Positions 1-54,458 of a stretch of 54,458 nt of DNA are shown here, in pieces. Every line of letters starts with the position of its first letter. Position 1 is the first letter of the stretch. This DNA is from a virus. A model generated the notes under the pieces. It did not search any database, was not told the origin of the DNA, and saw only the letters and a list, made by a program, of their open reading frames with translations. The translations under genes were made by a program, and so were the position numbers. The stretch lies in the IMG/VR virus record IMGVR_UViG_3300045256_000069, positions 1 to 54,458 of that record; one strand, given 5' to 3'.

Positions 1-105
1 GGCGGTGCCCCGGGCAACTTGAAGCGCTCGAAGATGTCCATCCCGGAGAAGGCGAAGTACGTCGAGGAACACGGCCAGGCCGCGTACCTCAAGCTTCCCA
101 TGTAA
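1..105 (+). CDS. Scaffolding protein, C-terminal part (5' end lies at 53829-54458)
   Basis: Reading frame 1 is open from base 1 and stops at TAA 103-105. The 34 residues end in a basic helix followed by EKAKYVEEHGQAAYLKLP, a tail typical of phage capsid-assembly/scaffold proteins just upstream of the major capsid gene. The gene beginning at 53829 runs off the window end in exactly this frame, so the two pieces make one 244-residue protein. The capsid gene follows after 46 bases. The split is an artefact of where the circular sequence was opened. Confidence 0.85.
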   Translation, partial: GGAPGNLKRSKMSIPEKAKYVEEHGQAAYLKLPM

Positions 106-151
106 CCAGGCTGGGCGTTGAAGAGCATCTCATCATCAGAAAGGACATGAG

Positions 152-1150
152 ATGGCCACTGGCACCAAGAGCAACTTCCAGATCTTCAACGAGTACACTC
201 ACACCGGCATGGTGGAGACGCTCGTCCAGGTCTCGGAAGTCTTCAACGCCGCCTCGCAGGGCTCGATCCGACTGACGTCGGTCAACCGCCGCGGTGACTT
301 CAACTACGAGTCGTTCTTCGCGTCCACGTCGGGTCTCGTCACCCGCCGTATCACGAAGGGCACCGGTTCCACGTCGGCTGTGACCGACCTGGCGCTGTCG
401 CAGTCCCAGAAGGTCGGCGTCAAGATCAATCGCAAGATCGGTCCCGTCGCCAACACCCTGGACTCGTTCAAGAAGATCGGCGACGGTCCCTTCGACGAGA
501 ACGCCCTGAACTACGCCATCGGCGTGCAGGCCGCGAAGGCCATGCAGGTCGAGATGTGCGACACGGCTCTTGCCGCGGCGGTCGCTGCGCTCAAGAACCA
601 GTCGGCGGTCAAGTACACCGTCACCTCGAACGGCACGCTCGCCACCTCTTCGCTGGTCTCCGGCCTCGCGAAGTTCGGTGACCAGGCGAACCGTATCGTC
701 TGCTGGGTCATGCACTCCAAGCCGTTCTACGACCTCGTGCAGTCCCAGATCGCGGCGAACATCGACGGCGTGTCTAACTTCGTCGTGGCCCAGGCGTCCC
801 CGATCACGCTGAACCGTCCGGTTCTCGTGACCGACTCGCCGTCCCTGCTCCTGACCTCCGGCTCGCCGGCTGTCACCGACTACTTCACGCTCGGCCTCAC
901 GGTCGACGCGCTGGAGTGCGAGGACAGCGAGGAGTCGACGGTTCTCTCCGACATCCAGCTCGGGCTCGAGAACCTCGTCGTCCGTATGCAGGGCGAATAC
1001 GCCTACAACATGTCCATGAAGGGCTTCACCTGGGACGTCACCAACGGCGGCGAGAACCCGACCGTGTCGGCGCTCGGGACGGGTTCCAACTGGGACCCGA
1101 TTGCGGCTTCCTACAAGGACTACGCCGGCATCGTCATCCAGTCGCGCTGA
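152..1150 (+). CDS. Major capsid protein (HK97-fold type)
   Basis: This 332-residue protein probably forms the icosahedral shell. It lies directly downstream of the scaffold and upstream of head-completion genes, the canonical position. It has no signal peptide and mixed alpha/beta composition. Length, place and composition match the phage coat proteins found next to DUF4055 portals. The start is supported by AAAGGA six bases before the ATG. A hairpin at 1176-1203 follows the stop. The fold is an inference from context; no single catalytic motif exists to check. Confidence 0.85.
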   Translation: MATGTKSNFQIFNEYTHTGMVETLVQVSEVFNAASQGSIRLTSVNRRGDFNYESFFASTSGLVTRRITKGTGSTSAVTDLALSQSQKVGVKINRKIGPVANTLDSFKKIGDGPFDENALNYAIGVQAAKAMQVEMCDTALAAAVAALKNQSAVKYTVTSNGTLATSSLVSGLAKFGDQANRIVCWVMHSKPFYDLVQSQIAANIDGVSNFVVAQASPITLNRPVLVTDSPSLLLTSGSPAVTDYFTLGLTVDALECEDSEESTVLSDIQLGLENLVVRMQGEYAYNMSMKGFTWDVTNGGENPTVSALGTGSNWDPIAASYKDYAGIVIQSR

Positions 1151-1175
1151 TCCTGGCGCCGACTGAAACTGGGAC

Positions 1176-1203
1176 ACGCGGGGAGTCGAAAGGCTCCTCG
1201 CGT
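1176..1203 (+). terminator. Hairpin after the capsid gene, possible attenuator
   Basis: A 10-bp stem, ACGCGGGGAG with CTCCTCGCGT (one G-T pair), closes an 8-base loop. No U-tract follows, so it more likely stabilises the capsid mRNA 3' end or lowers read-through than stops transcription fully. Confidence 0.5.
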
Positions 1204-1226
1204 ATTCCACAACAAGGGCCCCAGCC

Positions 1227-1637
1227 ATGAATGACCGACCCAAGAAGCACTACGCCATCTACTACTTCGGAGCACCTGTGGCCGCAAAGGCCCGCGCCGC
1301 TGAGCTCCGTCGCGAGAAGCAGTCCGCCATCGTGATCGACGCCTACGCGTTCAACGGTGAGCTCGAGTCGTGCGACCTGATCGAGTTCATCGGCAACGAG
1401 AAGGATGACGACGCGCAGAAGGCTCGCATCGTCGCCGCCTACTCCGGTCGTGCCAAGGAGGCCAATCCCGTCGAGGAGGAAGCCGAGGCCGAAAAGATTT
1501 TCGTTCCCGAGGGATGGCAGAAGCTGTCCTGGACGAAGCTGCAATCGCTCGCGTCGGAGATCAAGCCCGATGCGACCATCCGCAACAAGGACGAGGCCAA
1601 GTCGATCATCGCCGACTACCTCGAGGACAACAGCTGA
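1227..1637 (+). CDS. Small head protein with C-terminal HeH/SAP-like helices
   Basis: This is a 136-residue protein between the major capsid and the head-tail connector genes. The N-terminal half is mixed alpha/beta. An acidic linker (EEEAEAEK) leads to a C-terminal helix-extended-helix segment of the kind LSWTKLQSLASEIKPDA followed by DEAKSIIADYLE. That resembles the short HeH/SAP-type modules common in proteins of this slot. The exact role (decoration, head completion or assembly accessory) is not shown by the sequence. The start lacks a strong ribosome site and is the first ATG after the capsid hairpin. Confidence 0.7.
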   Translation: MNDRPKKHYAIYYFGAPVAAKARAAELRREKQSAIVIDAYAFNGELESCDLIEFIGNEKDDDAQKARIVAAYSGRAKEANPVEEEAEAEKIFVPEGWQKLSWTKLQSLASEIKPDATIRNKDEAKSIIADYLEDNS

Positions 1638-1647
1638 GGAGTGAGCA

Positions 1648-2181
1648 ATGGCACTCGAAGTCGAAGACGGCACTGCCAAGTCGGACGCTGAGTCCTACGT
1701 CTCCGTCGCCGATTGCCAAAGCTACTTCGAGCTTCGTGGCACGGACAACTGGAGCGGCCTGCCCGCATCGCCCGATCCGACGACGGCACAGGAAGAGTTC
1801 CTGCGTCGTGCCACTGAGTACATCGACCAGTGCTACGCCGAGCTGTTCAAGGGATACCGGGTGAGTGCCGAACAGGCGCTTGCCTGGCCCCGCGAATGCG
1901 TCGAGGTCGATGGCATCTACCTGGCGAATGACGCACTGCCCGTCGCCCTCGTGCGTGCGACCTGTGAGGCTGCCAAGCTGATCGCGAGCGGCGAGGACGT
2001 GACGCCGACGCTCGAGCGCGGCAACCGCATCAAGACGAAGACCGAAACCGTCGGTCCGATCAGCCAGCGCATCGCCTATGCCGATGACGCGCCCGTGACC
2101 AACGTCTACACGTCCGTCCATCGCTACATGAAGCAGCTGCTCGACAGCTCGAGCGCAGTTCGCAAGGTGGTGCGCGGATGA
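1648..2181 (+). CDS. Head-tail adaptor, DnaT-like phage family
   Basis: This 177-residue protein has the usual pattern of phage adaptors once labelled DnaT-like: SYVSVADCQSYFELRG near the start, a helical middle with AWPRECV, and a C-terminal SSAVRKVVRG-type end. Family members sit at the head-tail junction under the portal. AGGAG lies six bases before the ATG. It overlaps the next gene by 4 bases (ATGA), implying translational coupling. Confidence 0.75.
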   Translation: MALEVEDGTAKSDAESYVSVADCQSYFELRGTDNWSGLPASPDPTTAQEEFLRRATEYIDQCYAELFKGYRVSAEQALAWPRECVEVDGIYLANDALPVALVRATCEAAKLIASGEDVTPTLERGNRIKTKTETVGPISQRIAYADDAPVTNVYTSVHRYMKQLLDSSSAVRKVVRG

Positions 2182-2567
2182 CCGTCTACACCAACCTCAT
2201 CAACACCGCCTATCGCCTGGTCGACAAGTTCGGCCAGAACATGACGGTGAATGTCGTCACTGACGGCACGCCGCCCGATCCGAGCCAGCCGTGGAACGTG
2301 GCTGCTGGTACGACCGTCTCGCACAGCACGCGAGGCGTCATGCTTGACTTTCGCCCTGATCAGGTCGAGGGCTACGCATACCAGCGTGGCGACAAGCTCG
2401 TCTACATCGCGGCCAAGGACCTCCCTGTGGTCATCACAGAGGAGATGTTTATCACCGACGCGTCAGGTGTGAGCTGGGCGATCATCTCCGCTTCGCGCGT
2501 CTATCCGTCCGGCGAGGACATCCTCTTCCAGCTGTATGTGCGCGAATGGCCACGACGCTACAAGTAG
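2178..2567 (+). CDS. Head closure / stopper-type protein
   Basis: A 129-residue beta-rich protein containing NLINTAYRLVDKFGQNMTV and a GDKLVYIAAKDLP segment, a composition typical of head-closure (stopper) proteins that seal the filled capsid and receive the tail. It is coupled by ATGA to the adaptor gene, and its 3' end overlaps the tail terminator by 22 bases. The assignment rests on gene order plus residue pattern. Confidence 0.65.
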   Translation: MTVYTNLINTAYRLVDKFGQNMTVNVVTDGTPPDPSQPWNVAAGTTVSHSTRGVMLDFRPDQVEGYAYQRGDKLVYIAAKDLPVVITEEMFITDASGVSWAIISASRVYPSGEDILFQLYVREWPRRYK

Positions 2568-3010
2568 CCGTAGACGAGATTTACGGCCGACTCAAGACGG
2601 TGTGGGATGCACAAACGCCGGCAATTCTTGGCGCGTCTCCCGCAGCGCCTGTCACGTTGCTCTACGAGGACACGGAATGGAAGGGTCGTCCCGACGATCC
2701 GACCAGTGCTCCCTGGGCGCGTGTCTCAATTCGTCATGCGAGTGGGCAGCAAGCCACTCTCGCTGACTCGACTTCAAGGCGCTTGTTCCGTAACTACGGT
2801 GCGGTTACGGTTCAGTGCTTTGCGCCCATGCGAGACAATCGCGGCGCGCCGGTGGCACGTCAACTCGCGGAGGTTGTAAAGGCAGCGTTCGAAGGTGCTC
2901 GCACCTCGAATGTCTGGTTTCAATCCGTGCGGTTCAATGAGATTGGCCGCGAGGGACTGTTCTTCCAGCTCAACGTCGTCGCCAACTTCGAGTGGGACGA
3001 AGCGAGGTAA
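2546..3010 (+). CDS. Tail terminator (DUF4128-like)
   Basis: This 154-residue protein has the terminator-like layout: an N-terminal helix (VDEIYGRLKTVWDAQ), the strand region APWARVSIRHASG, and a C-terminal GLFFQLNVVANFEWDE. Proteins of this type cap the tail tube at the point where it meets the head. It sits between head closure and tube genes, as expected. Confidence 0.7.
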   Translation: MATTLQVAVDEIYGRLKTVWDAQTPAILGASPAAPVTLLYEDTEWKGRPDDPTSAPWARVSIRHASGQQATLADSTSRRLFRNYGAVTVQCFAPMRDNRGAPVARQLAEVVKAAFEGARTSNVWFQSVRFNEIGREGLFFQLNVVANFEWDEAR

Positions 3011-3016
3011 TCAACT

Positions 3017-4537
3017 ATGGCAACTTTGAATAAGCAGGACTCCAACAGCTCGGGACTGCGCTACGCGCGGGAGGCGTCTTACGGCGTTCTTCCGACTTCG
3101 CCTGCGCCGACCTGGTACCCGCTGGAGCCCAACTCCTACAACGACTTCGGTGGGCAGATCACCACCGTCGCTCGCAACCCGATCAACGATGGCCGTCAGC
3201 GCAAGAAGGGCGTCACGACGGACCTCGATGCTTCGGGCGGGTTCGAGTCGGACCTCACGTACACCAACTTGCAGGACCTCCTGCAGGGCTTCTTCTTCGC
3301 CGCGCTCGAGACCAAGGCGGAGAAGTCGTGCGCCACGATCTCGGGATCGCCGCTCGCCTACCAGGTGACCAGCGGTACCGACTACGCGGTGAACGATCTG
3401 CTCTTCGCCAAGGGCTTCGACGCCGACGCCAACAACGGACTGAAGGTGGTGACGAACGCCGCCTCCGGTTCTGTGAGGGCTGCGGGTCTGTCGGCGGCGA
3501 CGAGTCAGTCGGGCACGGTCAGCAAGGTTGGCTTCGCCTTCTCCAGCGGCGATGCGACCATCGATGCCTCCGGCACGTTGCCGCAGTTCAAGACCACGAC
3601 CAAGGACCTGACGACGCTCAACCTGATCCCGGGCGAATGGGTCTACGTCGGTGGCGATGCTGCGGGCGACAAGTTCGCCACAGCTGCCAACAACGGCTGG
3701 GCGCGTGTCAAGTCTGTGACCACGAATGCCATCACGTTCGACAAGACTGCTGGCACAATGGTTACCGACGCCGGCACCGGCAAGACGATCCGACTCTTCT
3801 TCGGTCGCGTTCTGCGCAACCGGACGGGATCGAACATCGCTCGTCGGTCCTACCAGCTCGAGCGCACGCTGGGCGCGCCCGATGATGCACTGCCGTCGCA
3901 GATCCAGTCCGAGTACCTGGTCGGTGCGATCCCGAACGAGTTCGAGCTCGCGATCAACACCGCCGACAAGGTGACGGCCACTCTCGGGTTCGTGGCGAAG
4001 GACAACGAAACGCGTACGGGTGCTGTGGGCGTCAAGTCCGGCACGCGTCCGACGCTCGTTGACGCCGACGCCTACAACACGTCCAGCGACGTGAAGCGTA
4101 TCAAGATGGGCATCATCGACTCGACCAACGAGAACGTGACGCCCCTCTTCGCCTACATCACCGACCTGACCTTGAACATCAACAACAACCTCTCGCCCAA
4201 CAAGGCGGTGGGTGTTCTCGGTGCCTTCGAGGTGACGGCCGGCACGTTCGAGGTCACGGCCTCGATGACTGCTTACTTCGCTGACGTGACGGCCACTGCT
4301 GCGGTCCGCAACAACAGCGACGTTACGATGGACATCATGCTCGTCAAGGCGAACTCCGGTATCGCCATCGACATTCCGCTCATCGCCCTCGGCGACGGTC
4401 GGCTCAACGTCGAGCAGGATCAGCCCATCACTCTGCCGCTCTCCGCTGACGCGGGCACCGGCGCCAAGATCGACAGCAACATGAACCACACGCTGCTGAT
4501 GGTCTTCTTCGACTACCTGCCTGATGCGGCGGAGTAA
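3017..4537 (+). CDS. Major tail tube protein
   Basis: This is a 506-residue protein. Its N-terminus ([13 protein letters not shown], then [23 protein letters not shown]) matches the long phage tail-tube family. The repeated beta composition, and a middle segment that looks like an added Ig-like or insertion domain (roughly residues 130-250), explain its large size compared with the usual 150-300 residues. It forms the hexameric rings of the tail. The chaperone gene follows after 64 bases. Confidence 0.75.
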
Positions 4538-4601
4538 GTCCACCTTCAGGGGCGGCGGGCATCACCGCCGTCCCATCCCCAGTGACAAGAGGTTCTTGCA
4601 C

Positions 4602-5033
4602 ATGAACGCCTATGAAATGTATTCCGCGGACAAGTCGAAGGAGACCGGTGGTATCTGGCTCGACTTCGGTTCGTTCCGCATCAAGGTCGCTCGTGCCGGT
4701 GGCTCGAATGTGGCCTTCGCCAAGTGTGTCGAGGAAAAGACCCGCCCGTATCGTCGGGCGATCGACCAGGGAGTGATGGACCCCAAGCGCGGCGACGAGC
4801 TGCTTGCCGAGGTCTTCGCCGAGGTCATCGTGCTCGACTGGCAGGTGAAGAAAGACAACGGTGAACTCGTGCAGGGAATGCACACGCCGGAAGGCGACAT
4901 CGCGCCCTTCACCCGCGACAACGTGAAGAACGTCTTTATTGACTTGCCGGAACTGTTCCAGCAGGTCCAGGCCGAAACCGCGAAGCTCGCCAACTTCCGC
5001 AAGGAAGCGGTGAAGGCCGAAGGAAAAAACTGA
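4602..5033 (+). CDS. Tail assembly chaperone, short form (gpG-like)
   Basis: A 143-residue protein located between tube and tape measure, the position of lambda gpG-type chaperones that coat the tape measure during tail assembly. It reads normally to TGA at 5031. The last sense codons GGA AAA AAC contain a -1 slippery heptamer, from which a longer fusion can be made. Start chosen at MNAYEMY, with AAGAGG 9 bases upstream. Confidence 0.8.
   Translation: MNAYEMYSADKSKETGGIWLDFGSFRIKVARAGGSNVAFAKCVEEKTRPYRRAIDQGVMDPKRGDELLAEVFAEVIVLDWQVKKDNGELVQGMHTPEGDIAPFTRDNVKNVFIDLPELFQQVQAETAKLANFRKEAVKAEGKN
5024..5030 (+). promoter_or_regulatory. Programmed -1 ribosomal frameshift site
   Basis: The heptamer A AAA AAC is in the correct zero-frame phase (GGA AAA AAC), immediately before the TGA stop of the short chaperone. 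Slipping back one base continues in the frame that runs open from 5030 to 5422. This is the standard arrangement for G/GT chaperone pairs in long-tailed phages. Confidence 0.85.
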
Positions 5034-5422
5034 CCGAGGTCCTGCTCTACGTCCTCGAGCAAGGGCCTGTGGAACGACGCATACTCGAGATGGCAATGAA
5101 GGGTGGGGGCCCAATTCCCCAGGCGATGCAAAACGCTCCCACCCTTGAACCAGGTCTCGAACTCTACATGATGGCGTACACTGACCTCGACCGAGGACGA
5201 GCAATATCCCAGATGGGGCAGGAATTGCCGCTTTCGTGGGACTTGATTGACAGGTGGTGCCACGCTCATGGTATATTCGGTGAAACTCGGGTAGACGTAT
5301 TCGAGCACGTTAGGAACCTTGACGACTTCTACTTGAGGTGGCGTGAGAGCAAACGGCCTAAGGGGAAAGGCAATGGGAGACCTCCGCCAGTTCAGCCAGC
5401 GAATGTTCGGTCTCGCAAATAA
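5030..5422 (+). CDS. Tail assembly chaperone, frameshift extension (gpGT-like T domain)
   Basis: Read as the -1 frame continuation from 5030, this adds 130 residues (beginning LTEVLLYVLEQGP) to the 143-residue short form, giving a fusion of about 273 residues. The region has no good start of its own; GTG at 5069 is the first candidate and has no clear ribosome site. The helical domain with LSWDLIDRWCHAHG would bind the tape measure or tube. It overlaps the next gene by 50 bases. Confidence 0.8.
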   Translation: MTEVLLYVLEQGPVERRILEMAMKGGGPIPQAMQNAPTLEPGLELYMMAYTDLDRGRAISQMGQELPLSWDLIDRWCHAHGIFGETRVDVFEHVRNLDDFYLRWRESKRPKGKGNGRPPPVQPANVRSRK

Positions 5423-5801
5423 GATCGACAAGAACGCTAACGAAAAGGTCAAGGACGCAGCAAAAGCGTTCTTGACCACAGTAGTAGAAATGACGCCCGT
5501 CGATACAGGCCAGGCAGTGTCCTCCTGGAAGGTGGGTCTGAACTACAAGCCGCGCGGGACGCGTGTCTTCAGTGAAGGGGCCTCCGGGTCTACGGCTTCG
5601 GCCAACAGGTCAGCGGTGCTGGCGCAGGAACTGCCCAAGATCAGCGCCCGTGTCACGGGTCAAACGATCTCTGTGGTGAACACCGCCCCGTACATTCAGC
5701 GCCTGAATAACGGGACATCCAAGCAGGCACCCGCTGGGTTCATCGATAGCGCCTACATCCAGGCGACATTGGCGATCCGCAAGAGAAAGCTGTTGGTCTG
5801 A
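5373..5801 (+). CDS. HK97 gp10-like minor tail / connector protein
   Basis: A 142-residue protein with the HK97-gp10 pattern: an N-terminal helix of lysine-rich heptads and the hallmark TPVDTGQAVSSWKVG segment, then NTAPYIQRLNNGTS near the end. The start at MGDLRQF is preceded by AGGGGA. It ends in TGATG, the A being shared with the tape measure start, so translation is coupled. Finding it after the chaperones rather than before the tube is slightly unusual. Confidence 0.7.
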   Translation: MGDLRQFSQRMFGLANKIDKNANEKVKDAAKAFLTTVVEMTPVDTGQAVSSWKVGLNYKPRGTRVFSEGASGSTASANRSAVLAQELPKISARVTGQTISVVNTAPYIQRLNNGTSKQAPAGFIDSAYIQATLAIRKRKLLV

Positions 5802-8302
5802 TGGCAACCGAAGAAACAGTCGTTTTAGTCTCCGAACGTGGCGCATCCGACGTAGCCAAGAAGGTTCGGGACATCGGAACAGCCGGCGAACAGTCGGCCA
5901 AGTCGATTGACACGCTCAAGGGCGTGCTCGCGACCATCGGCGGTGTGTTGGCTGTGGATAAGCTGAAGGAGGCGTCCGACGCCTACCTCGGCATCAACAA
6001 CCGACTTAAGCTTGTTACCAAAGGCGCCGACGACTTGGCGAAGACGCAGCAGCGATTGCTCGACATCTCGAACGACACACGGTCGAGCTTCGAAGGTACC
6101 GCCGCGCTCTACACCAAGCTGTCGCTCAACGCCAAGAACCTGAACATCAGTCAGGAAGATGTGGCGAAGGTTGTCGAACGCACCAACAAGGCCATCGTGC
6201 TGTCCGGTGCATCGGCGAACGAAGCGAAGGGCGGTCTGATCCAGTTCAGCCAGGGCCTTGCGTCCGGTCGTCTGCAGGGCGAAGAACTGCGGTCGGTGCT
6301 GGAGAACTTGCCCGCCCTCGCGCAGCAGATCGCCAAGGGCTTGAACACCACAGTCGACAACCTGCGCAAGCTTGGCGCCGCCGGATCGCTCACGACATCC
6401 GCCGTGCTCGGCGCGTTGAAGCGTCAGGGAGACGAGATCGATAAGGCCTTCAAGTCGTTCACGCCGACGATTGGCCAGGCGCTCGAGGTGCTCAACAACC
6501 AGTTTATCACCTTCGTTGGCAACGCAGGCCAGACCTCAGGCGCTGCAAACCTGATCGCGTCGAGCATCCTGACGCTCGCCAACAACCTGGGCACCGCCTC
6601 GAACATCGTCCTGACGTTCGGTGCTGCCTTCGCCACGCTGAAGATCGCCACGTTCATTCAAGGCATCTACACGGCGACGACGGCGGTCGGGTTCTTCAAC
6701 GCCATCCTGTCGGTCAATCCCATCGTCGCCTTTGCCGTCGCGCTCGTCGGCGTCACGACTGCGCTGCTGACCTTTGGCTCGAGCATCAAGCTCACAGCCG
6801 ATGGCACTGTGACGCTCGCGACGGTGACGAAGACCGCACTCAATCAGGTCGGACAGTCGCTGCTCACTCTAGCGCAGTATGCCATCACGGTCGGCACGTC
6901 GATCATCACGGTCTTGACCGACACCTTCAACTTCGTCGCCAACGGGTTCAACACCGCCTACAACACAGTCAGCGGATGGGTTACCAAGGTCAAGACGCTG
7001 TTCACTGACATTGGCAACTTCATCAAGACCACGTTCGATGGCGTAATCGCGTACATCAACGGCCTGTGGCAGTCGGTGCTCAACACGATCTCCTCGGTGC
7101 TGCAGCGTGTCGGCGACGTGGCCAACAAGATCGTGTCTGTGGGCAAGGCGAATGCACAGGGAGGAGGAAACCTTGCGAAGAGCCTACCGGGGTTTGCTAC
7201 TGGCGGGTCTTTCACCGTCGGCGGTTCGGGTGGCACGGACTCTCAGCTCGTTGCCTTCCGCGCGACACCTGGCGAGAAGGTCAGCATCAATACGCCTGGT
7301 CAGTCGGGCGGCAATTTCCAGATCACGACCGCCTTCGCTGGCCCCGAGTCGCAGAAGACGTTTCAGACTGTCTTGTCGAGCGGTAAGACCGAGAGCACGT
7401 TCAACGATGCGGTGAAGTCGGGAACGTCCGACGGGTTCAAGACGCTCAACAGCACGACGGCTGCTCTGTCGACCGATGTCACGACGGGCAACAACAAGCT
7501 GATCAGCCAGACTGTGGCATACGGTGGGCAGATCACGGGCGTTGTGAACGCGTCCAGCAAAAGCACCTCAGCAGGCCTCAGCACTGTCCGGGCCGGCACC
7601 GATGCGACGACGGAAAGCGTTGACCGCCTGACTGGCGTCGTCGCGGCATCTGGAGGCATCGGCGGCAGTGACGGCGGTGGTACATCGTTCAACACCGGCG
7701 GCGGTGGCAGCGATTTCAACAAGCCACTTCTCGGCAACACGCAGGGCAGCGGAGGCTTCAGCAGCGGAGGTGGCGGTGGTGGATCGTTCACGATCACTGT
7801 GACGCCGCCGTTCCAGCAGTGGCTGCAGAACCTGGGCGGTGTCGCAGTCAAGGGCGCACTTCAGGGTTTCCAGCAGGACGTCTATCAGTACGTCAAGCTG
7901 CTCGAGCGTCCCATTGACAACCAGGGCGCCATCGCCGCAAGCCGCAAGAACCTGGCTCGCAAGGTTGCCGTCTACAAGAATGACCCGCAGTTCAACCTCG
8001 CGTTCGGGTCGCTCGCCAACGAGCTGCTCAAGTTCCGCAACGGCGGCTCGGTCATGGTGGGCGGCACAGGTGCTGTCGACTCGACCTACCTGGCGATGCG
8101 TGCGACGAAGGGCGAACGGATCGACGTACTCACGCCCGCGCAGCAGCAGGAAGAGCGCAAGCAGATGCAGGCGGGCAGCCAGCGTCCCATCAATGTCGAG
8201 ATCAACATCACGACGCCGGATGCCAACAGCTTCCGCAAGTCGAAGACCCAGGTGCTGCAGCAGTTCGTGGTAGACCTGCAGAGGAGCTTGAATAATGTTT
8301 GA
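5801..8302 (+). CDS. Tail tape measure protein
   Basis: This 833-residue protein sets tail length. The N-terminal region has the tape-measure domain signature (DAYLGINNRLKLVTKGADDL, then TRSSFEGTAALYTKLSLNAK). Hydrophobic segments lie around residues 270-330. A Gly/Ser-rich stretch spans about residues 620-665. A motif of the form GGS-x-VGG-x-G-x-DS...RATxGE is present twice, near residues 470 and 750, an internal repeat common at tape-measure C-termini. At this length the tail would be roughly 120 nm by the usual 0.15 nm per residue rule, which is an estimate. Confidence 0.9.
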   Translation: MATEETVVLVSERGASDVAKKVRDIGTAGEQSAKSIDTLKGVLATIGGVLAVDKLKEASDAYLGINNRLKLVTKGADDLAKTQQRLLDISNDTRSSFEGTAALYTKLSLNAKNLNISQEDVAKVVERTNKAIVLSGASANEAKGGLIQFSQGLASGRLQGEELRSVLENLPALAQQIAKGLNTTVDNLRKLGAAGSLTTSAVLGALKRQGDEIDKAFKSFTPTIGQALEVLNNQFITFVGNAGQTSGAANLIASSILTLANNLGTASNIVLTFGAAFATLKIATFIQGIYTATTAVGFFNAILSVNPIVAFAVALVGVTTALLTFGSSIKLTADGTVTLATVTKTALNQVGQSLLTLAQYAITVGTSIITVLTDTFNFVANGFNTAYNTVSGWVTKVKTLFTDIGNFIKTTFDGVIAYINGLWQSVLNTISSVLQRVGDVANKIVSVGKANAQGGGNLAKSLPGFATGGSFTVGGSGGTDSQLVAFRATPGEKVSINTPGQSGGNFQITTAFAGPESQKTFQTVLSSGKTESTFNDAVKSGTSDGFKTLNSTTAALSTDVTTGNNKLISQTVAYGGQITGVVNASSKSTSAGLSTVRAGTDATTESVDRLTGVVAASGGIGGSDGGGTSFNTGGGGSDFNKPLLGNTQGSGGFSSGGGGGGSFTITVTPPFQQWLQNLGGVAVKGALQGFQQDVYQYVKLLERPIDNQGAIAASRKNLARKVAVYKNDPQFNLAFGSLANELLKFRNGGSVMVGGTGAVDSTYLAMRATKGERIDVLTPAQQQEERKQMQAGSQRPINVEINITTPDANSFRKSKTQVLQQFVVDLQRSLNNV

Positions 8303-8882
8303 TGACGTCCGCCTGCCCGAAGAAGTCGAACGCGGCGCTGTAGGCGGTCCGCGTTTTCAGACGTCGATCACTGTGCTGGCGACAGGCGCCGAACAGCGCA
8401 ACGTCGACTGGGAACGCCAGCGCGGCAAGTGGGAACTGACCTACGGCATCCAGAGCAAGACCGACTTTATGGATGTTGTGAAGTTCTTCTACGCACGACA
8501 GGGCAAGGCCCGCGGGTTCCGGTTCAAAGACTGGACGGATTATCAGGCGACGGCCGAAGCCATCGGCACGGGCAACGGCGTGGCGACGACGTTCCAGCTG
8601 CGCAAGAACTACACATCGGTCGTCACGTACCAGCGCAAGATTACTCGACCTGTGAGCGGGACGGTGACGGTCTACAAGAACGGCGTAGCGCAGTCCGTGA
8701 CCATCAACTACAGCACCGGCGTGGTGACGTTCGGTGTTGCACCCGCTTCGCTCGATGCGATCACCGCCACCTTCGAGTTCGACGTGCCCGTCCGCTTCGA
8801 TACCGATGAGCTGCAGATCGAGGCCGAGACCTACGACGCTGCGGCAATCAAGTCACTGCCTGTGGTGGAGCTGCGCGAATGA
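8295..8882 (+). CDS. DUF2460 distal tail protein
   Basis: This 195-residue protein starts FDDVRLPEEVERGAVGGP and contains VVKFFYARQGKARGFRFKDWTDYQ, the strongest signature of the DUF2460 family. That family is found in siphoviruses and gene transfer agents of Alphaproteobacteria, where it forms the distal tail hub ring. It overlaps the tape measure by 8 bases and DUF2163 by 4 (ATGA). Confidence 0.85.
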   Translation: MFDDVRLPEEVERGAVGGPRFQTSITVLATGAEQRNVDWERQRGKWELTYGIQSKTDFMDVVKFFYARQGKARGFRFKDWTDYQATAEAIGTGNGVATTFQLRKNYTSVVTYQRKITRPVSGTVTVYKNGVAQSVTINYSTGVVTFGVAPASLDAITATFEFDVPVRFDTDELQIEAETYDAAAIKSLPVVELRE

Positions 8883-9763
8883 AGACTATCGGCGGGTCGC
8901 TTCAGACCGCAATCGAAGCTGAGACGACTTACCTGTGCCGTATTTGGGAGCTCCAGCTTTCAAACGGCACAATTCTTTATTTTACGGATCACGATCAGGA
9001 CGTGGTCTATAGCGGCCAGACATACAAGGCTGATCCCGGCGTCACCGTGTCAGCGTTGATGGCCACGACGGCAGGCGGACAGAACGCCACGCTGACTGTG
9101 CAGTTCAAGACGTCCTACATCACCGAGTCGATGGTTCGTCGCGGTCAGCTTGACGATGCGATCTTCGTGCTCAGCGCAGTCGACTGGACCAACACTTCGC
9201 TCGGCGCCATCCCATTGTTCACAGGATCGCTGGCCGATGTCGAGTGGCACGACAAGCTGATGGCGGTCATCACCATCCGCGCGGGGCTTGCTGCCGCGTC
9301 GGACAACACCGCCGGTGAGTTCTATTCGCGCACCTGCCGCGCCAAGCTCGGCGACAGCCGCTGTCAGGTCAATCTCACCTCGCTGTCCATCGCGTTGACT
9401 GTGGCGAGCGTCACGGCGTCAGGCCTGTCATTCACGGCAACGGCGGTCAATGCGTCGGCCACCAACTACTTTGCCCTCGGCGTCATCGAATGGGCGACAG
9501 GCGACAACGCTGGATTGATTGACGAGGTACAGGCGAACGTGACGGGCACCGGGTTGGTGACGTTGGCGCTCCAGCCTCGCTTCCCGATCCAAGTCGGCGA
9601 TACGGGAACGATCAAGCCTGGGTGCAACAAGGAAGCAGTGACGTGCAAGAACAAGTTCAACAACTTGGTCAATATGCGCGCTGAGCCTTATGCCCCACCG
9701 CCGAATGCCAACCTCATGGCCAACTGGCAGCCGCCTCCTCTCGCGCCTCTGGTAGGAAGCTAA
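8879..9763 (+). CDS. DUF2163 / BR0599-like tail tip protein
   Basis: This 294-residue protein has an N-terminal DUF2163 region (TTYLCRIWELQLSNGTILYF, TDHDQDVVYSGQTY) and a C-terminal BR0599-like part carrying Cys residues (TCRAKLGDSRCQVN; GCNKEAVTCKNKFNN). This pairing follows DUF2460 in alphaproteobacterial phages and GTAs. It forms part of the baseplate hub that contacts the cell envelope. The four or more cysteines suggest a bound metal or cluster, as inferred for GTA hub proteins. Confidence 0.85.
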   Translation: MKTIGGSLQTAIEAETTYLCRIWELQLSNGTILYFTDHDQDVVYSGQTYKADPGVTVSALMATTAGGQNATLTVQFKTSYITESMVRRGQLDDAIFVLSAVDWTNTSLGAIPLFTGSLADVEWHDKLMAVITIRAGLAAASDNTAGEFYSRTCRAKLGDSRCQVNLTSLSIALTVASVTASGLSFTATAVNASATNYFALGVIEWATGDNAGLIDEVQANVTGTGLVTLALQPRFPIQVGDTGTIKPGCNKEAVTCKNKFNNLVNMRAEPYAPPPNANLMANWQPPPLAPLVGS

Positions 9764-9764
9764 C

Positions 9765-12700
9765 ATGGTCCTCGACATCAACTGGGGTTCACCCTACACG
9801 GGCGCTCCTCTCACCATCGATCCCAACTCGCAGCTCGCGCAGAACCTCAACTTCTACACGGGCACGCTCAAGGGACCTGTGGGCGGAGTCGGTAGCATTG
9901 GAAGCGATAGCCCGACGTGGGGACAGCCGATCCCGATCACATGGGGCAAGGTGAAGATCAGCGTGCCGGTGTTGCAGATGCTGCCGCTCCGTCGGCGGTA
10001 CGAGCTTCTGCGCAGCTACGCTTACGGGATCGACTCGCACAGCAGCGTGAGCGGTACAGACTACGCCACGTACTTCACCGCCGACTTCGTGCTCAGCCTC
10101 GGTTACAGTGGCGACACGACACGGCGCAAGATCATCAACAGGCTGTGGCTTGATGGCACGCTTGTGTATCAGGCAAACTCCGCATCCGCCAATCGCCAGC
10201 GGTTCGTGTTCTTCCCCGAGAGCGAGACAGCACCGATTGCCGATCAGCTGGCCGCTGGCACAGTCGACCCTGTGGCATATCGCGGGCTGAACTGGCTGCT
10301 CATGCTCGACACGCCCATCAATTCGCCTGGCTATCTTCGCAAGACGATGCCGAAGGTGGACATTGAGCTGTTCGACTATGCCATCACTTCCACGCCGGCT
10401 ACGAACTTCACGCCGCTCACTGCCGGCTCGCCTGGGCCTGGCGTCAGCAACAGCTCGACGTTCTACGACTGGGACGACGGCTATCTCTTCACTGTGGACA
10501 CCAACGATGTGATCCACAAGTGGAACGTCATCACAGGCGGCGAGATCGATAACTACCCGATCACGAACAAGACCACGCCTTGGTCGAACGTCGGTGCATC
10601 GACTGCCTGCACCTCGTTTGTCAAGATCAACGGCAAGCGGTTCATCACCGCCGAGATGGACAACGGCTCGAACCGCGACTACTTTGTCGTGATCGATCTA
10701 GACACAGGCGCAGTGACCGACTACTTCGGGTTGAGCACGACCGGCGGCGTGTTCTTCACCAACAACTACGGCGCTGACGAGATTGCCAACCAGTTCACTC
10801 ACATGCCGATGGTCACAGGTATCGTCGGCAGCCAGCAGGCGTTCGTGCTCATGGGCACGCTTGGCGGCGGTGAGTACCTGTGGCAGATCAATGACGCCGG
10901 TCAACTCATCTACCGCGGTCATGACAACGCCTATCCTCGTCCGAAGACAGCCTCACAGGAAGGCGTGCTCGATCACGACACGGGCGACTGCTATTTCATC
11001 GTGTCGCGCGAACCGAGCAGTGGTGGCGCTGAGTCGACTGACTTGCTGGTTGTGACGCGAGGCGGCAACGTCCGCTACATCACCGCACCATTTGCCGCGT
11101 CGGGCCTTACGCTCATTGCTGCGTTCCCCACGGCCGATGACTGCTTTGTGCTGTTCGAGACCAATGGCACGACGGTTCAGATCAGGAAGGTTGACCCGAT
11201 CAACCTGACTGTGGTCAAGACGTTGAGCGGTGGCAGCTGTCCTCCCTTCCCGTCCGGCGCGACGATCTCCCCGACGTGGCAGCAGTCGAACACGCAGGGC
11301 TTGTTCATCGGTTGGATGGTCATTACCGGCAACACGTTCTACAAGCTTGACATGCTGGCGATGACCTACACTTCCTGGACGCTGTCGCCGACGCCGACGG
11401 TCACGGGCGTGCCGGTGTACGACTCGATTGACAACAAGTTCTACGACGCGTCCGGCACTGCCGTCAAGGAGATCACAGTCGGTCCGCAGGACACTGACCG
11501 CGTAGCGCTCGAGGACATCCTCCTCGGCCTGTGCGTTCGCGCCGGCTACGATCCCGCAGACGTCATCATCGAGAACATCGATGACCTCGTGACCGGCGCA
11601 ATCATCTCGGCTGCCTTCAACCTGCGAGACGTGCTCAACAACCTGAAGGAGGTATACCGCTTCCGCATCGTTGAGCGTGGCGGCAAACTCGTGCTAACGC
11701 GTCGTGCTCGCGGGGCATCGTTCACCAATCCCGACTGGGTTGTGCAGGAGGAAGACCGCTGCGTACTCGATGAAGAGGAAGGCGTCTACCTCACGATCCG
11801 CACACGTCGCACGACCGACACCAACGTTCCGTCGAAGGTCTCGCTGACCTACATTGGCGAGGATTACAACTATCTGCCGTTCACCTACACGTACCAGCGC
11901 CCGGATGGCACGACCGTGTCCGAGAAGACAGCGGACTACACCGTGCCAATCGTCATGACGCAGGCCGAGGCTGCGGCGCTGGCAGCTCGTATCACCTACG
12001 ATACCGCAGCAGCTCGCATGGAGCACGAGTTCCGTTTGCCGCAGGCGTTTCTCGCGATGGAGCCCGGCGACACGATCAATCTGTACCGCGATGGCTTTAT
12101 CGATCTGGTGCAGGTTGACGAGCTGACAGTCAACGGCGACTTCACTATCGATGTCAAGGCCACATCGATCACGTCGACTCCGGCACCGACGTACCTCGAC
12201 GCCGACATTACCTCGCCTGAGATCGACCAGCCTGTGCTATATGGCGATGGCCGCTCGGCACTGCTTGTGCTCGACACCACGCCGTTCGTGCAGGGGCAGG
12301 CATTCGCCGATGATCGCAATCCGATCTACTATGCTGTCTACGGCGATGGCCGAGGCGAATGGCCGGGCGCTGGCGTCTACTCATCGAAGGACGCGGGCGA
12401 AAGCTACGACCTCATTGGCCAGCTGAAGACCGAAGCGATCATCGGTCGCTGCCTGACGACGCTGACCGACACGAACTCGCTCGGCATCGACCGCACGACT
12501 GCTGGTGACATCAACGTCCGCTTCACATCGGGCGACAAGACCCGCGTTGCGACCGTGACGACGACCGAGATGCTCAACGGCAAGAACCGCATCCTCATCG
12601 GCGACGTTGGCAGGTGGGAACTGATCGGGTTCGAGACGGTCACACAGAACGCTGACGGCTCGACCACGTTGAGTGGCACAGTACGCGGGATGCGCGGCAC

Positions 12701-13229
12701 CGACGTCTTCATGGGAACGCACACGAGCACCGACCGAGTAGTCTACCTCGACGATGCCGCCGACCAGCCGTTCTACGCACTGCTGAGCACTAGCCAGGAT
12801 GGCAACATCCAGAAGGTCAAGGCAGGTGGCGATGCGTCCGTTCTGCGCATGACTCCTCCCGTGAGCTACACAGTCAACAAGAACGGTCGCAAGCCTTTCG
12901 CCGTCATGAACCCGCGCGCAGTGCTTGCCGGCGGCAATGACATCACGCTCACGTGGTCGAGGCGCAACCGTAGCCAGCAGACGATGATCGACGGCACGGC
13001 GTTGACCGACCTCGATGAGACTGCTGAAACTTACGATGTGGAAATCTATAGCGGCTCGACTCTCAAGCGTACCGTAACGGTGACGAGCCCCACCTACACC
13101 TACACATCAGCGAACCAGACCACCGACGGATTTACTCCGCCGTTGGTTTCGCTTAAGGTAATCATCTACCAGGTCTCATCTGTCGCTGGCCGTGGCTTTG
13201 GAAGGAGCGTGACTCTCGATGTCGAATAA
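9765..13229 (+). CDS. Large tail hub / host-specificity protein
   Basis: This 1154-residue protein is the central tail-tip protein. The N-terminus (about 1-200) and a phage-tail_3-type region (about 600-830) look like the hub. Between them, about residues 205-585, lies a run of short beta blades with repeated YFVVIDLDTGAV- and HKWNVITGGEI-like strands, resembling a beta-propeller. The C-terminal third (about 835-1154) is beta-rich with a fibronectin-like end. It probably mixes scaffold and receptor-contact functions. The propeller insertion is an inference from strand repetition. Confidence 0.75.
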   Translation: MVLDINWGSPYTGAPLTIDPNSQLAQNLNFYTGTLKGPVGGVGSIGSDSPTWGQPIPITWGKVKISVPVLQMLPLRRRYELLRSYAYGIDSHSSVSGTDYATYFTADFVLSLGYSGDTTRRKIINRLWLDGTLVYQANSASANRQRFVFFPESETAPIADQLAAGTVDPVAYRGLNWLLMLDTPINSPGYLRKTMPKVDIELFDYAITSTPATNFTPLTAGSPGPGVSNSSTFYDWDDGYLFTVDTNDVIHKWNVITGGEIDNYPITNKTTPWSNVGASTACTSFVKINGKRFITAEMDNGSNRDYFVVIDLDTGAVTDYFGLSTTGGVFFTNNYGADEIANQFTHMPMVTGIVGSQQAFVLMGTLGGGEYLWQINDAGQLIYRGHDNAYPRPKTASQEGVLDHDTGDCYFIVSREPSSGGAESTDLLVVTRGGNVRYITAPFAASGLTLIAAFPTADDCFVLFETNGTTVQIRKVDPINLTVVKTLSGGSCPPFPSGATISPTWQQSNTQGLFIGWMVITGNTFYKLDMLAMTYTSWTLSPTPTVTGVPVYDSIDNKFYDASGTAVKEITVGPQDTDRVALEDILLGLCVRAGYDPADVIIENIDDLVTGAIISAAFNLRDVLNNLKEVYRFRIVERGGKLVLTRRARGASFTNPDWVVQEEDRCVLDEEEGVYLTIRTRRTTDTNVPSKVSLTYIGEDYNYLPFTYTYQRPDGTTVSEKTADYTVPIVMTQAEAAALAARITYDTAAARMEHEFRLPQAFLAMEPGDTINLYRDGFIDLVQVDELTVNGDFTIDVKATSITSTPAPTYLDADITSPEIDQPVLYGDGRSALLVLDTTPFVQGQAFADDRNPIYYAVYGDGRGEWPGAGVYSSKDAGESYDLIGQLKTEAIIGRCLTTLTDTNSLGIDRTTAGDINVRFTSGDKTRVATVTTTEMLNGKNRILIGDVGRWELIGFETVTQNADGSTTLSGTVRGMRGTDVFMGTHTSTDRVVYLDDAADQPFYALLSTSQDGNIQKVKAGGDASVLRMTPPVSYTVNKNGRKPFAVMNPRAVLAGGNDITLTWSRRNRSQQTMIDGTALTDLDETAETYDVEIYSGSTLKRTVTVTSPTYTYTSANQTTDGFTPPLVSLKVIIYQVSSVAGRGFGRSVTLDVE

Positions 13230-13965
13230 TCTTGACCTCGACCAGCTTACGACTGGTCAGACCGACAAGGAAACCACGGTCAACACGGCGACGGGGCAGA
13301 TCGATGCCGCGCTCACCGAGGGACTGACCTGCAACCTCACGTCCGGCGACGTGACGCTGACCGCGACACAGTTCCGGCGCAACCAGATTTTCCAGGCGTC
13401 GAACGTCGCCACGTCTGGTCGCAAGATCAACCTGCCGAGCACGAGCATCAAGCGGTCGTTTCTCGTGTTCAATCCCGCGAGCTCGACCAACTCGATTGCT
13501 GTGGTCAAGGGATCGACCAGTCTCAACGTCGGCGTCGGTGAGATCGGTATCTTCTATGCCGACGGCACGACCAACGGCTTGCTCGGTGGATCGCTCGTCG
13601 CGGTCACAGGGACTGTGGCCGATGCGTACTCCGTCGGCACCTCATGCGTTGGCAAGCCGGCCACGTCCGAGAAGCTGATCGTGTTCGCGTTCCCGTACTC
13701 GGCTACGCTCGCCGCGTCGGCGTCGGGATCGCAGTGTGTGGCACAGACTGCCGCCACGGCTCAGACCGACTTCACGCTCAAGAAAAACGGCTCGAGCATC
13801 GGCACGATCCGGTTCGCTGCAGCAGGAACTGTGGCAAGCTATGTTTCTATATCGTCTACCACGTTCGCTGCGGGCGACGTGTTGACAATCGAGGCTCCTG
13901 GCACGCAGGATGCAACGCTTGCCGACATCGGCTTCTCCCTTAAGCTAACCAGGACGAGTAACTAA
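13219..13965 (+). CDS. Tail fibre-like protein with one KNG module
   Basis: A 248-residue, Thr/Ser/Ala-rich beta protein that overlaps the hub gene by 11 bases. The N-terminal half resembles short fibre-attachment proteins. The C-terminal half includes TDFTLKKNGSSIGTIRF...FAAGDVLTIEAP, the same module repeated three times in the protein at 14175. It probably forms a trimeric fibre or its adaptor at the tail tip. Confidence 0.6.
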   Translation: MSNNLDLDQLTTGQTDKETTVNTATGQIDAALTEGLTCNLTSGDVTLTATQFRRNQIFQASNVATSGRKINLPSTSIKRSFLVFNPASSTNSIAVVKGSTSLNVGVGEIGIFYADGTTNGLLGGSLVAVTGTVADAYSVGTSCVGKPATSEKLIVFAFPYSATLAASASGSQCVAQTAATAQTDFTLKKNGSSIGTIRFAAAGTVASYVSISSTTFAAGDVLTIEAPGTQDATLADIGFSLKLTRTSN

Positions 13966-13966
13966 C

Positions 13967-14182
13967 ATGGTCAAGCGCGTCACCAAGTGGTCCCCGGACA
14001 CCTGCGGCTGCATCATCCACTTCGGTTGGGATGACGACACGACGGAAACGGATCGTGTCCACACCTACGAAGCCTACGAGGCGAAGTGCAAAGAGCACGA
14101 GCATCTCGACGGCCAAGAGCTGATGGATGCTGTGGTGGCAAAGAACCGGGCCAAGAACCTAGCGGAGCAGCAGGATGGGTAG
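13967..14182 (+). CDS. Small conserved tail-region protein, 71 aa
   Basis: A short charged protein between two fibre genes, with CGCIIHFGWDDDT near the middle of the N-terminal half and a Lys/Ala-rich helical end. Proteins of this kind often sit among fibre genes in alphaproteobacterial phages, but I cannot name a function. It overlaps the next gene by 8 bases. Confidence 0.65.
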   Translation: MVKRVTKWSPDTCGCIIHFGWDDDTTETDRVHTYEAYEAKCKEHEHLDGQELMDAVVAKNRAKNLAEQQDG

Positions 14183-15413
14183 TGCACTCGTAGGCGTCTC
14201 GACAGTCAGTACGTCGGGCGCCACCTCGGATATCTACTTCGGCTTCTCCGGCAGCCAATCCAACGGTGTTGATCGGTTGAGGCGTCAGTGGAAAGCTGGC
14301 GCCTCTTTCACTGTGCGCAACGCCCGCGTCTATGTGTCGGCGAACACCCGTAGCGCCACATCGAACATCCGCCTGCAGAAGAACGGCAGCAACGCCAATC
14401 TCAATGTCGCGATCACCGCGGGAAACACCGGGTGGTTCGAGGACATCTCAAACACCGACAGTATTGCGGACAACGATCTGCTCAACTGGGCGCTCGTCGC
14501 AGGCACCGGCACGGGCAGCGTTACGTTCGAGACTATCCACGCGACAATCGACACGACTAGCGGCAACTATCCGCTAACTGCCTACGGCTGGGCAGCTACG
14601 ACGCCTCCGGGCCCGTCAGCCGGCAACACCTACTACTTCACGCTCAACGGCGCCCAGGCGGCATCGATGCTGACTGCCGAGGCAAACGCTAAGTGCAAGA
14701 TGCGCTGCACGGGAACGTGGGGCAACATCCAAATCCTTGCACGCTCCAACAGCGTCAGCGTGTCGTCCACGTACCGCTCGCGCAAGAACGGTGCCAACGG
14801 CAACCAGTCAGTCTCGATCCCGGCGACAACTAGCGGCTTGTTCGAAGACGGTACGAACACGGACACGATTGCCGACGGGGATGAAATCAACACGCAGCTC
14901 GTGATCCCGGCAGGTTCCGGATCATTCACAGCTGACTGCGGTGGCTCGATGTTCACCGCGACCGAGAACGCGACGGACCTGTGGACGTGCAACACCAACT
15001 CGAACACCCGCACCAGCTCGACAGCCACCGAGTTCATTGGGCTCGTTGGATCGGGCAATCGTCTGGCGACCGAGGCCAACGCGAACGTCAAGTGGAAGTT
15101 TGCCGCCACATTGTCGAAGCTGCGCGTTCTCGTCACCAGCGCGTCGGGCAACGTCACCGACTTCACTCTACGCAAGAACGGCGCGGACACGTCGCTCAAG
15201 ATCAGCACGATTGTCTCGACCACAGGTTGGTATGAGGACGCGACCAACTCCGTGTCCTTCGCGGTCGATGACCTCGCGTGCATCAAGGTTTCCGCTGCGT
15301 CGTCGGCCACCGTTGTGTGGTACAACGCCGCAGTCAAGTGTGTCATCACCGATGGCGTCGCGGGTGGTGGCGGAGGCGGTGGTCGTCGGCGTCCTCTTAT
15401 CGTCACGAACTAG
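14175..15413 (+). CDS. Tail fibre with three tandem KNG repeats
   Basis: This 412-residue beta protein has three repeats of one module: SNIRLQKNG...GWFEDISNTDSIADNDLL near residue 70, STYRSRKNG...GLFEDGTNTDTIADGDEI near residue 205, and TDFTLRKNG...GWYEDATNSVSFAVDDLA near residue 335. Each looks like a jelly-roll or C1q-like fold of about 130 residues. A Gly run and basic tail end the protein. It is a probable receptor-binding fibre. The start at MGSALVG overlaps the preceding gene. Confidence 0.7.
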   Translation: MGSALVGVSTVSTSGATSDIYFGFSGSQSNGVDRLRRQWKAGASFTVRNARVYVSANTRSATSNIRLQKNGSNANLNVAITAGNTGWFEDISNTDSIADNDLLNWALVAGTGTGSVTFETIHATIDTTSGNYPLTAYGWAATTPPGPSAGNTYYFTLNGAQAASMLTAEANAKCKMRCTGTWGNIQILARSNSVSVSSTYRSRKNGANGNQSVSIPATTSGLFEDGTNTDTIADGDEINTQLVIPAGSGSFTADCGGSMFTATENATDLWTCNTNSNTRTSSTATEFIGLVGSGNRLATEANANVKWKFAATLSKLRVLVTSASGNVTDFTLRKNGADTSLKISTIVSTTGWYEDATNSVSFAVDDLACIKVSAASSATVVWYNAAVKCVITDGVAGGGGGGGRRRPLIVTN

Positions 15414-15422
15414 GGGCACATC

Positions 15423-16142
15423 ATGCGCACTCTCAACAGCTACGTGGTGGACAAGCTCATCCAGTGGGAGGGCGAAGTCCTCTACGCCTACGATGACTTC
15501 GATCCCAAGAAGCGCTTCATTCAGATGGGCATGCCCGTTCGAGGCACGCTGACAATCGGCGTCGGACACACAGGGAAGGACGTAAGGCCCGGGATGCGCA
15601 TAACGCGTGAGCAATCACGCACGCTGCTCATGAGCGACCTGCAGCGCTTCATTTCGCGCGTCGAGAAGACGATCAAAGTCCCGCTCAACGACTATCAGTT
15701 CGGTGCGCTCGTGTCGTTCTGCTTCAACGTCGGCGAAGGTGCATTCGCCAGCAGCAGCCTTGTCAAGAAGCTCAACGCCGGCAATTACAAGGCCGTGCCC
15801 AGCGAGCTGCTCAAGTGGACAAAGTCAAAGGGCAAGGAGATGGAGGGGTTGGTCAATCGACGCAACGCCGAGATCGGTCTGTGGAACAAGGACTCCTTCG
15901 TGGCCAGCGCCAGCGGCGATGTCGATACCCCGAAAGCATCGGCCAGCGCCAAGATCGGCGGTGCGGGATCGGCAGCTGTAGTCGTAGGTGCAGGCGGCGT
16001 CGGTGCAGTCACCGAGATGGCGAACCAGCTCAAGCCCTACGCAGATGTTGAGTTCGTCAAGTACATCCTCATTGGCTTGTCCCTCGTCGGCGTGGCGTTC
16101 ACCGCCTACGCAGCGTGGAAGCGGTACAAGGACTCGATCTGA
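15423..16142 (+). CDS. Endolysin, GH24 lysozyme with C-terminal membrane segment
   Basis: This 239-residue protein cuts peptidoglycan. The GH24 features are WEG (Glu16), AYDD (about residue 24) and GTLTIGVGHT (about residue 45); an insertion of about 15 residues separates the Asp from TIGVGHT. Further on are NDYQFGALVSFCFNVG and RRNAEIGLW. After an Ala/Gly-rich linker, about residues 205-230 form one hydrophobic membrane segment (YILIGLSLVGVAFTAYAAW) with a basic end. No N-terminal signal is present. The stop overlaps the next start (TGATG). Confidence 0.85.
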   Translation: MRTLNSYVVDKLIQWEGEVLYAYDDFDPKKRFIQMGMPVRGTLTIGVGHTGKDVRPGMRITREQSRTLLMSDLQRFISRVEKTIKVPLNDYQFGALVSFCFNVGEGAFASSSLVKKLNAGNYKAVPSELLKWTKSKGKEMEGLVNRRNAEIGLWNKDSFVASASGDVDTPKASASAKIGGAGSAAVVVGAGGVGAVTEMANQLKPYADVEFVKYILIGLSLVGVAFTAYAAWKRYKDSI

Positions 16143-16390
16143 TGCTGTGGCTCATCCGATTTGCCACGTCACCGCTTGGGCGTTATATTGTCGCGCTCGT
16201 TGCGTTGCTCGTGATCATCGCCGGCATATACGTCAAGGGTCGGGGTGACGGCAAGGACAGTGCTCTCACAGGGGTGCAGAAACAAAATGACAAGGCCATC
16301 AAGGAAGCTGACAAAGCTGCTCGCACTGTCGATGACTGTTATCAGTCTGGCGGCGTGTGGGACCGTGCCACCGGCAACTGTCGAAGGTAG
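16142..16390 (+). CDS. Inner-membrane spanin (Rz-like)
   Basis: This 82-residue protein starts with one membrane segment (residues 10-30, YIVALVALLVIIAGIYV), followed by a short charged helical periplasmic part and a terminal CYQSGGVWDRATGNC motif seen in small phage Rz-like proteins. The gene for a lipoprotein is embedded in another frame of its 3' end, which is the diagnostic Rz/Rz1 arrangement. The pair would fuse inner and outer membranes at the end of lysis. Confidence 0.7.
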   Translation: MLWLIRFATSPLGRYIVALVALLVIIAGIYVKGRGDGKDSALTGVQKQNDKAIKEADKAARTVDDCYQSGGVWDRATGNCRR

Positions 16391-16505
16391 TTGCCGTGTG
16401 TTCCCTGACAGCCTCAAGGATGTCGAAGCCACTACGCGAGACGGCAACCGTCGCCTCGCCAACCACTTCGAGCGCGGGGTGTCCGCCGGCTGTTGGTCGC
16501 GATGA
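16287..16505 (+). CDS. Outer-membrane spanin lipoprotein (Rz1-like), embedded
   Basis: This 72-residue lipoprotein has a basic N-terminus, hydrophobic core LLALSMTVISLAAC and a clear lipobox (LAAC), followed by Pro-containing GTVPPATVEG. Its first 104 bases lie inside the Rz-like gene in the +1 frame; the rest extends past it. Two further Cys (in GSCRVF and AGCWS) could form disulphides. It ends ATGA, coupling to the next gene. Confidence 0.7.
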   Translation: MTRPSRKLTKLLALSMTVISLAACGTVPPATVEGSCRVFPDSLKDVEATTRDGNRRLANHFERGVSAGCWSR

Positions 16506-16735
16506 ACGACGAGCCGACCAAGAAGTATGCAGACGTGCCGACACACGTCAGGGCTTTCCTCGAGGACTTGACTGAAGAGGAAGTGGATCAGCTTCAGTCA
16601 AGTATTCGATGGATGCGGAACACCCTCATAGTCCTGGGGTTTGTCAAATGGCTAATTGGAGCTGGAATAATCGCCTTCACCACGATGGCAACAGTAGGCG
16701 AGTCTATCATCAAGATTGGAAAGTCGTGGAAATGA
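16502..16735 (+). CDS. Holin-like small membrane protein
   Basis: A 77-residue protein with an acidic cytoplasmic-type N-terminus (LEDLTEEEVDQLQSS) and one or two hydrophobic segments (TLIVLGFVKWLIGAGIIAF, then TMATVG), ending in a basic tail. Size and place beside the endolysin and spanins suggest a holin that releases the endolysin. The membrane-anchored endolysin leaves open that this instead modulates lysis. It is coupled by ATGA on both sides. Confidence 0.6.
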   Translation: MNDEPTKKYADVPTHVRAFLEDLTEEEVDQLQSSIRWMRNTLIVLGFVKWLIGAGIIAFTTMATVGESIIKIGKSWK

Positions 16736-17262
16736 AGTACTGGGCAATGCGCTTCTTGTCCATCACGGCTCTTGCGCTCGTGATGTTCTGGGCCGGTATA
16801 GCCGGCTGGATGACGAGTGATCGCACTATCCCTGTGCGCGTCGACTACACAACGGTCTTGACGCCCCGTACCGAACGAGGCGGCGTGCTCAAGATCGAGT
16901 ATCAGGTGTACCGAGATCAGCAGTGCCGCACGTTGATCGAGCGAACGATCTTCGACTCGAAGGGCACTCGCCTGTATCTGCCCGACATTGACTACGAGAC
17001 TGTGGGCCCACTGGGTCGTGACACGTTCACGTCGGCAACTGTAGTGCCCTTGATCGCTGAGCCTGGATGGGCGAAGTATCGCGTGACGCTCAGCTATTCT
17101 TGCAACGTGATCCAGAGGCTGTTCTGGCCGATTGTCGATCAGCGTCCCGACATGCCGTTCTATATATCTGCTGAAATGAAAGAGTCGAGCCTCCACGATG
17201 GTGAGGGCCCGACTCGAGTAGAACGTGTGGCTTGGTCAGGCAGCGCCCGTCGAGCGCGTTGA
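16732..17262 (+). CDS. Membrane-anchored protein of the lysis region, unknown role
   Basis: This 176-residue protein has one N-terminal membrane anchor (about 7-25, FLSITALALVMFWAGIAGW) and a beta-rich external domain with IPVRVDYTTVLTPR, EYQVYRDQQC and CNVIQRLFWPIVDQRPDMPF. I recognise the pattern from lysis-end genes in alphaproteobacterial phages but not its function. It overlaps the converging gene on the other strand by 27 bases at its 3' end. Confidence 0.65.
   Translation: MKYWAMRFLSITALALVMFWAGIAGWMTSDRTIPVRVDYTTVLTPRTERGGVLKIEYQVYRDQQCRTLIERTIFDSKGTRLYLPDIDYETVGPLGRDTFTSATVVPLIAEPGWAKYRVTLSYSCNVIQRLFWPIVDQRPDMPFYISAEMKESSLHDGEGPTRVERVAWSGSARRAR
17182..17215. terminator. Hairpin at the convergent gene boundary
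   Basis: GAGTCG pairs with CGACTC, with a further short stem (GCC/GGC) after one mismatch and a loop of about 14 bases. It lies where the rightward late operon meets the leftward operon, inside the last codons of the rightward gene. There is no U-tract, so a stop to transcription in either direction is only a possibility. Confidence 0.3.
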
Positions 17263-17499
17263 CGGGGTTAGTGCATCGGCGACAGCACGACTACCGAGCT
17301 CGGAAGGCGAAGGTGCGCGCAGCGAAGCGAATGTCTTGGGCTGCGCCTTGTCGACCACCATGCCCTTGATGATGTCCTCGAGCTGATCGAGGTTGTCCTC
17401 GTCCTTCACCGACCACTTGTCGTTGCCGACGAGATCGTGCTGCGCGCGGATGTATGCACCCCGCAGCTCAGCGTGATGTTCCCTGGCGGTCTTTGCCAT
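17236..17499 (-). CDS. Small helical protein, 87 aa
   Basis: A hydrophilic protein starting MAKTAREHHAELRGAYIRAQ, with an acidic middle (DEDNLDQLEDIIKGM). AGGAG lies eight bases before the ATG. No family recognised. It is the last leftward gene and overlaps the 3' end of the rightward late operon by 27 bases and the preceding gene by 32. Confidence 0.55.
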   Translation of the reverse strand: MAKTAREHHAELRGAYIRAQHDLVGNDKWSVKDEDNLDQLEDIIKGMVVDKAQPKTFASLRAPSPSELGSRAVADALTPSTRSTGAA

Positions 17500-17764
17500 G
17501 CTCGTTACTCCTTACGTGAACCTGGGCGTCAACGCACGCCCCGCGATCCGTGCCAGACAGGACACGGAAACCTTCGCAGACAGCGCCACGACGGCCGACC
17601 TGGTAGGTCTGCATCACGTCGTCCATGCTGTCGTGCAACTCGATGATCTTGGCGGTGCCCGTCGTGTAGCGCTCGACCACGAACCGGCCTGTGGGAGCAT
17701 TGGACACTTGGGCGAGGGCGGGGCTCGACACGATGACGAGCAGTGCGGCGAGAGCGGTCTTCAT
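17468..17764 (-). CDS. Secreted small protein, 98 aa
   Basis: An obvious Sec signal peptide (TALAALLVIVSSPALA, cleavage before QVSNAP) is followed by about 80 residues including two Cys (GAVCEGF and GACVDA) that may pair. GGAGGT sits just before the ATG. It lies after a strong terminator in the same direction, so it may have its own promoter or be made from read-through. A phage-encoded periplasmic protein could act in superinfection exclusion or envelope change; this is speculation. Confidence 0.65.
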   Translation of the reverse strand: MKTALAALLVIVSSPALAQVSNAPTGRFVVERYTTGTAKIIELHDSMDDVMQTYQVGRRGAVCEGFRVLSGTDRGACVDAQVHVRSNEHGKDRQGTSR

Positions 17765-17797
17765 GTTCACCTCCATGGCAACATTGTTAAACAGGTG

Positions 17798-17840
17798 GGA
17801 AAGAAAAGGGGCCCAGCGCACAGGAAACACTGGACCCCTT
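17798..17840 (-). terminator. Rho-independent terminator downstream of the helicase gene
   Basis: On the minus strand, AAGGGGTCCAG pairs with CTGGGCCCCTT (one G-T pair) and is followed by TTCTTTCCC. It lies 27 bases after the helicase stop, a good position to end the replication operon. Confidence 0.75.
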
Positions 17841-17866
17841 GCCGCCATCAGCTGGGACGCTGTTGG

Positions 17867-18214
17867 TCAGGCGGCCTTCTTGGCCTTCGCCGGCGCCGCG
17901 GACTTCTCCTTCTCGGCCGCCTTCTTGACCTTCTCGTCGCCGCGCAGCTTGTTGGCCACCTCGTCGAGCTCGGCGATGGTGTTCCAGCCGTAGCTGCGGC
18001 CGGCCTTCTTGATGTTCTTGTTCCGGAGGCCGACGCGGACGGACGCCTCCTTGATGCCGAGCTTCTTGGCGAGGTCGCTCACGCCGTACTTGAACTCGGG
18101 TTCGGCAGCCTTCGGCGCCTTCGTCTCCTTGGCCGGCGCGGCCTTGGCAGTCGCCTTCGTGTCCTTCGCATCGGCCTTCGACGGCTTCGCGGTCTTCTTC
18201 TCTTCCTTGGCCAT
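17867..18214 (-). CDS. Possible internal-start product: helicase C-terminal module alone
   Basis: In-frame ATG (MAKEEKKTAKP) at 18214 within the helicase gene is preceded by GAAAGGA with 6-base spacing, a better ribosome site than many true starts here. It would yield a separate 115-residue protein: Lys/Ala-rich arm, HTH-like module, Lys/Ala-rich tail, like a small histone-like or DNA-binding protein. Either the full helicase only, or both forms, could be made. Confidence 0.4.
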   Translation of the reverse strand: MAKEEKKTAKPSKADAKDTKATAKAAPAKETKAPKAAEPEFKYGVSDLAKKLGIKEASVRVGLRNKNIKKAGRSYGWNTIAELDEVANKLRGDEKVKKAAEKEKSAAPAKAKKAA

Positions 18215-19570
18215 GACAGTTCCTTTCGCGTGTTGTGCCTTCAACCGTTTGAAGACAAGATCATTTATCCGACTTTTGGACTGTAACGCCTGCAGCTGAT
18301 CTTCGTCAATAGTATTCTGTGCCATCAAGAAATAGAAGTCTACATATTTTTCTTGACCGTATCGCTCGAGCCGCGATTGGGCCTGCTCGAAGTCGATGTA
18401 GCTGTAGGTGCATGAATAGAATACCGCGTTGCACGCTTCGAACAAATCGACGCCAACTCCTCCTGTGCGCACCTGACACACGAGCGCATCAATGTCGCCA
18501 CGTTGAAATGCCGTGAGGATGTCCGAGCGTTCCTGTTTCTTGGCTGTGTCCCTGATCTTACCGTAGACTGACTTGACCGCGAGGTAGTGGCCACGAAGCA
18601 GAGCCTCGAGCATATGCACCTCATGAACGTACCGGCAGAACACGACGACCGGCGGCTTGAGCTGTGGCAACAATCGCTTGAGCGCGCGTTCCTTCGCTTT
18701 GCCCACTTTATGGATTTCCCCATCGTCATCGATCAAGAAGCCACCGGTGATCTGCGACAACTTACCCATGAGCGTCACCTTGAGTGGCGTTGTCACGGTG
18801 CCGGTCTCGCCAACCTCGATGGTCAGGTCTCGCTCGAGCTCATCGTAGGTCTGGGCTTGATTGCCCCACAGTGTGATGGGAACGATGTGCATCTTGCTTC
18901 CCTTCAGGTTGAGCACGCTGCGGTCTACACGCAGACACACGGGAGCAGCGCGCTTGAGGAAACGTTCCTGCATACCCGCTTTGAACTTGAACTTGTAGCC
19001 ACCGAAACCCGCCGGCCTCAGGTATCGATTGAAGAACGACTGCCAGTTGTCACCGAAGATGCTCGGTTCTGCGAAGCGCAGCTGAGCCCACAGGTCGACC
19101 GGAGATTTGTCAATCGGTGTACCACTCAGCACGCAACGCCTGGCCGCCCTGCGAAAGCGCCTAGCGTTTCTAGATGACAGCGATCCTCGCTGCTTCAGGC
19201 GTTGCGACTCATCGAACGCGACGAATGACCACGGCCACTTCTCGATGCGCTTCGCTAGCTTGGCTGTGAGTTGCTCGTAGTGCAGCAGCATGATGCGCGG
19301 ATGCGGCAGCTTCTTGAATGCCACGGGATCGCTCGTCACGTTGACGTGCGGCAGCAGCTCTTCGATCTTCGCAAGCCACGTGGTCAGCTTATTGGTCTTA
19401 AGGACGACGAGCAGCGCTTGGTAACCGGGCTGACGGCTTTCGCGGTCGATCACGCCCAGCGTCACGTAAGTCTTGCCTGTCCCCTGGTCGAAGAATAGAC
19501 ACGATCCCTCGTGTGTCAGAACGAACTCGGCCGCGGCTTTCTGGTAGTCGAAGAGCTTCTTCCACAGCAT
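17867..19570 (-). CDS. SNF2/DEAD-type helicase with C-terminal HTH-like module
   Basis: This 567-residue protein is a superfamily 2 ATPase. Walker A is DQGTGKTYV (about residue 28), the DExH-like box is FDESQRL (about 117), motif III is LSGTP (about 148), and motif VI is QAQSRLERYGQ (about 403). It would unwind or translocate on DNA during phage replication. After residue 455 comes a Lys/Ala-rich linker, then a small helical module (VSDLAKKLGIKEASVRVGLR...GWNTIAELDEVANKL) that also occurs in three other proteins of this genome, then another Lys/Ala tail. Confidence 0.85.
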   Translation of the reverse strand: MLWKKLFDYQKAAAEFVLTHEGSCLFFDQGTGKTYVTLGVIDRESRQPGYQALLVVLKTNKLTTWLAKIEELLPHVNVTSDPVAFKKLPHPRIMLLHYEQLTAKLAKRIEKWPWSFVAFDESQRLKQRGSLSSRNARRFRRAARRCVLSGTPIDKSPVDLWAQLRFAEPSIFGDNWQSFFNRYLRPAGFGGYKFKFKAGMQERFLKRAAPVCLRVDRSVLNLKGSKMHIVPITLWGNQAQTYDELERDLTIEVGETGTVTTPLKVTLMGKLSQITGGFLIDDDGEIHKVGKAKERALKRLLPQLKPPVVVFCRYVHEVHMLEALLRGHYLAVKSVYGKIRDTAKKQERSDILTAFQRGDIDALVCQVRTGGVGVDLFEACNAVFYSCTYSYIDFEQAQSRLERYGQEKYVDFYFLMAQNTIDEDQLQALQSKSRINDLVFKRLKAQHAKGTVMAKEEKKTAKPSKADAKDTKATAKAAPAKETKAPKAAEPEFKYGVSDLAKKLGIKEASVRVGLRNKNIKKAGRSYGWNTIAELDEVANKLRGDEKVKKAAEKEKSAAPAKAKKAA

Positions 19571-19844
19571 CGAGAGCTTCCTTGACTGTCGTCACGTAAT
19601 CTGCATAGCCGCCGGCCTTGCGTATCTGGCGGATGTTCTTCCACTGTATCTTCGATGGCTCCTCACCTGGCATCTTGACTTCGAGCGCAATGAAGCGCCC
19701 GTTGATGCACAGCAGCAGGTCAGGGATGCCAGCCGGTTGGAACGGCCCGACGTAAATCTTTTTGAGGTAGCACGCGTCACCGTACTTGCCTGTGATGGCT
19801 TTCTGTATTCGTTGCTGCAATCGCGTCTCAGGCTTCTTTGCCAT
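19398..19844 (-). CDS. VRR-NUC domain nuclease
   Basis: A 148-residue frame whose first 105 residues form a VRR-NUC nuclease: GIPDLLLCINGRFIALEVK supplies the PD...ExK active site (about 39-57), with QWKNIRQIRKAGG following. VRR-NUC proteins are structure-specific endonucleases, often found beside phage helicases. The frame runs 173 bases into the helicase gene. The last 40 Arg/Pro-rich residues look like read-through of GC-rich sequence rather than a conserved domain, but no earlier stop exists. Confidence 0.8.
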   Translation of the reverse strand: MAKKPETRLQQRIQKAITGKYGDACYLKKIYVGPFQPAGIPDLLLCINGRFIALEVKMPGEEPSKIQWKNIRQIRKAGGYADYVTTVKEALDAVEEALRLPESRGRVRSDTRGIVSILRPGDRQDLRDAGRDRPRKPSARLPSAARRP

Positions 19845-19865
19845 GACCTATCCTGCAAATGGGAA

Positions 19866-19891
19866 CGGGCCGGTCACGAATGACCGACCCG
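19866..19891 (-). terminator. Strong intergenic hairpin between DUF669-like and VRR-NUC genes
   Basis: CGGGCCGGTCA pairs with TGACCGACCCG (one mismatch) around a CGAA loop. The 101-bp gap that holds it is large for this compact operon. There is no U-tract, so it may attenuate transcription or protect an mRNA end. Confidence 0.5.
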
Positions 19892-19945
19892 CACCGTGCC
19901 CACGTCGCCGGGAGGGAACAGCGACGAGGAAATGATCGCACAACG

Positions 19946-20890
19946 TCAGGCGTCGTGCAACTGCCCGTTTTCTTCGAGCTCTTCCTTCACCGCGGCGATC
20001 TTCTTGCGCAGCGTCTTGAAGTCGTCCAGGTCGACCGACAGGTCAAACTTCTCCACGACATCGGCCAGCTCGTCCTCGTCCATGTCATCGAGCTCCTCGG
20101 GCGTGATCTTCGGGCCCTTCTTGCCCTTGCCCTTGGCGCCCTTCTTGGGCTTCTCGTCCTCGTCGTCATCCTCGTCTTCGTCGTCCTTCGGCTTCGCCTT
20201 GCCGCGACCACGCCGAGCCGGCTTCTCCTCTTCTTCCTCGTCGTCGTCCTCGTCTTCATCCTTGGCCTTCGCCTTGGACTTCCGACCACGAGCCGGCTTC
20301 TCCTCCTCCTCGTCCTCGTCGTCTTCATCCTCGTCCTTGGCCTTGCGGCCACGACGCTTGGCGGGCTTCTCATCTTCCTCGTCGTCATCGTCCTCGTCGT
20401 CGGCCTTGCCCTTCTTGGCCTTGCCGCGCTTCGAGACCTTCTCGTCCTCGTCCTCGTCTTCCTCGTCGTCATCGGCGGGCGCATCGCCATCGACCGGGTA
20501 GTAGTCGGCGACCTTCGCCTGCGGCCGGCCCTCGTAGTCCTCGTGATGCACGACGGCCATGACCTCGGTGCCCTTCAGCTCTTCGAAGTCGAGCTCGAGG
20601 TCATCGTCGGGGACATCCTGGCCCATCGCCGTCAGCAGGTTGGCGAGGCGCCACAGGGCCTGCGGGGCGAGCGACGTGTTGTCGTAGATGAACTTGCCCT
20701 TGAACTTGCCGCTGACGACTTCCCACTTCCACTTCAGGTAGTCGGCGTTCTGGCCTTCCTCCTGAGTGATCTCCGCGACCTTCACGCGGTAATCGTCCTC
20801 GGGGAGCGTGACACGGGCCTCAACGCCCTTCATGCTCACTGTGATCTTCGTCTTCGGCTTCCCGCGCCGACCGGTTGCACGCCGTGCCAT
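19946..20890 (-). CDS. DUF669-like ssDNA-binding protein with long acidic/basic repeat tail
   Basis: This 314-residue protein has an N-terminal beta-rich domain of about 135 residues (GVEARVTLPEDDYRVKVAEI; EVVSGKFKGKFIYDNTSL) matching DUF669-type proteins that accompany phage recombinases and helicases and are thought to bind single-stranded DNA. Residues about 140-260 are blocks of Asp/Glu runs alternating with Lys/Arg clusters (KRGKAKKGK, RRGRKAK and similar). A short SAP/HeH-like helical end follows. Start and the preceding stop overlap (TAATG). Confidence 0.7.
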   Translation of the reverse strand: MARRATGRRGKPKTKITVSMKGVEARVTLPEDDYRVKVAEITQEEGQNADYLKWKWEVVSGKFKGKFIYDNTSLAPQALWRLANLLTAMGQDVPDDDLELDFEELKGTEVMAVVHHEDYEGRPQAKVADYYPVDGDAPADDDEEDEDEDEKVSKRGKAKKGKADDEDDDDEEDEKPAKRRGRKAKDEDEDDEDEEEEKPARGRKSKAKAKDEDEDDDEEEEEKPARRGRGKAKPKDDEDEDDDEDEKPKKGAKGKGKKGPKITPEELDDMDEDELADVVEKFDLSVDLDDFKTLRKKIAAVKEELEENGQLHDA

Positions 20891-21729
20891 TATTCGACTT
20901 CTCCTTTGATGATAGCCACGATGTCATCGTAGCTCGGATTGACCACGAAGTCGGGAACCTCAATGTCCTTGGGCTTCCTGATCTTCGAGGTGTATATTGG
21001 ATTGGGACCGATGCGAAGGCAATACTCGGTTCTCTTCTTCTTAACCTTCTTGCCCTTCACCTCCTTGATCACAATCCGCTCACGGATGAACGTCGAGCCG
21101 ATCACGTCGACTGCGGCGTTCAAGTGACTTGCTGTGGACGGCGACAACCGCGGACCAACTTCCGGTGCCAGCTGCTCCTCCACATCGTCGCCCTCGTCGG
21201 ACGAATTGAACACGCGATGCTGAGCGAGGAACACCGTCTGCACAGGCAGGTCCCGCAGTGCGATGATCCACTCCTTCATCATGGAGCTGACCTCACCCCA
21301 GTCGCGCATCGTCATACTGCCCCAGTCGCCGGCGGCTTTGTTGGTCTTCTTCTTTTTCTTCTTCGCCACGACTTCCTCGATGGCGAGCTGCTGCAACTGC
21401 GTGACCGTATCGATGACGACGGTCTTGTAGAGGCCAGGGTTTTCCTTGACCTCCTCGACCAACAGCTCGACGTCTTCCCAGGTCTCGATCTCCGTGATCC
21501 GGATTTCGTCCTCGGAGTATTCGCTGATGCTGTCGGTGCCACGGTCCTTGACATCCGCGAACAGGATCGGCTTCGGGAACGTGCCGCTCAGCGTCGTCTT
21601 CCCCGTGCCGCTGGGACCGTAGATCACGAACGAGCGGTTGGGCTCCTTCATGCTCTTCTTCTTGAACCTAAGCCCGACACTACTCGTCGAGCTTGGCCGC
21701 GATTTCGTCTTCGTGCTGGTTGCTTTCAC
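20890..21729 (-). CDS. RecA-fold ATPase, Sak4-like recombinase
   Basis: This 279-residue P-loop ATPase has Walker A GPSGTGKTTL (about residue 40) and Walker B YKTVVIDTVTQL (about 105). A Lys-rich loop and MTMRDWGEVSSMMKEWI follow, the typical layout of AAA_24/Sak4-like phage proteins that act with single-strand binding proteins in annealing and recombination. GTG at 21729 has GGGAG ten bases upstream and overlaps the preceding gene by 50 bases. ATG at 21651 is an alternative that would remove the first 26 residues. Confidence 0.75.
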   Translation of the reverse strand: MKATSTKTKSRPSSTSSVGLRFKKKSMKEPNRSFVIYGPSGTGKTTLSGTFPKPILFADVKDRGTDSISEYSEDEIRITEIETWEDVELLVEEVKENPGLYKTVVIDTVTQLQQLAIEEVVAKKKKKKTNKAAGDWGSMTMRDWGEVSSMMKEWIIALRDLPVQTVFLAQHRVFNSSDEGDDVEEQLAPEVGPRLSPSTASHLNAAVDVIGSTFIRERIVIKEVKGKKVKKKRTEYCLRIGPNPIYTSKIRKPKDIEVPDFVVNPSYDDIVAIIKGEVE

Positions 21730-22780
21730 TGACCTTGAACTCCCGTTCCTTGATGAAGTCTGCGTCTGCGCCTGTCAGCTCAGCGCGGCAAATCGATGCA
21801 AACTCGCACCACTTGCAGTGCTGGTCAATCGTTTTGTGCTTCTTCTTTCCGATATTGTCTCGCATGTCGATTGCGGCCTCAACGAAGCCTTCGTACACGT
21901 TGTCCACAACGTTGCGAGAGATGGGCGTGAACACGCGGAAGAAATACTCGTTGCGGTTTTCGGCGAGCGACTTCAGTAGCGTCGGGTAGTTCTTCGCCTT
22001 GAAGCCATTCTCCTTGCACCACTGCTTGAACACGCTGGGCAACGAGTCGATCTTGGCCTGTGAGGGCTGACCGTTCTGAAGCAGCTTCGGGATCGCCGGC
22101 GGCTTCGACCGGATGTAATTCCACAGGGTGCCGTCGACCGGCTTCCAGCCGAGGATGTCCATCGCCTTCGCGTACACCGACGATTGCACGTTGAGCCAGC
22201 GGAAGTCTTCGCTCGGGCGCATCTTGAATGTCTTGTGCTCAGCGAGTGCGCGGTTCGTGCGCCACTTCGCCACGCCGTCGATAATGCCGGTAAAGGCTAG
22301 GCCGTCGTCCAGCTCGATCTCGAACGCGTGCTCGGACTTCTTGCCGTTGATCTTGATCATCTGCAGGTCGCCCTTTTGCGACCAGTGCTCGAAGTAGTCG
22401 GTCATGATGTAGTCGATGTCGACCAGAATGTCGCCATACATCTCGACCTCGGCGCTGAACATCTTGCGAGTGTCCATATCGACGTTGAGCGCCTCACGCC
22501 AGTCCTCGCCGTTCGCATCCAGCTCGATGGCCCTGTGAACGATCTTGCCGAACGCGAACGGGCGCTTGGTGCGCTTGGGCTCGAGTCGTTCGACGTGCTT
22601 CAGGTGCGCAGCGTACTTGCAGCGCAGCCACTGCTTCACTTTTGACTGGCCGACTTTGAAGACGCTTGAGCTGCCTTCCACTTCGCCAGAGTTATGCCCT
22701 TTCCCCACGGGCCGATCTTCGCGTCCGCCTCGAGCGGGACGCTCAGCTTGATCTCGAACACGTCGAGCAGTTTTGGCCAT
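21680..22780 (-). CDS. Cas4/RecB-like PD-(D/E)XK nuclease with Fe-S cysteines
   Basis: This 366-residue protein has a RecB-type nuclease core: GKIVHRAIE (His), FTGIIDGVAKW...ALAEHKTFK (D...ExK) and QSSVYAKAM (QxxxY motif). One Cys lies before the core (WLRCKYAAHL) and three after it (HCKWCEFASIC), the four-Cys iron-sulphur pattern of Cas4/AddB-type nucleases. It probably processes DNA ends for recombination. The ATG at 22780 has GGAG upstream but overlaps the polymerase gene by 145 bases; GTG at a GHNSG-like segment near 22710 is an alternative start. Confidence 0.8.
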   Translation of the reverse strand: MAKTARRVRDQAERPARGGREDRPVGKGHNSGEVEGSSSVFKVGQSKVKQWLRCKYAAHLKHVERLEPKRTKRPFAFGKIVHRAIELDANGEDWREALNVDMDTRKMFSAEVEMYGDILVDIDYIMTDYFEHWSQKGDLQMIKINGKKSEHAFEIELDDGLAFTGIIDGVAKWRTNRALAEHKTFKMRPSEDFRWLNVQSSVYAKAMDILGWKPVDGTLWNYIRSKPPAIPKLLQNGQPSQAKIDSLPSVFKQWCKENGFKAKNYPTLLKSLAENRNEYFFRVFTPISRNVVDNVYEGFVEAAIDMRDNIGKKKHKTIDQHCKWCEFASICRAELTGADADFIKEREFKVSESNQHEDEIAAKLDE

Positions 22781-25167
22781 CTCATGATCTCCAGCATTCG
22801 ATTGTGGACACGCTCGAGGTAGTCATTGCGAACCTCGATAAGACACGCATCATGCACAGTTGCGACAGGATAGACAATAGGTTCCGGGAACTCTTCTCTC
22901 AACTGAAGGAGCGACATGAGATTTAATTCGTTCGCGAACGATTGGACTGGTGAGTTGATTGCCTGACGTTCTGCTTCCATGCGCTCCATTGTCTTCTCGC
23001 GCGCCATGGCAGCTGGCAGTCGACGTTTACGACCGGACAGTGATCGCACGAAGCCGTGGCGCCGCGCGTGCTTGCGCTGCTGCTCGTGCCAATCCTCGAA
23101 GCCGGGGTAGAGGTCGAAGAAGTTGATGCGGCTTTCCTGTGCTTCCTCTTCGGTCACGATGACATCGTAGTTGTCCCGCGCGTAGATCATGAACTTCTTC
23201 CACCACATACCGAACAGGTAGCCGAAGTTCACGGCCTTAGCTTTCTTACGCAATTCCTTCCACGTCGGGTCGATCTCGGCACACGCATCGGGGCCAGCCT
23301 TGAACACGATGTCTAGCGCTTCGCCATAGTTCGTGATCTTGCGCTGCGTGAGCGTGCTCGCCGTTTCCTTGATCAGCTTGGGCGATGCACCGCCACGTCC
23401 CATCTCACGTATCATCGTGAGCCAATGCGCATCCTCGCCCTTGTGGAACACACGCAGCATGTTGGTCTCGTTCGCCAGCTCGGCCGCAATGCGTAGCTCG
23501 ATCTGTGACAAGTCGACTTCCAGCAGCGTGTACCCCTCGGGCGCGGTGATCAGCGACCGGATGCGAGGATCGCGTGGCACCTGCTGCAGGTTCGGATGCT
23601 CACAGGACAAACGACCCGTGACTGTGCCATGCAACTTGAACGAGGGATGAATGCGGCTGCCTTCAAGGAATGGCTTCCAGCCTTCGATGAATGACGACAG
23701 TTGCTTCTGCGCCGCACGCCACCTAAGCAACGCCTTGGCGATTGGATGATTGATGCGCTTGAGCACCGACTCGCTGCACGAGTCTGCGCCGCCCTTCGTC
23801 TTCTCGACCGACTTGATCTTGAGCTTGGTGAACAGCAATTCGCCGAGCTGCTTCGGTGAGCCCCAATTGATGTCGCCATAGGGCTTCAGCTCTGCGAGCG
23901 CACCAGCGATCTCATTGCGCAGGTATTCCTCGGCAACCTCGAACTGGTCCACGTTGATGAAGACGCCATGATACTCTATGCGAGTGAACAGCTTGGCGCA
24001 CGGAAACAAGATTTCATCGTAGACCTTGGCGACCTCGGGGTCCTTGTCGAGTTGCTTGCGCAGCTTGAAGTGAAGCTTGCGGGTGTAGAGCAGGTCTTTG
24101 CCCTGATACTCGCAACACTCGGCGAGCGGGCCACGAAACTGCTTGACCTCCTTGGACACGTCATAGTCGGGCGCGTTGAAATGAACCTTGCTTAGGAACT
24201 TGAGGCCGTGCTCGCTGTTCTCGTCAATCATGTAGTGCATGAGCATGGTGTCGCTTTCCCAATGCTCAAGCCAGTTGTAACCGTATCGCACCCACGTCCA
24301 CAGGAAGTCGAACTTGCCGTTCTGCGTCGTGAACCGGACGTCTCCTTCCTGAAGCTTCCAATTGATCTTGCGCATCATGCGCTTGATGTCTTTGAACGTC
24401 CACTTAACCTCGTCGTGGATCAGTGGGATCGTCCAGTGTGCGCGCTTCGTGCCGAAGCCGAGCGACATGATCTCGGCACCAAACTCCCAAGGGTACAGGC
24501 CACTCGTCTCGAGGTCATAGCTGGTCAGTCCGTAGAAGTCATCGAGGAACTCATCGAACGTGTCCCAGTCTGTGACAATACGAAGGTTGAGCTCCTCCTC
24601 CTTGCGGATCGCGCCGTTCTCAACGATGTCGGCGAAGTTTTGCAGGTCATGCTGCAGGATCACTTCCTGCCGCGGATCGTACTCGACGTAGCTTGGCGAG
24701 TATATCGGGAAGAAGATCATCGAGACGTCGCCACTCTCCGCAGTCACCGGTCGACCGCGATGGTTCTTGATGCCCGTCTTGTTCATCACGCCGGCTAGGG
24801 CTGTGCTCCCGACCACCAGGACGAACTTCGGTTGCACCTCGGCGATCTGTGCATCGAGCCATTTGCGGCATGCCTTTATCTGTGCTTTGGTGGGCTTGTC
24901 CGTCGCGCAACTGACGGCATAGCAGAAGAACATCTTGCTGGTGTCGAGGCCGACATCCTCGAGCATCTCGATCAACTTGTCGGGCGGTTTGATCTCGCCA
25001 CGCTTTTGCTCACGCTCACTCGGAGCGTCGAGCACGACCATGATCTTGCGATGCTTGATCGGTGATCCCAACAAACAAGCCCGGTCAACTGTTGCACCGA
25101 GCTTGCAGAGGCGGCAGTTGACGTCCCGCTTGAGCGGAGCGTCCAGGTTAATCTCGAGCTGGCTCAT
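22636..25167 (-). CDS. DNA polymerase I family, SPO1-type, with N-terminal UDG-like domain
   Basis: This 843-residue replicative polymerase has three parts. Residues 1-190 resemble family 4 uracil-DNA glycosylases, with four Cys in cluster positions (C18, C21 and SCATDKPTKAQIKAC), but the usual active-site GEAPG is DAPSE and the motif 2 HPS is SPS. Residues about 200-400 hold a 3'-5' exonuclease (YDLETSG, QNGKFDF, YQGKD). The PolA palm has DLSQIELR, RKKAKAVNFGYLFG and VHDA; the last is usually HDE. The start chosen overlaps the deaminase stop (ATGA); a longer frame to 25269 is unlikely. Confidence 0.9.
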   Translation of the reverse strand: MSQLEINLDAPLKRDVNCRLCKLGATVDRACLLGSPIKHRKIMVVLDAPSEREQKRGEIKPPDKLIEMLEDVGLDTSKMFFCYAVSCATDKPTKAQIKACRKWLDAQIAEVQPKFVLVVGSTALAGVMNKTGIKNHRGRPVTAESGDVSMIFFPIYSPSYVEYDPRQEVILQHDLQNFADIVENGAIRKEEELNLRIVTDWDTFDEFLDDFYGLTSYDLETSGLYPWEFGAEIMSLGFGTKRAHWTIPLIHDEVKWTFKDIKRMMRKINWKLQEGDVRFTTQNGKFDFLWTWVRYGYNWLEHWESDTMLMHYMIDENSEHGLKFLSKVHFNAPDYDVSKEVKQFRGPLAECCEYQGKDLLYTRKLHFKLRKQLDKDPEVAKVYDEILFPCAKLFTRIEYHGVFINVDQFEVAEEYLRNEIAGALAELKPYGDINWGSPKQLGELLFTKLKIKSVEKTKGGADSCSESVLKRINHPIAKALLRWRAAQKQLSSFIEGWKPFLEGSRIHPSFKLHGTVTGRLSCEHPNLQQVPRDPRIRSLITAPEGYTLLEVDLSQIELRIAAELANETNMLRVFHKGEDAHWLTMIREMGRGGASPKLIKETASTLTQRKITNYGEALDIVFKAGPDACAEIDPTWKELRKKAKAVNFGYLFGMWWKKFMIYARDNYDVIVTEEEAQESRINFFDLYPGFEDWHEQQRKHARRHGFVRSLSGRKRRLPAAMAREKTMERMEAERQAINSPVQSFANELNLMSLLQLREEFPEPIVYPVATVHDACLIEVRNDYLERVHNRMLEIMRWPKLLDVFEIKLSVPLEADAKIGPWGKGITLAKWKAAQASSKSASQK

Positions 25168-25628
25168 TGATCCACAAACTGACCCGTTTCCCAATTGATC
25201 ATATACCCGCTCGGCGTCAGCCTGAACAGCGAGACTCCAGCCGCCTTGAACCCGACGAGGTGTTGCCAACTGCGGTATTCGTCGCGATACACCACGCGCT
25301 TGATGCCCGACTCGATGACCTTGATCGTGCAGGCCTCACAGGGCGAGTTGGTGACATACAACGTCGTGGCGCCGTCGCACACGAAACCCTTGGCGGCTGC
25401 GCGCCTCAAGGCGTTGTCCTCGGCGTGCACCGAGCGCGTGCATGAGGGTATGCCGCAATCAGGACCTGTGCAGTGCTCATCGCCGCTCGGCGGGCCGTTG
25501 TAGCCGACGCTGACGACATCGTTGGCGTGGACGATGATCGCGCCGACGTTGAGACGCTTGCAGGTCGAGCGACGAGACGCCGCCTCGCACATCATCATCC
25601 ACATCTGGTCTCTAGAGATACGTGTCAC
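25164..25628 (-). CDS. dCMP deaminase (ComEB-like)
   Basis: This 154-residue zinc enzyme converts dCMP to dUMP. It shows VGAIIVHANDVVSVGYNGPP, HAEDNAL (zinc His and catalytic Glu) and SPCEACT (two zinc Cys), with extra Cys in HCTGPDCGIPSC typical of dCMP rather than cytidine deaminases. GTG start overlaps the preceding stop (GTGA), and its own stop overlaps the polymerase ATG. In phage with modified pyrimidines this enzyme shifts the dCMP/dUMP balance. Confidence 0.9.
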   Translation of the reverse strand: MTRISRDQMWMMMCEAASRRSTCKRLNVGAIIVHANDVVSVGYNGPPSGDEHCTGPDCGIPSCTRSVHAEDNALRRAAAKGFVCDGATTLYVTNSPCEACTIKVIESGIKRVVYRDEYRSWQHLVGFKAAGVSLFRLTPSGYMINWETGQFVDQ

Positions 25629-26485
25629 TTGTCCCCTCCAAACATGGCGATGTAGTCATTGCGGAACATGTGGAACGAAGTGATGTGCATCACCAGGTTG
25701 CCGGCTTTGACCTCGTTCCATTTGGGATCGCGTTCCCTCAAACGAGCCATAACCCACAGAAGGAGACGCCCAGTAAGATAAACGTCATCACGGAAATGTC
25801 GGACGAAGTCGCAGCTTCGAAGGCCATATACGCAGTGCAGAGCACCACCGCGCATAATGAAATGATAGCCCAGAGTGCACGGCAGTCGTCCACCATGATG
25901 GGCCCCAGTGTCTTCGGGAAAGAAGATTGGCATATACGCCTGGCGCGTGAGAGGCTGTTCCTCCAAAAGCTTGATGATGTCATTGAGGTCTCCGTACCTG
26001 TGGTGGATGCCGAGGTTCTCGAACTCGAGCGAATGGATCGTCCCTGGCGCATCAAATTCCTCACGAAACTCCTCTGCAGTTCGTGTCGCCTGGTCAACGA
26101 AGCCAGCACGACGCGGCCAATAGCGCTCCATGTAGTTGTGATTGAACTTGCCCGAGGGATCGCGGAACGTGTCGGCCGACTTGTTGAACGGCCAGTTCTC
26201 CCACTCGACGCCCGGATTGATCGGCTCGCCACAGACTCGCTCCTCGAAATGCTTGTCCGCCCAAGGCAGGTTCGGCCTCACTCGAGCTGCGAAGTCGGCG
26301 AGGTTCTCGGGCACCGGCGCCGACAGACTGTAGTTCAACAGCTCGTGCGTCGCCATCTCCGGACGCTGGCTGATGTCGGTGCCCTGCCACTTCTCGGTGT
26401 GCACCAGCTCCGAATAGTCGCGGAAGTCCCTCGTCGCGTGAAGGATCGCCGCGTTCCACGACCAGTGGTTACTCACTCTCATCAT
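25625..26485 (-). CDS. Thymidylate-synthase-fold protein 2 with Asp at the base-recognition site
   Basis: This 286-residue protein has the TS active site: RQAYMPIFFPED, then LPC (catalytic Cys), RSCD exactly 20 residues after the Cys, and HMF where TS has H-x-Y. Counting 11 residues from the Arg of RSCD gives Asp (RHFRDD), where E. coli TS has Asn177. In established work that Asn-to-Asp change favours dCMP over dUMP, and T4 dCMP hydroxymethylase has Asp there. The likely reaction is methylation or hydroxymethylation of a pyrimidine dNMP. It follows a close paralogue in the same operon. Confidence 0.75.
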   Translation of the reverse strand: MMRVSNHWSWNAAILHATRDFRDYSELVHTEKWQGTDISQRPEMATHELLNYSLSAPVPENLADFAARVRPNLPWADKHFEERVCGEPINPGVEWENWPFNKSADTFRDPSGKFNHNYMERYWPRRAGFVDQATRTAEEFREEFDAPGTIHSLEFENLGIHHRYGDLNDIIKLLEEQPLTRQAYMPIFFPEDTGAHHGGRLPCTLGYHFIMRGGALHCVYGLRSCDFVRHFRDDVYLTGRLLLWVMARLRERDPKWNEVKAGNLVMHITSFHMFRNDYIAMFGGDK

Positions 26486-27293
26486 CGTCCGGGTCCTTGT
26501 ACTCGTTGCGATAGCCGGGGTGGTTGTCGGCGATGTACTTCTGCAGCTTCGCCATCAGCTTCGGATTGATAAGCTTCTGCGCCTCGTCATGCACGCGCAT
26601 TGCCTGTGCGAACTTCTGGATGCCGCGCTTGTGTTCGGGGCACAGGTAACGACCGGACCACTTGATGATCCAGTCATAGTAATGCTTGTCCTTCGCCTTC
26701 AGTGCGTCGAGCTCGCCAATCGGGTCATCGAGCCACGGCAGCAGCACCACGAAGTACATCGGGTGGCAGGTGACATTGGCGAAGTGGAAATTGATCTCCT
26801 GCACAGGGCAGCCATCGAAATTAAATCTAGAGAGCAGATCGTCGCGCAGGAACACGAGGTCTGCCGGAAACTTCTTGAACAACTCGGTAGTGCGATAGAA
26901 CACGTCCACTGCTGTGGCACGTTGCTTGCCAGCGAGGTACGTCAGCGACACGGCCTGTAGACATGGCCCCATCACTGACGCACGCTTGCTTTTCTTCTCG
27001 GGATCGTTCTTGATGTAGTGGTTATAGCAATGGAACGACACGGAGCCATACTTGTCCTGCTCCTTGCGACGTTCCCACAGCTGAACCGCCACGGCGAGCG
27101 ACTCCTCGTGCAGGTAGAGCTTGTTCAACGCGCGCCGCTTGTGCGACGTGTAGCCCGCGTGTTCATACTGCAGGTCCGCCTCGATGGCATCGAAGGTGAA
27201 GTGGACGTTGCGAATGATCTTGCGGGCACCGGAGAAGAAGTCTGCCTTGCGTCGAGACAGACGACATGCGTTGTGGAGCCAGCCTTCAAGCAC
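26469..27293 (-). CDS. Thymidylate-synthase-fold protein 1 with Asp at the base-recognition site
   Basis: This 274-residue protein is a more divergent TS-fold member: VMGPCLQAV supplies the catalytic Cys, and YRTTELFKKFPADL matches the TS segment YQRSCDVFLGLPFN. Asp again stands 11 residues after the conserved Arg, in place of Asn177. FANVTCHPMYF is similar to the TS segment carrying His and Tyr. It starts at GTG with GAGG seven bases upstream. It overlaps its paralogue by 17 bases. It may work as a partner or as a second (hydroxy)methylase. Confidence 0.65.
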   Translation of the reverse strand: MLEGWLHNACRLSRRKADFFSGARKIIRNVHFTFDAIEADLQYEHAGYTSHKRRALNKLYLHEESLAVAVQLWERRKEQDKYGSVSFHCYNHYIKNDPEKKSKRASVMGPCLQAVSLTYLAGKQRATAVDVFYRTTELFKKFPADLVFLRDDLLSRFNFDGCPVQEINFHFANVTCHPMYFVVLLPWLDDPIGELDALKAKDKHYYDWIIKWSGRYLCPEHKRGIQKFAQAMRVHDEAQKLINPKLMAKLQKYIADNHPGYRNEYKDPDDDESE

Positions 27294-27495
27294 GATGTTT
27301 CCTCGCCATTTGCAGGATGTCTCCCGCGGTCATCCCTTTACGATATGTGATCAATGCGCACATATCGCACTCTAGTGTGTCGCCGCAAGACTTGTTCTCT
27401 TCCTGACGACACACTGTCAACTGCTCGCCCTCTTCGAGATCATCAAGGGCGCACAGTATCGCCTCGAGCTTGGTCTTAAAGTGCTCGGTGGACAT
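27286..27495 (-). CDS. Small cysteine-containing protein, 69 aa
   Basis: A hydrophilic protein starting MSTEHFKTKLEAILCALDDL with five Cys (including SCGDTLECDMC) that could bind zinc. It overlaps the MazG gene by 20 bases and TS protein 1 by 8. I do not recognise the family. Placement suggests a helper in nucleotide metabolism. Confidence 0.55.
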   Translation of the reverse strand: MSTEHFKTKLEAILCALDDLEEGEQLTVCRQEENKSCGDTLECDMCALITYRKGMTAGDILQMARKHRA

Positions 27496-27961
27496 GATCC
27501 TCGACCAGGTCAGTGTGTCGAGGCGGTGTCCAGCCTGCGGGCTTGACGACATCGAACGCGGAGCCGCGCTTGCTCTCCTCAGCCGAGGCAACGCGTATCT
27601 TCTCCATGTTCTTCTTGTGCACTCGGCGCCAGGCCTCGTAGAAGCGATTGTACTCGAAGCCATGGAGATACGCCGTGCCGAGCGCGACATACACCAAGTC
27701 CACGATTGCGTCGAGCTGCTCTTCGAGAAGCTTGGTGATCCGCTCCTCATCGATCTTGCTGGTGGCGCGCTCGTTGCCGAAGATGTCGAGCAGCTCATCC
27801 CTGTGGGTCTTGTACTCGTCCAGCTCTTCCTGCATGAACTTGGTGCGGAAGAAGCCGAGCTCGGGCGGCAATGCACGAGGACGACCGTGGTAGGAAATCT
27901 CGAACTTGTGGTGGAAGTCGGCGATGTCCGCCATGAGATCAGGAGTTGACGTTTGCGTCAT
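27476..27961 (-). CDS. MazG-type nucleotide pyrophosphohydrolase
   Basis: This 161-residue all-helical enzyme has the two acidic pairs of the MazG/HisE superfamily: MQEELDEYKTHRDELLDIFG and EEQLDAIVDLVYVALGTAYLHGF, which bind magnesium for cleavage of an NTP or dNTP to the monophosphate. In phages with altered pyrimidines a related function removes the normal dCTP or dUTP; here the substrate cannot be read from sequence. Kinase and TS-fold genes flank it. Confidence 0.8.
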   Translation of the reverse strand: MTQTSTPDLMADIADFHHKFEISYHGRPRALPPELGFFRTKFMQEELDEYKTHRDELLDIFGNERATSKIDEERITKLLEEQLDAIVDLVYVALGTAYLHGFEYNRFYEAWRRVHKKNMEKIRVASAEESKRGSAFDVVKPAGWTPPRHTDLVEDHVHRAL

Positions 27962-28442
27962 AGCACGCTCTCACAATGAGTTGGACAGTCTCGTCGAACC
28001 GCTCGCCGAGACGATACATGATATTGGCATGGCGAAGCCCCCACGCCTGGTAGGCCGCCAGCAGATCGTTGTACTTTTCCTGCACGCCGGCGAGGTGCTC
28101 AGGATTGTCAGCTTCGGGATTGAACGTGTGACGAGCGAAGCCCTGTGCATCCGGCTGACAGAATACGAAGAGCGGCTTGCTTTCGTAGAAGCGTCGGATC
28201 AGCGGGGCCTTGATGTCGTCGCGCGAGCCGCGGATCATCGCGTAGATCGGCTGACTGACGCAGGGGTGTCGGTCGAAGAGAACGAAGTCGAGCTTCGCGT
28301 AGCGTTCAACTCGTTCGTTCATCTCGCCGGGATATTTGGGAGGACCCTCCGAAGGCTGCACAGGCCAATGAACGCGTGCGCGTATCGCTTCGAGGAGGGT
28401 AGATTTGCCGGCGGCATCGCAACCTTCAATAACAACGTTCAT
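27939..28442 (-). CDS. Deoxynucleoside monophosphate kinase (thymidylate-kinase fold)
   Basis: This 167-residue P-loop kinase has MNVVIEGCDAAGKSTLLEAI (Walker A GCDAAGKST at residue 7), FDRHPCVSQPIY (DR-type motif for nucleotide binding) and a C-terminal kinase-like helix. It would phosphorylate a dNMP, possibly a modified one, for use by the polymerase. It is the first gene of the leftward operon, facing away from the HTH gene at 28520. The start MNVV has GGAG ten bases upstream. Confidence 0.8.
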   Translation of the reverse strand: MNVVIEGCDAAGKSTLLEAIRARVHWPVQPSEGPPKYPGEMNERVERYAKLDFVLFDRHPCVSQPIYAMIRGSRDDIKAPLIRRFYESKPLFVFCQPDAQGFARHTFNPEADNPEHLAGVQEKYNDLLAAYQAWGLRHANIMYRLGERFDETVQLIVRACYDANVNS

Positions 28443-28519
28443 GCGCTGGTTTCTCCGTATCGACAAGACGTGAACATAATGTTAAGACATCGCTTCGTCA
28501 ACCATGAACGGCGAAAGCG

Positions 28520-28714
28520 ATGGACGATTACATCACGGCAAAAGAAGCTGCCGCAGAACTGGGCCTGAAGTATCACACCTTCATGAGCCGGTGCCGCCGC
28601 GGGAGGATACCTTTCCTCCGCAAGGGGTGGGCCGTGTTCATCAAGAAAGAGGACGTGCAGCGGGTTCGGGAAAATGGGCATCGTGACAGCAACCTGGCGC
28701 AAGCAGCCGGGTGA
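28520..28714 (+). CDS. Excisionase-like HTH protein, 64 aa
   Basis: A MerR/excisionase-type winged helix: YITAKEAAAELGLKYHTFMSRCRRGRIPFLRKG then FIKKEDVQRVREN. Such small proteins bind DNA near origins or att sites; no integrase is present here, so a role in replication initiation or regulation is more likely. It overlaps the primase-helicase gene by 41 bases and is divergent from the kinase gene across about 75 bases. A weak promoter-like TCGACA-16-TTAAGA lies in the gap. Confidence 0.75.
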   Translation: MDDYITAKEAAAELGLKYHTFMSRCRRGRIPFLRKGWAVFIKKEDVQRVRENGHRDSNLAQAAG

Positions 28715-30608
28715 TTTTTTCTGCATATCAACGAAGACTCGGGGAGGCGACTGGCAGGATCACTTCTTTAGCCGTGACCAATTCAGCCAAGTTAATCGGT
28801 TCATCGAAGAGAACGCGGACAAGAACCTTTACTGGTGTCCGCATGGCTTTTCGAAGAAGCGACGGCTGAAGAAGTACGCGGTCAAACCGAAGCTCCTGTG
28901 GGCAGACCTCGATCACGTTGATCCGCGCAAGTTAAACGGCACACAGCCGACGCTGGCGTGGGAGTCGTCACCAAATCGGTTTGCCGGCATCTGGCATATC
29001 GACCAGGAGATGACAGAGGAGCTCAACCAGTCGCTCACTATGTCGATTGGTGCCGACCGTGGTGGCTGGGACTTGACGCAGGTCTTGCGCATCCCCGGCA
29101 CGACGAACTACAAATATGGCAAGGGCGTACCCGGCAGGAAGCTGTGGTGGAAAGCCGACGAGATCGTTCCGGTCAAGGAGCTGCGCAAGCATCTCAAGCT
29201 GTCGATCAACACGACCGACGGTGAAGGCGGCTTCGTCAGTGATCGTGGGCTCGCACGCAAGATCTACGAGAAGTACGCCAAGCGCATGAAGCCCGACGTG
29301 CGCAAGATGATCCTCGCAGAACGCGCCGTCGGTGATCGCAGTAAGGTCCTGTGGCATCTCGGCCAGTCGCTCATCAACATCGGACTCACGCGCGATGAGT
29401 GGTTGACGCTCGTTAGCTCGACAGTGTGGAACAAGTTCGAGAAACATCCTCGCCAGCTAGAGAGGGAGTACGACAAGATACTCGGGCAGCGTCTACCGGG
29501 CGCGCGTGCAATCGATCTGTCGGACGATGAGGAAGCCGGCGAGGCACCACTGTTCGACTTCGAGGGTGGGCTCAAGCGGCTGAGCGACGAAGAAGAGCGA
29601 GACGTCAACTGGCTGATACCGGGATGGATCGCTAGATCGGAGATCACGATTGTCGAGGGCGATCCGGGCGTAGGCAAGTCGTGGTTCACTCAGTACATCG
29701 GTGCACTGGCGATCAAGGGCAAACGACTCAAGACACACCATCAATACATGAAGCGTGCGATGCACGGGACGAGCGTCTTGTATATCGACATGGAGAACGC
29801 GGTCAACGTCATCACTAAGCCTCGCATGACTGACCTCGGCCTGTCGAAGGAAGAGCAGCATCGCTTCATCGTGTTTGACAAACCGTTCTCGCTCACCGAT
29901 CCTGATGCAGTTGAGGCAGTGCGCAAATACCTCGAGAAGGTCAAGGGAACGCCTGACGAGATCGGACTGATCGTATTCGACACGATCAACGTCTATCTAG
30001 GCGACACTGACTCTCACAAGGCTGCTGAGGTCGCTCAAAGCATGTCGCACCTGACGCAGATGTGTCGCGACTTCGAGCTCGCTATCGTTGTCATCAGGCA
30101 TCTCACGAAAGGCTCACAGGGAGGCAGCGCGCTGTATCGAGGACAAGGCTCGATGGCGTTCGCCGGCAATGCACGCATGGTCGTCCGGATCGCGAAGCAT
30201 CCGATGCGTGACGATGGCACGCTCGTCGCCAAGGTCATCAAGACCAACATCTCTAAGTTCGAGCCTGCCCTGTGCTGGCGACTCGAGGAAGGCGAGAGAA
30301 AACCCGGTCGCGATCATACGCCGACGTGGGTGGTCATCGAGGACTTTGACCTCGACGTGAAGGACGACGACCTCGGCAAGGTCGAGGACAAGAAGAAGGA
30401 CAAGGAGAAGGGCGATCCGCTTACTGACGCCAAGATATGGCTGCAGTCGAAGCTCGACAACGAGGGCGCGTGTTTCGTGTTAGCCCTGCATGACGAGATG
30501 AAGAAGCGGAACAAGCCGTTCAATGAGAAGGTGCTCGACAAGGCGGCACGCGAGCTCAACGTGCATCGCAAGAAGGTCGGCAACTCGTGGAAGTGGTCAC
30601 TAAAATAA
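28674..30608 (+). CDS. Primase-helicase (RepB-like primase plus RecA-type helicase)
   Basis: This 644-residue protein has an N-terminal archaeo-eukaryotic-type primase part (LLWADLDHVDP with the DxD-like acids, VLRIPGTTNYKYGK further on) and, from about residue 310, a RepA/AAA_25 helicase: WLIPGWIARSEITIVEGDPGVGKS (Walker A), IGLIVFDTINVYLG (Walker B) and IVVIRHLTKG. It should prime and unwind DNA at the phage origin. A Lys-rich linker and small winged-helix-like end complete it. It converges on the leftward DUF932 gene. Confidence 0.85.
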   Translation: MGIVTATWRKQPGDFFCISTKTRGGDWQDHFFSRDQFSQVNRFIEENADKNLYWCPHGFSKKRRLKKYAVKPKLLWADLDHVDPRKLNGTQPTLAWESSPNRFAGIWHIDQEMTEELNQSLTMSIGADRGGWDLTQVLRIPGTTNYKYGKGVPGRKLWWKADEIVPVKELRKHLKLSINTTDGEGGFVSDRGLARKIYEKYAKRMKPDVRKMILAERAVGDRSKVLWHLGQSLINIGLTRDEWLTLVSSTVWNKFEKHPRQLEREYDKILGQRLPGARAIDLSDDEEAGEAPLFDFEGGLKRLSDEEERDVNWLIPGWIARSEITIVEGDPGVGKSWFTQYIGALAIKGKRLKTHHQYMKRAMHGTSVLYIDMENAVNVITKPRMTDLGLSKEEQHRFIVFDKPFSLTDPDAVEAVRKYLEKVKGTPDEIGLIVFDTINVYLGDTDSHKAAEVAQSMSHLTQMCRDFELAIVVIRHLTKGSQGGSALYRGQGSMAFAGNARMVVRIAKHPMRDDGTLVAKVIKTNISKFEPALCWRLEEGERKPGRDHTPTWVVIEDFDLDVKDDDLGKVEDKKKDKEKGDPLTDAKIWLQSKLDNEGACFVLALHDEMKKRNKPFNEKVLDKAARELNVHRKKVGNSWKWSLK

Positions 30609-30628
30609 GAGGGGCATTCGCGCCCCTC
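30602..30628 (-). terminator. Terminator between convergent primase-helicase and DUF932 genes
   Basis: GAGGGGC pairs with GCCCCTC around a 6-base loop. On the minus strand it is followed by TTATTTTA, so it should end transcription from the DUF932 gene; rightward it has no U-tract but may still slow polymerase. Confidence 0.7.
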
Positions 30629-30655
30629 CCAAGTCACACAGGAAGCGTGTAGTGC

Positions 30656-31603
30656 TCAGGCTGCCATGTCGAGCAGTGTGCTGAGCACCTTGTCCTTCAT
30701 CTGCGCAGTCTTGCCGACCCAGGCGCGCTCGAGGCGCTTGTCGGGCGTGCGCGATGCCAGGTGATCAGCCCAGTAGGTGACGGCGTTGAACACGCCCCAG
30801 GCGTTGCCCGGGACGGCGCCAGGCGCGCGCTCGTACACGTCGAGCAGCAACTTCATGCGCGGTGCGAACACGCCGGCTTCGGTGCGGTGCGTCACGAGCT
30901 GCTCGACATCATCGCCCTTCTGGAAAACCGGTGCGAGGATGCGCACCACGTCGTCCATGTTGACCTTGATCTTCGACAGCTTCTTGGCGTTCTTCTCGAA
31001 GCCCATGTGCACTTCCTCGGTCACGCCGAACACGTCCTTGGCGCGGTCGATGATCGAGTCGTCAAACTCCTTCCTGTGGTGGATGCGCATCTCGGTCGAC
31101 ACTTCGCGCAGCGCCATAGTCATGGTGTTCATGCACACGACGCGGACGTTGGTCGCCTTGAAGATCGCCGACTTGCCCTGCTCGTGCGGCGACGCCAGCA
31201 GCAGGTAGTTGCGCAGCTTGTCGCCCTTCGTGACCTCGATGTCACGCTTCAGGCGCGCCAGGCCCCAGATCAGCTTGCCGCCCTTGAGCGAGCCGGCCGT
31301 TTCCATCGTGGCGCCGCCCGCTTTCGCGAACGCGTCGAACAGCTTGAACGTATCGCGGTTCTGGTGGGGATGGTAGTCCTTGCCGACCACGTCGAGCACC
31401 TTGCCGTCGCTGTCGCGGACAAGAGCGTAGTGGCCGTAGACGTCCTTGCCGTCGGCCAGAAACATCTTCTCCTTGTTGACGCGCCAATCGATGCCGGCGG
31501 TCTTGAGCGCGGCGGTGGGCGTCGGGGCGTCAGCGACGTATTCGCCGAGGCCGTGCCACGGAACCTCGTTGGTATACATCATGGTCTCGACAGCTGCGGG
31601 CAT
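30656..31603 (-). CDS. DUF932 protein (phage/plasmid-like)
   Basis: This 315-residue protein matches DUF932: EVPWHGLGEYV near the N-terminus, then MFLADGKDVYGHYALVRDSDG and SPHEQGKSAIFKATNVRVVCMNTM. Members are widespread in phages and plasmids and of unknown function. Start chosen at MPAAVETMM because AGGAG lies six bases before it; a longer frame starts at 31630. Its promoter has a CtrA-type TTAA-N7-TTAA box 18 bp before the -35. Confidence 0.85.
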   Translation of the reverse strand: MPAAVETMMYTNEVPWHGLGEYVADAPTPTAALKTAGIDWRVNKEKMFLADGKDVYGHYALVRDSDGKVLDVVGKDYHPHQNRDTFKLFDAFAKAGGATMETAGSLKGGKLIWGLARLKRDIEVTKGDKLRNYLLLASPHEQGKSAIFKATNVRVVCMNTMTMALREVSTEMRIHHRKEFDDSIIDRAKDVFGVTEEVHMGFEKNAKKLSKIKVNMDDVVRILAPVFQKGDDVEQLVTHRTEAGVFAPRMKLLLDVYERAPGAVPGNAWGVFNAVTYWADHLASRTPDKRLERAWVGKTAQMKDKVLSTLLDMAA

Positions 31604-31642
31604 TGTAGTCTCCTGTGTTGAGCTCGTCATCGAGCATGACGT

Positions 31643-31705
31643 AATCTAACACAGTGATGAGCGCACTCAACGCCATCAGAGAGTTTTGGTTAACAAAGCG
31701 TTAAG
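31643..31705 (-). promoter_or_regulatory. Leftward promoter of DUF932 with CtrA-type box
   Basis: On the minus strand the box CTTAACGCTTTGTTAAC (31689-31705) is followed after 18 bp by -35 TTGAGT (31665-31670), a 16-bp spacer and -10 TAGATT (31643-31648). The 17-mer is identical to those at 36477-36493 and 45060-45076. Confidence 0.75.
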
Positions 31706-31714
31706 TGGCTGCAT

Positions 31715-31743
31715 TTGCGATTAATTGCATACAGTGTTAGTAT
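31715..31743 (+). promoter_or_regulatory. Rightward promoter of the fibre cassette
   Basis: TTGCGA (31715-31720), a 17-bp spacer and TAGTAT (31738-31743) precede the gene at 31782. The CtrA-type box at 31689-31705 lies just upstream and is shared with the divergent DUF932 promoter. Confidence 0.5.
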
Positions 31744-31781
31744 TGCGCCCGGGAATACACCACAAACCCAGGGGGTACATC

Positions 31782-32099
31782 ATGACTGACCGCGCACACG
31801 TTGTTTTTGCCAAGATCAAGGGACGCTCGCGAGACACGGGCGCAGGAATGCCGGTGTACGGCGGAGACATCCAGTACTCCGAGACGCTGACTGTGAGTGC
31901 ATCGCCGCAGACCACTTCTATCTCCGCGCCGGACCAGACGTTCGACGTGTTCGCCGACATCACGACGGAGACGAGCTGCTGGGTTGCCACAGGTGCCACG
32001 CCTGCACCGGGAAGCAATCCCCGCTGGCTGCTGCTTGCCAACCAGAGCCTGACGCTTCGGCTGAAGTCCGGCGACAAGGTAGCTGTGGTGGCAGCATGA
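31782..32099 (+). CDS. Small beta-rich protein, probable virion or surface protein
   Basis: A 105-residue protein of beta composition (IQYSETLTVSASPQTTSISAPDQTFDVF, later WLLLANQSLTLRLKSGDKVAVV), similar in feel to small phage tip or decoration proteins. GGGGG lies six bases before the ATG at 31782. It ends ATGA, coupled to the Calx-beta protein, so the two probably act together. No family recognised. Confidence 0.6.
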   Translation: MTDRAHVVFAKIKGRSRDTGAGMPVYGGDIQYSETLTVSASPQTTSISAPDQTFDVFADITTETSCWVATGATPAPGSNPRWLLLANQSLTLRLKSGDKVAVVAA

Positions 32100-33433
32100 G
32101 GAACAGTCGGAACGTAAGACACTCACGACGCACCGGAACCGGTGGTAGCTCTTCAGGAGGTGACGACTTGCCCTCATACTATTCCGTCAACAGCCCCTCG
32201 GGTTCCGAAGGCGGCAACATGGTCTTCACGATCTCGCGCACTCAGGCGGGCATCGCGGAGCGCGTGAACTTCACGCTCACAGGTACAGCAACCAGCGGAG
32301 TCGATTACACACCGCCGGCCAATCTCTACGTCGACTTCCTCGCCGCAGACACGAGCAAGCAGGTCACGATCCCAGTCGCGACGGACTTGGTCAACGATGC
32401 GGCCGAGACCATCATCATGACGCTGACCAGCATCGTGAACACCTCGCGTCTCACTACTCCCGTGGGTACGGGGACGATCACCGACCTGACTGCAGCTCCT
32501 GTGTATACCGTCGCAGTGTCCGGCAGCCCGACAGCTGAAGCTGGCTCGGCGATGACGTTCACGATCACTCGCACAACGACTGGCCTGGCGCAGACGGCGA
32601 ACTTCACGCTGACGGGTACAGCGACCGAAGGAGTCGACTACACGACCTCCGCCTCGACCTCGGTGAGCTTCGCGGCCGGGGACACGTCGAAGACCGTGAC
32701 TATCACACCGCTGTCGGATACCAACTACGCTGAGAGCGACGAGACCGTTATCCTCACGCTGACCTCGATCACCGGCTCGGGCACTGGTAGTGTCGGATCG
32801 CCGGGCTCGGCTACGGGCACGATCACCAACGTGGTCACCTACGCCTACTGGGACAACGCGAACAAGGGCACGGGCAGCTTTGCTCCCGTCCTCGCCAACG
32901 TCAACAGCGTGCTGCGTTCTGTGAAGCCGAGCGCCGGTGGTCAGCGCGGCACAGTGCGCGGCAACGCGGGCAAGTCCAGCGGCAAGTGGTATTTCGAGCT
33001 GAAGCTTGTCTCGGGTACCGACGGCAACTTCGGCATGTCGCTCAACTCGGTCAGCCTCAACCAAGATATGTCGGGTGTCAACAACACCTTCCAGATCGTG
33101 ATCTTCAATGGCAACGTCTATGTCAATGGGTCATTGACGAGCGGCGTGACACCGAGGCAGCCCGGCGTCTACTTCTTCGCTCTCGACAGGGACGCGGGCA
33201 AGGTGTACGTCGGAACATGCACGACGGCAGGTGCGAGCGTCGCCTGGGCGAACAGCGCTAACCCCGATGCCGGAACGGGCGGGATCACATGGAACCCGTC
33301 CGGTGCAGTGTTCTTCGATGCAAGTCCGTACTGGTCGGGCTCGCAGACCGAAGTGCAAGTCAACTGCGGTCAGGATGCGTTCATCGGACCCAAGAACTCG
33401 GTCTGCACAACGTTCAATCCCTGGACCATCTGA
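32096..33433 (+). CDS. Calx-beta repeat protein with SPRY-like C-terminus
   Basis: This 445-residue protein has two Calx-beta-type repeats (about 35-120 and 138-230), each with the sequence pattern FTLTGTATxGVDYT and an acidic turn (AETIIMTLTSI / DETVILTLTSI). The C-terminal 190 residues (GKWYFELKLVSGTDGNFGM, VYFFALDRDAGKVYVGTC) look like a SPRY domain, as in some phage fibres. It is most likely a virion adhesin or decoration protein. It lies far from the structural genes, against the strand of its neighbours, and its 3' end overlaps the converging gene by 64 bases. Confidence 0.7.
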   Translation: MRNSRNVRHSRRTGTGGSSSGGDDLPSYYSVNSPSGSEGGNMVFTISRTQAGIAERVNFTLTGTATSGVDYTPPANLYVDFLAADTSKQVTIPVATDLVNDAAETIIMTLTSIVNTSRLTTPVGTGTITDLTAAPVYTVAVSGSPTAEAGSAMTFTITRTTTGLAQTANFTLTGTATEGVDYTTSASTSVSFAAGDTSKTVTITPLSDTNYAESDETVILTLTSITGSGTGSVGSPGSATGTITNVVTYAYWDNANKGTGSFAPVLANVNSVLRSVKPSAGGQRGTVRGNAGKSSGKWYFELKLVSGTDGNFGMSLNSVSLNQDMSGVNNTFQIVIFNGNVYVNGSLTSGVTPRQPGVYFFALDRDAGKVYVGTCTTAGASVAWANSANPDAGTGGITWNPSGAVFFDASPYWSGSQTEVQVNCGQDAFIGPKNSVCTTFNPWTI

Positions 33434-33936
33434 CGATACCAGGTGGGTGGGCCTCGACGCGTCCAACGCGCGTTCATCCCATCCACCTTCCACTTCGCCG
33501 CCATATACTGTCTATAGGCCGAGTGGACATCGTTGACGTGAGTGAAGTCGAGACCTCGCGCTAAGCTACGCGCACAGTTCACGAACTCCGTACGCTCGAC
33601 CGGGATACGCTTTCCCCTGATCAGCTCGGGCATTCGATCAGCGGCGCACAGGATGATTGTCGAGCTGGCGTGCTCACGATCATATCGCCGGCTGTATTCC
33701 TTCAGCAGCCACTCAGCGTGCAGGATCAACCACGACAGGTTGTCGGATGATGCACGCGCCCAGACAGCGCACGGGTGGTTGACGTGCGTCGGTCGATAGC
33801 CAAGATGCACGCCCATGACCTGTGACCAAGTCGTGCTGATCAGCTGTGCAGTCTCGAGCACCATCTTGACGAGGCGTCGATCATCGAGCGCTTCCGCGCA
33901 CAACTTCGCCGAGGGATGGGTTGCGAAGATGTTCAT
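33370..33936 (-). CDS. Conserved phage protein of the MNIF..NHP..W type
   Basis: This 188-residue protein starts MNIFATHPSAKLCAEALDD, followed by RLVKMVLETAQLIST, NHPCAVWARASSDNLSWL and a C-terminal MNARWTRRGPPTW. I recognise this as a widespread family of uncharacterised proteins in tailed phages. No catalytic assignment is known to me. It starts with AAGGGG upstream, overlaps DHFR by ATGA, and its 3' end overlaps the Calx-beta gene on the opposite strand. Confidence 0.7.
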   Translation of the reverse strand: MNIFATHPSAKLCAEALDDRRLVKMVLETAQLISTTWSQVMGVHLGYRPTHVNHPCAVWARASSDNLSWLILHAEWLLKEYSRRYDREHASSTIILCAADRMPELIRGKRIPVERTEFVNCARSLARGLDFTHVNDVHSAYRQYMAAKWKVDGMNARWTRRGPPTWYRQMVQGLNVVQTEFLGPMNAS

Positions 33937-34460
33937 TGGAACCCCTTGAAGAACGGCCACTTCGCTTCGCGCGTCTGCTTGATGTGATCGGCGATGCTGC
34001 CCCACAATTTGGCTGCGTGCGTGTTGCCGGTCTTGAGCAGTCGACGGCCTGTGCTGCGCGTCCACTCCTCCATCTTCACGTTCTCCATGATCGCGCCCGT
34101 ATCATCGTTCCAGAGCGACGGCATGACGCGATCAGCCACGCCGTCGTAGTTGATGTGAGTGATGTAGGAGCGACGGATCAGACCGCTGCGCAACCAGACC
34201 ATGTAGATCGTCATGCCGCCGATCACGATGCCGTCGGGGTGCTTGTGCGCGATGTCGCGCGGGTCCTCGTGTCGCCGCTGAATGTAGAGCGTGCGATCCG
34301 GAAGCGGAGGCAGCTTCGCGGCGGTCACAGGACCGACGATGAGCGTGCGTCCCTTCGTCATGCCTTGGAACCAACGAAGGTCCTCAGCGTCGTTCCAGGG
34401 CAGCTTGCCATCGAGGCCGAGTTGTCCGTGTTTACCCACTGCTGCTATCAAGTCGACCAC
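33933..34460 (-). CDS. Dihydrofolate reductase
   Basis: This 175-residue enzyme reduces dihydrofolate with NADPH. It shows LIAAVGKHGQLGLDGKLPWN with the active-site Asp (AEDLRWF), KGRTLIVGPVTA for NADPH binding, and VIGGMTIYMVW. GTG at 34460 with GGAG seven bases upstream is chosen; a longer frame runs to 34532 but overlaps the next gene. The enzyme fits a TS-type reductive methylation that makes dihydrofolate, so at least one TS-fold protein in this phage probably runs a true methylation. Confidence 0.85.
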   Translation of the reverse strand: MVDLIAAVGKHGQLGLDGKLPWNDAEDLRWFQGMTKGRTLIVGPVTAAKLPPLPDRTLYIQRRHEDPRDIAHKHPDGIVIGGMTIYMVWLRSGLIRRSYITHINYDGVADRVMPSLWNDDTGAIMENVKMEEWTRSTGRRLLKTGNTHAAKLWGSIADHIKQTREAKWPFFKGFQ

Positions 34461-34668
34461 GTCGTCTCTCCTGTTGTTGCTCGTAGAACTTAAGCTTGTC
34501 GAGTCGTGCGCGCAACGCGTTGTTCTCTTCAATTGTCAGCGCGCGTGACCTGATCGCTTCGCTGTAGTTATGCACGAGCGAGCTGAGCAGGTTCACAGGT
34601 ACGCTTATGCTCCGTCGTCCCCGATGTCGTGCAATGGCGTTCTTGAGGAATTGAATTTCTTGTTCCAT
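34432..34668 (-). CDS. Small coiled-coil protein, 78 aa
   Basis: The protein is helical throughout, with an EENNALRARLDKLKFYEQQQERRRG coiled coil at the C-terminus. No family recognised. It lies in an operon of small genes and overlaps DHFR by 29 bases. Confidence 0.5.
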   Translation of the reverse strand: MEQEIQFLKNAIARHRGRRSISVPVNLLSSLVHNYSEAIRSRALTIEENNALRARLDKLKFYEQQQERRRGRLDSSSG

Positions 34669-34922
34669 ACGTCGGCACCCTGGATCGCGAGATCACGAAC
34701 ACGGCGGAACTTCTCGTAGTGGGGGTGGGATGTATCGAGCAGGCGCAGCTCCTCGTAGATTTCCTCGAGCAGATGTTCCATGACCTCGACACGAAAGACC
34801 AAGGCCATAGCGCACTTCTGCGGGAGAGTGGTTGCGGGAAGACACTCGCGACGGGTGAACGAGCACAGGGCGTCGAGGTTCATGCGACGGATCGACTCCT
34901 CAGCTTTCGGCAAATCGACCAT
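34605..34922 (-). CDS. Small helical protein, 105 aa
   Basis: Starts MVDLPKAEESIRRMNLDALC and continues with two helices (VMEHLLEEIYEELRLLD; YEKFRRVRDLAIQGADVWN). I do not recognise it. It overlaps both neighbours, as usual in this operon; the frame is open much further upstream, but the start after AAAGC at 34922 fits the gene spacing. Confidence 0.5.
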   Translation of the reverse strand: MVDLPKAEESIRRMNLDALCSFTRRECLPATTLPQKCAMALVFRVEVMEHLLEEIYEELRLLDTSHPHYEKFRRVRDLAIQGADVWNKKFNSSRTPLHDIGDDGA

Positions 34923-35316
34923 CTTGAAACTCCCTACGTTCGCGCACGTAGACGTTACCGTTCGCGTCACGATACACCACAACCTCGTCGCCGTCACCCA
35001 TGACGACGCCGTTCGCCGGGAAGCCGCTGAAGCCGATGCGACTGACCTGCAGCTTAGCCACAGCGATGGCTTCGTAGTACGTACCCCTCTTGACGTGCTT
35101 GTGCGTCGGCGTGAAAGCGACACGCTCGAGTGCTCCTGTGAAGGTCACCGCTCGTTTCTCCCGGCGGATGCGCATCTCGATCTCGCACGACTTTTTGAAC
35201 TCGTCCGCAGCGCTTAGCGCAGCTCCCCAGCCGGTCGCGTTCTTGATGTAGTCTTCCCACTTCTTGTGCTCGGCGGACAACTCCTCGTCCGTGAGGTCTT
35301 TAATCTGTTTTCCCAT
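34900..35316 (-). CDS. DUF1653-like protein, 138 aa
   Basis: The N-terminal half is helical (KDLTDEELSAEHKKWEDYIK). The C-terminal half has HKHVKRGTYYEAIAVAKL and GDEVVVYRDANGNVYVRERREF, the pattern of DUF1653 domains found in bacteria and phages. Function unknown. GGAGGTT lies four bases before the ATG. Confidence 0.65.
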   Translation of the reverse strand: MGKQIKDLTDEELSAEHKKWEDYIKNATGWGAALSAADEFKKSCEIEMRIRREKRAVTFTGALERVAFTPTHKHVKRGTYYEAIAVAKLQVSRIGFSGFPANGVVMGDGDEVVVYRDANGNVYVRERREFQDGRFAES

Positions 35317-35560
35317 CTTCAACCTCCGTTGCGCCTGATGCTCTGTAGAACTGATCGCGCGCCTGCGCGTCAGCAAACGTGTAGACGCGACCTGCGCGCG
35401 TGTTGTAGGAGCCCCAGTTCGTTGCGAGCGCACAGCGCTGAGCGAGCACGCGCTTCAGCGTCCTGTCGGGCACGAAACAACGATAGGGATTGCGAAGGAG
35501 CGCCTTCGCGATCCTCCGCATCTCCAACGTGTTCGGCGATGGTGACTTGTCTGTGATCAA
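35300..35560 (-). CDS. Small basic protein, 86 aa
   Basis: Contains RRIAKALLRNPYRCFVPDRTLKRVLAQR and a Tyr/Arg-rich end. It overlaps both neighbours, and its ATG overlaps the preceding TGA (ATGA). Function unknown. Confidence 0.55.
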   Translation of the reverse strand: MITDKSPSPNTLEMRRIAKALLRNPYRCFVPDRTLKRVLAQRCALATNWGSYNTRAGRVYTFADAQARDQFYRASGATEVEDGKTD

Positions 35561-35694
35561 TCGAGCCCCCTCAGCTTGCGGATCGTTTTAATCCAGCGAA
35601 TTGCCCACGCGTCACCGCGCTTGGCATCAAGAATGATCTCGAGAGCTTTCGCCCCCGAATGACCATGACCTGTCAGCACCTGATAGTCGCTCAT
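35557..35694 (-). CDS. Very small protein, 45 aa
   Basis: Starts MSDYQVLTGHGHSGAKALEI after a perfect AGGAGGT; the ATG shares bases with the DUF2786 stop (TGATG). It contains a short helix with KRGDAWAIRWIKTIRKLRG. Unknown role; it is too short for confident naming but well supported by its ribosome site and tight coupling. Confidence 0.6.
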   Translation of the reverse strand: MSDYQVLTGHGHSGAKALEIILDAKRGDAWAIRWIKTIRKLRGLD

Positions 35695-36401
35695 CACTTG
35701 ACCTCCTGTCTCAGCTTCACCTGGTTGCCGGCGGCGTTGCCCGCCCATGAACCCGATCCCGACTTGATCGACACCTGGCGATTGGACTTGCGCACACCCG
35801 CTTCGGCGAAGAATTGCTCGACCTCATCCTCGAGCTCCTTGCGGTGGCTGATGATTGCCAACGCGGTGCCCGTCTTGGGAGCCGGCAGCGCGAGCGCCTC
35901 GGACGCGGCAGCGTCGTTCGCCATCATGTCCTTGACCAGCGCCTCGACGCGAGCGAAGACACGCAGCGCGCACGCCTCCTTGAACGTGCGGCGAAACTCG
36001 GCGCGATCCGACTTGCTCAGCCCGCGCGGCAACGCCTGCTTGTAGAACGTCTCGATCTGACTGCACAGCCAGCCGTACGTCAGCTGCGCCGCATCGATGT
36101 TGTCCTCGCGGCCGACGAATGTCACCTTGTCGCTTTCGCGACCACCCGAGTAGCGGATGTACTTGCACCCGTACAGTCGGCCGGCGGCGTTCGCCATCCA
36201 CAGCATCCAACGCTTGTCGGCTTCGAACATTGCCGACTCACGCGCCTTCTTCTCGATCTTCTTGAACTCGGACTCGCTGATGCCGTGCTGCGTCATGAGA
36301 CGCATTGCCATCTGCATCGCAGTGGCGGCCTCGTGTTCGGTCGCGCCCTTGTCGTGGGCGACGGCGAGCAGCTTCTGGATTTTTTCCTTGATCGCAGACA
36401 T
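35694..36401 (-). CDS. DUF2786 protein
   Basis: This 235-residue protein begins with the DUF2786 region (IKEKIQKLLAVAHDKGATEHEAATAMQMA), followed by a mixed domain with KYIRYSGGRESDKVTFVG. Family members occur in phages and bacteria, without known function. The start with AGGAG upstream is chosen; a longer frame exists. It follows a promoter with a CtrA-type box 18 bp before the -35. Confidence 0.75.
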   Translation of the reverse strand: MSAIKEKIQKLLAVAHDKGATEHEAATAMQMAMRLMTQHGISESEFKKIEKKARESAMFEADKRWMLWMANAAGRLYGCKYIRYSGGRESDKVTFVGREDNIDAAQLTYGWLCSQIETFYKQALPRGLSKSDRAEFRRTFKEACALRVFARVEALVKDMMANDAAASEALALPAPKTGTALAIISHRKELEDEVEQFFAEAGVRKSNRQVSIKSGSGSWAGNAAGNQVKLRQEVK

Positions 36402-36430
36402 CGTGTCCTCCTGTGTGTTTCGGTATAGAT

Positions 36431-36493
36431 ACTCTATCACAGCTACATGCTGCGTCAGGTACCGTACCCGGGCAGGGTTAACAAAGCGTTAAG
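36431..36493 (-). promoter_or_regulatory. Leftward promoter of DUF2786 with CtrA-type box
   Basis: Minus-strand order: box CTTAACGCTTTGTTAAC (36477-36493), 18 bp, -35 CTGACG (36453-36458), 16-bp spacer, -10 TAGAGT (36431-36436). The box overlaps the stop codon of the upstream gene, so a functional constraint is likely. Confidence 0.8.
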
Positions 36494-36824
36494 CCGGGCG
36501 CACCTTGTAACCCGTCATGTCCTCGTGTTCGATGGGCAGCCCGTTGTAGTTGGGCACCGTCGCCGCTGCGAGATCGTCGAGACGCGACCACGTCCACCGA
36601 ACCTTCTCGCCGCGCTTGACGTGCTGAAAGAACCCGTTGGGATTGACCAGCCCGAACGATGGGCCGTGCACTGTGACTGCCATCGACTTGCGCGACGGCG
36701 ACTGCTCAACGCGATTGACGTTCCACCCGCGGTCGAGCAGATAGCGCAGCGTGTTGTGCTGGAAGCCGCTCGTGTGATCGAGGGCAAAGAGGTTGAGCTG
36801 AGCCTGAGTCAGTCGGCGTGCCAT
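36489..36824 (-). CDS. Small conserved protein, 111 aa
   Basis: Starts MARRLTQAQLNLFALDHTSG with AGGAG upstream, and contains GPSFGLVNPNGFFQHVKRGEKVRW. I do not recognise it. It has its own promoter with a CtrA-type box, and its stop codon lies inside the box of the next promoter. Confidence 0.6.
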   Translation of the reverse strand: MARRLTQAQLNLFALDHTSGFQHNTLRYLLDRGWNVNRVEQSPSRKSMAVTVHGPSFGLVNPNGFFQHVKRGEKVRWTWSRLDDLAAATVPNYNGLPIEHEDMTGYKVRPA

Positions 36825-36854
36825 CGGTGTTCTCCTGTGTTCATCCGATGTCGT

Positions 36855-36917
36855 ACTCTAACACAGGCAGCAGCTATGTCAGCCACCGCCTGTGCTCGTA
36901 GTTAACAGATCGTTAAG
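36855..36917 (-). promoter_or_regulatory. Leftward promoter with CtrA-type box
   Basis: Minus-strand order: CTTAACGATCTGTTAAC (36901-36917), 18 bp, -35 CTGACA (36877-36882), 16-bp spacer, -10 TAGAGT (36855-36860). The lipoprotein gene ends just upstream. Confidence 0.75.
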
Positions 36918-36919
36918 GC

Positions 36920-37594
36920 TTAACGACCGCGGCCTCCGCCACCATGGCCGCCGCCCTGTCCGTTGTTCTGTCCTCCGTTGCCGGAGCCCGGACCGTTCCC
37001 GTTCGTGTTCCCGCCGCCGTTGCCGGAGTTCGGGTTGTTGCCGTTCCCATTGCCGGGACCGCTGCCGTTGTGCCCGTTGTTGCCGCCACCATTGCCCGTG
37101 CCGGGACCCGATCCGCCAGTGTTGCCACCGCCATTGCCCGGATTGCCGTGGTTGCCGTTGCCGTTGCCCGGTCCATCGCCACCACGCCCGGGCCCATCGC
37201 CGTGACCGTGACCATGGTCATCGCCTCGCCCCGGTCCGTCGCCCTTCGGACCTTCACCGTGTCCGCCACCGCCGTGATGACCGCCAGGGCCCCCGTGACC
37301 GCCAGGGCCGCCAGGATGGTCACCTCCACCGCCAGGCTTATCGGGCGTCGAAGGTCCGGCGGGACCCGGTGCAACTGGGTCAGGAGCAGGACTGCTAGTG
37401 TTGCCACCAGCGACGCCAACAGGATTGGATGCTGCACGATCTCCTCCTTCCCCGTACGAGCGGAACCCAGCCGCGAAGCAGCCGTTGCGCTCAAAGAACC
37501 CCATCGGCTCGCGACAGTTGCTCGCCGCCATCGATGCGTTGCACCCCGACAGGATCATCAAGGATGCCATTGTCGTGAAGATTACTCGAGTCAT
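36920..37594 (-). CDS. Lipoprotein with Gly/Asn/His/Pro-rich low-complexity body
   Basis: The 224-residue protein starts with a lipoprotein signal (VIFTTMASLMILSGC, lipobox LSGC). Residues about 25-60 carry two more Cys. From about residue 80 on it is made of Gly with Asn, His, Pro and Asp in short irregular repeats. It would be exported and anchored in a membrane. Such a hydrophilic, extended protein could block receptors or bind metal through its His; this is not shown by sequence. The coding density is real because the frame is open while base composition is strongly biased. Confidence 0.6.
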   Translation of the reverse strand: MTRVIFTTMASLMILSGCNASMAASNCREPMGFFERNGCFAAGFRSYGEGGDRAASNPVGVAGGNTSSPAPDPVAPGPAGPSTPDKPGGGGDHPGGPGGHGGPGGHHGGGGHGEGPKGDGPGRGDDHGHGHGDGPGRGGDGPGNGNGNHGNPGNGGGNTGGSGPGTGNGGGNNGHNGSGPGNGNGNNPNSGNGGGNTNGNGPGSGNGGQNNGQGGGHGGGGRGR

Positions 37595-38501
37595 TGCGTG
37601 ATACTCCCTTTACCTTGTACCGCTTCTGTTGAGGACCTTCGCCCGTCCTCGGGTCGAAGTTTACGAGAACAGCCGGGAAGTGCATGAGCCTGAAGCCCGT
37701 GCGTCCCTTCCCGACTCTCACGTTGCGATTGTGCGCTCGCCGCAGATGAACGCGGGGAGACGCACGCTTGCCTGCTTCGGTCGTCCGGTCGATCGCGTTC
37801 CCTGTGCGATCATAGACCGTGCCGATATTGATGTAGGTATAGCCCGGGATCGGTGCACGACCGAGCTTCGCCCGCTTCTTGTTGAGCCGAGGTTCCACAG
37901 GGACGACGTGCTTCGCCATTCCCTTGGTGTTGAGCAGGATCAGCGCCGCAGTGACGTGCCGACCGGCGTAGATCAGGTAGGTCTTGTGCAGATACTTCTG
38001 CAGCTTGTCGCGGTGCATCTTCCAGAACGACGGCATCCAAGGAGTGTCGCGCACCTCGAACTCGACTGTGCCCGTCTTCAGGTTGAGCGAGGCGTCGATA
38101 CCCGACGGTGGCAAGAACGCCATCTCGTCATTCAGGTAGTAAATCCACGTGATGACGCGGAACACGCTGCCGGGCAGCTCGTGGATTAGCGAGATGTGCC
38201 GACACTTGCCGAACCCATCGCTCTCCTCGGTTTCGACGACCATTTCGGGGAACGGCAGGCTCAGGCAGCCGGCTTCCTGCATCGCGCTGAGTGATGCGAT
38301 AATGTCCGACGTTGCCATCTCTCTGTGGAGATCGACATCGAACACGAACAGCGGCTTCTGGACCAGAGCGACGCCGAGGTTCTTGAAGATGTGCAGCTGG
38401 TCGTCGCGGACCTGGACGTGATCTCGCTCGCTGTGGGGAGTCGCCATCATGATGCGACCGGCGGACGCCGCGTCGAGCATGTGATGGATCTTCGTGTGCA
38501 T
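37491..38501 (-). CDS. Conserved phage protein of unknown function, 336 aa
   Basis: Starts MHTKIHHMLDAASAGRIMM with GAGG upstream. Its middle has GSVFRVITWIYYLNDEMAFLPPS and a basic C-terminal third containing RRAHNRNVRVGKGRTGFRLM, a pattern I have seen in many phage proteins of unknown function. It overlaps the lipoprotein gene by 104 bases; the last residues (after RYKVKGV) may therefore be under dual constraint. The -10-like TATGAT at 38533-38538 upstream suggests a local promoter. Confidence 0.65.
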   Translation of the reverse strand: MHTKIHHMLDAASAGRIMMATPHSERDHVQVRDDQLHIFKNLGVALVQKPLFVFDVDLHREMATSDIIASLSAMQEAGCLSLPFPEMVVETEESDGFGKCRHISLIHELPGSVFRVITWIYYLNDEMAFLPPSGIDASLNLKTGTVEFEVRDTPWMPSFWKMHRDKLQKYLHKTYLIYAGRHVTAALILLNTKGMAKHVVPVEPRLNKKRAKLGRAPIPGYTYINIGTVYDRTGNAIDRTTEAGKRASPRVHLRRAHNRNVRVGKGRTGFRLMHFPAVLVNFDPRTGEGPQQKRYKVKGVSRNDSSNLHDNGILDDPVGVQRIDGGEQLSRADGVL

Positions 38502-38569
38502 CGTGTATCCCTCCTGTGACACGTAGTAATGTATCATAGTGGGTTACACGATGCAGACGATGAAGTCTC

Positions 38570-39244
38570 TTAACGATCTTCGACCGGGACCATGATCACG
38601 TCGCGGTTGATGCGATGCTTGACCACGTAGCCGAACTCTCCGTTCAGCCAAGTCTCGATGTCGCCCTGCCGATAGCCGAACGGAATGCCGAGCCCTTTGT
38701 CCTCGAACGCGATCACAGGGCGCGCACGATTGATCGTGTCGACCGCCCCTCGCAGTGCGAGCATCTCCGCGCCTTCGATGTCGAGGTAGATCAGGTCCAC
38801 CTCTTCGCCGCCGGGCATCGCCATGTCATCGATGGTGATCGTCGGCAGACCTTCGCTCTGATCGTTGAACGTGATCTGGTGCGCGCCGCAGTTCCGATCC
38901 TCACGGAGTAGGCTGACGTGCTGCTTCGCTTTGCTCGTGAGAGCGAACGGCATGGGAGTGATGACGTTGGCGTAGTCCTTGACGTTGTAGAGCAGGGCCT
39001 TGTAGTTCGTCGGGTCCGGCTCGAAGGTATAGACGCGAGCGAAGTGCGCAGCGAACTTGACTGCCCACACACCGCAGTTGCCGCCAGCCTGGATGACTAC
39101 GCGTTTCCGTCGGCAGGCGTTGACGGCGAGGATGGCGTCGGTGTTGAAGGTATCGAAGACGACGGCTGCACACTCGGTGTCAGTGGCCGGCCAAAGATAT
39201 CCGCGTTCCCAGCGGTACCCTTCAGGCGCAGATCGAGATTCCAT
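38570..39244 (-). CDS. FkbM family methyltransferase
   Basis: This 224-residue protein has the SAM-binding motif VIQAGGNCGVWAVKFAAHF and VYTFEPDPTNYKAL, followed by DLIYLDIEGAEMLALRGAV, the clear FkbM signature. These enzymes methylate hydroxyls, mostly of sugars. It follows the glycosyltransferase, with which it overlaps by 148 bases, so the two may act in sequence on one glycan. Confidence 0.8.
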   Translation of the reverse strand: MESRSAPEGYRWERGYLWPATDTECAAVVFDTFNTDAILAVNACRRKRVVIQAGGNCGVWAVKFAAHFARVYTFEPDPTNYKALLYNVKDYANVITPMPFALTSKAKQHVSLLREDRNCGAHQITFNDQSEGLPTITIDDMAMPGGEEVDLIYLDIEGAEMLALRGAVDTINRARPVIAFEDKGLGIPFGYRQGDIETWLNGEFGYVVKHRINRDVIMVPVEDR

Positions 39245-39843
39245 TTGATGTCCCTCGGCTTCGGATGCCCGTGGAAGATGACGACCCGCGCTTCGGGCGG
39301 AACGGGGCCACCGTGCATGGTTGCCTTGTAGCTGACGAAGTGACCGGGCACCATGTCCTGCCAGTACCGCACAGCCTGGTACTTCATCTGCAGCTCAATG
39401 AACGCCTGGTCGCCGCCCTCGGCGAACTCGCCCATCCAGCCGTGCGGGTTCTTCATGAACGTTTGCCAGATCACAGGCTTGATGTAGTTCGGGATATACA
39501 TGAACGACGATTGCATACCACGCGGCCGGTAGAAGTCGCGCAGGATACGGAACTCGGTGCCTGGCTGTGCGAGGTGGTGGCAGTTGTCCACAAGGATCGT
39601 GTCGAGGTCCATGTAGAGCAGATCGCCGAAGAACTTGTCCTGGTCGAACAGCTCCATCTTGCTCCACCAGCCGGGCAGGTTCCACGTCAGCGGGCGGATG
39701 TAGTGCCGCAGGCCAACAGACGGATCGTCGGTCAGGATGACGGGCGTCTGGCCGAAGCGATACTTGATCTGCTCCACCAGCGTGTCAACGTCGAGGTCTC
39801 GGTAGTATCCACCCGTCTTGTAGACGAGCACTATCTGTACCAT
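39097..39843 (-). CDS. Glycosyltransferase (GT-A type, DxD motif)
   Basis: This 248-residue protein has an N-terminal nucleotide-sugar region (VQIVLVYKTGGYYRDLDV), DxD motif in LLYMDLDTILVD (about residue 100), GMQSSFMYIPN, GGDQAFIE and HGHPKPRDI. This is typical of phage-encoded GT-A enzymes that use nucleotide sugars. The target (DNA base, virion or host glycan) is unknown. The last 45 residues overlap the FkbM gene and are Ser/Pro-rich, probably not part of the fold. ATG at 39843 has GGGGG before it. Confidence 0.75.
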   Translation of the reverse strand: MVQIVLVYKTGGYYRDLDVDTLVEQIKYRFGQTPVILTDDPSVGLRHYIRPLTWNLPGWWSKMELFDQDKFFGDLLYMDLDTILVDNCHHLAQPGTEFRILRDFYRPRGMQSSFMYIPNYIKPVIWQTFMKNPHGWMGEFAEGGDQAFIELQMKYQAVRYWQDMVPGHFVSYKATMHGGPVPPEARVVIFHGHPKPRDIKWNLDLRLKGTAGNADIFGRPLTPSVQPSSSIPSTPTPSSPSTPADGNA

Positions 39844-39953
39844 TGCATCCCCCATGCTATAAGCCCGGCGATGACGCCGAGCAAGATGCTGAGTTTCGGG
39901 TTAAAGCGCATGATGGTGGGACCAGCGTTTGTGGCACTGGCCCCAATGTATCA

Positions 39954-40175
39954 TCAGAGCAGCGTGCGCGCAAACGCGCGGGCATCGCTCTCGGTCGTGA
40001 ACTTGTTCACCTTCGCCTTGCACACCACGACCCACTTGCCGGGCTCGGGCGACATCACGACGACGGAGGTGACAGCCGGCTTGTGCGGCTTGTCGGGATC
40101 GACGTGCGGCTTCGGCTGCGGGAGCACAGGGAAGCGACGACGACGCGTGCCGAGGTAATCGCGAGCGTGCTTCAT
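39954..40175 (-). CDS. Small basic protein, 73 aa
   Basis: Starts MKHARDYLGTRRRRFPVLPQPK, with a C-terminal beta/helix part (GKWVVVCKAKVNKFTTESDARAF). It resembles short DNA- or ribosome-binding proteins in size only. It overlaps the preceding gene by ATGA. Function unknown. Confidence 0.55.
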   Translation of the reverse strand: MKHARDYLGTRRRRFPVLPQPKPHVDPDKPHKPAVTSVVVMSPEPGKWVVVCKAKVNKFTTESDARAFARTLL

Positions 40176-40375
40176 CCGTCGATCACACCGCGGTCGATGA
40201 GCTTCTGCTTCTGCGACGTGCGCAGCTGCTCGAGCTTGTCGAGGAACTTCTCGAACTGTCCCTTGGCGAAACGCTCGCGCTCGCCGCCGGTCAGCCACTT
40301 GGCATCCTCGTGACATGGGACGCCCTGAGCGCCCTTCTCGAACTGGAAGTGCTTCGCGAAATTGCCGTACTTCAT
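40172..40375 (-). CDS. Small charged helical protein, 67 aa
   Basis: Starts MKYGNFAKHFQFEKGAQG and ends in a coiled helix (FEKFLDKLEQLRTSQKQKL). Coupled to the next gene by ATGA. No family recognised. Confidence 0.55.
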   Translation of the reverse strand: MKYGNFAKHFQFEKGAQGVPCHEDAKWLTGGERERFAKGQFEKFLDKLEQLRTSQKQKLIDRGVIDG

Positions 40376-40426
40376 TTGATCTTCCTTCCGTTGACTGTGG
40401 TCAGTAGACTCACAGGAGTGATGTGA

Positions 40427-40798
40427 TTAGGCGTGAGCAGCACCGTTGTCTTGCTGTGCATCCTGATGACCGTCCCCGTGAACTTCGCTCCTAAACACGA
40501 AGCGCCCTCGACCTTGTCTCCAGGATTTAACTTGATCTTCATCCACCTCGACTCCGATAATGTTCACGTCGAAGACATTGAGGCAAGCCTCGATATGCGT
40601 CAACAGTGGATTTGCGCGCGTCTTCCACTGGCGTATCGTTGTTCTCTGCACACCACTGCGCTCGGCGAGTTCCTTCATCGTCATGAGGTGCTGGTTCATG
40701 AGCCGGAACAGGTATCGCACGAGCGGATGAGCATGCTCGGGCACGCGCTGCTTGCGGTAGTGAGGCCGGTGCAGCTCCGGAGGTTTGCGCGCGGTCAT
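40427..40798 (-). CDS. XRE-type HTH transcription regulator
   Basis: This 123-residue protein has a helix-turn-helix in LMTMKELAERSGVQRTTIRQWK, flanked by a basic N-terminal arm. It would bind DNA and control early promoters. ATG overlaps the preceding gene (ATGA). The C-terminal part is His/Asp-rich and not conserved in look. Confidence 0.75.
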   Translation of the reverse strand: MTARKPPELHRPHYRKQRVPEHAHPLVRYLFRLMNQHLMTMKELAERSGVQRTTIRQWKTRANPLLTHIEACLNVFDVNIIGVEVDEDQVKSWRQGRGRFVFRSEVHGDGHQDAQQDNGAAHA

Positions 40799-41004
40799 GT
40801 CAATAACTTCTCCACGGTTCGGTAGCCCCTTTCATCGATCTGGACTTGGTCGCCGTTCATAAGGACGAGATAAACATCGCCCTCGTGGAAGTGAAGGAAG
40901 CAGATGGATCGGATCGGAATAACGTAGACGTCGTGTGGTCCCTGCACATGGATAGATTTGGGCTTCTTCGTGTCGGGACGAGGAACGCGGAAATGCTCAC
41001 ACAT
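40795..41004 (-). CDS. Small beta-rich protein, 69 aa
   Basis: The pattern SIHVQGPHDVYVIPIRSICF followed by VYLVLMNGDQVQIDERGYRTVEK superficially resembles a LytTR DNA-binding strand order, but the evidence is slight. It is coupled by ATGA to the XRE regulator, so a regulatory partner is plausible. Confidence 0.5.
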   Translation of the reverse strand: MCEHFRVPRPDTKKPKSIHVQGPHDVYVIPIRSICFLHFHEGDVYLVLMNGDQVQIDERGYRTVEKLLT

Positions 41005-41070
41005 GGTGATCTCCTTTGTTGCTGACCTGTGAATGATCAGTTCAGCGATCCTCGCTCGTCAACGCTTCTC

Positions 41071-41103
41071 ACTCTAGTGTTACCAAATGTTGCGGGATGT
41101 TAC
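41071..41103 (-). promoter_or_regulatory. Possible leftward promoter before the XRE operon
   Basis: A TAGAGT -10-like hexamer at 41071-41076 on the minus strand equals the -10 of two mapped CtrA-type promoters. No good -35 or TTAA box is visible, so this is only a candidate. Confidence 0.3.
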
Positions 41104-41324
41104 TCCATCATCCTCGCATCGCACGGCTTCGCAGTGCACGCCCAGTGCACGTGGTTGTTGCTGCGCGCCTTGCTGAGGCGCACGCTGTCCTTCGTCCCAC
41201 AGATCGGGCAAGTCGCCTTGGCCACGTCGAGCTTCTTGTCGATCATGCGCTGCTTCATCTTCACGTGGAACGTGACCATCTTGGCGAACTTCTCTCTGCT
41301 CATGGCTTGTGCAAACTCAGTCAT
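41100..41324 (-). CDS. Zinc-ribbon protein, 74 aa
   Basis: A helical N-terminus (EFAQAMSREKFAKMVTFHVKMKQRM) is followed by TCPICGTKDSVRLSKA and WACTAKPCD, four Cys in a zinc-ribbon arrangement. It may bind nucleic acid or a host protein. It overlaps its upstream neighbour by ATGA. Confidence 0.65.
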   Translation of the reverse strand: MTEFAQAMSREKFAKMVTFHVKMKQRMIDKKLDVAKATCPICGTKDSVRLSKARSNNHVHWACTAKPCDARMME

Positions 41325-41572
41325 AGGCCCACGTCTCCAGAAGTTGGGTTGCGTTGATCGCCGGCAGTTCCTGGTCGGGGAACCGGTAGCCGGCTTCCGA
41401 CACGGCGCGCACGATGCACCATCTGTTCGTAGGTCATCGGATGCGGATCGAGCACCTCCTCGCCGTTGATCCGCGCTTCGAGATATTCGATGCGGTCCAC
41501 GAAGTCCTTGAGCACGTCGGGCAGGTTGTACCGCTGCCGGATGCGACGGCGTAACTCGTTGTAAAAGCTCAC
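41321..41572 (-). CDS. Small protein, 83 aa, GTG start
   Basis: GTG at 41572 follows a perfect AAGGAGGT and overlaps the preceding stop as GTGA. The protein has an Arg/Tyr-rich helix (FYNELRRRIRQRYNLPDVLK) and an acidic helix with YLEARINGEEVLD. The longer frame upstream is a shadow. Function unknown. Confidence 0.6.
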   Translation of the reverse strand: MSFYNELRRRIRQRYNLPDVLKDFVDRIEYLEARINGEEVLDPHPMTYEQMVHRARRVGSRLPVPRPGTAGDQRNPTSGDVGL

Positions 41573-42036
41573 GAATACCTCCTTACGATGATGTCGCCAG
41601 TGGCGAGCTGGGTTATGCGGACGGTGAAGCCGAAGCGTCGTGCGGCCATGTGGAACGTGCCGCGTGTTGCCTTGCCGAGAGCAGAGCGCGTGACGCGGAA
41701 CCTGTCGCCCTCTTTCTTGAGGTACGTCGTGAAGGCGTGATCCCACCGCCCGTGCTTGTATAGCCGAACAGTGGTGGTGTCGACCACAGGAACGCCTTCG
41801 TTGTCGAGCCGCGCCTGCTTGTCGAGCAGCTCGTGGTACAGCCGCTTGTATCGATTGCGGCTTTCGGTGAGCTGCTTGATCTCCGTGCGCGGCGGGATCG
41901 GTCGAGTGACTGCCTTGATGACCCATATGGGCACGAACACCGACGCGTTGTCGTGATCGGTTGGCTTGATCTGATGCTTGGCCAACGCCTCGAGCCAGGC
42001 AAGCGCATTCGCGCGTATCTCGTCAGTGGAGTGCAT
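41569..42036 (-). CDS. Hypothetical protein, 155 aa
   Basis: Starts MHSTDEIRANALAWLEALAKH; contains a basic helix (LTESRNRYKRLYHELLDKQARL) and a beta C-terminal part (RFRVTRSALGK...GFTVRITQLATGDIIVRR). The mixture suggests a nucleic-acid binder but no family is recognised. GTGA overlap with the next gene. Confidence 0.55.
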   Translation of the reverse strand: MHSTDEIRANALAWLEALAKHQIKPTDHDNASVFVPIWVIKAVTRPIPPRTEIKQLTESRNRYKRLYHELLDKQARLDNEGVPVVDTTTVRLYKHGRWDHAFTTYLKKEGDRFRVTRSALGKATRGTFHMAARRFGFTVRITQLATGDIIVRRYS

Positions 42037-42247
42037 GGCCGATCATCCTGCGGATGGACAGCTCGGCGGTGGCGAGCAGATGCGCCTGCTTCTCGATATA
42101 CCTCAGGAGGCGCTCATTCTCGAGCGCGAGTGTATGCGTGGCGAGCTGCAGCGACTGGATCGTCTCCGACGAATAGCTTAGCGGCAGCGGGCGGCTTGAA
42201 GTACGGGACCCTTTTCTCAAATGCTTTTCCTCTCTTGTAGAGACCAT
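42023..42247 (-). CDS. Small coiled-coil protein, 74 aa
   Basis: The C-terminal 48 residues form a strong coiled coil (ETIQSLQLATHTLALENERL and LLRYIEKQAHLL). The start is uncertain: ATG at 42247 has no clear ribosome site and implies a 134-base overlap with the neighbour. No other start is visible. Confidence 0.4.
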   Translation of the reverse strand: MVSTREEKHLRKGSRTSSRPLPLSYSSETIQSLQLATHTLALENERLLRYIEKQAHLLATAELSIRRMIGHALH

Positions 42248-42545
42248 GTTCCAGTGGGGCGATGCCTGCCTGCGTCCAGAACTTGAACAGCTCGGGACCG
42301 GTATGCTGCCAGCGGGACTCCTCGAACAGCCGGCGTCGGCGCATGAACACCCGGTAGGCGTCATTGCCCCACGCGCAGCCGTGCGTGAAGGGGTCGTAGA
42401 GAGCGAGATCGTACCGGTCGATGTATTCCTCGAGCCACTCGAGCGCCTGTGTCTCGAGGTGCCAGAACGGAAGGGGGCCACAGCGCTGCTGCTTGAGCAG
42501 ACCGACGCTACGCTTTTCGTTGCTGCTTGCCACGAGCTGATACAT
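42114..42545 (-). CDS. Hypothetical protein, 143 aa
   Basis: Starts MYQLVASSNEKRSVGLLKQQ. Rich in aromatic and charged residues (LYDPFTHGCAWGNDAYRVFM; KFWTQAGIAPLEHGLYKRGK). The frame is clean in the middle of a leftward operon. No family recognised. Confidence 0.5.
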   Translation of the reverse strand: MYQLVASSNEKRSVGLLKQQRCGPLPFWHLETQALEWLEEYIDRYDLALYDPFTHGCAWGNDAYRVFMRRRRLFEESRWQHTGPELFKFWTQAGIAPLEHGLYKRGKAFEKRVPYFKPPAAAKLFVGDDPVAAARHAYTRARE

Positions 42546-42972
42546 GGGCAGCACGATCCCTCTTCCGGTAATACGCAGCGAGACTGGCGGCTCGAATTTT
42601 CTCACGCTTTTCCTCACTCTCCTTGTCGACCTGTTCGGACACTACGCTCAAGTATATTGCCAGGTCAACGAGGAAAGTCTTGTATTTCTGAGTGCGCAAG
42701 AGTCTAGTCTGCAGGTTGGAATACCGCCGGAGTTGAGTGGATGCGCGGAGCAGCACTGGTGCGATTTGCTCCCGGACGTGCTGTGGCATCAACCGGTCAC
42801 CAGCGAGGTACCGTCTGGCAGAGCGCTCGTCTACTCCGGTAAGTAGGGCGAGAAAAACTGAGTCCCACTGGAGAAATCTGCAGGCGATAATCACCGGGTC
42901 TGCGCTCTCATGAATGCCCACCATGAGGTGCTTTAATCGCTGCTTTATCAACGTCTTAGCTTGTTTGTGCAT
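42508..42972 (-). CDS. HTH protein, first gene of the leftward early operon
   Basis: This 154-residue protein starts MHKQAKTLIKQRLKHLMVGI and has a helix-turn-helix-like segment (LALLTGVDERSARRYLAGDRLMPQHV), then a basic C-terminal tail. It is the first leftward gene after the 43.0-43.6 kb control region, behind a clear promoter (43001-43029), so it could be an early regulator. No ribosome site is obvious before the ATG, so a short leader is likely. Confidence 0.6.
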   Translation of the reverse strand: MHKQAKTLIKQRLKHLMVGIHESADPVIIACRFLQWDSVFLALLTGVDERSARRYLAGDRLMPQHVREQIAPVLLRASTQLRRYSNLQTRLLRTQKYKTFLVDLAIYLSVVSEQVDKESEEKREKIRAASLAAYYRKRDRAAHVSARGKQQRKA

Positions 42973-43000
42973 GCTGGCCGTTCGCGGTCTAGGGATTGGT

Positions 43001-43029
43001 AGTGTACGCCACAGGATCGATGAATGCAA
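43001..43029 (-). promoter_or_regulatory. Leftward early promoter
   Basis: On the minus strand TTGCAT (43024-43029), a 17-bp spacer and TACACT (43001-43006) make a good sigma-70 promoter about 29 bp before the ATG at 42972. It carries no TTAA-N7-TTAA box. Confidence 0.65.
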
Positions 43030-43090
43030 ATGCGGGTTGTTGCTTTGCGCGCGTAGGGGCGTGTGTGGTGTGCGTGTGCCGGTGCGCATT

Positions 43091-43110
43091 ATGCGCGCTT
43101 ATACGCGCAT
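43091..43110. repeat. Perfect inverted repeat in the divergent control region
   Basis: ATGCGCG and CGCGCAT flank a 6-base centre. The position, at the border between GC-rich genes and AT-rich DNA, makes it a candidate protein-binding site or hairpin. Confidence 0.5.
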
Positions 43111-43602
43111 GTGAAAACCGGCAAATTTGCTAATCATCATCATATAGTTAGTGTTAGTGTGTTGATATTGCTGGTGAAAATGATGATTGGTGTTGAGTGT
43201 CCGAAAGAGGTACTTCATTTACGATGGTGTGTTAAGTCATTGATTTTGTTGATGTCGACTTTTTGAGAGTTCGTGAAAAGCGTGATGTTTCAGCTGGTTA
43301 GATGGTGATCGTGTGTGATGTATCCAGTGGCCTAATCTTCATACGGGTAGTTTTTGTTGTGCTGGATCAATGACTTAGTGTCTGATCGTTGATGATGTGT
43401 CTCGACGGTGTTTGCCTTCGTCACGCGTAATGCGCTGCGCACGTACCGCCCCTACGAGGCTTGGACCTGTGAGTGGGGGGGGTAGTGTGTGGATGGACAA
43501 GATGTGGATTAGGGGCTGGGTGGCCCATATCCACCTTCTAAAAGACCAAACGGCCACTCCAGTCTCTTAATCTTAATCTTTAACGTTAATTCTCACCCAC
43601 TA
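43111..43602. other. Divergent non-coding control region, AT- and GT-rich
   Basis: About 490 bases between divergent gene blocks have no credible gene. The first 320 bases are low in C on the plus strand and much richer in A+T than the rest of the window, with many GTGTTGATG-like words. A run of 8 G at about 43477-43484 follows, then G-rich DNA and four TTAA at 43567-43589. Such skewed, easily melted DNA at a transcription divergence is a candidate origin of replication or packaging start. No cos-like sequence can be read by eye. Confidence 0.5.
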
Positions 43603-43631
43603 TTGAGACTCTATACCCATTGATGTAGACT
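43603..43631 (+). promoter_or_regulatory. Rightward early promoter
   Basis: TTGAGA (43603-43608), a 17-bp spacer and TAGACT (43626-43631) lie 22 bp before the ATG at 43654. A TTTAAC ends exactly 18 bp upstream of the -35, inside a group of four TTAA, but no perfect TTAA-N7-TTAA is present. Confidence 0.55.
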
Positions 43632-43653
43632 CTGAAGATCACGGAGGGAACCG

Positions 43654-44004
43654 ATGATAGTCTTGAAGCACCTCTGCCGCGAGTTCGACCTTGAGCCACG
43701 TCGCTTGCGGATGGTCCTGCGCTCACACTACGGCAACCGAGGGAGATGGAAATGGGAAGACGACGCAAGCGAACTGAAAACGATCCGCGACCTGTTGCGG
43801 GATACATTGAACCGTCCAGCCCCCAAAGGCCGCCCACCTCGTGCCTCTACTTCCACAAGGACGGTCGAGACCTCATCGTCAACTTCTGCCACGACGGCGC
43901 AGCAGCCCGATACCTCGAGCTGGTTGGCGAAGGCGAAGGTCCGTACCGTTGGCGGAAAGACGAAGCTGGTCGTCACGCGATCATCTACGAAAGCGGCATC
44001 GTAG
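43654..44004 (+). CDS. HTH-like module protein, overlapping the next gene
   Basis: This is a 116-residue frame. GGAGG lies six bases before the ATG, the best ribosome site nearby, so translation must start here. Residues 1-53 contain the module seen in three other proteins (LKHLCREFDLEPRRLRMVLR...GRWKWEDDASELKTIRDLL). The Ser/Thr-rich rest overlaps the next gene in another frame by 259 bases and may be less constrained. It is the first rightward early gene. Confidence 0.55.
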   Translation: MIVLKHLCREFDLEPRRLRMVLRSHYGNRGRWKWEDDASELKTIRDLLRDTLNRPAPKGRPPRASTSTRTVETSSSTSATTAQQPDTSSWLAKAKVRTVGGKTKLVVTRSSTKAAS

Positions 44005-44372
44005 CCCGCGCCTCGTCACTCGAGGAGCTGGAGCGGATCATCGAGTCCGATCCTCTCGATGAGCTGCCTGAACCGCACGAGCGGAACATCGCCAACTTCA
44101 AGAGCGATCACGTCCGCGAGTACGTTCCTCGCGAGACACGGAAGCAGAAGCGTGAGCGTCGAGCTGGCGAAGAGCGGGAGCCAAAGCAACCGCGCTTGCC
44201 GAAGCCCGACACGTCCGGTCTCGTAGGCGTGAGCTGGCTCGCAGAGAAGCTCAACGTCGAAGGCAAAGACGTACGGGTTGCGCTACGTGCGCAGTTCAAG
44301 AAGCCTGACATCGGTTGGCTGTGGGACCCTACCGAAGCCGAGAAGGTTCTCAAGTCCCTGAAGCTACGTTAA
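43746..44372 (+). CDS. Protein with C-terminal HTH-like module, 208 aa
   Basis: This protein has a central alpha/beta region (LYFHKDGRDLIVNFCHDGAA; YESGIVARASSLEELERII), a Lys/Arg/Glu-rich linker, and a C-terminal module (VSWLAEKLNVEGKDVRVALR...IGWLWDPTEAEKVLKSL) closely similar to that of the helicase. The ATG at 43746 has GAGGGAG just upstream, inside the previous gene. It could be a DNA-binding early protein that targets the same partner as the helicase. Confidence 0.6.
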   Translation: MEMGRRRKRTENDPRPVAGYIEPSSPQRPPTSCLYFHKDGRDLIVNFCHDGAAARYLELVGEGEGPYRWRKDEAGRHAIIYESGIVARASSLEELERIIESDPLDELPEPHERNIANFKSDHVREYVPRETRKQKRERRAGEEREPKQPRLPKPDTSGLVGVSWLAEKLNVEGKDVRVALRAQFKKPDIGWLWDPTEAEKVLKSLKLR

Positions 44373-44376
44373 TGGG

Positions 44377-44420
44377 GAGCTGGCATTAAATGGAAGCTGG
44401 CGTTAATGAGAAGCTGGCGT
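44377..44420 (+). repeat. Short triple repeat GAAGCTGGCRTTAATG
   Basis: GAGCTGGCATTAAATG (44377-44392), GAAGCTGGCGTTAATG (44393-44408) and a truncated GAAGCTGGCG (44411-44420) follow each other. The unit carries a TTAA and an ATG; it spans the start of the next gene. Confidence 0.55.
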
Positions 44421-44692
44421 CTCGGCTGCCGGTGAGGCCGCGGCTGATCCGCCTGATCCGGAAAGCATTGCGTGACCGATACAGTCTTGCCATGCACGTC
44501 GCCAAGCATCCACGACCTCCTCCCGACCTCGTGCGCAAGTTCCGACGGTCAGACGTGCGAGTCGACGGCCTCATCTCCCTGTGCGGCAGGCATCTTGTGG
44601 CCGCCTATACCGACAGGGAGGTGTGCCTTCTGATGACCGAGGGTGAGTTGAAGCGCCTGGAGGCCTCTCTAGGGCCCGAGAGGGATGACTAA
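44390..44692 (+). CDS. Small basic protein, 100 aa
   Basis: A helical basic N-terminal half (VRPRLIRLIRKALRDRYSLAM) and C-terminal strands (VDGLISLCGRHLVAAYTDRE). The start is uncertain because the repeat at 44377-44420 contains more than one ATG; GGGGAG is about 12 bases upstream. No family recognised. Confidence 0.45.
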   Translation: MEAGVNEKLASRLPVRPRLIRLIRKALRDRYSLAMHVAKHPRPPPDLVRKFRRSDVRVDGLISLCGRHLVAAYTDREVCLLMTEGELKRLEASLGPERDD

Positions 44693-44832
44693 GCAAATTC
44701 CCTCGACATTCACCGGCTCTCGGGCGCCTGGCTGCCCTCTAGGTTCGTTGCGTGACGCAACTTGAGCGACTTCGACGGTGCAAAATCACCATGCACGACG
44801 CTAGACACGTATCGATGCGGATCAAGAGCCCG

Positions 44833-44868
44833 CTAGAGATGTCTAGAGATCTAGAGATGTCTAGAGAC
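44833..44868 (+). repeat. Tandem 18-bp repeat rich in CTAGAGA
   Basis: CTAGAGATGTCTAGAGAT is followed immediately by a copy differing only in the last base. CTAG is normally rare in proteobacterial DNA, but here it appears several times within 200 bases. The 457-bp gap 44693-45148 contains no gene that I can support; it holds this repeat, the TTAA array and a promoter. Confidence 0.7.
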
Positions 44869-44896
44869 CGAGGTGTGGCCACGCCACCGCGACGTC

Positions 44897-45075
44897 TTAA
44901 CCTTACTTGTTAACGTTAAGGCCCCATTAACCTTAACTCTTAACGTTAACGGCATCTTAATGGTTAACGCCATCTTAACCTTAATTCTTAACGTTAACAC
45001 TCCGTCTATCTTAACGCTTTGGTAACGTCTATTCTTAACGTTAACGCCACCCGTGCCACCTTAACGCTTTGTTAA
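44897..45075 (+). repeat. TTAA array A: 18 TTAA, four perfect TTAA-N7-TTAA boxes
   Basis: Perfect boxes lie at 44916-44930, 44946-44960, 44964-44978 and 45061-45075, with a near-match at 45011-45025. About 0.3 TTAA would be expected by chance in 179 bp at this GC content. Several TTAACGTTAA palindromes occur between. TTAA-N7-TTAA is the known CtrA recognition pattern. Confidence 0.85.
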
Positions 45076-45094
45076 CCACATGCAGGTGTGGCAC

Positions 45095-45122
45095 CTGACA
45101 CGCCGCAGCAGTCTTGTATGAT
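45095..45122 (+). promoter_or_regulatory. Rightward promoter with CtrA-type box (class I spacing)
   Basis: Box CTTAACGCTTTGTTAAC (45060-45076), 18 bp, -35 CTGACA (45095-45100), 16-bp spacer, -10 TATGAT (45117-45122). It precedes the 68-aa gene at 45149. Confidence 0.8.
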
Positions 45123-45148
45123 GTGAAGGTCAACAACGAGGACACGCC

Positions 45149-45355
45149 ATGGCCTACTACATGCTCTTCACCCGCCCCTACGTGACGCACAAGTGGGCGC
45201 CGCAATTCGGCGACTACAAGCGCAAGGACGTTGAGCAGGAACGTCGCGACTCGTTCCCGCGCCTCGCCGGCAAGCTGTGGCGCATCGTGCGCCTTGCCGA
45301 CGACCACAAGAACACGCTCGACGCCGTGACGAGGGAAATCAATGGCGATCAGTGA
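45149..45355 (+). CDS. Small early protein, 68 aa
   Basis: Starts MAYYMLFTRPYVTHKWAPQF with GAGG eight bases upstream in a TCAACAACGAGG leader that recurs before the gene at 47015. It is Tyr/Arg/Lys-rich, helical at the C-terminus. No family recognised; promoter context suggests an early host-takeover gene. Confidence 0.65.
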   Translation: MAYYMLFTRPYVTHKWAPQFGDYKRKDVEQERRDSFPRLAGKLWRIVRLADDHKNTLDAVTREINGDQ

Positions 45356-45641
45356 GCAGGAATATCACGCTCTCGTGTCGCGGCGCAAGCCGCGGCATGA
45401 GGTTGACACCACCCTGTGGATGCGCGCACACCTCGCCCCGCCGGAGGACGGGAAGGTCGCCGCGTATTCGTTCGAATATGAAGACCTCGTGTTAACGGTC
45501 CGTGCACCATACCGCGCAGCAGTCGACGCGGCGGTGCGATACTTTCGCCAGGAAAACACCAGCGAAGTTGCCGTCAATTATATCCGCCTGCTTCCGTCAA
45601 AGTTTAAGCATGGCGATGAGGCAAAGGTGACGCGCATTTAG
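45342..45641 (+). CDS. Small early protein, 99 aa
   Basis: Starts MAISEQEYHALVSRRKPRHE, overlapping the previous gene by 14 bases. An alpha/beta protein with SFEYEDLVLTVRAPYRAAVDAAVRYF. Function unknown. A hairpin overlaps the stop codon. Confidence 0.6.
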   Translation: MAISEQEYHALVSRRKPRHEVDTTLWMRAHLAPPEDGKVAAYSFEYEDLVLTVRAPYRAAVDAAVRYFRQENTSEVAVNYIRLLPSKFKHGDEAKVTRI

Positions 45642-45655
45642 CGCGCCACTCTTTA
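45627..45655 (+). terminator. Hairpin over the stop codon of the 99-aa gene
   Basis: GTGACGCGC and GCGCGCCAC pair with one mismatch around ATTTA, and TCTTTA follows. A weak intrinsic terminator that separates this transcript from the next promoter block. Confidence 0.5.
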
Positions 45656-45662
45656 CGCCTTG

Positions 45663-45821
45663 TTAACGTTAACGGAGTGTTAAGCTTCACGTCTTGTTAA
45701 CGTTAACTGTTAAGGTTACCGACGGGTTAAGATTTACGTCTCAGTAATGTTACGAGTTAACGTTAATGGAGCGTACAGAAACATGGTTAACGGTGGGTGG
45801 GCCACTTTAACGGTTCATTAA
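45663..45821 (+). repeat. TTAA array B with two perfect TTAA-N7-TTAA boxes
   Basis: Twelve TTAA occur in 159 bp; perfect boxes lie at 45669-45683 and 45807-45821. TTAACGTTAA palindromes recur as in array A. There is no gene in 45642-45909 that I can support. Confidence 0.8.
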
Positions 45822-45840
45822 CCATTGCGGACGGATGCAC

Positions 45841-45868
45841 CTGACATGCGGGTCGGGTGTGATAATGT
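45841..45868 (+). promoter_or_regulatory. Rightward promoter with CtrA-type box (class I spacing)
   Basis: Box TTTAACGGTTCATTAAC (45806-45822), 18 bp, -35 CTGACA (45841-45846), 16-bp spacer, -10 TAATGT (45863-45868). It precedes the gene at 45910. Confidence 0.8.
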
Positions 45869-45909
45869 ATCTCTACGCTCAATGACGAGCGCGACACAGG
45901 AAAACGAAC

Positions 45910-46236
45910 ATGACCACGATCAACGCTCTCCTCGCCACCCGCAACGAACTCGCCGCCCGCCTCGACGTGAAGTCTATTGCTTCATGGAAGGCCTCGAAGG
46001 CGAAGCTGCAGGAACAGATCGACGAGTTCACGGCACGCCTGACGCCCACGCGCAAGCGTGACGACCTGTTCCACCTCACTGACCTGTGCCGCGAGCTCGG
46101 CATGAACGCGAAGGTGGCACGCGCGAAGGCACGCCGCCTGTACGCGAAGGACGACACGACGCTGCCGACGCCCATCACGAAGTGGGCATGGGACATGAGC
46201 GATCAGGATCGCGTCCGCGAACACTTCGCGAAGTGA
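45910..46236 (+). CDS. Early protein with HTH-like module, 108 aa
   Basis: An N-terminal coiled helix (NALLATRNELAARLD; KASKAKLQEQIDEF) leads to the shared module LTDLCRELGMNAKVARAKARRLY...ITKWAWDMSDQDRVREHF. The module is the most divergent of the four copies. Own promoter and terminator. Probably a DNA-binding early protein. Confidence 0.65.
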   Translation: MTTINALLATRNELAARLDVKSIASWKASKAKLQEQIDEFTARLTPTRKRDDLFHLTDLCRELGMNAKVARAKARRLYAKDDTTLPTPITKWAWDMSDQDRVREHFAK

Positions 46237-46247
46237 TTAACGAAGGG

Positions 46248-46275
46248 GGCGGGGAAACCCGCCTCTTTTTCTTTT
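46248..46275 (+). terminator. Rho-independent terminator
   Basis: GGCGGG pairs with CCCGCC around a GAAA loop and is followed by TCTTTTTCTTTT. A textbook terminator right after the 108-aa gene. Confidence 0.9.
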
Positions 46276-46279
46276 GGCA

Positions 46280-46358
46280 TTAACCCGACGGTAACGATAA
46301 GAAGTAACGTTAACGAGCGGTAAAGCTTAACGCTCCATTAACGTTAACGGCCGCTTAA
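46280..46358 (+). repeat. TTAA array C with two perfect TTAA-N7-TTAA boxes
   Basis: Perfect boxes at 46327-46341 and 46344-46358 lie back to back; near-matches precede them. The second ends two bases before the -35. Confidence 0.8.
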
Positions 46359-46360
46359 CC

Positions 46361-46388
46361 TTGACCCGCATTGCAGGTGTGGTATGAT
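46361..46388 (+). promoter_or_regulatory. Rightward promoter with CtrA-type boxes (class I spacing)
   Basis: Box CTTAACGCTCCATTAAC (46326-46342), 18 bp, -35 TTGACC (46361-46366), 16-bp spacer, -10 TATGAT (46383-46388). The strongest -35/-10 pair of the set; it drives the acidic-protein gene. Confidence 0.85.
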
Positions 46389-46421
46389 GTGACATCGAAA
46401 CACGAACACGGGATTTCCGCC

Positions 46422-46907
46422 ATGCACATCGCCGACCACCTGCGCACGCAAATCGCCGCCGCTCTCCGCGCCGATGACGTGACCATCTTCTTCGACGACT
46501 CCCGCGAACGCACCATTGCCATCGTGCGCCGCGCCGATGCCGTTGACGTGTTCCTGCACGACTCGTCGTCCGACGATGACGACTTCGCGTTCTACGCCAT
46601 CGATCCCGACCTGTCCGCTCCTGCGTGCATCCCTGCGTTCTTCGTCGCCATCCCTGATGCCATCGATGACGACGCCGACGCACCGCGCGTCGTGACGCTC
46701 CCTGCCGACTCTGTCGCGCTGATCGTTGACGCCATCGACTCGCACGTCGACTCGCTCGCCGAAAACGCTGCGTCCGACGCTGCCGACCTGCAACCCGAAC
46801 ACGTTCCCGCCATTCAATCGCTCATGAACGCCGCCAACGCGCTGTCGCCGTCGTACTACACGATGACCGCGACCGAACTGCTCGACCTCGATCTCGTTGA
46901 CGATTGA
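46422..46907 (+). CDS. Highly acidic, lysine-free early protein (DNA-mimic candidate)
   Basis: This 161-residue protein has about 29 Asp and 4 Glu, only 7 Arg and no Lys, a net charge near -26. Acidic clusters (SSSDDDDF, PDAIDDDADAP, LLDLDLVDD) are spread along an otherwise alpha/beta sequence with hydrophobic strands (VTIFFDD, RTIAIVRR). Small acidic early phage proteins often imitate DNA to block restriction, CRISPR or transcription proteins; no family is recognised here. It has its own promoter and terminator, implying strong independent expression. Confidence 0.7.
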   Translation: MHIADHLRTQIAAALRADDVTIFFDDSRERTIAIVRRADAVDVFLHDSSSDDDDFAFYAIDPDLSAPACIPAFFVAIPDAIDDDADAPRVVTLPADSVALIVDAIDSHVDSLAENAASDAADLQPEHVPAIQSLMNAANALSPSYYTMTATELLDLDLVDD

Positions 46908-46918
46908 TTTACCATCGT

Positions 46919-46958
46919 GCGCGCGTCGTGGGATTTTTCCTGTGACGCGCGCTTCTTT
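46919..46958 (+). terminator. Terminator hairpin after the acidic-protein gene
   Basis: GCGCGCGTC pairs perfectly with GACGCGCGC, and TTCTTT follows. The loop (16 bases) is long but includes a further GGGA/TCCT pair. Confidence 0.8.
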
Positions 46959-46988
46959 AATGGTTTCTTAACACCTCGATGCTATACT
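46956..46988 (+). promoter_or_regulatory. Extended -10 promoter with CtrA-type box in the -35 position
   Basis: Box TTTAATGGTTTCTTAAC (46956-46972) ends exactly 10 bp before an extended -10, TGC-TATACT (-10 at 46983-46988). There is no -35; the box takes its place, as in class II activation. Confidence 0.75.
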
Positions 46989-47014
46989 GATCATGTCAAC
47001 AACGAGGTGCTGCC

Positions 47015-47221
47015 ATGCTGATCTTCACCTCCGTCTTCCTCGCCACCCCGATCCTGCCCGCCACGCTCGACGCCGCCTCGCGCGTCTCCGTGTGCAACGA
47101 ACTCGCCCGCCTGTGCCGTGCGCACGCCGACCACGTCGAAGTGACGACAGCGGGCGTTTATATCAACGTGCGCATCGAGGGCGAGCTCGTCGCGTCCTAC
47201 CGCACGTTGAACCAAATCTGA
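47015..47221 (+). CDS. Small early protein, 68 aa
   Basis: Starts MLIFTSVFLATPILPATLDA, mixed hydrophobic N-terminus, then helical VSVCNELARLCRAHADHV and strands (VYINVRIEGELVASYR). The leader TCAACAACGAGG matches that of the gene at 45149. Function unknown. Confidence 0.6.
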   Translation: MLIFTSVFLATPILPATLDAASRVSVCNELARLCRAHADHVEVTTAGVYINVRIEGELVASYRTLNQI

Positions 47222-47229
47222 CGTTGACG

Positions 47230-47255
47230 GGGGCGCAGGATTTTTCCTGCGTCCT
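47230..47255 (+). terminator. Hairpin after the 68-aa gene
   Basis: GGGCGCAGGA pairs with TCCTGCGTCC (one G-T pair) around a T-rich loop. No U-tract follows, so a complete stop is doubtful. Confidence 0.45.
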
Positions 47256-47262
47256 CGCCTAC

Positions 47263-47295
47263 GTTAACACTTTCTTAATGGGTACATGCTACACT
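47263..47295 (+). promoter_or_regulatory. Extended -10 promoter with CtrA-type box in the -35 position
   Basis: Box GTTAACACTTTCTTAAT (47263-47279) ends 10 bp before an extended -10, TGC-TACACT (-10 at 47290-47295), the same layout as at 46956-46988. Confidence 0.7.
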
Positions 47296-47324
47296 GTATG
47301 TATCGAAACGAAGGGAATACGTCG

Positions 47325-47531
47325 ATGACCATCATGAACGTGACCTCCACCCGCCTGACTGTCGCGCCCGTCGATACCAACGCGACCGACTACGTTATCG
47401 ACTACACGTCCTTCGCCGACAACGCCACGCGCCGCGTTGCGCACCTGACCTACAGCGATGCGATGCAGCGTGCCGACGCCCTGCGCAAGCGCGGGTATCG
47501 TGTCAACGTGCGCCGCCTGCACGTCCTGTGA
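47325..47531 (+). CDS. Small early protein, 68 aa
   Basis: Starts MTIMNVTSTRLTVAPVDTNA with AAGGGA upstream. Alpha/beta pattern ending in a basic strand (RKRGYRVNVRRLHVL). Function unknown; expressed from a CtrA-type promoter. Confidence 0.6.
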   Translation: MTIMNVTSTRLTVAPVDTNATDYVIDYTSFADNATRRVAHLTYSDAMQRADALRKRGYRVNVRRLHVL

Positions 47532-47563
47532 TCCACACACATACACACGAAGGGAGTAATACA

Positions 47564-47764
47564 ATGTTCACCATTCTCACCGTCATGTCGTGCATCGTCG
47601 CGTGTGTCGTGCTCATCCGTATGATGAACGAAACGACAAGGGAACGCATCAACGTTGACCGTATGCGTTACGTCTCGCTCTCGCCCGACGAGCGGCACAT
47701 CGCGCAGAAATACGATGCAAGGTTGATGCCACGTCGTTCGATCAGGGACTATCGTCACGGATGA
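47564..47764 (+). CDS. Small membrane protein, 66 aa
   Basis: An N-terminal hydrophobic segment (TILTVMSCIVACVVLIRMM) is followed by a charged cytoplasmic-type tail with RMRYVSLSPDERHIA. GAAGGGAG lies seven bases before the ATG. Possibly a membrane-located superinfection or signalling factor; nothing decides this. Confidence 0.55.
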   Translation: MFTILTVMSCIVACVVLIRMMNETTRERINVDRMRYVSLSPDERHIAQKYDARLMPRRSIRDYRHG

Positions 47765-47782
47765 TGATGAACGAAGGGTTAA

Positions 47783-47815
47783 GGGGTACGGATTGCGCGA
47801 ATGCAACCGTATCCC
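47783..47815 (+). terminator. Strong hairpin separating early genes from the late operon
   Basis: GGGGTACGG-A-TTGC pairs with GCAACCGTATCCC (one bulge) around a 6-base loop. T-rich DNA follows only after ten bases. It likely insulates the late promoter at 47912. Confidence 0.65.
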
Positions 47816-47911
47816 ACCCATCAACTTTTAACCATCTGCCTACCCCCACCCATTCCACCCGCATGGCTAAGGACAAAAGACCCATCTTTTGAATTTCCAC
47901 AGAAGAGCTAT

Positions 47912-47940
47912 TTGACAGACCACAGAGCTCGAAGTATCAT
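47912..47940 (+). promoter_or_regulatory. Late operon promoter, consensus sigma-70
   Basis: TTGACA (47912-47917), a 17-bp spacer and TATCAT (47935-47940) lie 24 bp before the terminase ATG. It is the best promoter in the window and carries no TTAA box. A constitutive-type promoter for late genes suggests another control, such as repression or antitermination. Confidence 0.85.
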
Positions 47941-47964
47941 CCCGAGAACATCGGGAGCCATTTC

Positions 47965-48474
47965 ATGCGTCGAGACACCGCCTATAGACCATTGAAAGAG
48001 CTGGCAAAAGAGCTGGACTCCTTAATTCCGTACGCCCCGTCCAACGAGCAAAAACTCGCAGATTTCCTCGAGTACTTCTCCGAGCACGGAAACGTCGGCG
48101 AAGCGGCACGACACGCGAACATCTCCCGCCGCACGATCTTCCGCGCACGGAAAGACCCCGAGTTCGAGAAGTTGTACCAGGAAGCGCACGAGCTGGGCGT
48201 CTCCGCGATGGAAGATGAGGCTGTGCTGCGCGCCACGAAAGGAACGCTCGAACCAGTGTTCTGGAAAGGCCGCCGGGTTGCGACAATCCGGAAGAAGTCC
48301 GACCTGCTGCTCATGTTCATACTCAAGGCCCGGAAGCCGGAGCTGTACCGCGATAACTTCGAACAGAAAGACCCTGTGAATGTCCACGATGACACGATCC
48401 AGTCTCCACGCGAAGTCATCGCTAGCCGACTTGCTCGCATCTCGGCCCGAACACGAGAGGCAGACAATTCTTGA
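47965..48474 (+). CDS. Terminase small subunit
   Basis: This 169-residue protein has an HTH (YFSEHGNVGEAARHANISRR, then TIFRARKD) that recognises the packaging start, a helical oligomerisation region, and KKSDLLLMFILKARKPELYRDN, a typical small-terminase C-terminal segment. GGGAG lies before the ATG. It overlaps the large subunit by 95 bases. Confidence 0.8.
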   Translation: MRRDTAYRPLKELAKELDSLIPYAPSNEQKLADFLEYFSEHGNVGEAARHANISRRTIFRARKDPEFEKLYQEAHELGVSAMEDEAVLRATKGTLEPVFWKGRRVATIRKKSDLLLMFILKARKPELYRDNFEQKDPVNVHDDTIQSPREVIASRLARISARTREADNS

Positions 48475-49750
48475 CGGCTTCTCGGACCTCGAGCTGCAGA
48501 AACTCGAGTACGATTGGAAGTTCTGGGGCCGCACAGACCAGCAAATCCCACCCAAGCCGTGGTCGATCTGGATCGCACTCGCCGGCCGCGGATGGGGCAA
48601 GACCCGCGTCGGCGCAGAGTTCATCAGGGATCGTGCCTGTGGCAAAACGCCTTTCTCCAAAGGCCGTGCGCGACACATCGCCATCGTGGGCGAAACCGCC
48701 GCTGACGCGCGAGACGTCATGATCGAAGGCGTCTCTGGCATCCTCGCCGCACATCCGAAGGACTTCCGTCCGCACTACGAGCCGTCCAAGCGCAAGCTGA
48801 CGTGGCCCAACGGCGCCACAGCCCTCGTGTTCAACGCGACTGAGCCCGACCAACTGCGTGGTCCGCAGTTCGACACCGCCTGGCTCGACGAGATGGCGAA
48901 GTGGCGGTACATCCAAGAGACGTGGGACATGCTGCAGTTCGGTATGCGCCTCGGCGACGATCCGGAGCAGCTTATCACGACGACGCCCAAGCCACTCCCG
49001 CTCATCCGTGAAATTCTCAAGTATCCGTACACTCATGTCACCAGGGGCTCTACCTACGACAACAAGGCCAACCTTGCCAAGAGCTTCTTCGCACAGGTGG
49101 TGACCAAATACGAGGGCACGCGCCTCGGTCGCCAGGAGATCGACGCGGAAATCCTGGACGACGTGCCCAACGCGCTCTTCTCCCGCGCAAACATCGACAA
49201 AAACCGCACGCGTTCACTTCCCGAGCTCGAGCGCATTGTCGTCGGAGTCGACCCGTCTGGCACCGAGGGCGACGAGGAGAAGCGCTCCGACGAAGTGGGC
49301 ATCGTCGTCGCCGGTCGCAGCGAAGACAAGCACGGCTACATCATTGACGACTGCACCATCAACGAACGCCCGGAGAAATGGGCACAGAAGGTCATCGAAG
49401 CCTTCGACCAGTACGAGGCCGACGAGATTGTGGTCGAAACGAACTTCGGTGGAGCAATGGTCGAGGCTGTGCTCCGCAGCGTACCTGGAGGGCAGAGCCT
49501 TCCCATCAAGAAGGTCACGGCATCACGTGGCAAGCACATCCGAGCTCAGCCGGTGGCGAGCTTGTACGAGCAGGACCGTATCCACCATCTGGGCTCCTTG
49601 AGCTCACTGGAGGATCAGCTCTGCCTGTTCACGCCCGACGGGTACATGGGAGGACGATCTCCGGACCGCGCAGACGCAGCGATCTGGGCACTGACCGACC
49701 TGCTCGTCGAGAAGATCAAGCGCACCGCTAGCAAAGAAACGAGGATGTAA
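48380..49750 (+). CDS. Terminase large subunit
   Basis: This 456-residue packaging motor has Walker A ALAGRGWGKT (about residue 67), Walker B FDTAWLDEM (about 165), coupling motif TTTPKP (about 200), and an RNase H-type nuclease with VGVDPSG (about 290) and ETNFGG (about 353). It pumps DNA into the prohead and cuts the concatemer. Its N-terminal part ahead of WSIWIALAGRGWGKT belongs to the phage/GTA family with the LEYDWKFWGR motif. Confidence 0.95.
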   Translation: MSTMTRSSLHAKSSLADLLASRPEHERQTILDGFSDLELQKLEYDWKFWGRTDQQIPPKPWSIWIALAGRGWGKTRVGAEFIRDRACGKTPFSKGRARHIAIVGETAADARDVMIEGVSGILAAHPKDFRPHYEPSKRKLTWPNGATALVFNATEPDQLRGPQFDTAWLDEMAKWRYIQETWDMLQFGMRLGDDPEQLITTTPKPLPLIREILKYPYTHVTRGSTYDNKANLAKSFFAQVVTKYEGTRLGRQEIDAEILDDVPNALFSRANIDKNRTRSLPELERIVVGVDPSGTEGDEEKRSDEVGIVVAGRSEDKHGYIIDDCTINERPEKWAQKVIEAFDQYEADEIVVETNFGGAMVEAVLRSVPGGQSLPIKKVTASRGKHIRAQPVASLYEQDRIHHLGSLSSLEDQLCLFTPDGYMGGRSPDRADAAIWALTDLLVEKIKRTASKETRM

Positions 49751-49752
49751 TC

Positions 49753-51261
49753 ATGGCCACCACATCAACTCTCGATGTCTCCCACCGCATCGGCGCCTAC
49801 GGGCAGATGGAATTGCGCTGGGAGCTACCCGCTTCCCTGTGGGGCGGCACCTACGAAATGCGCAAGAAAGGGCAGAAGTACCTGCCGGCGGACGAGAAAG
49901 AGTCTCCGGCTGCATACACTTCCCGCCTCAACCGGTCGTTCCTGTTCAACGGCTTCAAGAAGACCGTGAACACGATGGTCGGCAAGGTGTTCTCCAAGCC
50001 CATCATCATGAAGGACGACAATCCAACTGCTCTCAAGGATTGGGCAGAGGCGGTCGACAGCGAGGGCCGGCGCCTGGACTTGTTCGCCGAGGACGTCTTC
50101 CGCGAGGCGCTCAAGTGGGGCCTGTGCCACGTCTTCGTGGACATGCCGAAGATGCCGGCGAACGCGACACTCGCCGACGAGAAGGCGATGAACGCCAAGC
50201 CGTACTGGAACAAGGTGATCCCGCAGCACCTCATCGGTTGGCAGTCGATCAAGGTCGGCGCCATCGATGTTCTCACCAGCATTCGCATCTGGGAGGAGTA
50301 CACCGAGGCCGACGGCGACTACGGCGAGAAGAAGGTGCAGCGCATCAGGGAAGTCACGCGCACCGAGTACAAGATTTGGGAGCTGCGCCCCGTCGTCACC
50401 GCAGGCAAGAAGAGCACGCGCACTGAGTGGCAGATGATCGAGACGGGCCCGATGACTCTTGGGTACATCCCGCTCTTCACGATCTACACCCAGCGCGAGG
50501 GGTTCATGCTCGGCTCTCCGCCGCTCGAGGACCTGTGCTGGATCAACGTCGCGCACTGGCAGAGCTCCTCGGATCAGCGGCACATTCTGCACGTCGCACG
50601 CGTGCCCATCCTGTTCGGCTCCGGGCTTGGCGACAGCGCGGACAAGATCATCGTCGGTCCCAACCGCATGATCGCCGGGCCGGAGTCCAGTGACCTCAAG
50701 TACGTCGAGCACAGCGGCAAAGCCATCGAGTCTGGCCGCGAAGACTTGAAGGACCTCGAGTCCCAGATGAAGATCATGGGCTTGGAGCTTCTGCTGCCGA
50801 ACACCTCTGGTGGTGGCCAAACAGCCACCGCCAAGTCTCTCGACTACGCCGACGTGAACTCTCCGCTGCAGTTCATGGCCATCGCGTTGCAGGACGCCTT
50901 GGAGGCTGGCTTGCAGATCACAGCCGACTGGATGAAGATCGGCCAGGCAGGCTCGCTGAAGGTCAACACCGACTACGGCATCACGCTGCGCGATGCTGCA
51001 GACGTGCAGGCACTCATCCAGGCTCGCATCGCAGGCGAGATCAGCGACGAGACGTTCTGGACGGAACTGAAGCGCCGCAACATCCTCAGCGAAGACTTCG
51101 ACGTGAACAAGGAGAAGTCACTGCTGAAGCAGGAGCAGGATGCCGCAGCTGCCGAAGCCAAGGCACTGGCCGAAGCACAGGCCGCAGCCAAGCCTCCCGC
51201 ACAACAGCCGGGTGCAGCACGAGGTGGCACACCGGGTGTAGGATCGGACGTGCAGCAGTGA
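49753..51261 (+). CDS. Portal protein (DUF4055)
   Basis: This 502-residue protein matches DUF4055 portals: NRSFLFNGFKKTVNTMVGKVFSKP near the N-terminus, HVFVDMP, and IPLFTIYTQREGFMLGSPPLEDL with INVAHWQSSSDQRHILHVARVP. It forms the dodecamer channel at the head vertex. The C-terminus is Ala/Gln-rich. It starts two bases after the terminase stop and overlaps the next gene (GTGA). Confidence 0.9.
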   Translation: MATTSTLDVSHRIGAYGQMELRWELPASLWGGTYEMRKKGQKYLPADEKESPAAYTSRLNRSFLFNGFKKTVNTMVGKVFSKPIIMKDDNPTALKDWAEAVDSEGRRLDLFAEDVFREALKWGLCHVFVDMPKMPANATLADEKAMNAKPYWNKVIPQHLIGWQSIKVGAIDVLTSIRIWEEYTEADGDYGEKKVQRIREVTRTEYKIWELRPVVTAGKKSTRTEWQMIETGPMTLGYIPLFTIYTQREGFMLGSPPLEDLCWINVAHWQSSSDQRHILHVARVPILFGSGLGDSADKIIVGPNRMIAGPESSDLKYVEHSGKAIESGREDLKDLESQMKIMGLELLLPNTSGGGQTATAKSLDYADVNSPLQFMAIALQDALEAGLQITADWMKIGQAGSLKVNTDYGITLRDAADVQALIQARIAGEISDETFWTELKRRNILSEDFDVNKEKSLLKQEQDAAAAEAKALAEAQAAAKPPAQQPGAARGGTPGVGSDVQQ

Positions 51262-51560
51262 AGACGCTCATCATCTACACACTCATCGCCATCTTCTCGG
51301 CGACCACAGCCTTGAGCCACGACTGGTATCCGACAGAGTGCTGCTCGGCTACCGACTGCGCGCCTCTCCCTGTGGACAAGATAAAGTTCACCAGCGAAGG
51401 GTGGACTCTCCCCAACGGAGAGTTCATCGCCAAGGGTAACGAGCGGCAGTCGAAAGACTGCAGCTTCCACTGGTGTCGGTACAACGAAGACCCCAAGACC
51501 AAAGTCATCTGGCCCACAGGACGGAAGCAGTGCTTCTTCGTACCGGATTGCAGCACATGA
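51258..51560 (+). CDS. Secreted cysteine-rich small protein
   Basis: A 100-residue protein with a Sec signal peptide (TLIIYTLIAIFSATTALS), then HDWYPTECCSATDCAPLP and more Cys (DCSFHWC, CFFVPDC), eight in the mature part. I recognise the HDWYP..CCS..DC pattern from alphaproteobacterial chromosomes and phages; function unknown. It sits between portal and MuF genes with GTGA and ATGA overlaps, so it is made with the virion proteins. Confidence 0.7.
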   Translation: MKTLIIYTLIAIFSATTALSHDWYPTECCSATDCAPLPVDKIKFTSEGWTLPNGEFIAKGNERQSKDCSFHWCRYNEDPKTKVIWPTGRKQCFFVPDCST

Positions 51561-52291
51561 CCAATCAAGAGGAACATGACGCAGCGATCAGGCGTGCATT
51601 CGAGGTCAAAGACGCGCTCAGGACGCTCGCAGGCGTCGTTGAGCACTTGCGCTTGATCGCACAGCGCGAAGCGATGCTGAAGGTCCTTGAGGCGTCGTCG
51701 CTCACGAACAAGCGACAGCTCAATCGACTGCTCACCGAGCTCGCCGGCATTCGGCGCGACTCCTACGCCAAGATCGACTTCACGATCAGGGATGCGATGC
51801 AGCAGCTCGAGCCAGCCGCTGACACCGCCCGCCTGCTCAACACCTACCCACTCGTCGGCACGTTCTACGTCGAGTGGCTCACCGTAGCCGAGACACGCGA
51901 GGCGCAGCGAGTCAAGGCAGCCATGCGGATGGCGTTGATCAACAAGGAGGACGCCAAGCTGCTCAGCGAACGCATCACCGAAGCTTACGCTGCCAGCAAA
52001 ACCAGCCTAGCGTCGCTAGTTGCCACAGTGGGCAACATGGTGGTAAACGAAGCACGTATCGCAGCGATGAAAGCGGCGGGCGTGAAGCAATGGCGCATTA
52101 CTGCGCTCGTCGACTCAGGCACATCGCCTAAGACCTTGGCGTCTCTTGGGGAGATATACGATGTCGGCAAAGGACCTCATCTTCCGCTTCACATCGGCGG
52201 TCGGTCGATTGCTACTCCTGTCCATGAGGGACCTCTTCCTGATCTCGAAACAGTCGAACAATGGCGTGCTCGTCAGGCAACAGCGCCATGA
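51557..52291 (+). CDS. MuF-like head morphogenesis protein
   Basis: This 244-residue helical protein ends with a MuF-type segment (VGNMVVNEARIAAMKAAGVKQWRITALVDSGTSPKTLASL, then GPHLPLHIGG). MuF-family minor head proteins lie just after the portal. The usual Cys pairs of this domain are absent. The longer frame to 51473 is rejected in favour of the ATG overlapping the previous TGA. Confidence 0.7.
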   Translation: MTNQEEHDAAIRRAFEVKDALRTLAGVVEHLRLIAQREAMLKVLEASSLTNKRQLNRLLTELAGIRRDSYAKIDFTIRDAMQQLEPAADTARLLNTYPLVGTFYVEWLTVAETREAQRVKAAMRMALINKEDAKLLSERITEAYAASKTSLASLVATVGNMVVNEARIAAMKAAGVKQWRITALVDSGTSPKTLASLGEIYDVGKGPHLPLHIGGRSIATPVHEGPLPDLETVEQWRARQATAP

Positions 52292-52518
52292 TCGTCACCA
52301 TCGCTGAGTACAAGGACCTGTGGTTCAGTGGCAAGGTACTCTACGATGGCACGACGAGAGTCTATCGCCCAACTGGAGAGCGTATCGCGATCCGAGAGGG
52401 ACAAGTACAAGAAGATGTGGCGACACTCCCAGTACGGGGAGGCATCACATGGCTTGGCGTCAATCGGGAAGGTTCTGAAGGATCACATCAAGGTCTCTCG
52501 TGGGGAGAAAGCATATGA
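52288..52518 (+). CDS. Possible small protein coupled to MuF, 76 aa
   Basis: ATG overlaps the MuF stop (ATGA). Starts MIVTIAEYKDLWFSGKVLYD, then becomes Gly-rich where it overlaps the methyltransferase frame. It is real in its first 35 residues at best; overlap with a recognisable neighbour lowers confidence. Confidence 0.4.
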   Translation: MIVTIAEYKDLWFSGKVLYDGTTRVYRPTGERIAIREGQVQEDVATLPVRGGITWLGVNREGSEGSHQGLSWGESI

Positions 52519-52927
52519 CTTCGGATGCGGTGACGGGGGCGTGGTCGACTTTCTTGCTGATCGAGGCATTGACACCACAGGCATCGATATTGTGGCTTGC
52601 GACTCTAGTATCCTTGAGCATCCGCTTTGGGACATGCCGTCGGACCTGGAGCCTGCGCCGTATGGCTTTTGCTTCGATGTCATGCAGTGCGTACCAGAAG
52701 AACTTGTTGCGCCGTCACTGGCGGGCATCTCGCGGCTCGTCACAAAAGAAGCGTGGTTTCAGATTGCGCTTGGCGAAGATGATTTCGGCACACTTATCGG
52801 TAAGAAGCTCCATGTGACTCTCAAGCCCATCGGATGGTGGCGCAACCAACTGCTCAACCATTTTTCGGGTTGCAGGATGGGCCAGCCAAATGATACAACG
52901 TGGCTGTGGGCACATGTCCGAAAGTAA
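52328..52927 (+). CDS. SAM-dependent methyltransferase-like protein
   Basis: A 199-residue class I methyltransferase-like fold: AYDFGCGDGGVVDFLADRGIDTTGIDIV supplies the SAM-binding loop, after DKYKKMWRHSQYGEASHG which resembles the N-termini of phage methyltransferases. GTG at 52328 or ATG at 52346 could be the start. Found near the portal/capsid genes, it may modify virion or sugar; the substrate is unknown. Confidence 0.65.
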   Translation: MARYSTMARRESIAQLESVSRSERDKYKKMWRHSQYGEASHGLASIGKVLKDHIKVSRGEKAYDFGCGDGGVVDFLADRGIDTTGIDIVACDSSILEHPLWDMPSDLEPAPYGFCFDVMQCVPEELVAPSLAGISRLVTKEAWFQIALGEDDFGTLIGKKLHVTLKPIGWWRNQLLNHFSGCRMGQPNDTTWLWAHVRK

Positions 52928-53303
52928 CGTGATCCCGTTTCCGTCTCGGCCCAAACCCACACGACGCATCTCGTTTGAGGTCTGGGTTGACGATGACTGG
53001 ATTATCAGAAGCTACCGATCTCATGGCATCAAGCCAGATCAATTGGGTGCCGCTAGCCTTGCTCTACATCGTCTTGCGGCGATGGTCGCTGAGAGTTATC
53101 GAGCTTGTGGTTATTGCAATGCTCTTGATGAGCCAGTATTTTCCGCTCTGATCTTGCGCAGCTCGGACTTCTTTACGTGGTTCGAGCAGGAAGAGTTCCA
53201 GCGTGTCGAGGACCTGCAATGGCTAAAGGAAAGATGGCTGGCAGCGTTCAAATCCGTACAGCGCTCGTCGTCGGTGGAGCCCGGTGCGTCTGGCGCGACT
53301 TAG
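52914..53303 (+). CDS. Hypothetical protein in the head operon, 129 aa
   Basis: Starts MSESNVIPFPSRPKPTRRIS; the N-terminal part looks like an adaptor, with a helical middle carrying two nearby Cys (YRACGYCNAL) and a Trp-rich C-terminus. It overlaps its upstream neighbour by 14 bases. No family recognised. Confidence 0.55.
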   Translation: MSESNVIPFPSRPKPTRRISFEVWVDDDWIIRSYRSHGIKPDQLGAASLALHRLAAMVAESYRACGYCNALDEPVFSALILRSSDFFTWFEQEEFQRVEDLQWLKERWLAAFKSVQRSSSVEPGASGAT

Positions 53304-53836
53304 ACGCTGCACTCTCTCTCGGTAAGTACGATGCGGTCCTGTGCGTCAACGATATTGGCACGGTCTTCGAGGATCGCATCGACTTCTGGTGCACGCTCCA
53401 TCCCGAAAAATTCAAACCGTGGCAAGCAGTTAGGGCCGTTAACGGTTTCAACAATGACTACATTGCTGTATGCCACGAGCTCAACCCAGAGCTTGGGAAG
53501 CGTGACAACTTGCCCCGTATTGATAAATCTATCGATTACCGTTATCCTGGCATGGATGGCAGCGGGTCCAGTGGATTGTTTGCTGTCAAGGTTGCTCAGG
53601 ACCACGGTTTCAACCGCATTGTGCTTGCAGGAATACCGATGAAAGCCGACGAGGCACACTTCTTCGACGACAAGGTCTGGACCGAACGGGACCAGTTCCT
53701 TGTGGCGTGGAAGATTGCTCGTCCCGCGATCAAGGACGCCGTGCGCAGCATGTCCGGTTGGACACGTCAGCTTCTGGGTGCTCCCACTTCCCTGTGGCTC
53801 AGTGAGCCCACAACCAGCGGTGCTGATCATGGATAA
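53219..53836 (+). CDS. Rossmann-like protein of the phage head region, 205 aa
   Basis: TALVVGGARCVWRDLDAALSL with DAVLCVNDIGTVFEDRIDFW and HPEK matches a family often seen between head genes of alphaproteobacterial phages and resembling glycosyltransferase-like or motility-accessory (DUF115-type) proteins. No catalytic motif is certain. The start MAKGK has GAGG seven bases upstream. It overlaps the scaffold start by 8 bases. Confidence 0.6.
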   Translation: MAKGKMAGSVQIRTALVVGGARCVWRDLDAALSLGKYDAVLCVNDIGTVFEDRIDFWCTLHPEKFKPWQAVRAVNGFNNDYIAVCHELNPELGKRDNLPRIDKSIDYRYPGMDGSGSSGLFAVKVAQDHGFNRIVLAGIPMKADEAHFFDDKVWTERDQFLVAWKIARPAIKDAVRSMSGWTRQLLGAPTSLWLSEPTTSGADHG

Positions 53837-54458
53837 AATCCTCGACTCGCTCGAAGGCGTGCCCGAGCACTTCCACCAGTTCTACGAGAAGGACGCAGCG
53901 GACGGCAAGTTCAAGCTGCAGGACATCACTCCGCTCAAGAACGCGTTGAACCACGCGAAGGAAGAGCGGAACCAGGCCCGCGCCAAGGCGAAGGCCGTCG
54001 AAGCGTGGGAGAAGCTGGGCAAGACGCCGGAGGAAATCTCGGCGCTGCTCGAGGCGAAGACGAAGGAAGAGGAAGAGGCGGCGAAGAAGGCCGGCAACTT
54101 CGATCAGGTGCTCGAGCAGCACAAGTCGAAGTGGCAGAAGGACCTCGAAGCTGCCGCGGCCGAACGCGACACGTGGCGCAACCAGTTCGTGAACGCCCAC
54201 GTGAACAACAACCTCACCCAGGCGCTTGTCAAGGGTGAGACGACGCCGGAAGGCGCCGAGCTGCTGCCCAACATCTTGAAGGACCGCGTGTCCGTCGAGG
54301 TGAAGGACGGAAAGGTTTCGACTCGCATCACCAACTCCGACGGCTCGCCGATGATCGGCAACGGCGAAGGCGGCATGGCCACGTTCGATGACCTGGTCGC
54401 CGATGCGAAGAAGAAGTATCCCTCCCTGTTCAAGGGAACGGGTCAGTCGGGAAGCGGT
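53829..54458 (+). CDS. Scaffolding protein, N-terminal part (continues at base 1)
   Basis: Starts MDKILDSLEGVPEHFHQFYE. A long charged coiled-coil region (ALNHAKEERNQARAKAKAVE; KEEEEAAKK) guides capsid assembly, followed by a helical end. Exactly 210 codons fit before the window end, in frame with codons 1-35 at the window start. Together they give 244 residues. It is placed just before the major capsid, as for scaffolds. Confidence 0.85.
   Translation, partial: MDKILDSLEGVPEHFHQFYEKDAADGKFKLQDITPLKNALNHAKEERNQARAKAKAVEAWEKLGKTPEEISALLEAKTKEEEEAAKKAGNFDQVLEQHKSKWQKDLEAAAAERDTWRNQFVNAHVNNNLTQALVKGETTPEGAELLPNILKDRVSVEVKDGKVSTRITNSDGSPMIGNGEGGMATFDDLVADAKKKYPSLFKGTGQSGSG

Follow-up and report, generated by a model that had tools for sequence, protein, structure and literature searches.

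The window analysed here covers positions 1 to 54,458 of a virus record of IMG/VR (IMGVR_UViG_3300045256_000069), and its minus strand carries an SNF2-type helicase gene whose parts are collected in Table 1. Both helicase domains scored over the Pfam cut-offs (70.7 bits against 24.9 for PF00176 and 41.5 against 23.5 for PF00271), and residues 4-468 of the ORF matched the SNF2-type phage helicases of phrog_62 (E=4e-96). The same strand carries, as neighbours of the helicase gene, genes for a family A DNA polymerase, for a PD-(D/E)XK nuclease, for an AAA_24 ATPase and for a DUF669 protein, and also a VRR-NUC-like gene that scores under the cut-off of Pfam. In the record of a Desulfofustis phage an exonuclease and a Sak4-like annealing protein are annotated at similar places, matched by position only. 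The neighbouring genes make replication or recombination the likely setting of this cluster. The polymerase domain belongs to an ORF at 22636-25269 (minus strand) that has an additional uracil-DNA-glycosylase superfamily domain (residues 73-201, E=1.6e-15), N-terminal to the 3'-5' exonuclease and family A DNA polymerase domains.

Table 1. Features of the helicase gene and of the small gene nested at its 3' end (coordinates of the window).
Feature	Position	Strand	Evidence
Whole ORF of 567 aa, SNF2-type helicase with C-terminal module, uninterrupted by a stop	17867..19570	-	
SNF2-related helicase domain (residues 9-252)	18815..19546	-	PF00176, E=1.4e-19
Helicase C-terminal domain (residues 293-405)	18356..18694	-	PF00271, E=1.8e-10
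End of the helicase tail (residues 448-452)	18215..18229	-	Alignment; approximate place, in relatives, of the helicase stop or of the onset of an out-of-frame run-on
Shine-Dalgarno-like GAAAGGA, 6 bases before ATG	18221..18227	-	Sequence; SD at the matching place in relatives
Putative ATG start inside the ORF, in frame (M453 in the fusion, M1 in the module)	18212..18214	-	
Putative nested gene, 115-aa module, with the stop of the helicase ORF	17867..18214	-	Gene of its own, separate or out of frame, at 51 of the 63 classified junctions
N-terminal Lys/Ala-rich tail (module residues 1-40)	18095..18214	-	Low model confidence, probably disordered
Predicted winged-helix-like domain (module residues 41-91)	17942..18094	-	AlphaFold2, pLDDT ~90
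C-terminal Lys/Ala-rich tail (module residues 92-115)	17870..17941	-	Composition, AlphaFold2

The minus strand at the border between helicase and module reads CGCGAAAGGAACTGTCATGGCC, where GAAAGGA (18227-18221) is followed by six bases and then by the ATG (18214-18212). This ATG is codon 453 of the ORF 19570-17867, and 115 codons run from it to the common stop. The first-pass annotation had drawn attention to this motif and to the Lys/Ala-rich product of 115 residues that would start there, and both were confirmed (27 Lys and 25 Ala, with a computed mass of 12.3 kDa and pI of 10.0). Its title spoke of releasing the helicase module, but the part that would be freed is the C-terminal module and not the helicase. 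With an internal start codon, a ribosome-binding site and a common stop, the arrangement is that of an in-frame gene within a gene. Taken alone, the signal in the window is not beyond chance. Four of the eight in-frame ATGs of the ORF (codons 1, 268, 320 and 453) have a Shine-Dalgarno (SD) match of five or more bases, and shuffling of synonymous codons produced an equally good SD before ATG 18214 in 226 of 2000 trials. The mRNA around the start is weakly structured (4% of the helicase windows are as weak), a property that is not general among fused relatives (median 14%), two of which are rather structured (L121, 96%; L161, 80%). From the window alone, the SD and the methionine might be a coincidence and the helicase an ordinary one that yields a single product and has a tail rich in Lys and Ala, and the border start acquires significance only through its conservation among relatives.

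The module itself is predicted to fold as a compact core between basic tails. AlphaFold2, run with 21 sequences from the window and IMG/VR, gave a core (residues 41-90) of two short helices, a small wing and a long helix extending to residue 104, with pLDDT values of 54-64 in the tails against ~90 in the core. Seven residues (R60, L63, R64, K70, Y75, G76 and W77) are invariant among 20 aligned sequences. Likeness to solved structures is only moderate and includes the DNA-binding domains of pSK1 Par and RacA, MerR regulators and the N-domain of IF2. The best Foldseek match in PDB was the DNA-binding domain of pSK1 Par (probability 0.93 but E 0.25), and the VIA Z scores (5.3 for both pSK1 Par and RacA, 6.1 for the N-domain of IF2) stayed below the standout level. 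No Foldseek match reached E<=0.001 in PDB or BFVD, the best E in a PDB profile search was 0.56, and no Pfam family scored over its cut-off with the module of the window, while HTH_17 appeared as a weak match in four of 20 relatives (best E 0.016). The core is predicted to be winged-helix/MerR-like or IF2-N-like, and binding of DNA is likely on account of this predicted type of fold and of the charge. The comparison to a small histone made in the first-pass annotation fits the basic, Lys/Ala-rich composition, but as a label it is weak, since the core is predicted to be winged-helix-like; the listed Pfam matches with an E of at most 1 (for the relatives, 25 of 28 families) included no H1 or HU family. 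The stretch that follows the ATG had been taken for a linker at a natural domain border, a description that is too narrow, given that the small gene of the relatives begins with a similar Lys/Ala-rich tail.

A way to judge the internal start is to see how helicase and module are joined elsewhere. Scans of IMG/VR (one of which took in 80 of 171 relatives) together with phage records provided 66 distinct junctions with both parts found, counted as distinct by 180 bases of sequence, so that near-copies remain, and 63 of these could be classified. The module was a separate gene in 27, overlapped the helicase out of frame in 24 and was fused to it in frame in 12, the window among them. Seven of the out-of-frame overlaps are short and ordinary (4-26 bases) and the other 17 span 35 or more bases. 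The out-of-frame tails of the helicase vary freely, with the stop located anywhere from 4 to 229 bases beyond the module start. In the Desulfofustis phage the helicase ORF overruns the start of the small gene by 82 bases and in MW202777 by 229 bases, out of frame in both, and in both the small gene is preceded by its own SD and opens with ATG-GCC. The module of separate and out-of-frame genes starts at the place that corresponds to ATG 18214, and so is independent there of the helicase start. This supports the earlier suggestion that the helicase may be a fusion in which the second part has retained a start of its own.

The junctions left unclassified were L183 and L184, where the module was not nearby, and L103/L066, in which the start (SD, ATG, MSKTEK) lies in the helicase frame and the domain in another one (L066, 2925-3240), either a sequencing error or a broken gene. 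At a further 41 loci (not deduplicated) the helicase was matched and the module was not; several of them are cut by contig ends and most are distant. Five of these loci were re-examined. L167 and L177 revealed a weak, separate module-like ORF; in L138, L153 and L016 the helicase is closed by a stop, and a module is absent within 600 bases. The absence of a module beside the related helicases of L138, L153, L016/L017 and Acinetobacter phage 4316 indicates that the pairing of helicase and module is not universal. Neither a scan of viral contigs with the protein of the window alone as query (25 pattern matches) nor one of genome contigs with A4 (24 pattern matches) retrieved any relatives.

An SD of at least four bases precedes the module start in 62 of the 63 junctions (59 ATG and four GTG starts). 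In 11 of the 12 fused genes the SD at the border start matches over five or more bases, and in all 12 over four or more. Within the helicase domains of the same genes, five or more bases are matched at 8 of 107 in-frame ATGs and at 314 of 5173 codon positions, and four or more at 21 of 107 and 1151 of 5173, respectively. Fisher's test of border starts against in-frame ATGs gave p ~8e-10 (5e-9 without L031, a doubtful and distant fused row), values that are indicative only and overstate the significance, since the rows are related and some are near-copies. A four-base match alone is weak evidence, as one occurs at 22% of codon positions across the helicase domains of the fused genes; that of L092 (= L058) is AAGG at a spacing of 11. 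The main rule for picking starts prefers SDs, and we also applied one blind to them (the most upstream ATG, or else GTG, past the helicase end), which selected the same codon in 12/12 fused genes and 55/63 junctions overall and left an SD of at least four bases in 59/63. The residues preceding the border start vary between fused genes, with tails ending in HAKGTV, TEGRPS, RRNV, KRRRPT and others. The SD occurs in all three phases among them, but in fused genes the phase follows from the spacing, and of the two only the variation of the encoded residues serves here as evidence. In L121 (= L081) the border start is GTG, a valine in the fusion, which argues that what was kept is the start function and not a methionine. 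A chance origin, which the window alone could not reject, is rejected by the junction comparison, by the conservation of the SD in fused genes and by the helicase tree (see below): at 51 of the 63 junctions the corresponding start belongs to a gene that stands apart from the helicase or lies in another frame, which leaves coincidence extremely improbable.

Fusion is also found in isolated phages. Among 837 phage records with helicase relatives, 60 of them listed, we examined 13, of which eight have the module fused (PMBT14, Almagne, Lebethron, STP12, P744, Serbin, Tlacuache and Opt-155), two separate and two overlapping, while Acinetobacter phage 4316 lacks it. The module of PMBT14 is matched by 13 records, eight of them examined and the remainder being STP9 and four RefSeq duplicates. 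The helicase ORFs of the eight fused phages have 660-677 codons (that of STP12 measured from stop to stop), with AGGA or GGAG located 8-9 bases ahead of an in-frame border ATG followed by GCT or GCC. An SD of at least four bases is present at the border start in 8/8, against 19/102 of the upstream in-frame ATGs, although these SDs are just four bases long and several of the phages are near-copies. Seven of the eight records annotate a single CDS and give an isolation source; that of STP12 is unannotated and marked unverified. In the Brevundimonas phages Strzyga and Polewnik, on the other hand, the homologue of the module is a separate annotated CDS of 93 aa, in the same order as in the window, and the helicase stop lies 2 bases before its ATG.

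The occurrence of fusion in other genomes bears on a more trivial explanation, that an assembly or sequencing error removed the helicase stop of the window. The window comes from an IMG/VR virus record, assembled, as far as can be told, without culture, which leaves room for such a slip. However, 11 other contigs (one doubtful) and the eight named phages are fused as well, and in the alignment the helicase frame of the window is conserved as far as RLK, with an intact module beginning at its own start. The sister of the window, L101 (= L033; 51% identity), is located on a different contig and is fused too, making an assembly slip unlikely in the window. All considered, the probability of an error is next to nil.

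In order to follow the history of the junction we have used a tree of 61 helicases (leaving out L031 and the short L107), on which the fused state changed at least six times, four of these changes being forced by well-supported branches (5-6 in bootstrap trees), and the frame relation between helicase and module at least 21 times. These counts do not tell gains from losses. An earlier quick tree of 51 rows had given four changes of the fused state, and we prefer the more careful 61-row tree. Fused rows include a supported group of five (L099, L105, L113, L121 and L161), the pair formed by the window and L101, and L092, which sits amid 22 separate rows. The changes on the tree imply that the frame relation drifts while the start of the small gene stays.

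It could be argued that the fusion is permanent, with the module serving only as a C-terminal DNA-binding arm of the helicase and the SD and ATG being relics of a former gene. The fused state does span deep splits, in the group of five and in the window with L101, and eight of the examined named phages are fused. But if nothing other than the fusion were made, the SD and the start at the border could decay unhindered, and yet an SD of five or more bases persists in 11 of the 12 fused genes, deep groups included, while the residues around it drift, and where the ATG has been replaced the substitute, GTG, is still a start codon. We regard this explanation as distinctly improbable. Harder to set aside is the opposite view, that only the free module matters and that read-through is neutral, with the fused tail of no more consequence than the out-of-frame ones. 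The freely varying length of the latter and the many changes of frame relation fit this view, which is compatible with a nested gene and differs solely in denying the fusion any role. On the other side, fused groups have persisted over deep splits, and a basic winged-helix tail may well change how a helicase behaves. We give neutrality somewhat less than an even chance.

With these comparisons in hand, we consider it highly probable that ATG 18214 starts an independent small gene and that the helicase upstream has lost its stop in frame, so that two products are to be expected; the tail of the helicase gene is very probably a second, small gene of DNA-binding type with its own start signal. 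The proposed scenario, based on sequence comparison, is as follows. The small gene comes after the SNF2-type helicase gene, with its putative ribosome-binding site in the last codons of the latter. The helicase stop is not fixed in this group of phages and falls either before the small gene or beyond its start, where the helicase runs on out of frame or, as in the window, in frame. From an mRNA that covers the helicase region, translation starting at 19570 would produce the helicase-module fusion of 567 aa (64 kDa), and translation starting at 18214, independent or coupled to ribosomes that reach the end of the helicase, would produce the free module. As the helicase reads into the module in frame, one open frame should give two products. 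Ribosomes would then use the internal start, both proteins would coexist in the cell and the module would bind nucleic acid alongside the helicase, in a cluster devoted to replication or recombination. By analogy with Cas11 and with the C-terminal chains of endolysins, which join their long forms in assemblies, one could go further and imagine fusion and free module in a single complex, with an excess of free winged-helix copies that oligomerise with the tethered one and hold the helicase on DNA. We see this extension as rather unlikely; if true, the repeated loss of the stop would toggle between separate and tethered subunits, leaving the start of the small gene untouched.

In-frame internal starts are familiar in phage genes such as T7 gene 4 (4A/4B), phiX174 A/A* and lambda C/Nu3. 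What sets the window apart from these is that its module is homologous to a free-standing gene of the relatives and is fused to an SNF2-type helicase. Cas11 of type I-D, I-B and I-C CRISPR systems is a small C-terminal protein whose translation begins in frame within cas10d or cas8, close to the 3' end of the gene, and it is encoded by a separate gene in some other systems (PMC10212523, PMC11899642); it shares a complex with the large-subunit product (PMC10327210). The likeness lies in the position of the start near the 3' end of a large gene, in the small C-terminal protein and in its being a separate gene elsewhere; the proteins and their function are different, the products of the window are predicted from sequence, and the phage relatives have out-of-frame overlaps too. 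In the rpnL/rpnS genes within genes, an internal start that has a ribosome-binding site allows separate translation of a C-terminal domain; rpn genes have an internal transcription start as well, and RpnS blocks a toxic nuclease (PMC10327210). Like RpnS, the phage module is a C-terminal domain with a putative internal start and ribosome-binding site of its own, but it implies no toxicity. Two-polypeptide endolysins, which are frequent, are also phage genes with this architecture, their two in-frame overlapping ORFs having a common stop and having been shown to yield two polypeptides (PMC9430671), although they are cell-wall enzymes and not DNA enzymes. Strzyga and Polewnik offer a homologous pair in equal order, but as separate genes.

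In literature searches on internal starts in phages, on SNF2 helicases with an internal start and on the named phages, the titles and abstract openings among the matches listed did not describe the nested gene, and no paper was found that joined bacteriophage overlapping genes with stop codon loss, gene fusion and an internal start (at least four topics together). In-frame internal starts that yield C-terminal proteins are already known, and the phage helicase with its module would be a new case of this kind. Gene callers give one helicase where two proteins are probably made, and a small gene of DNA-binding type is thereby hidden in 12 virus contigs (one doubtful) and in the eight named phages. 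The relatives form an unusually complete natural series of separate genes, out-of-frame overlaps and in-frame fusions, each in several lineages, in which the start signal is retained as the reading frames shift. Isolated phages, for example Pseudomonas phage PMBT14, make the nested gene testable.

Two further observations concern the surroundings of the helicase gene and the distribution of the domain. The VRR-NUC-like ORF (19844-19398, minus strand) overruns the helicase start by ~57 codons out of frame (overlap 19398-19570), another junction of the cluster at which the upstream stop lies deep within the next gene. A search of the window against its own record revealed the winged-helix-like domain once more, in the C-terminal region of a 208-aa ORF on the plus strand (43746-44372, match at 44139-44348; E=1.1e-4, 34% identity), and a similar domain recurs in one other protein of PMBT14 (212 aa, E 5.9e-6) and of Serbin (239 aa, E 4.6e-5). 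These second copies suggest that the domain may be a reused phage module.
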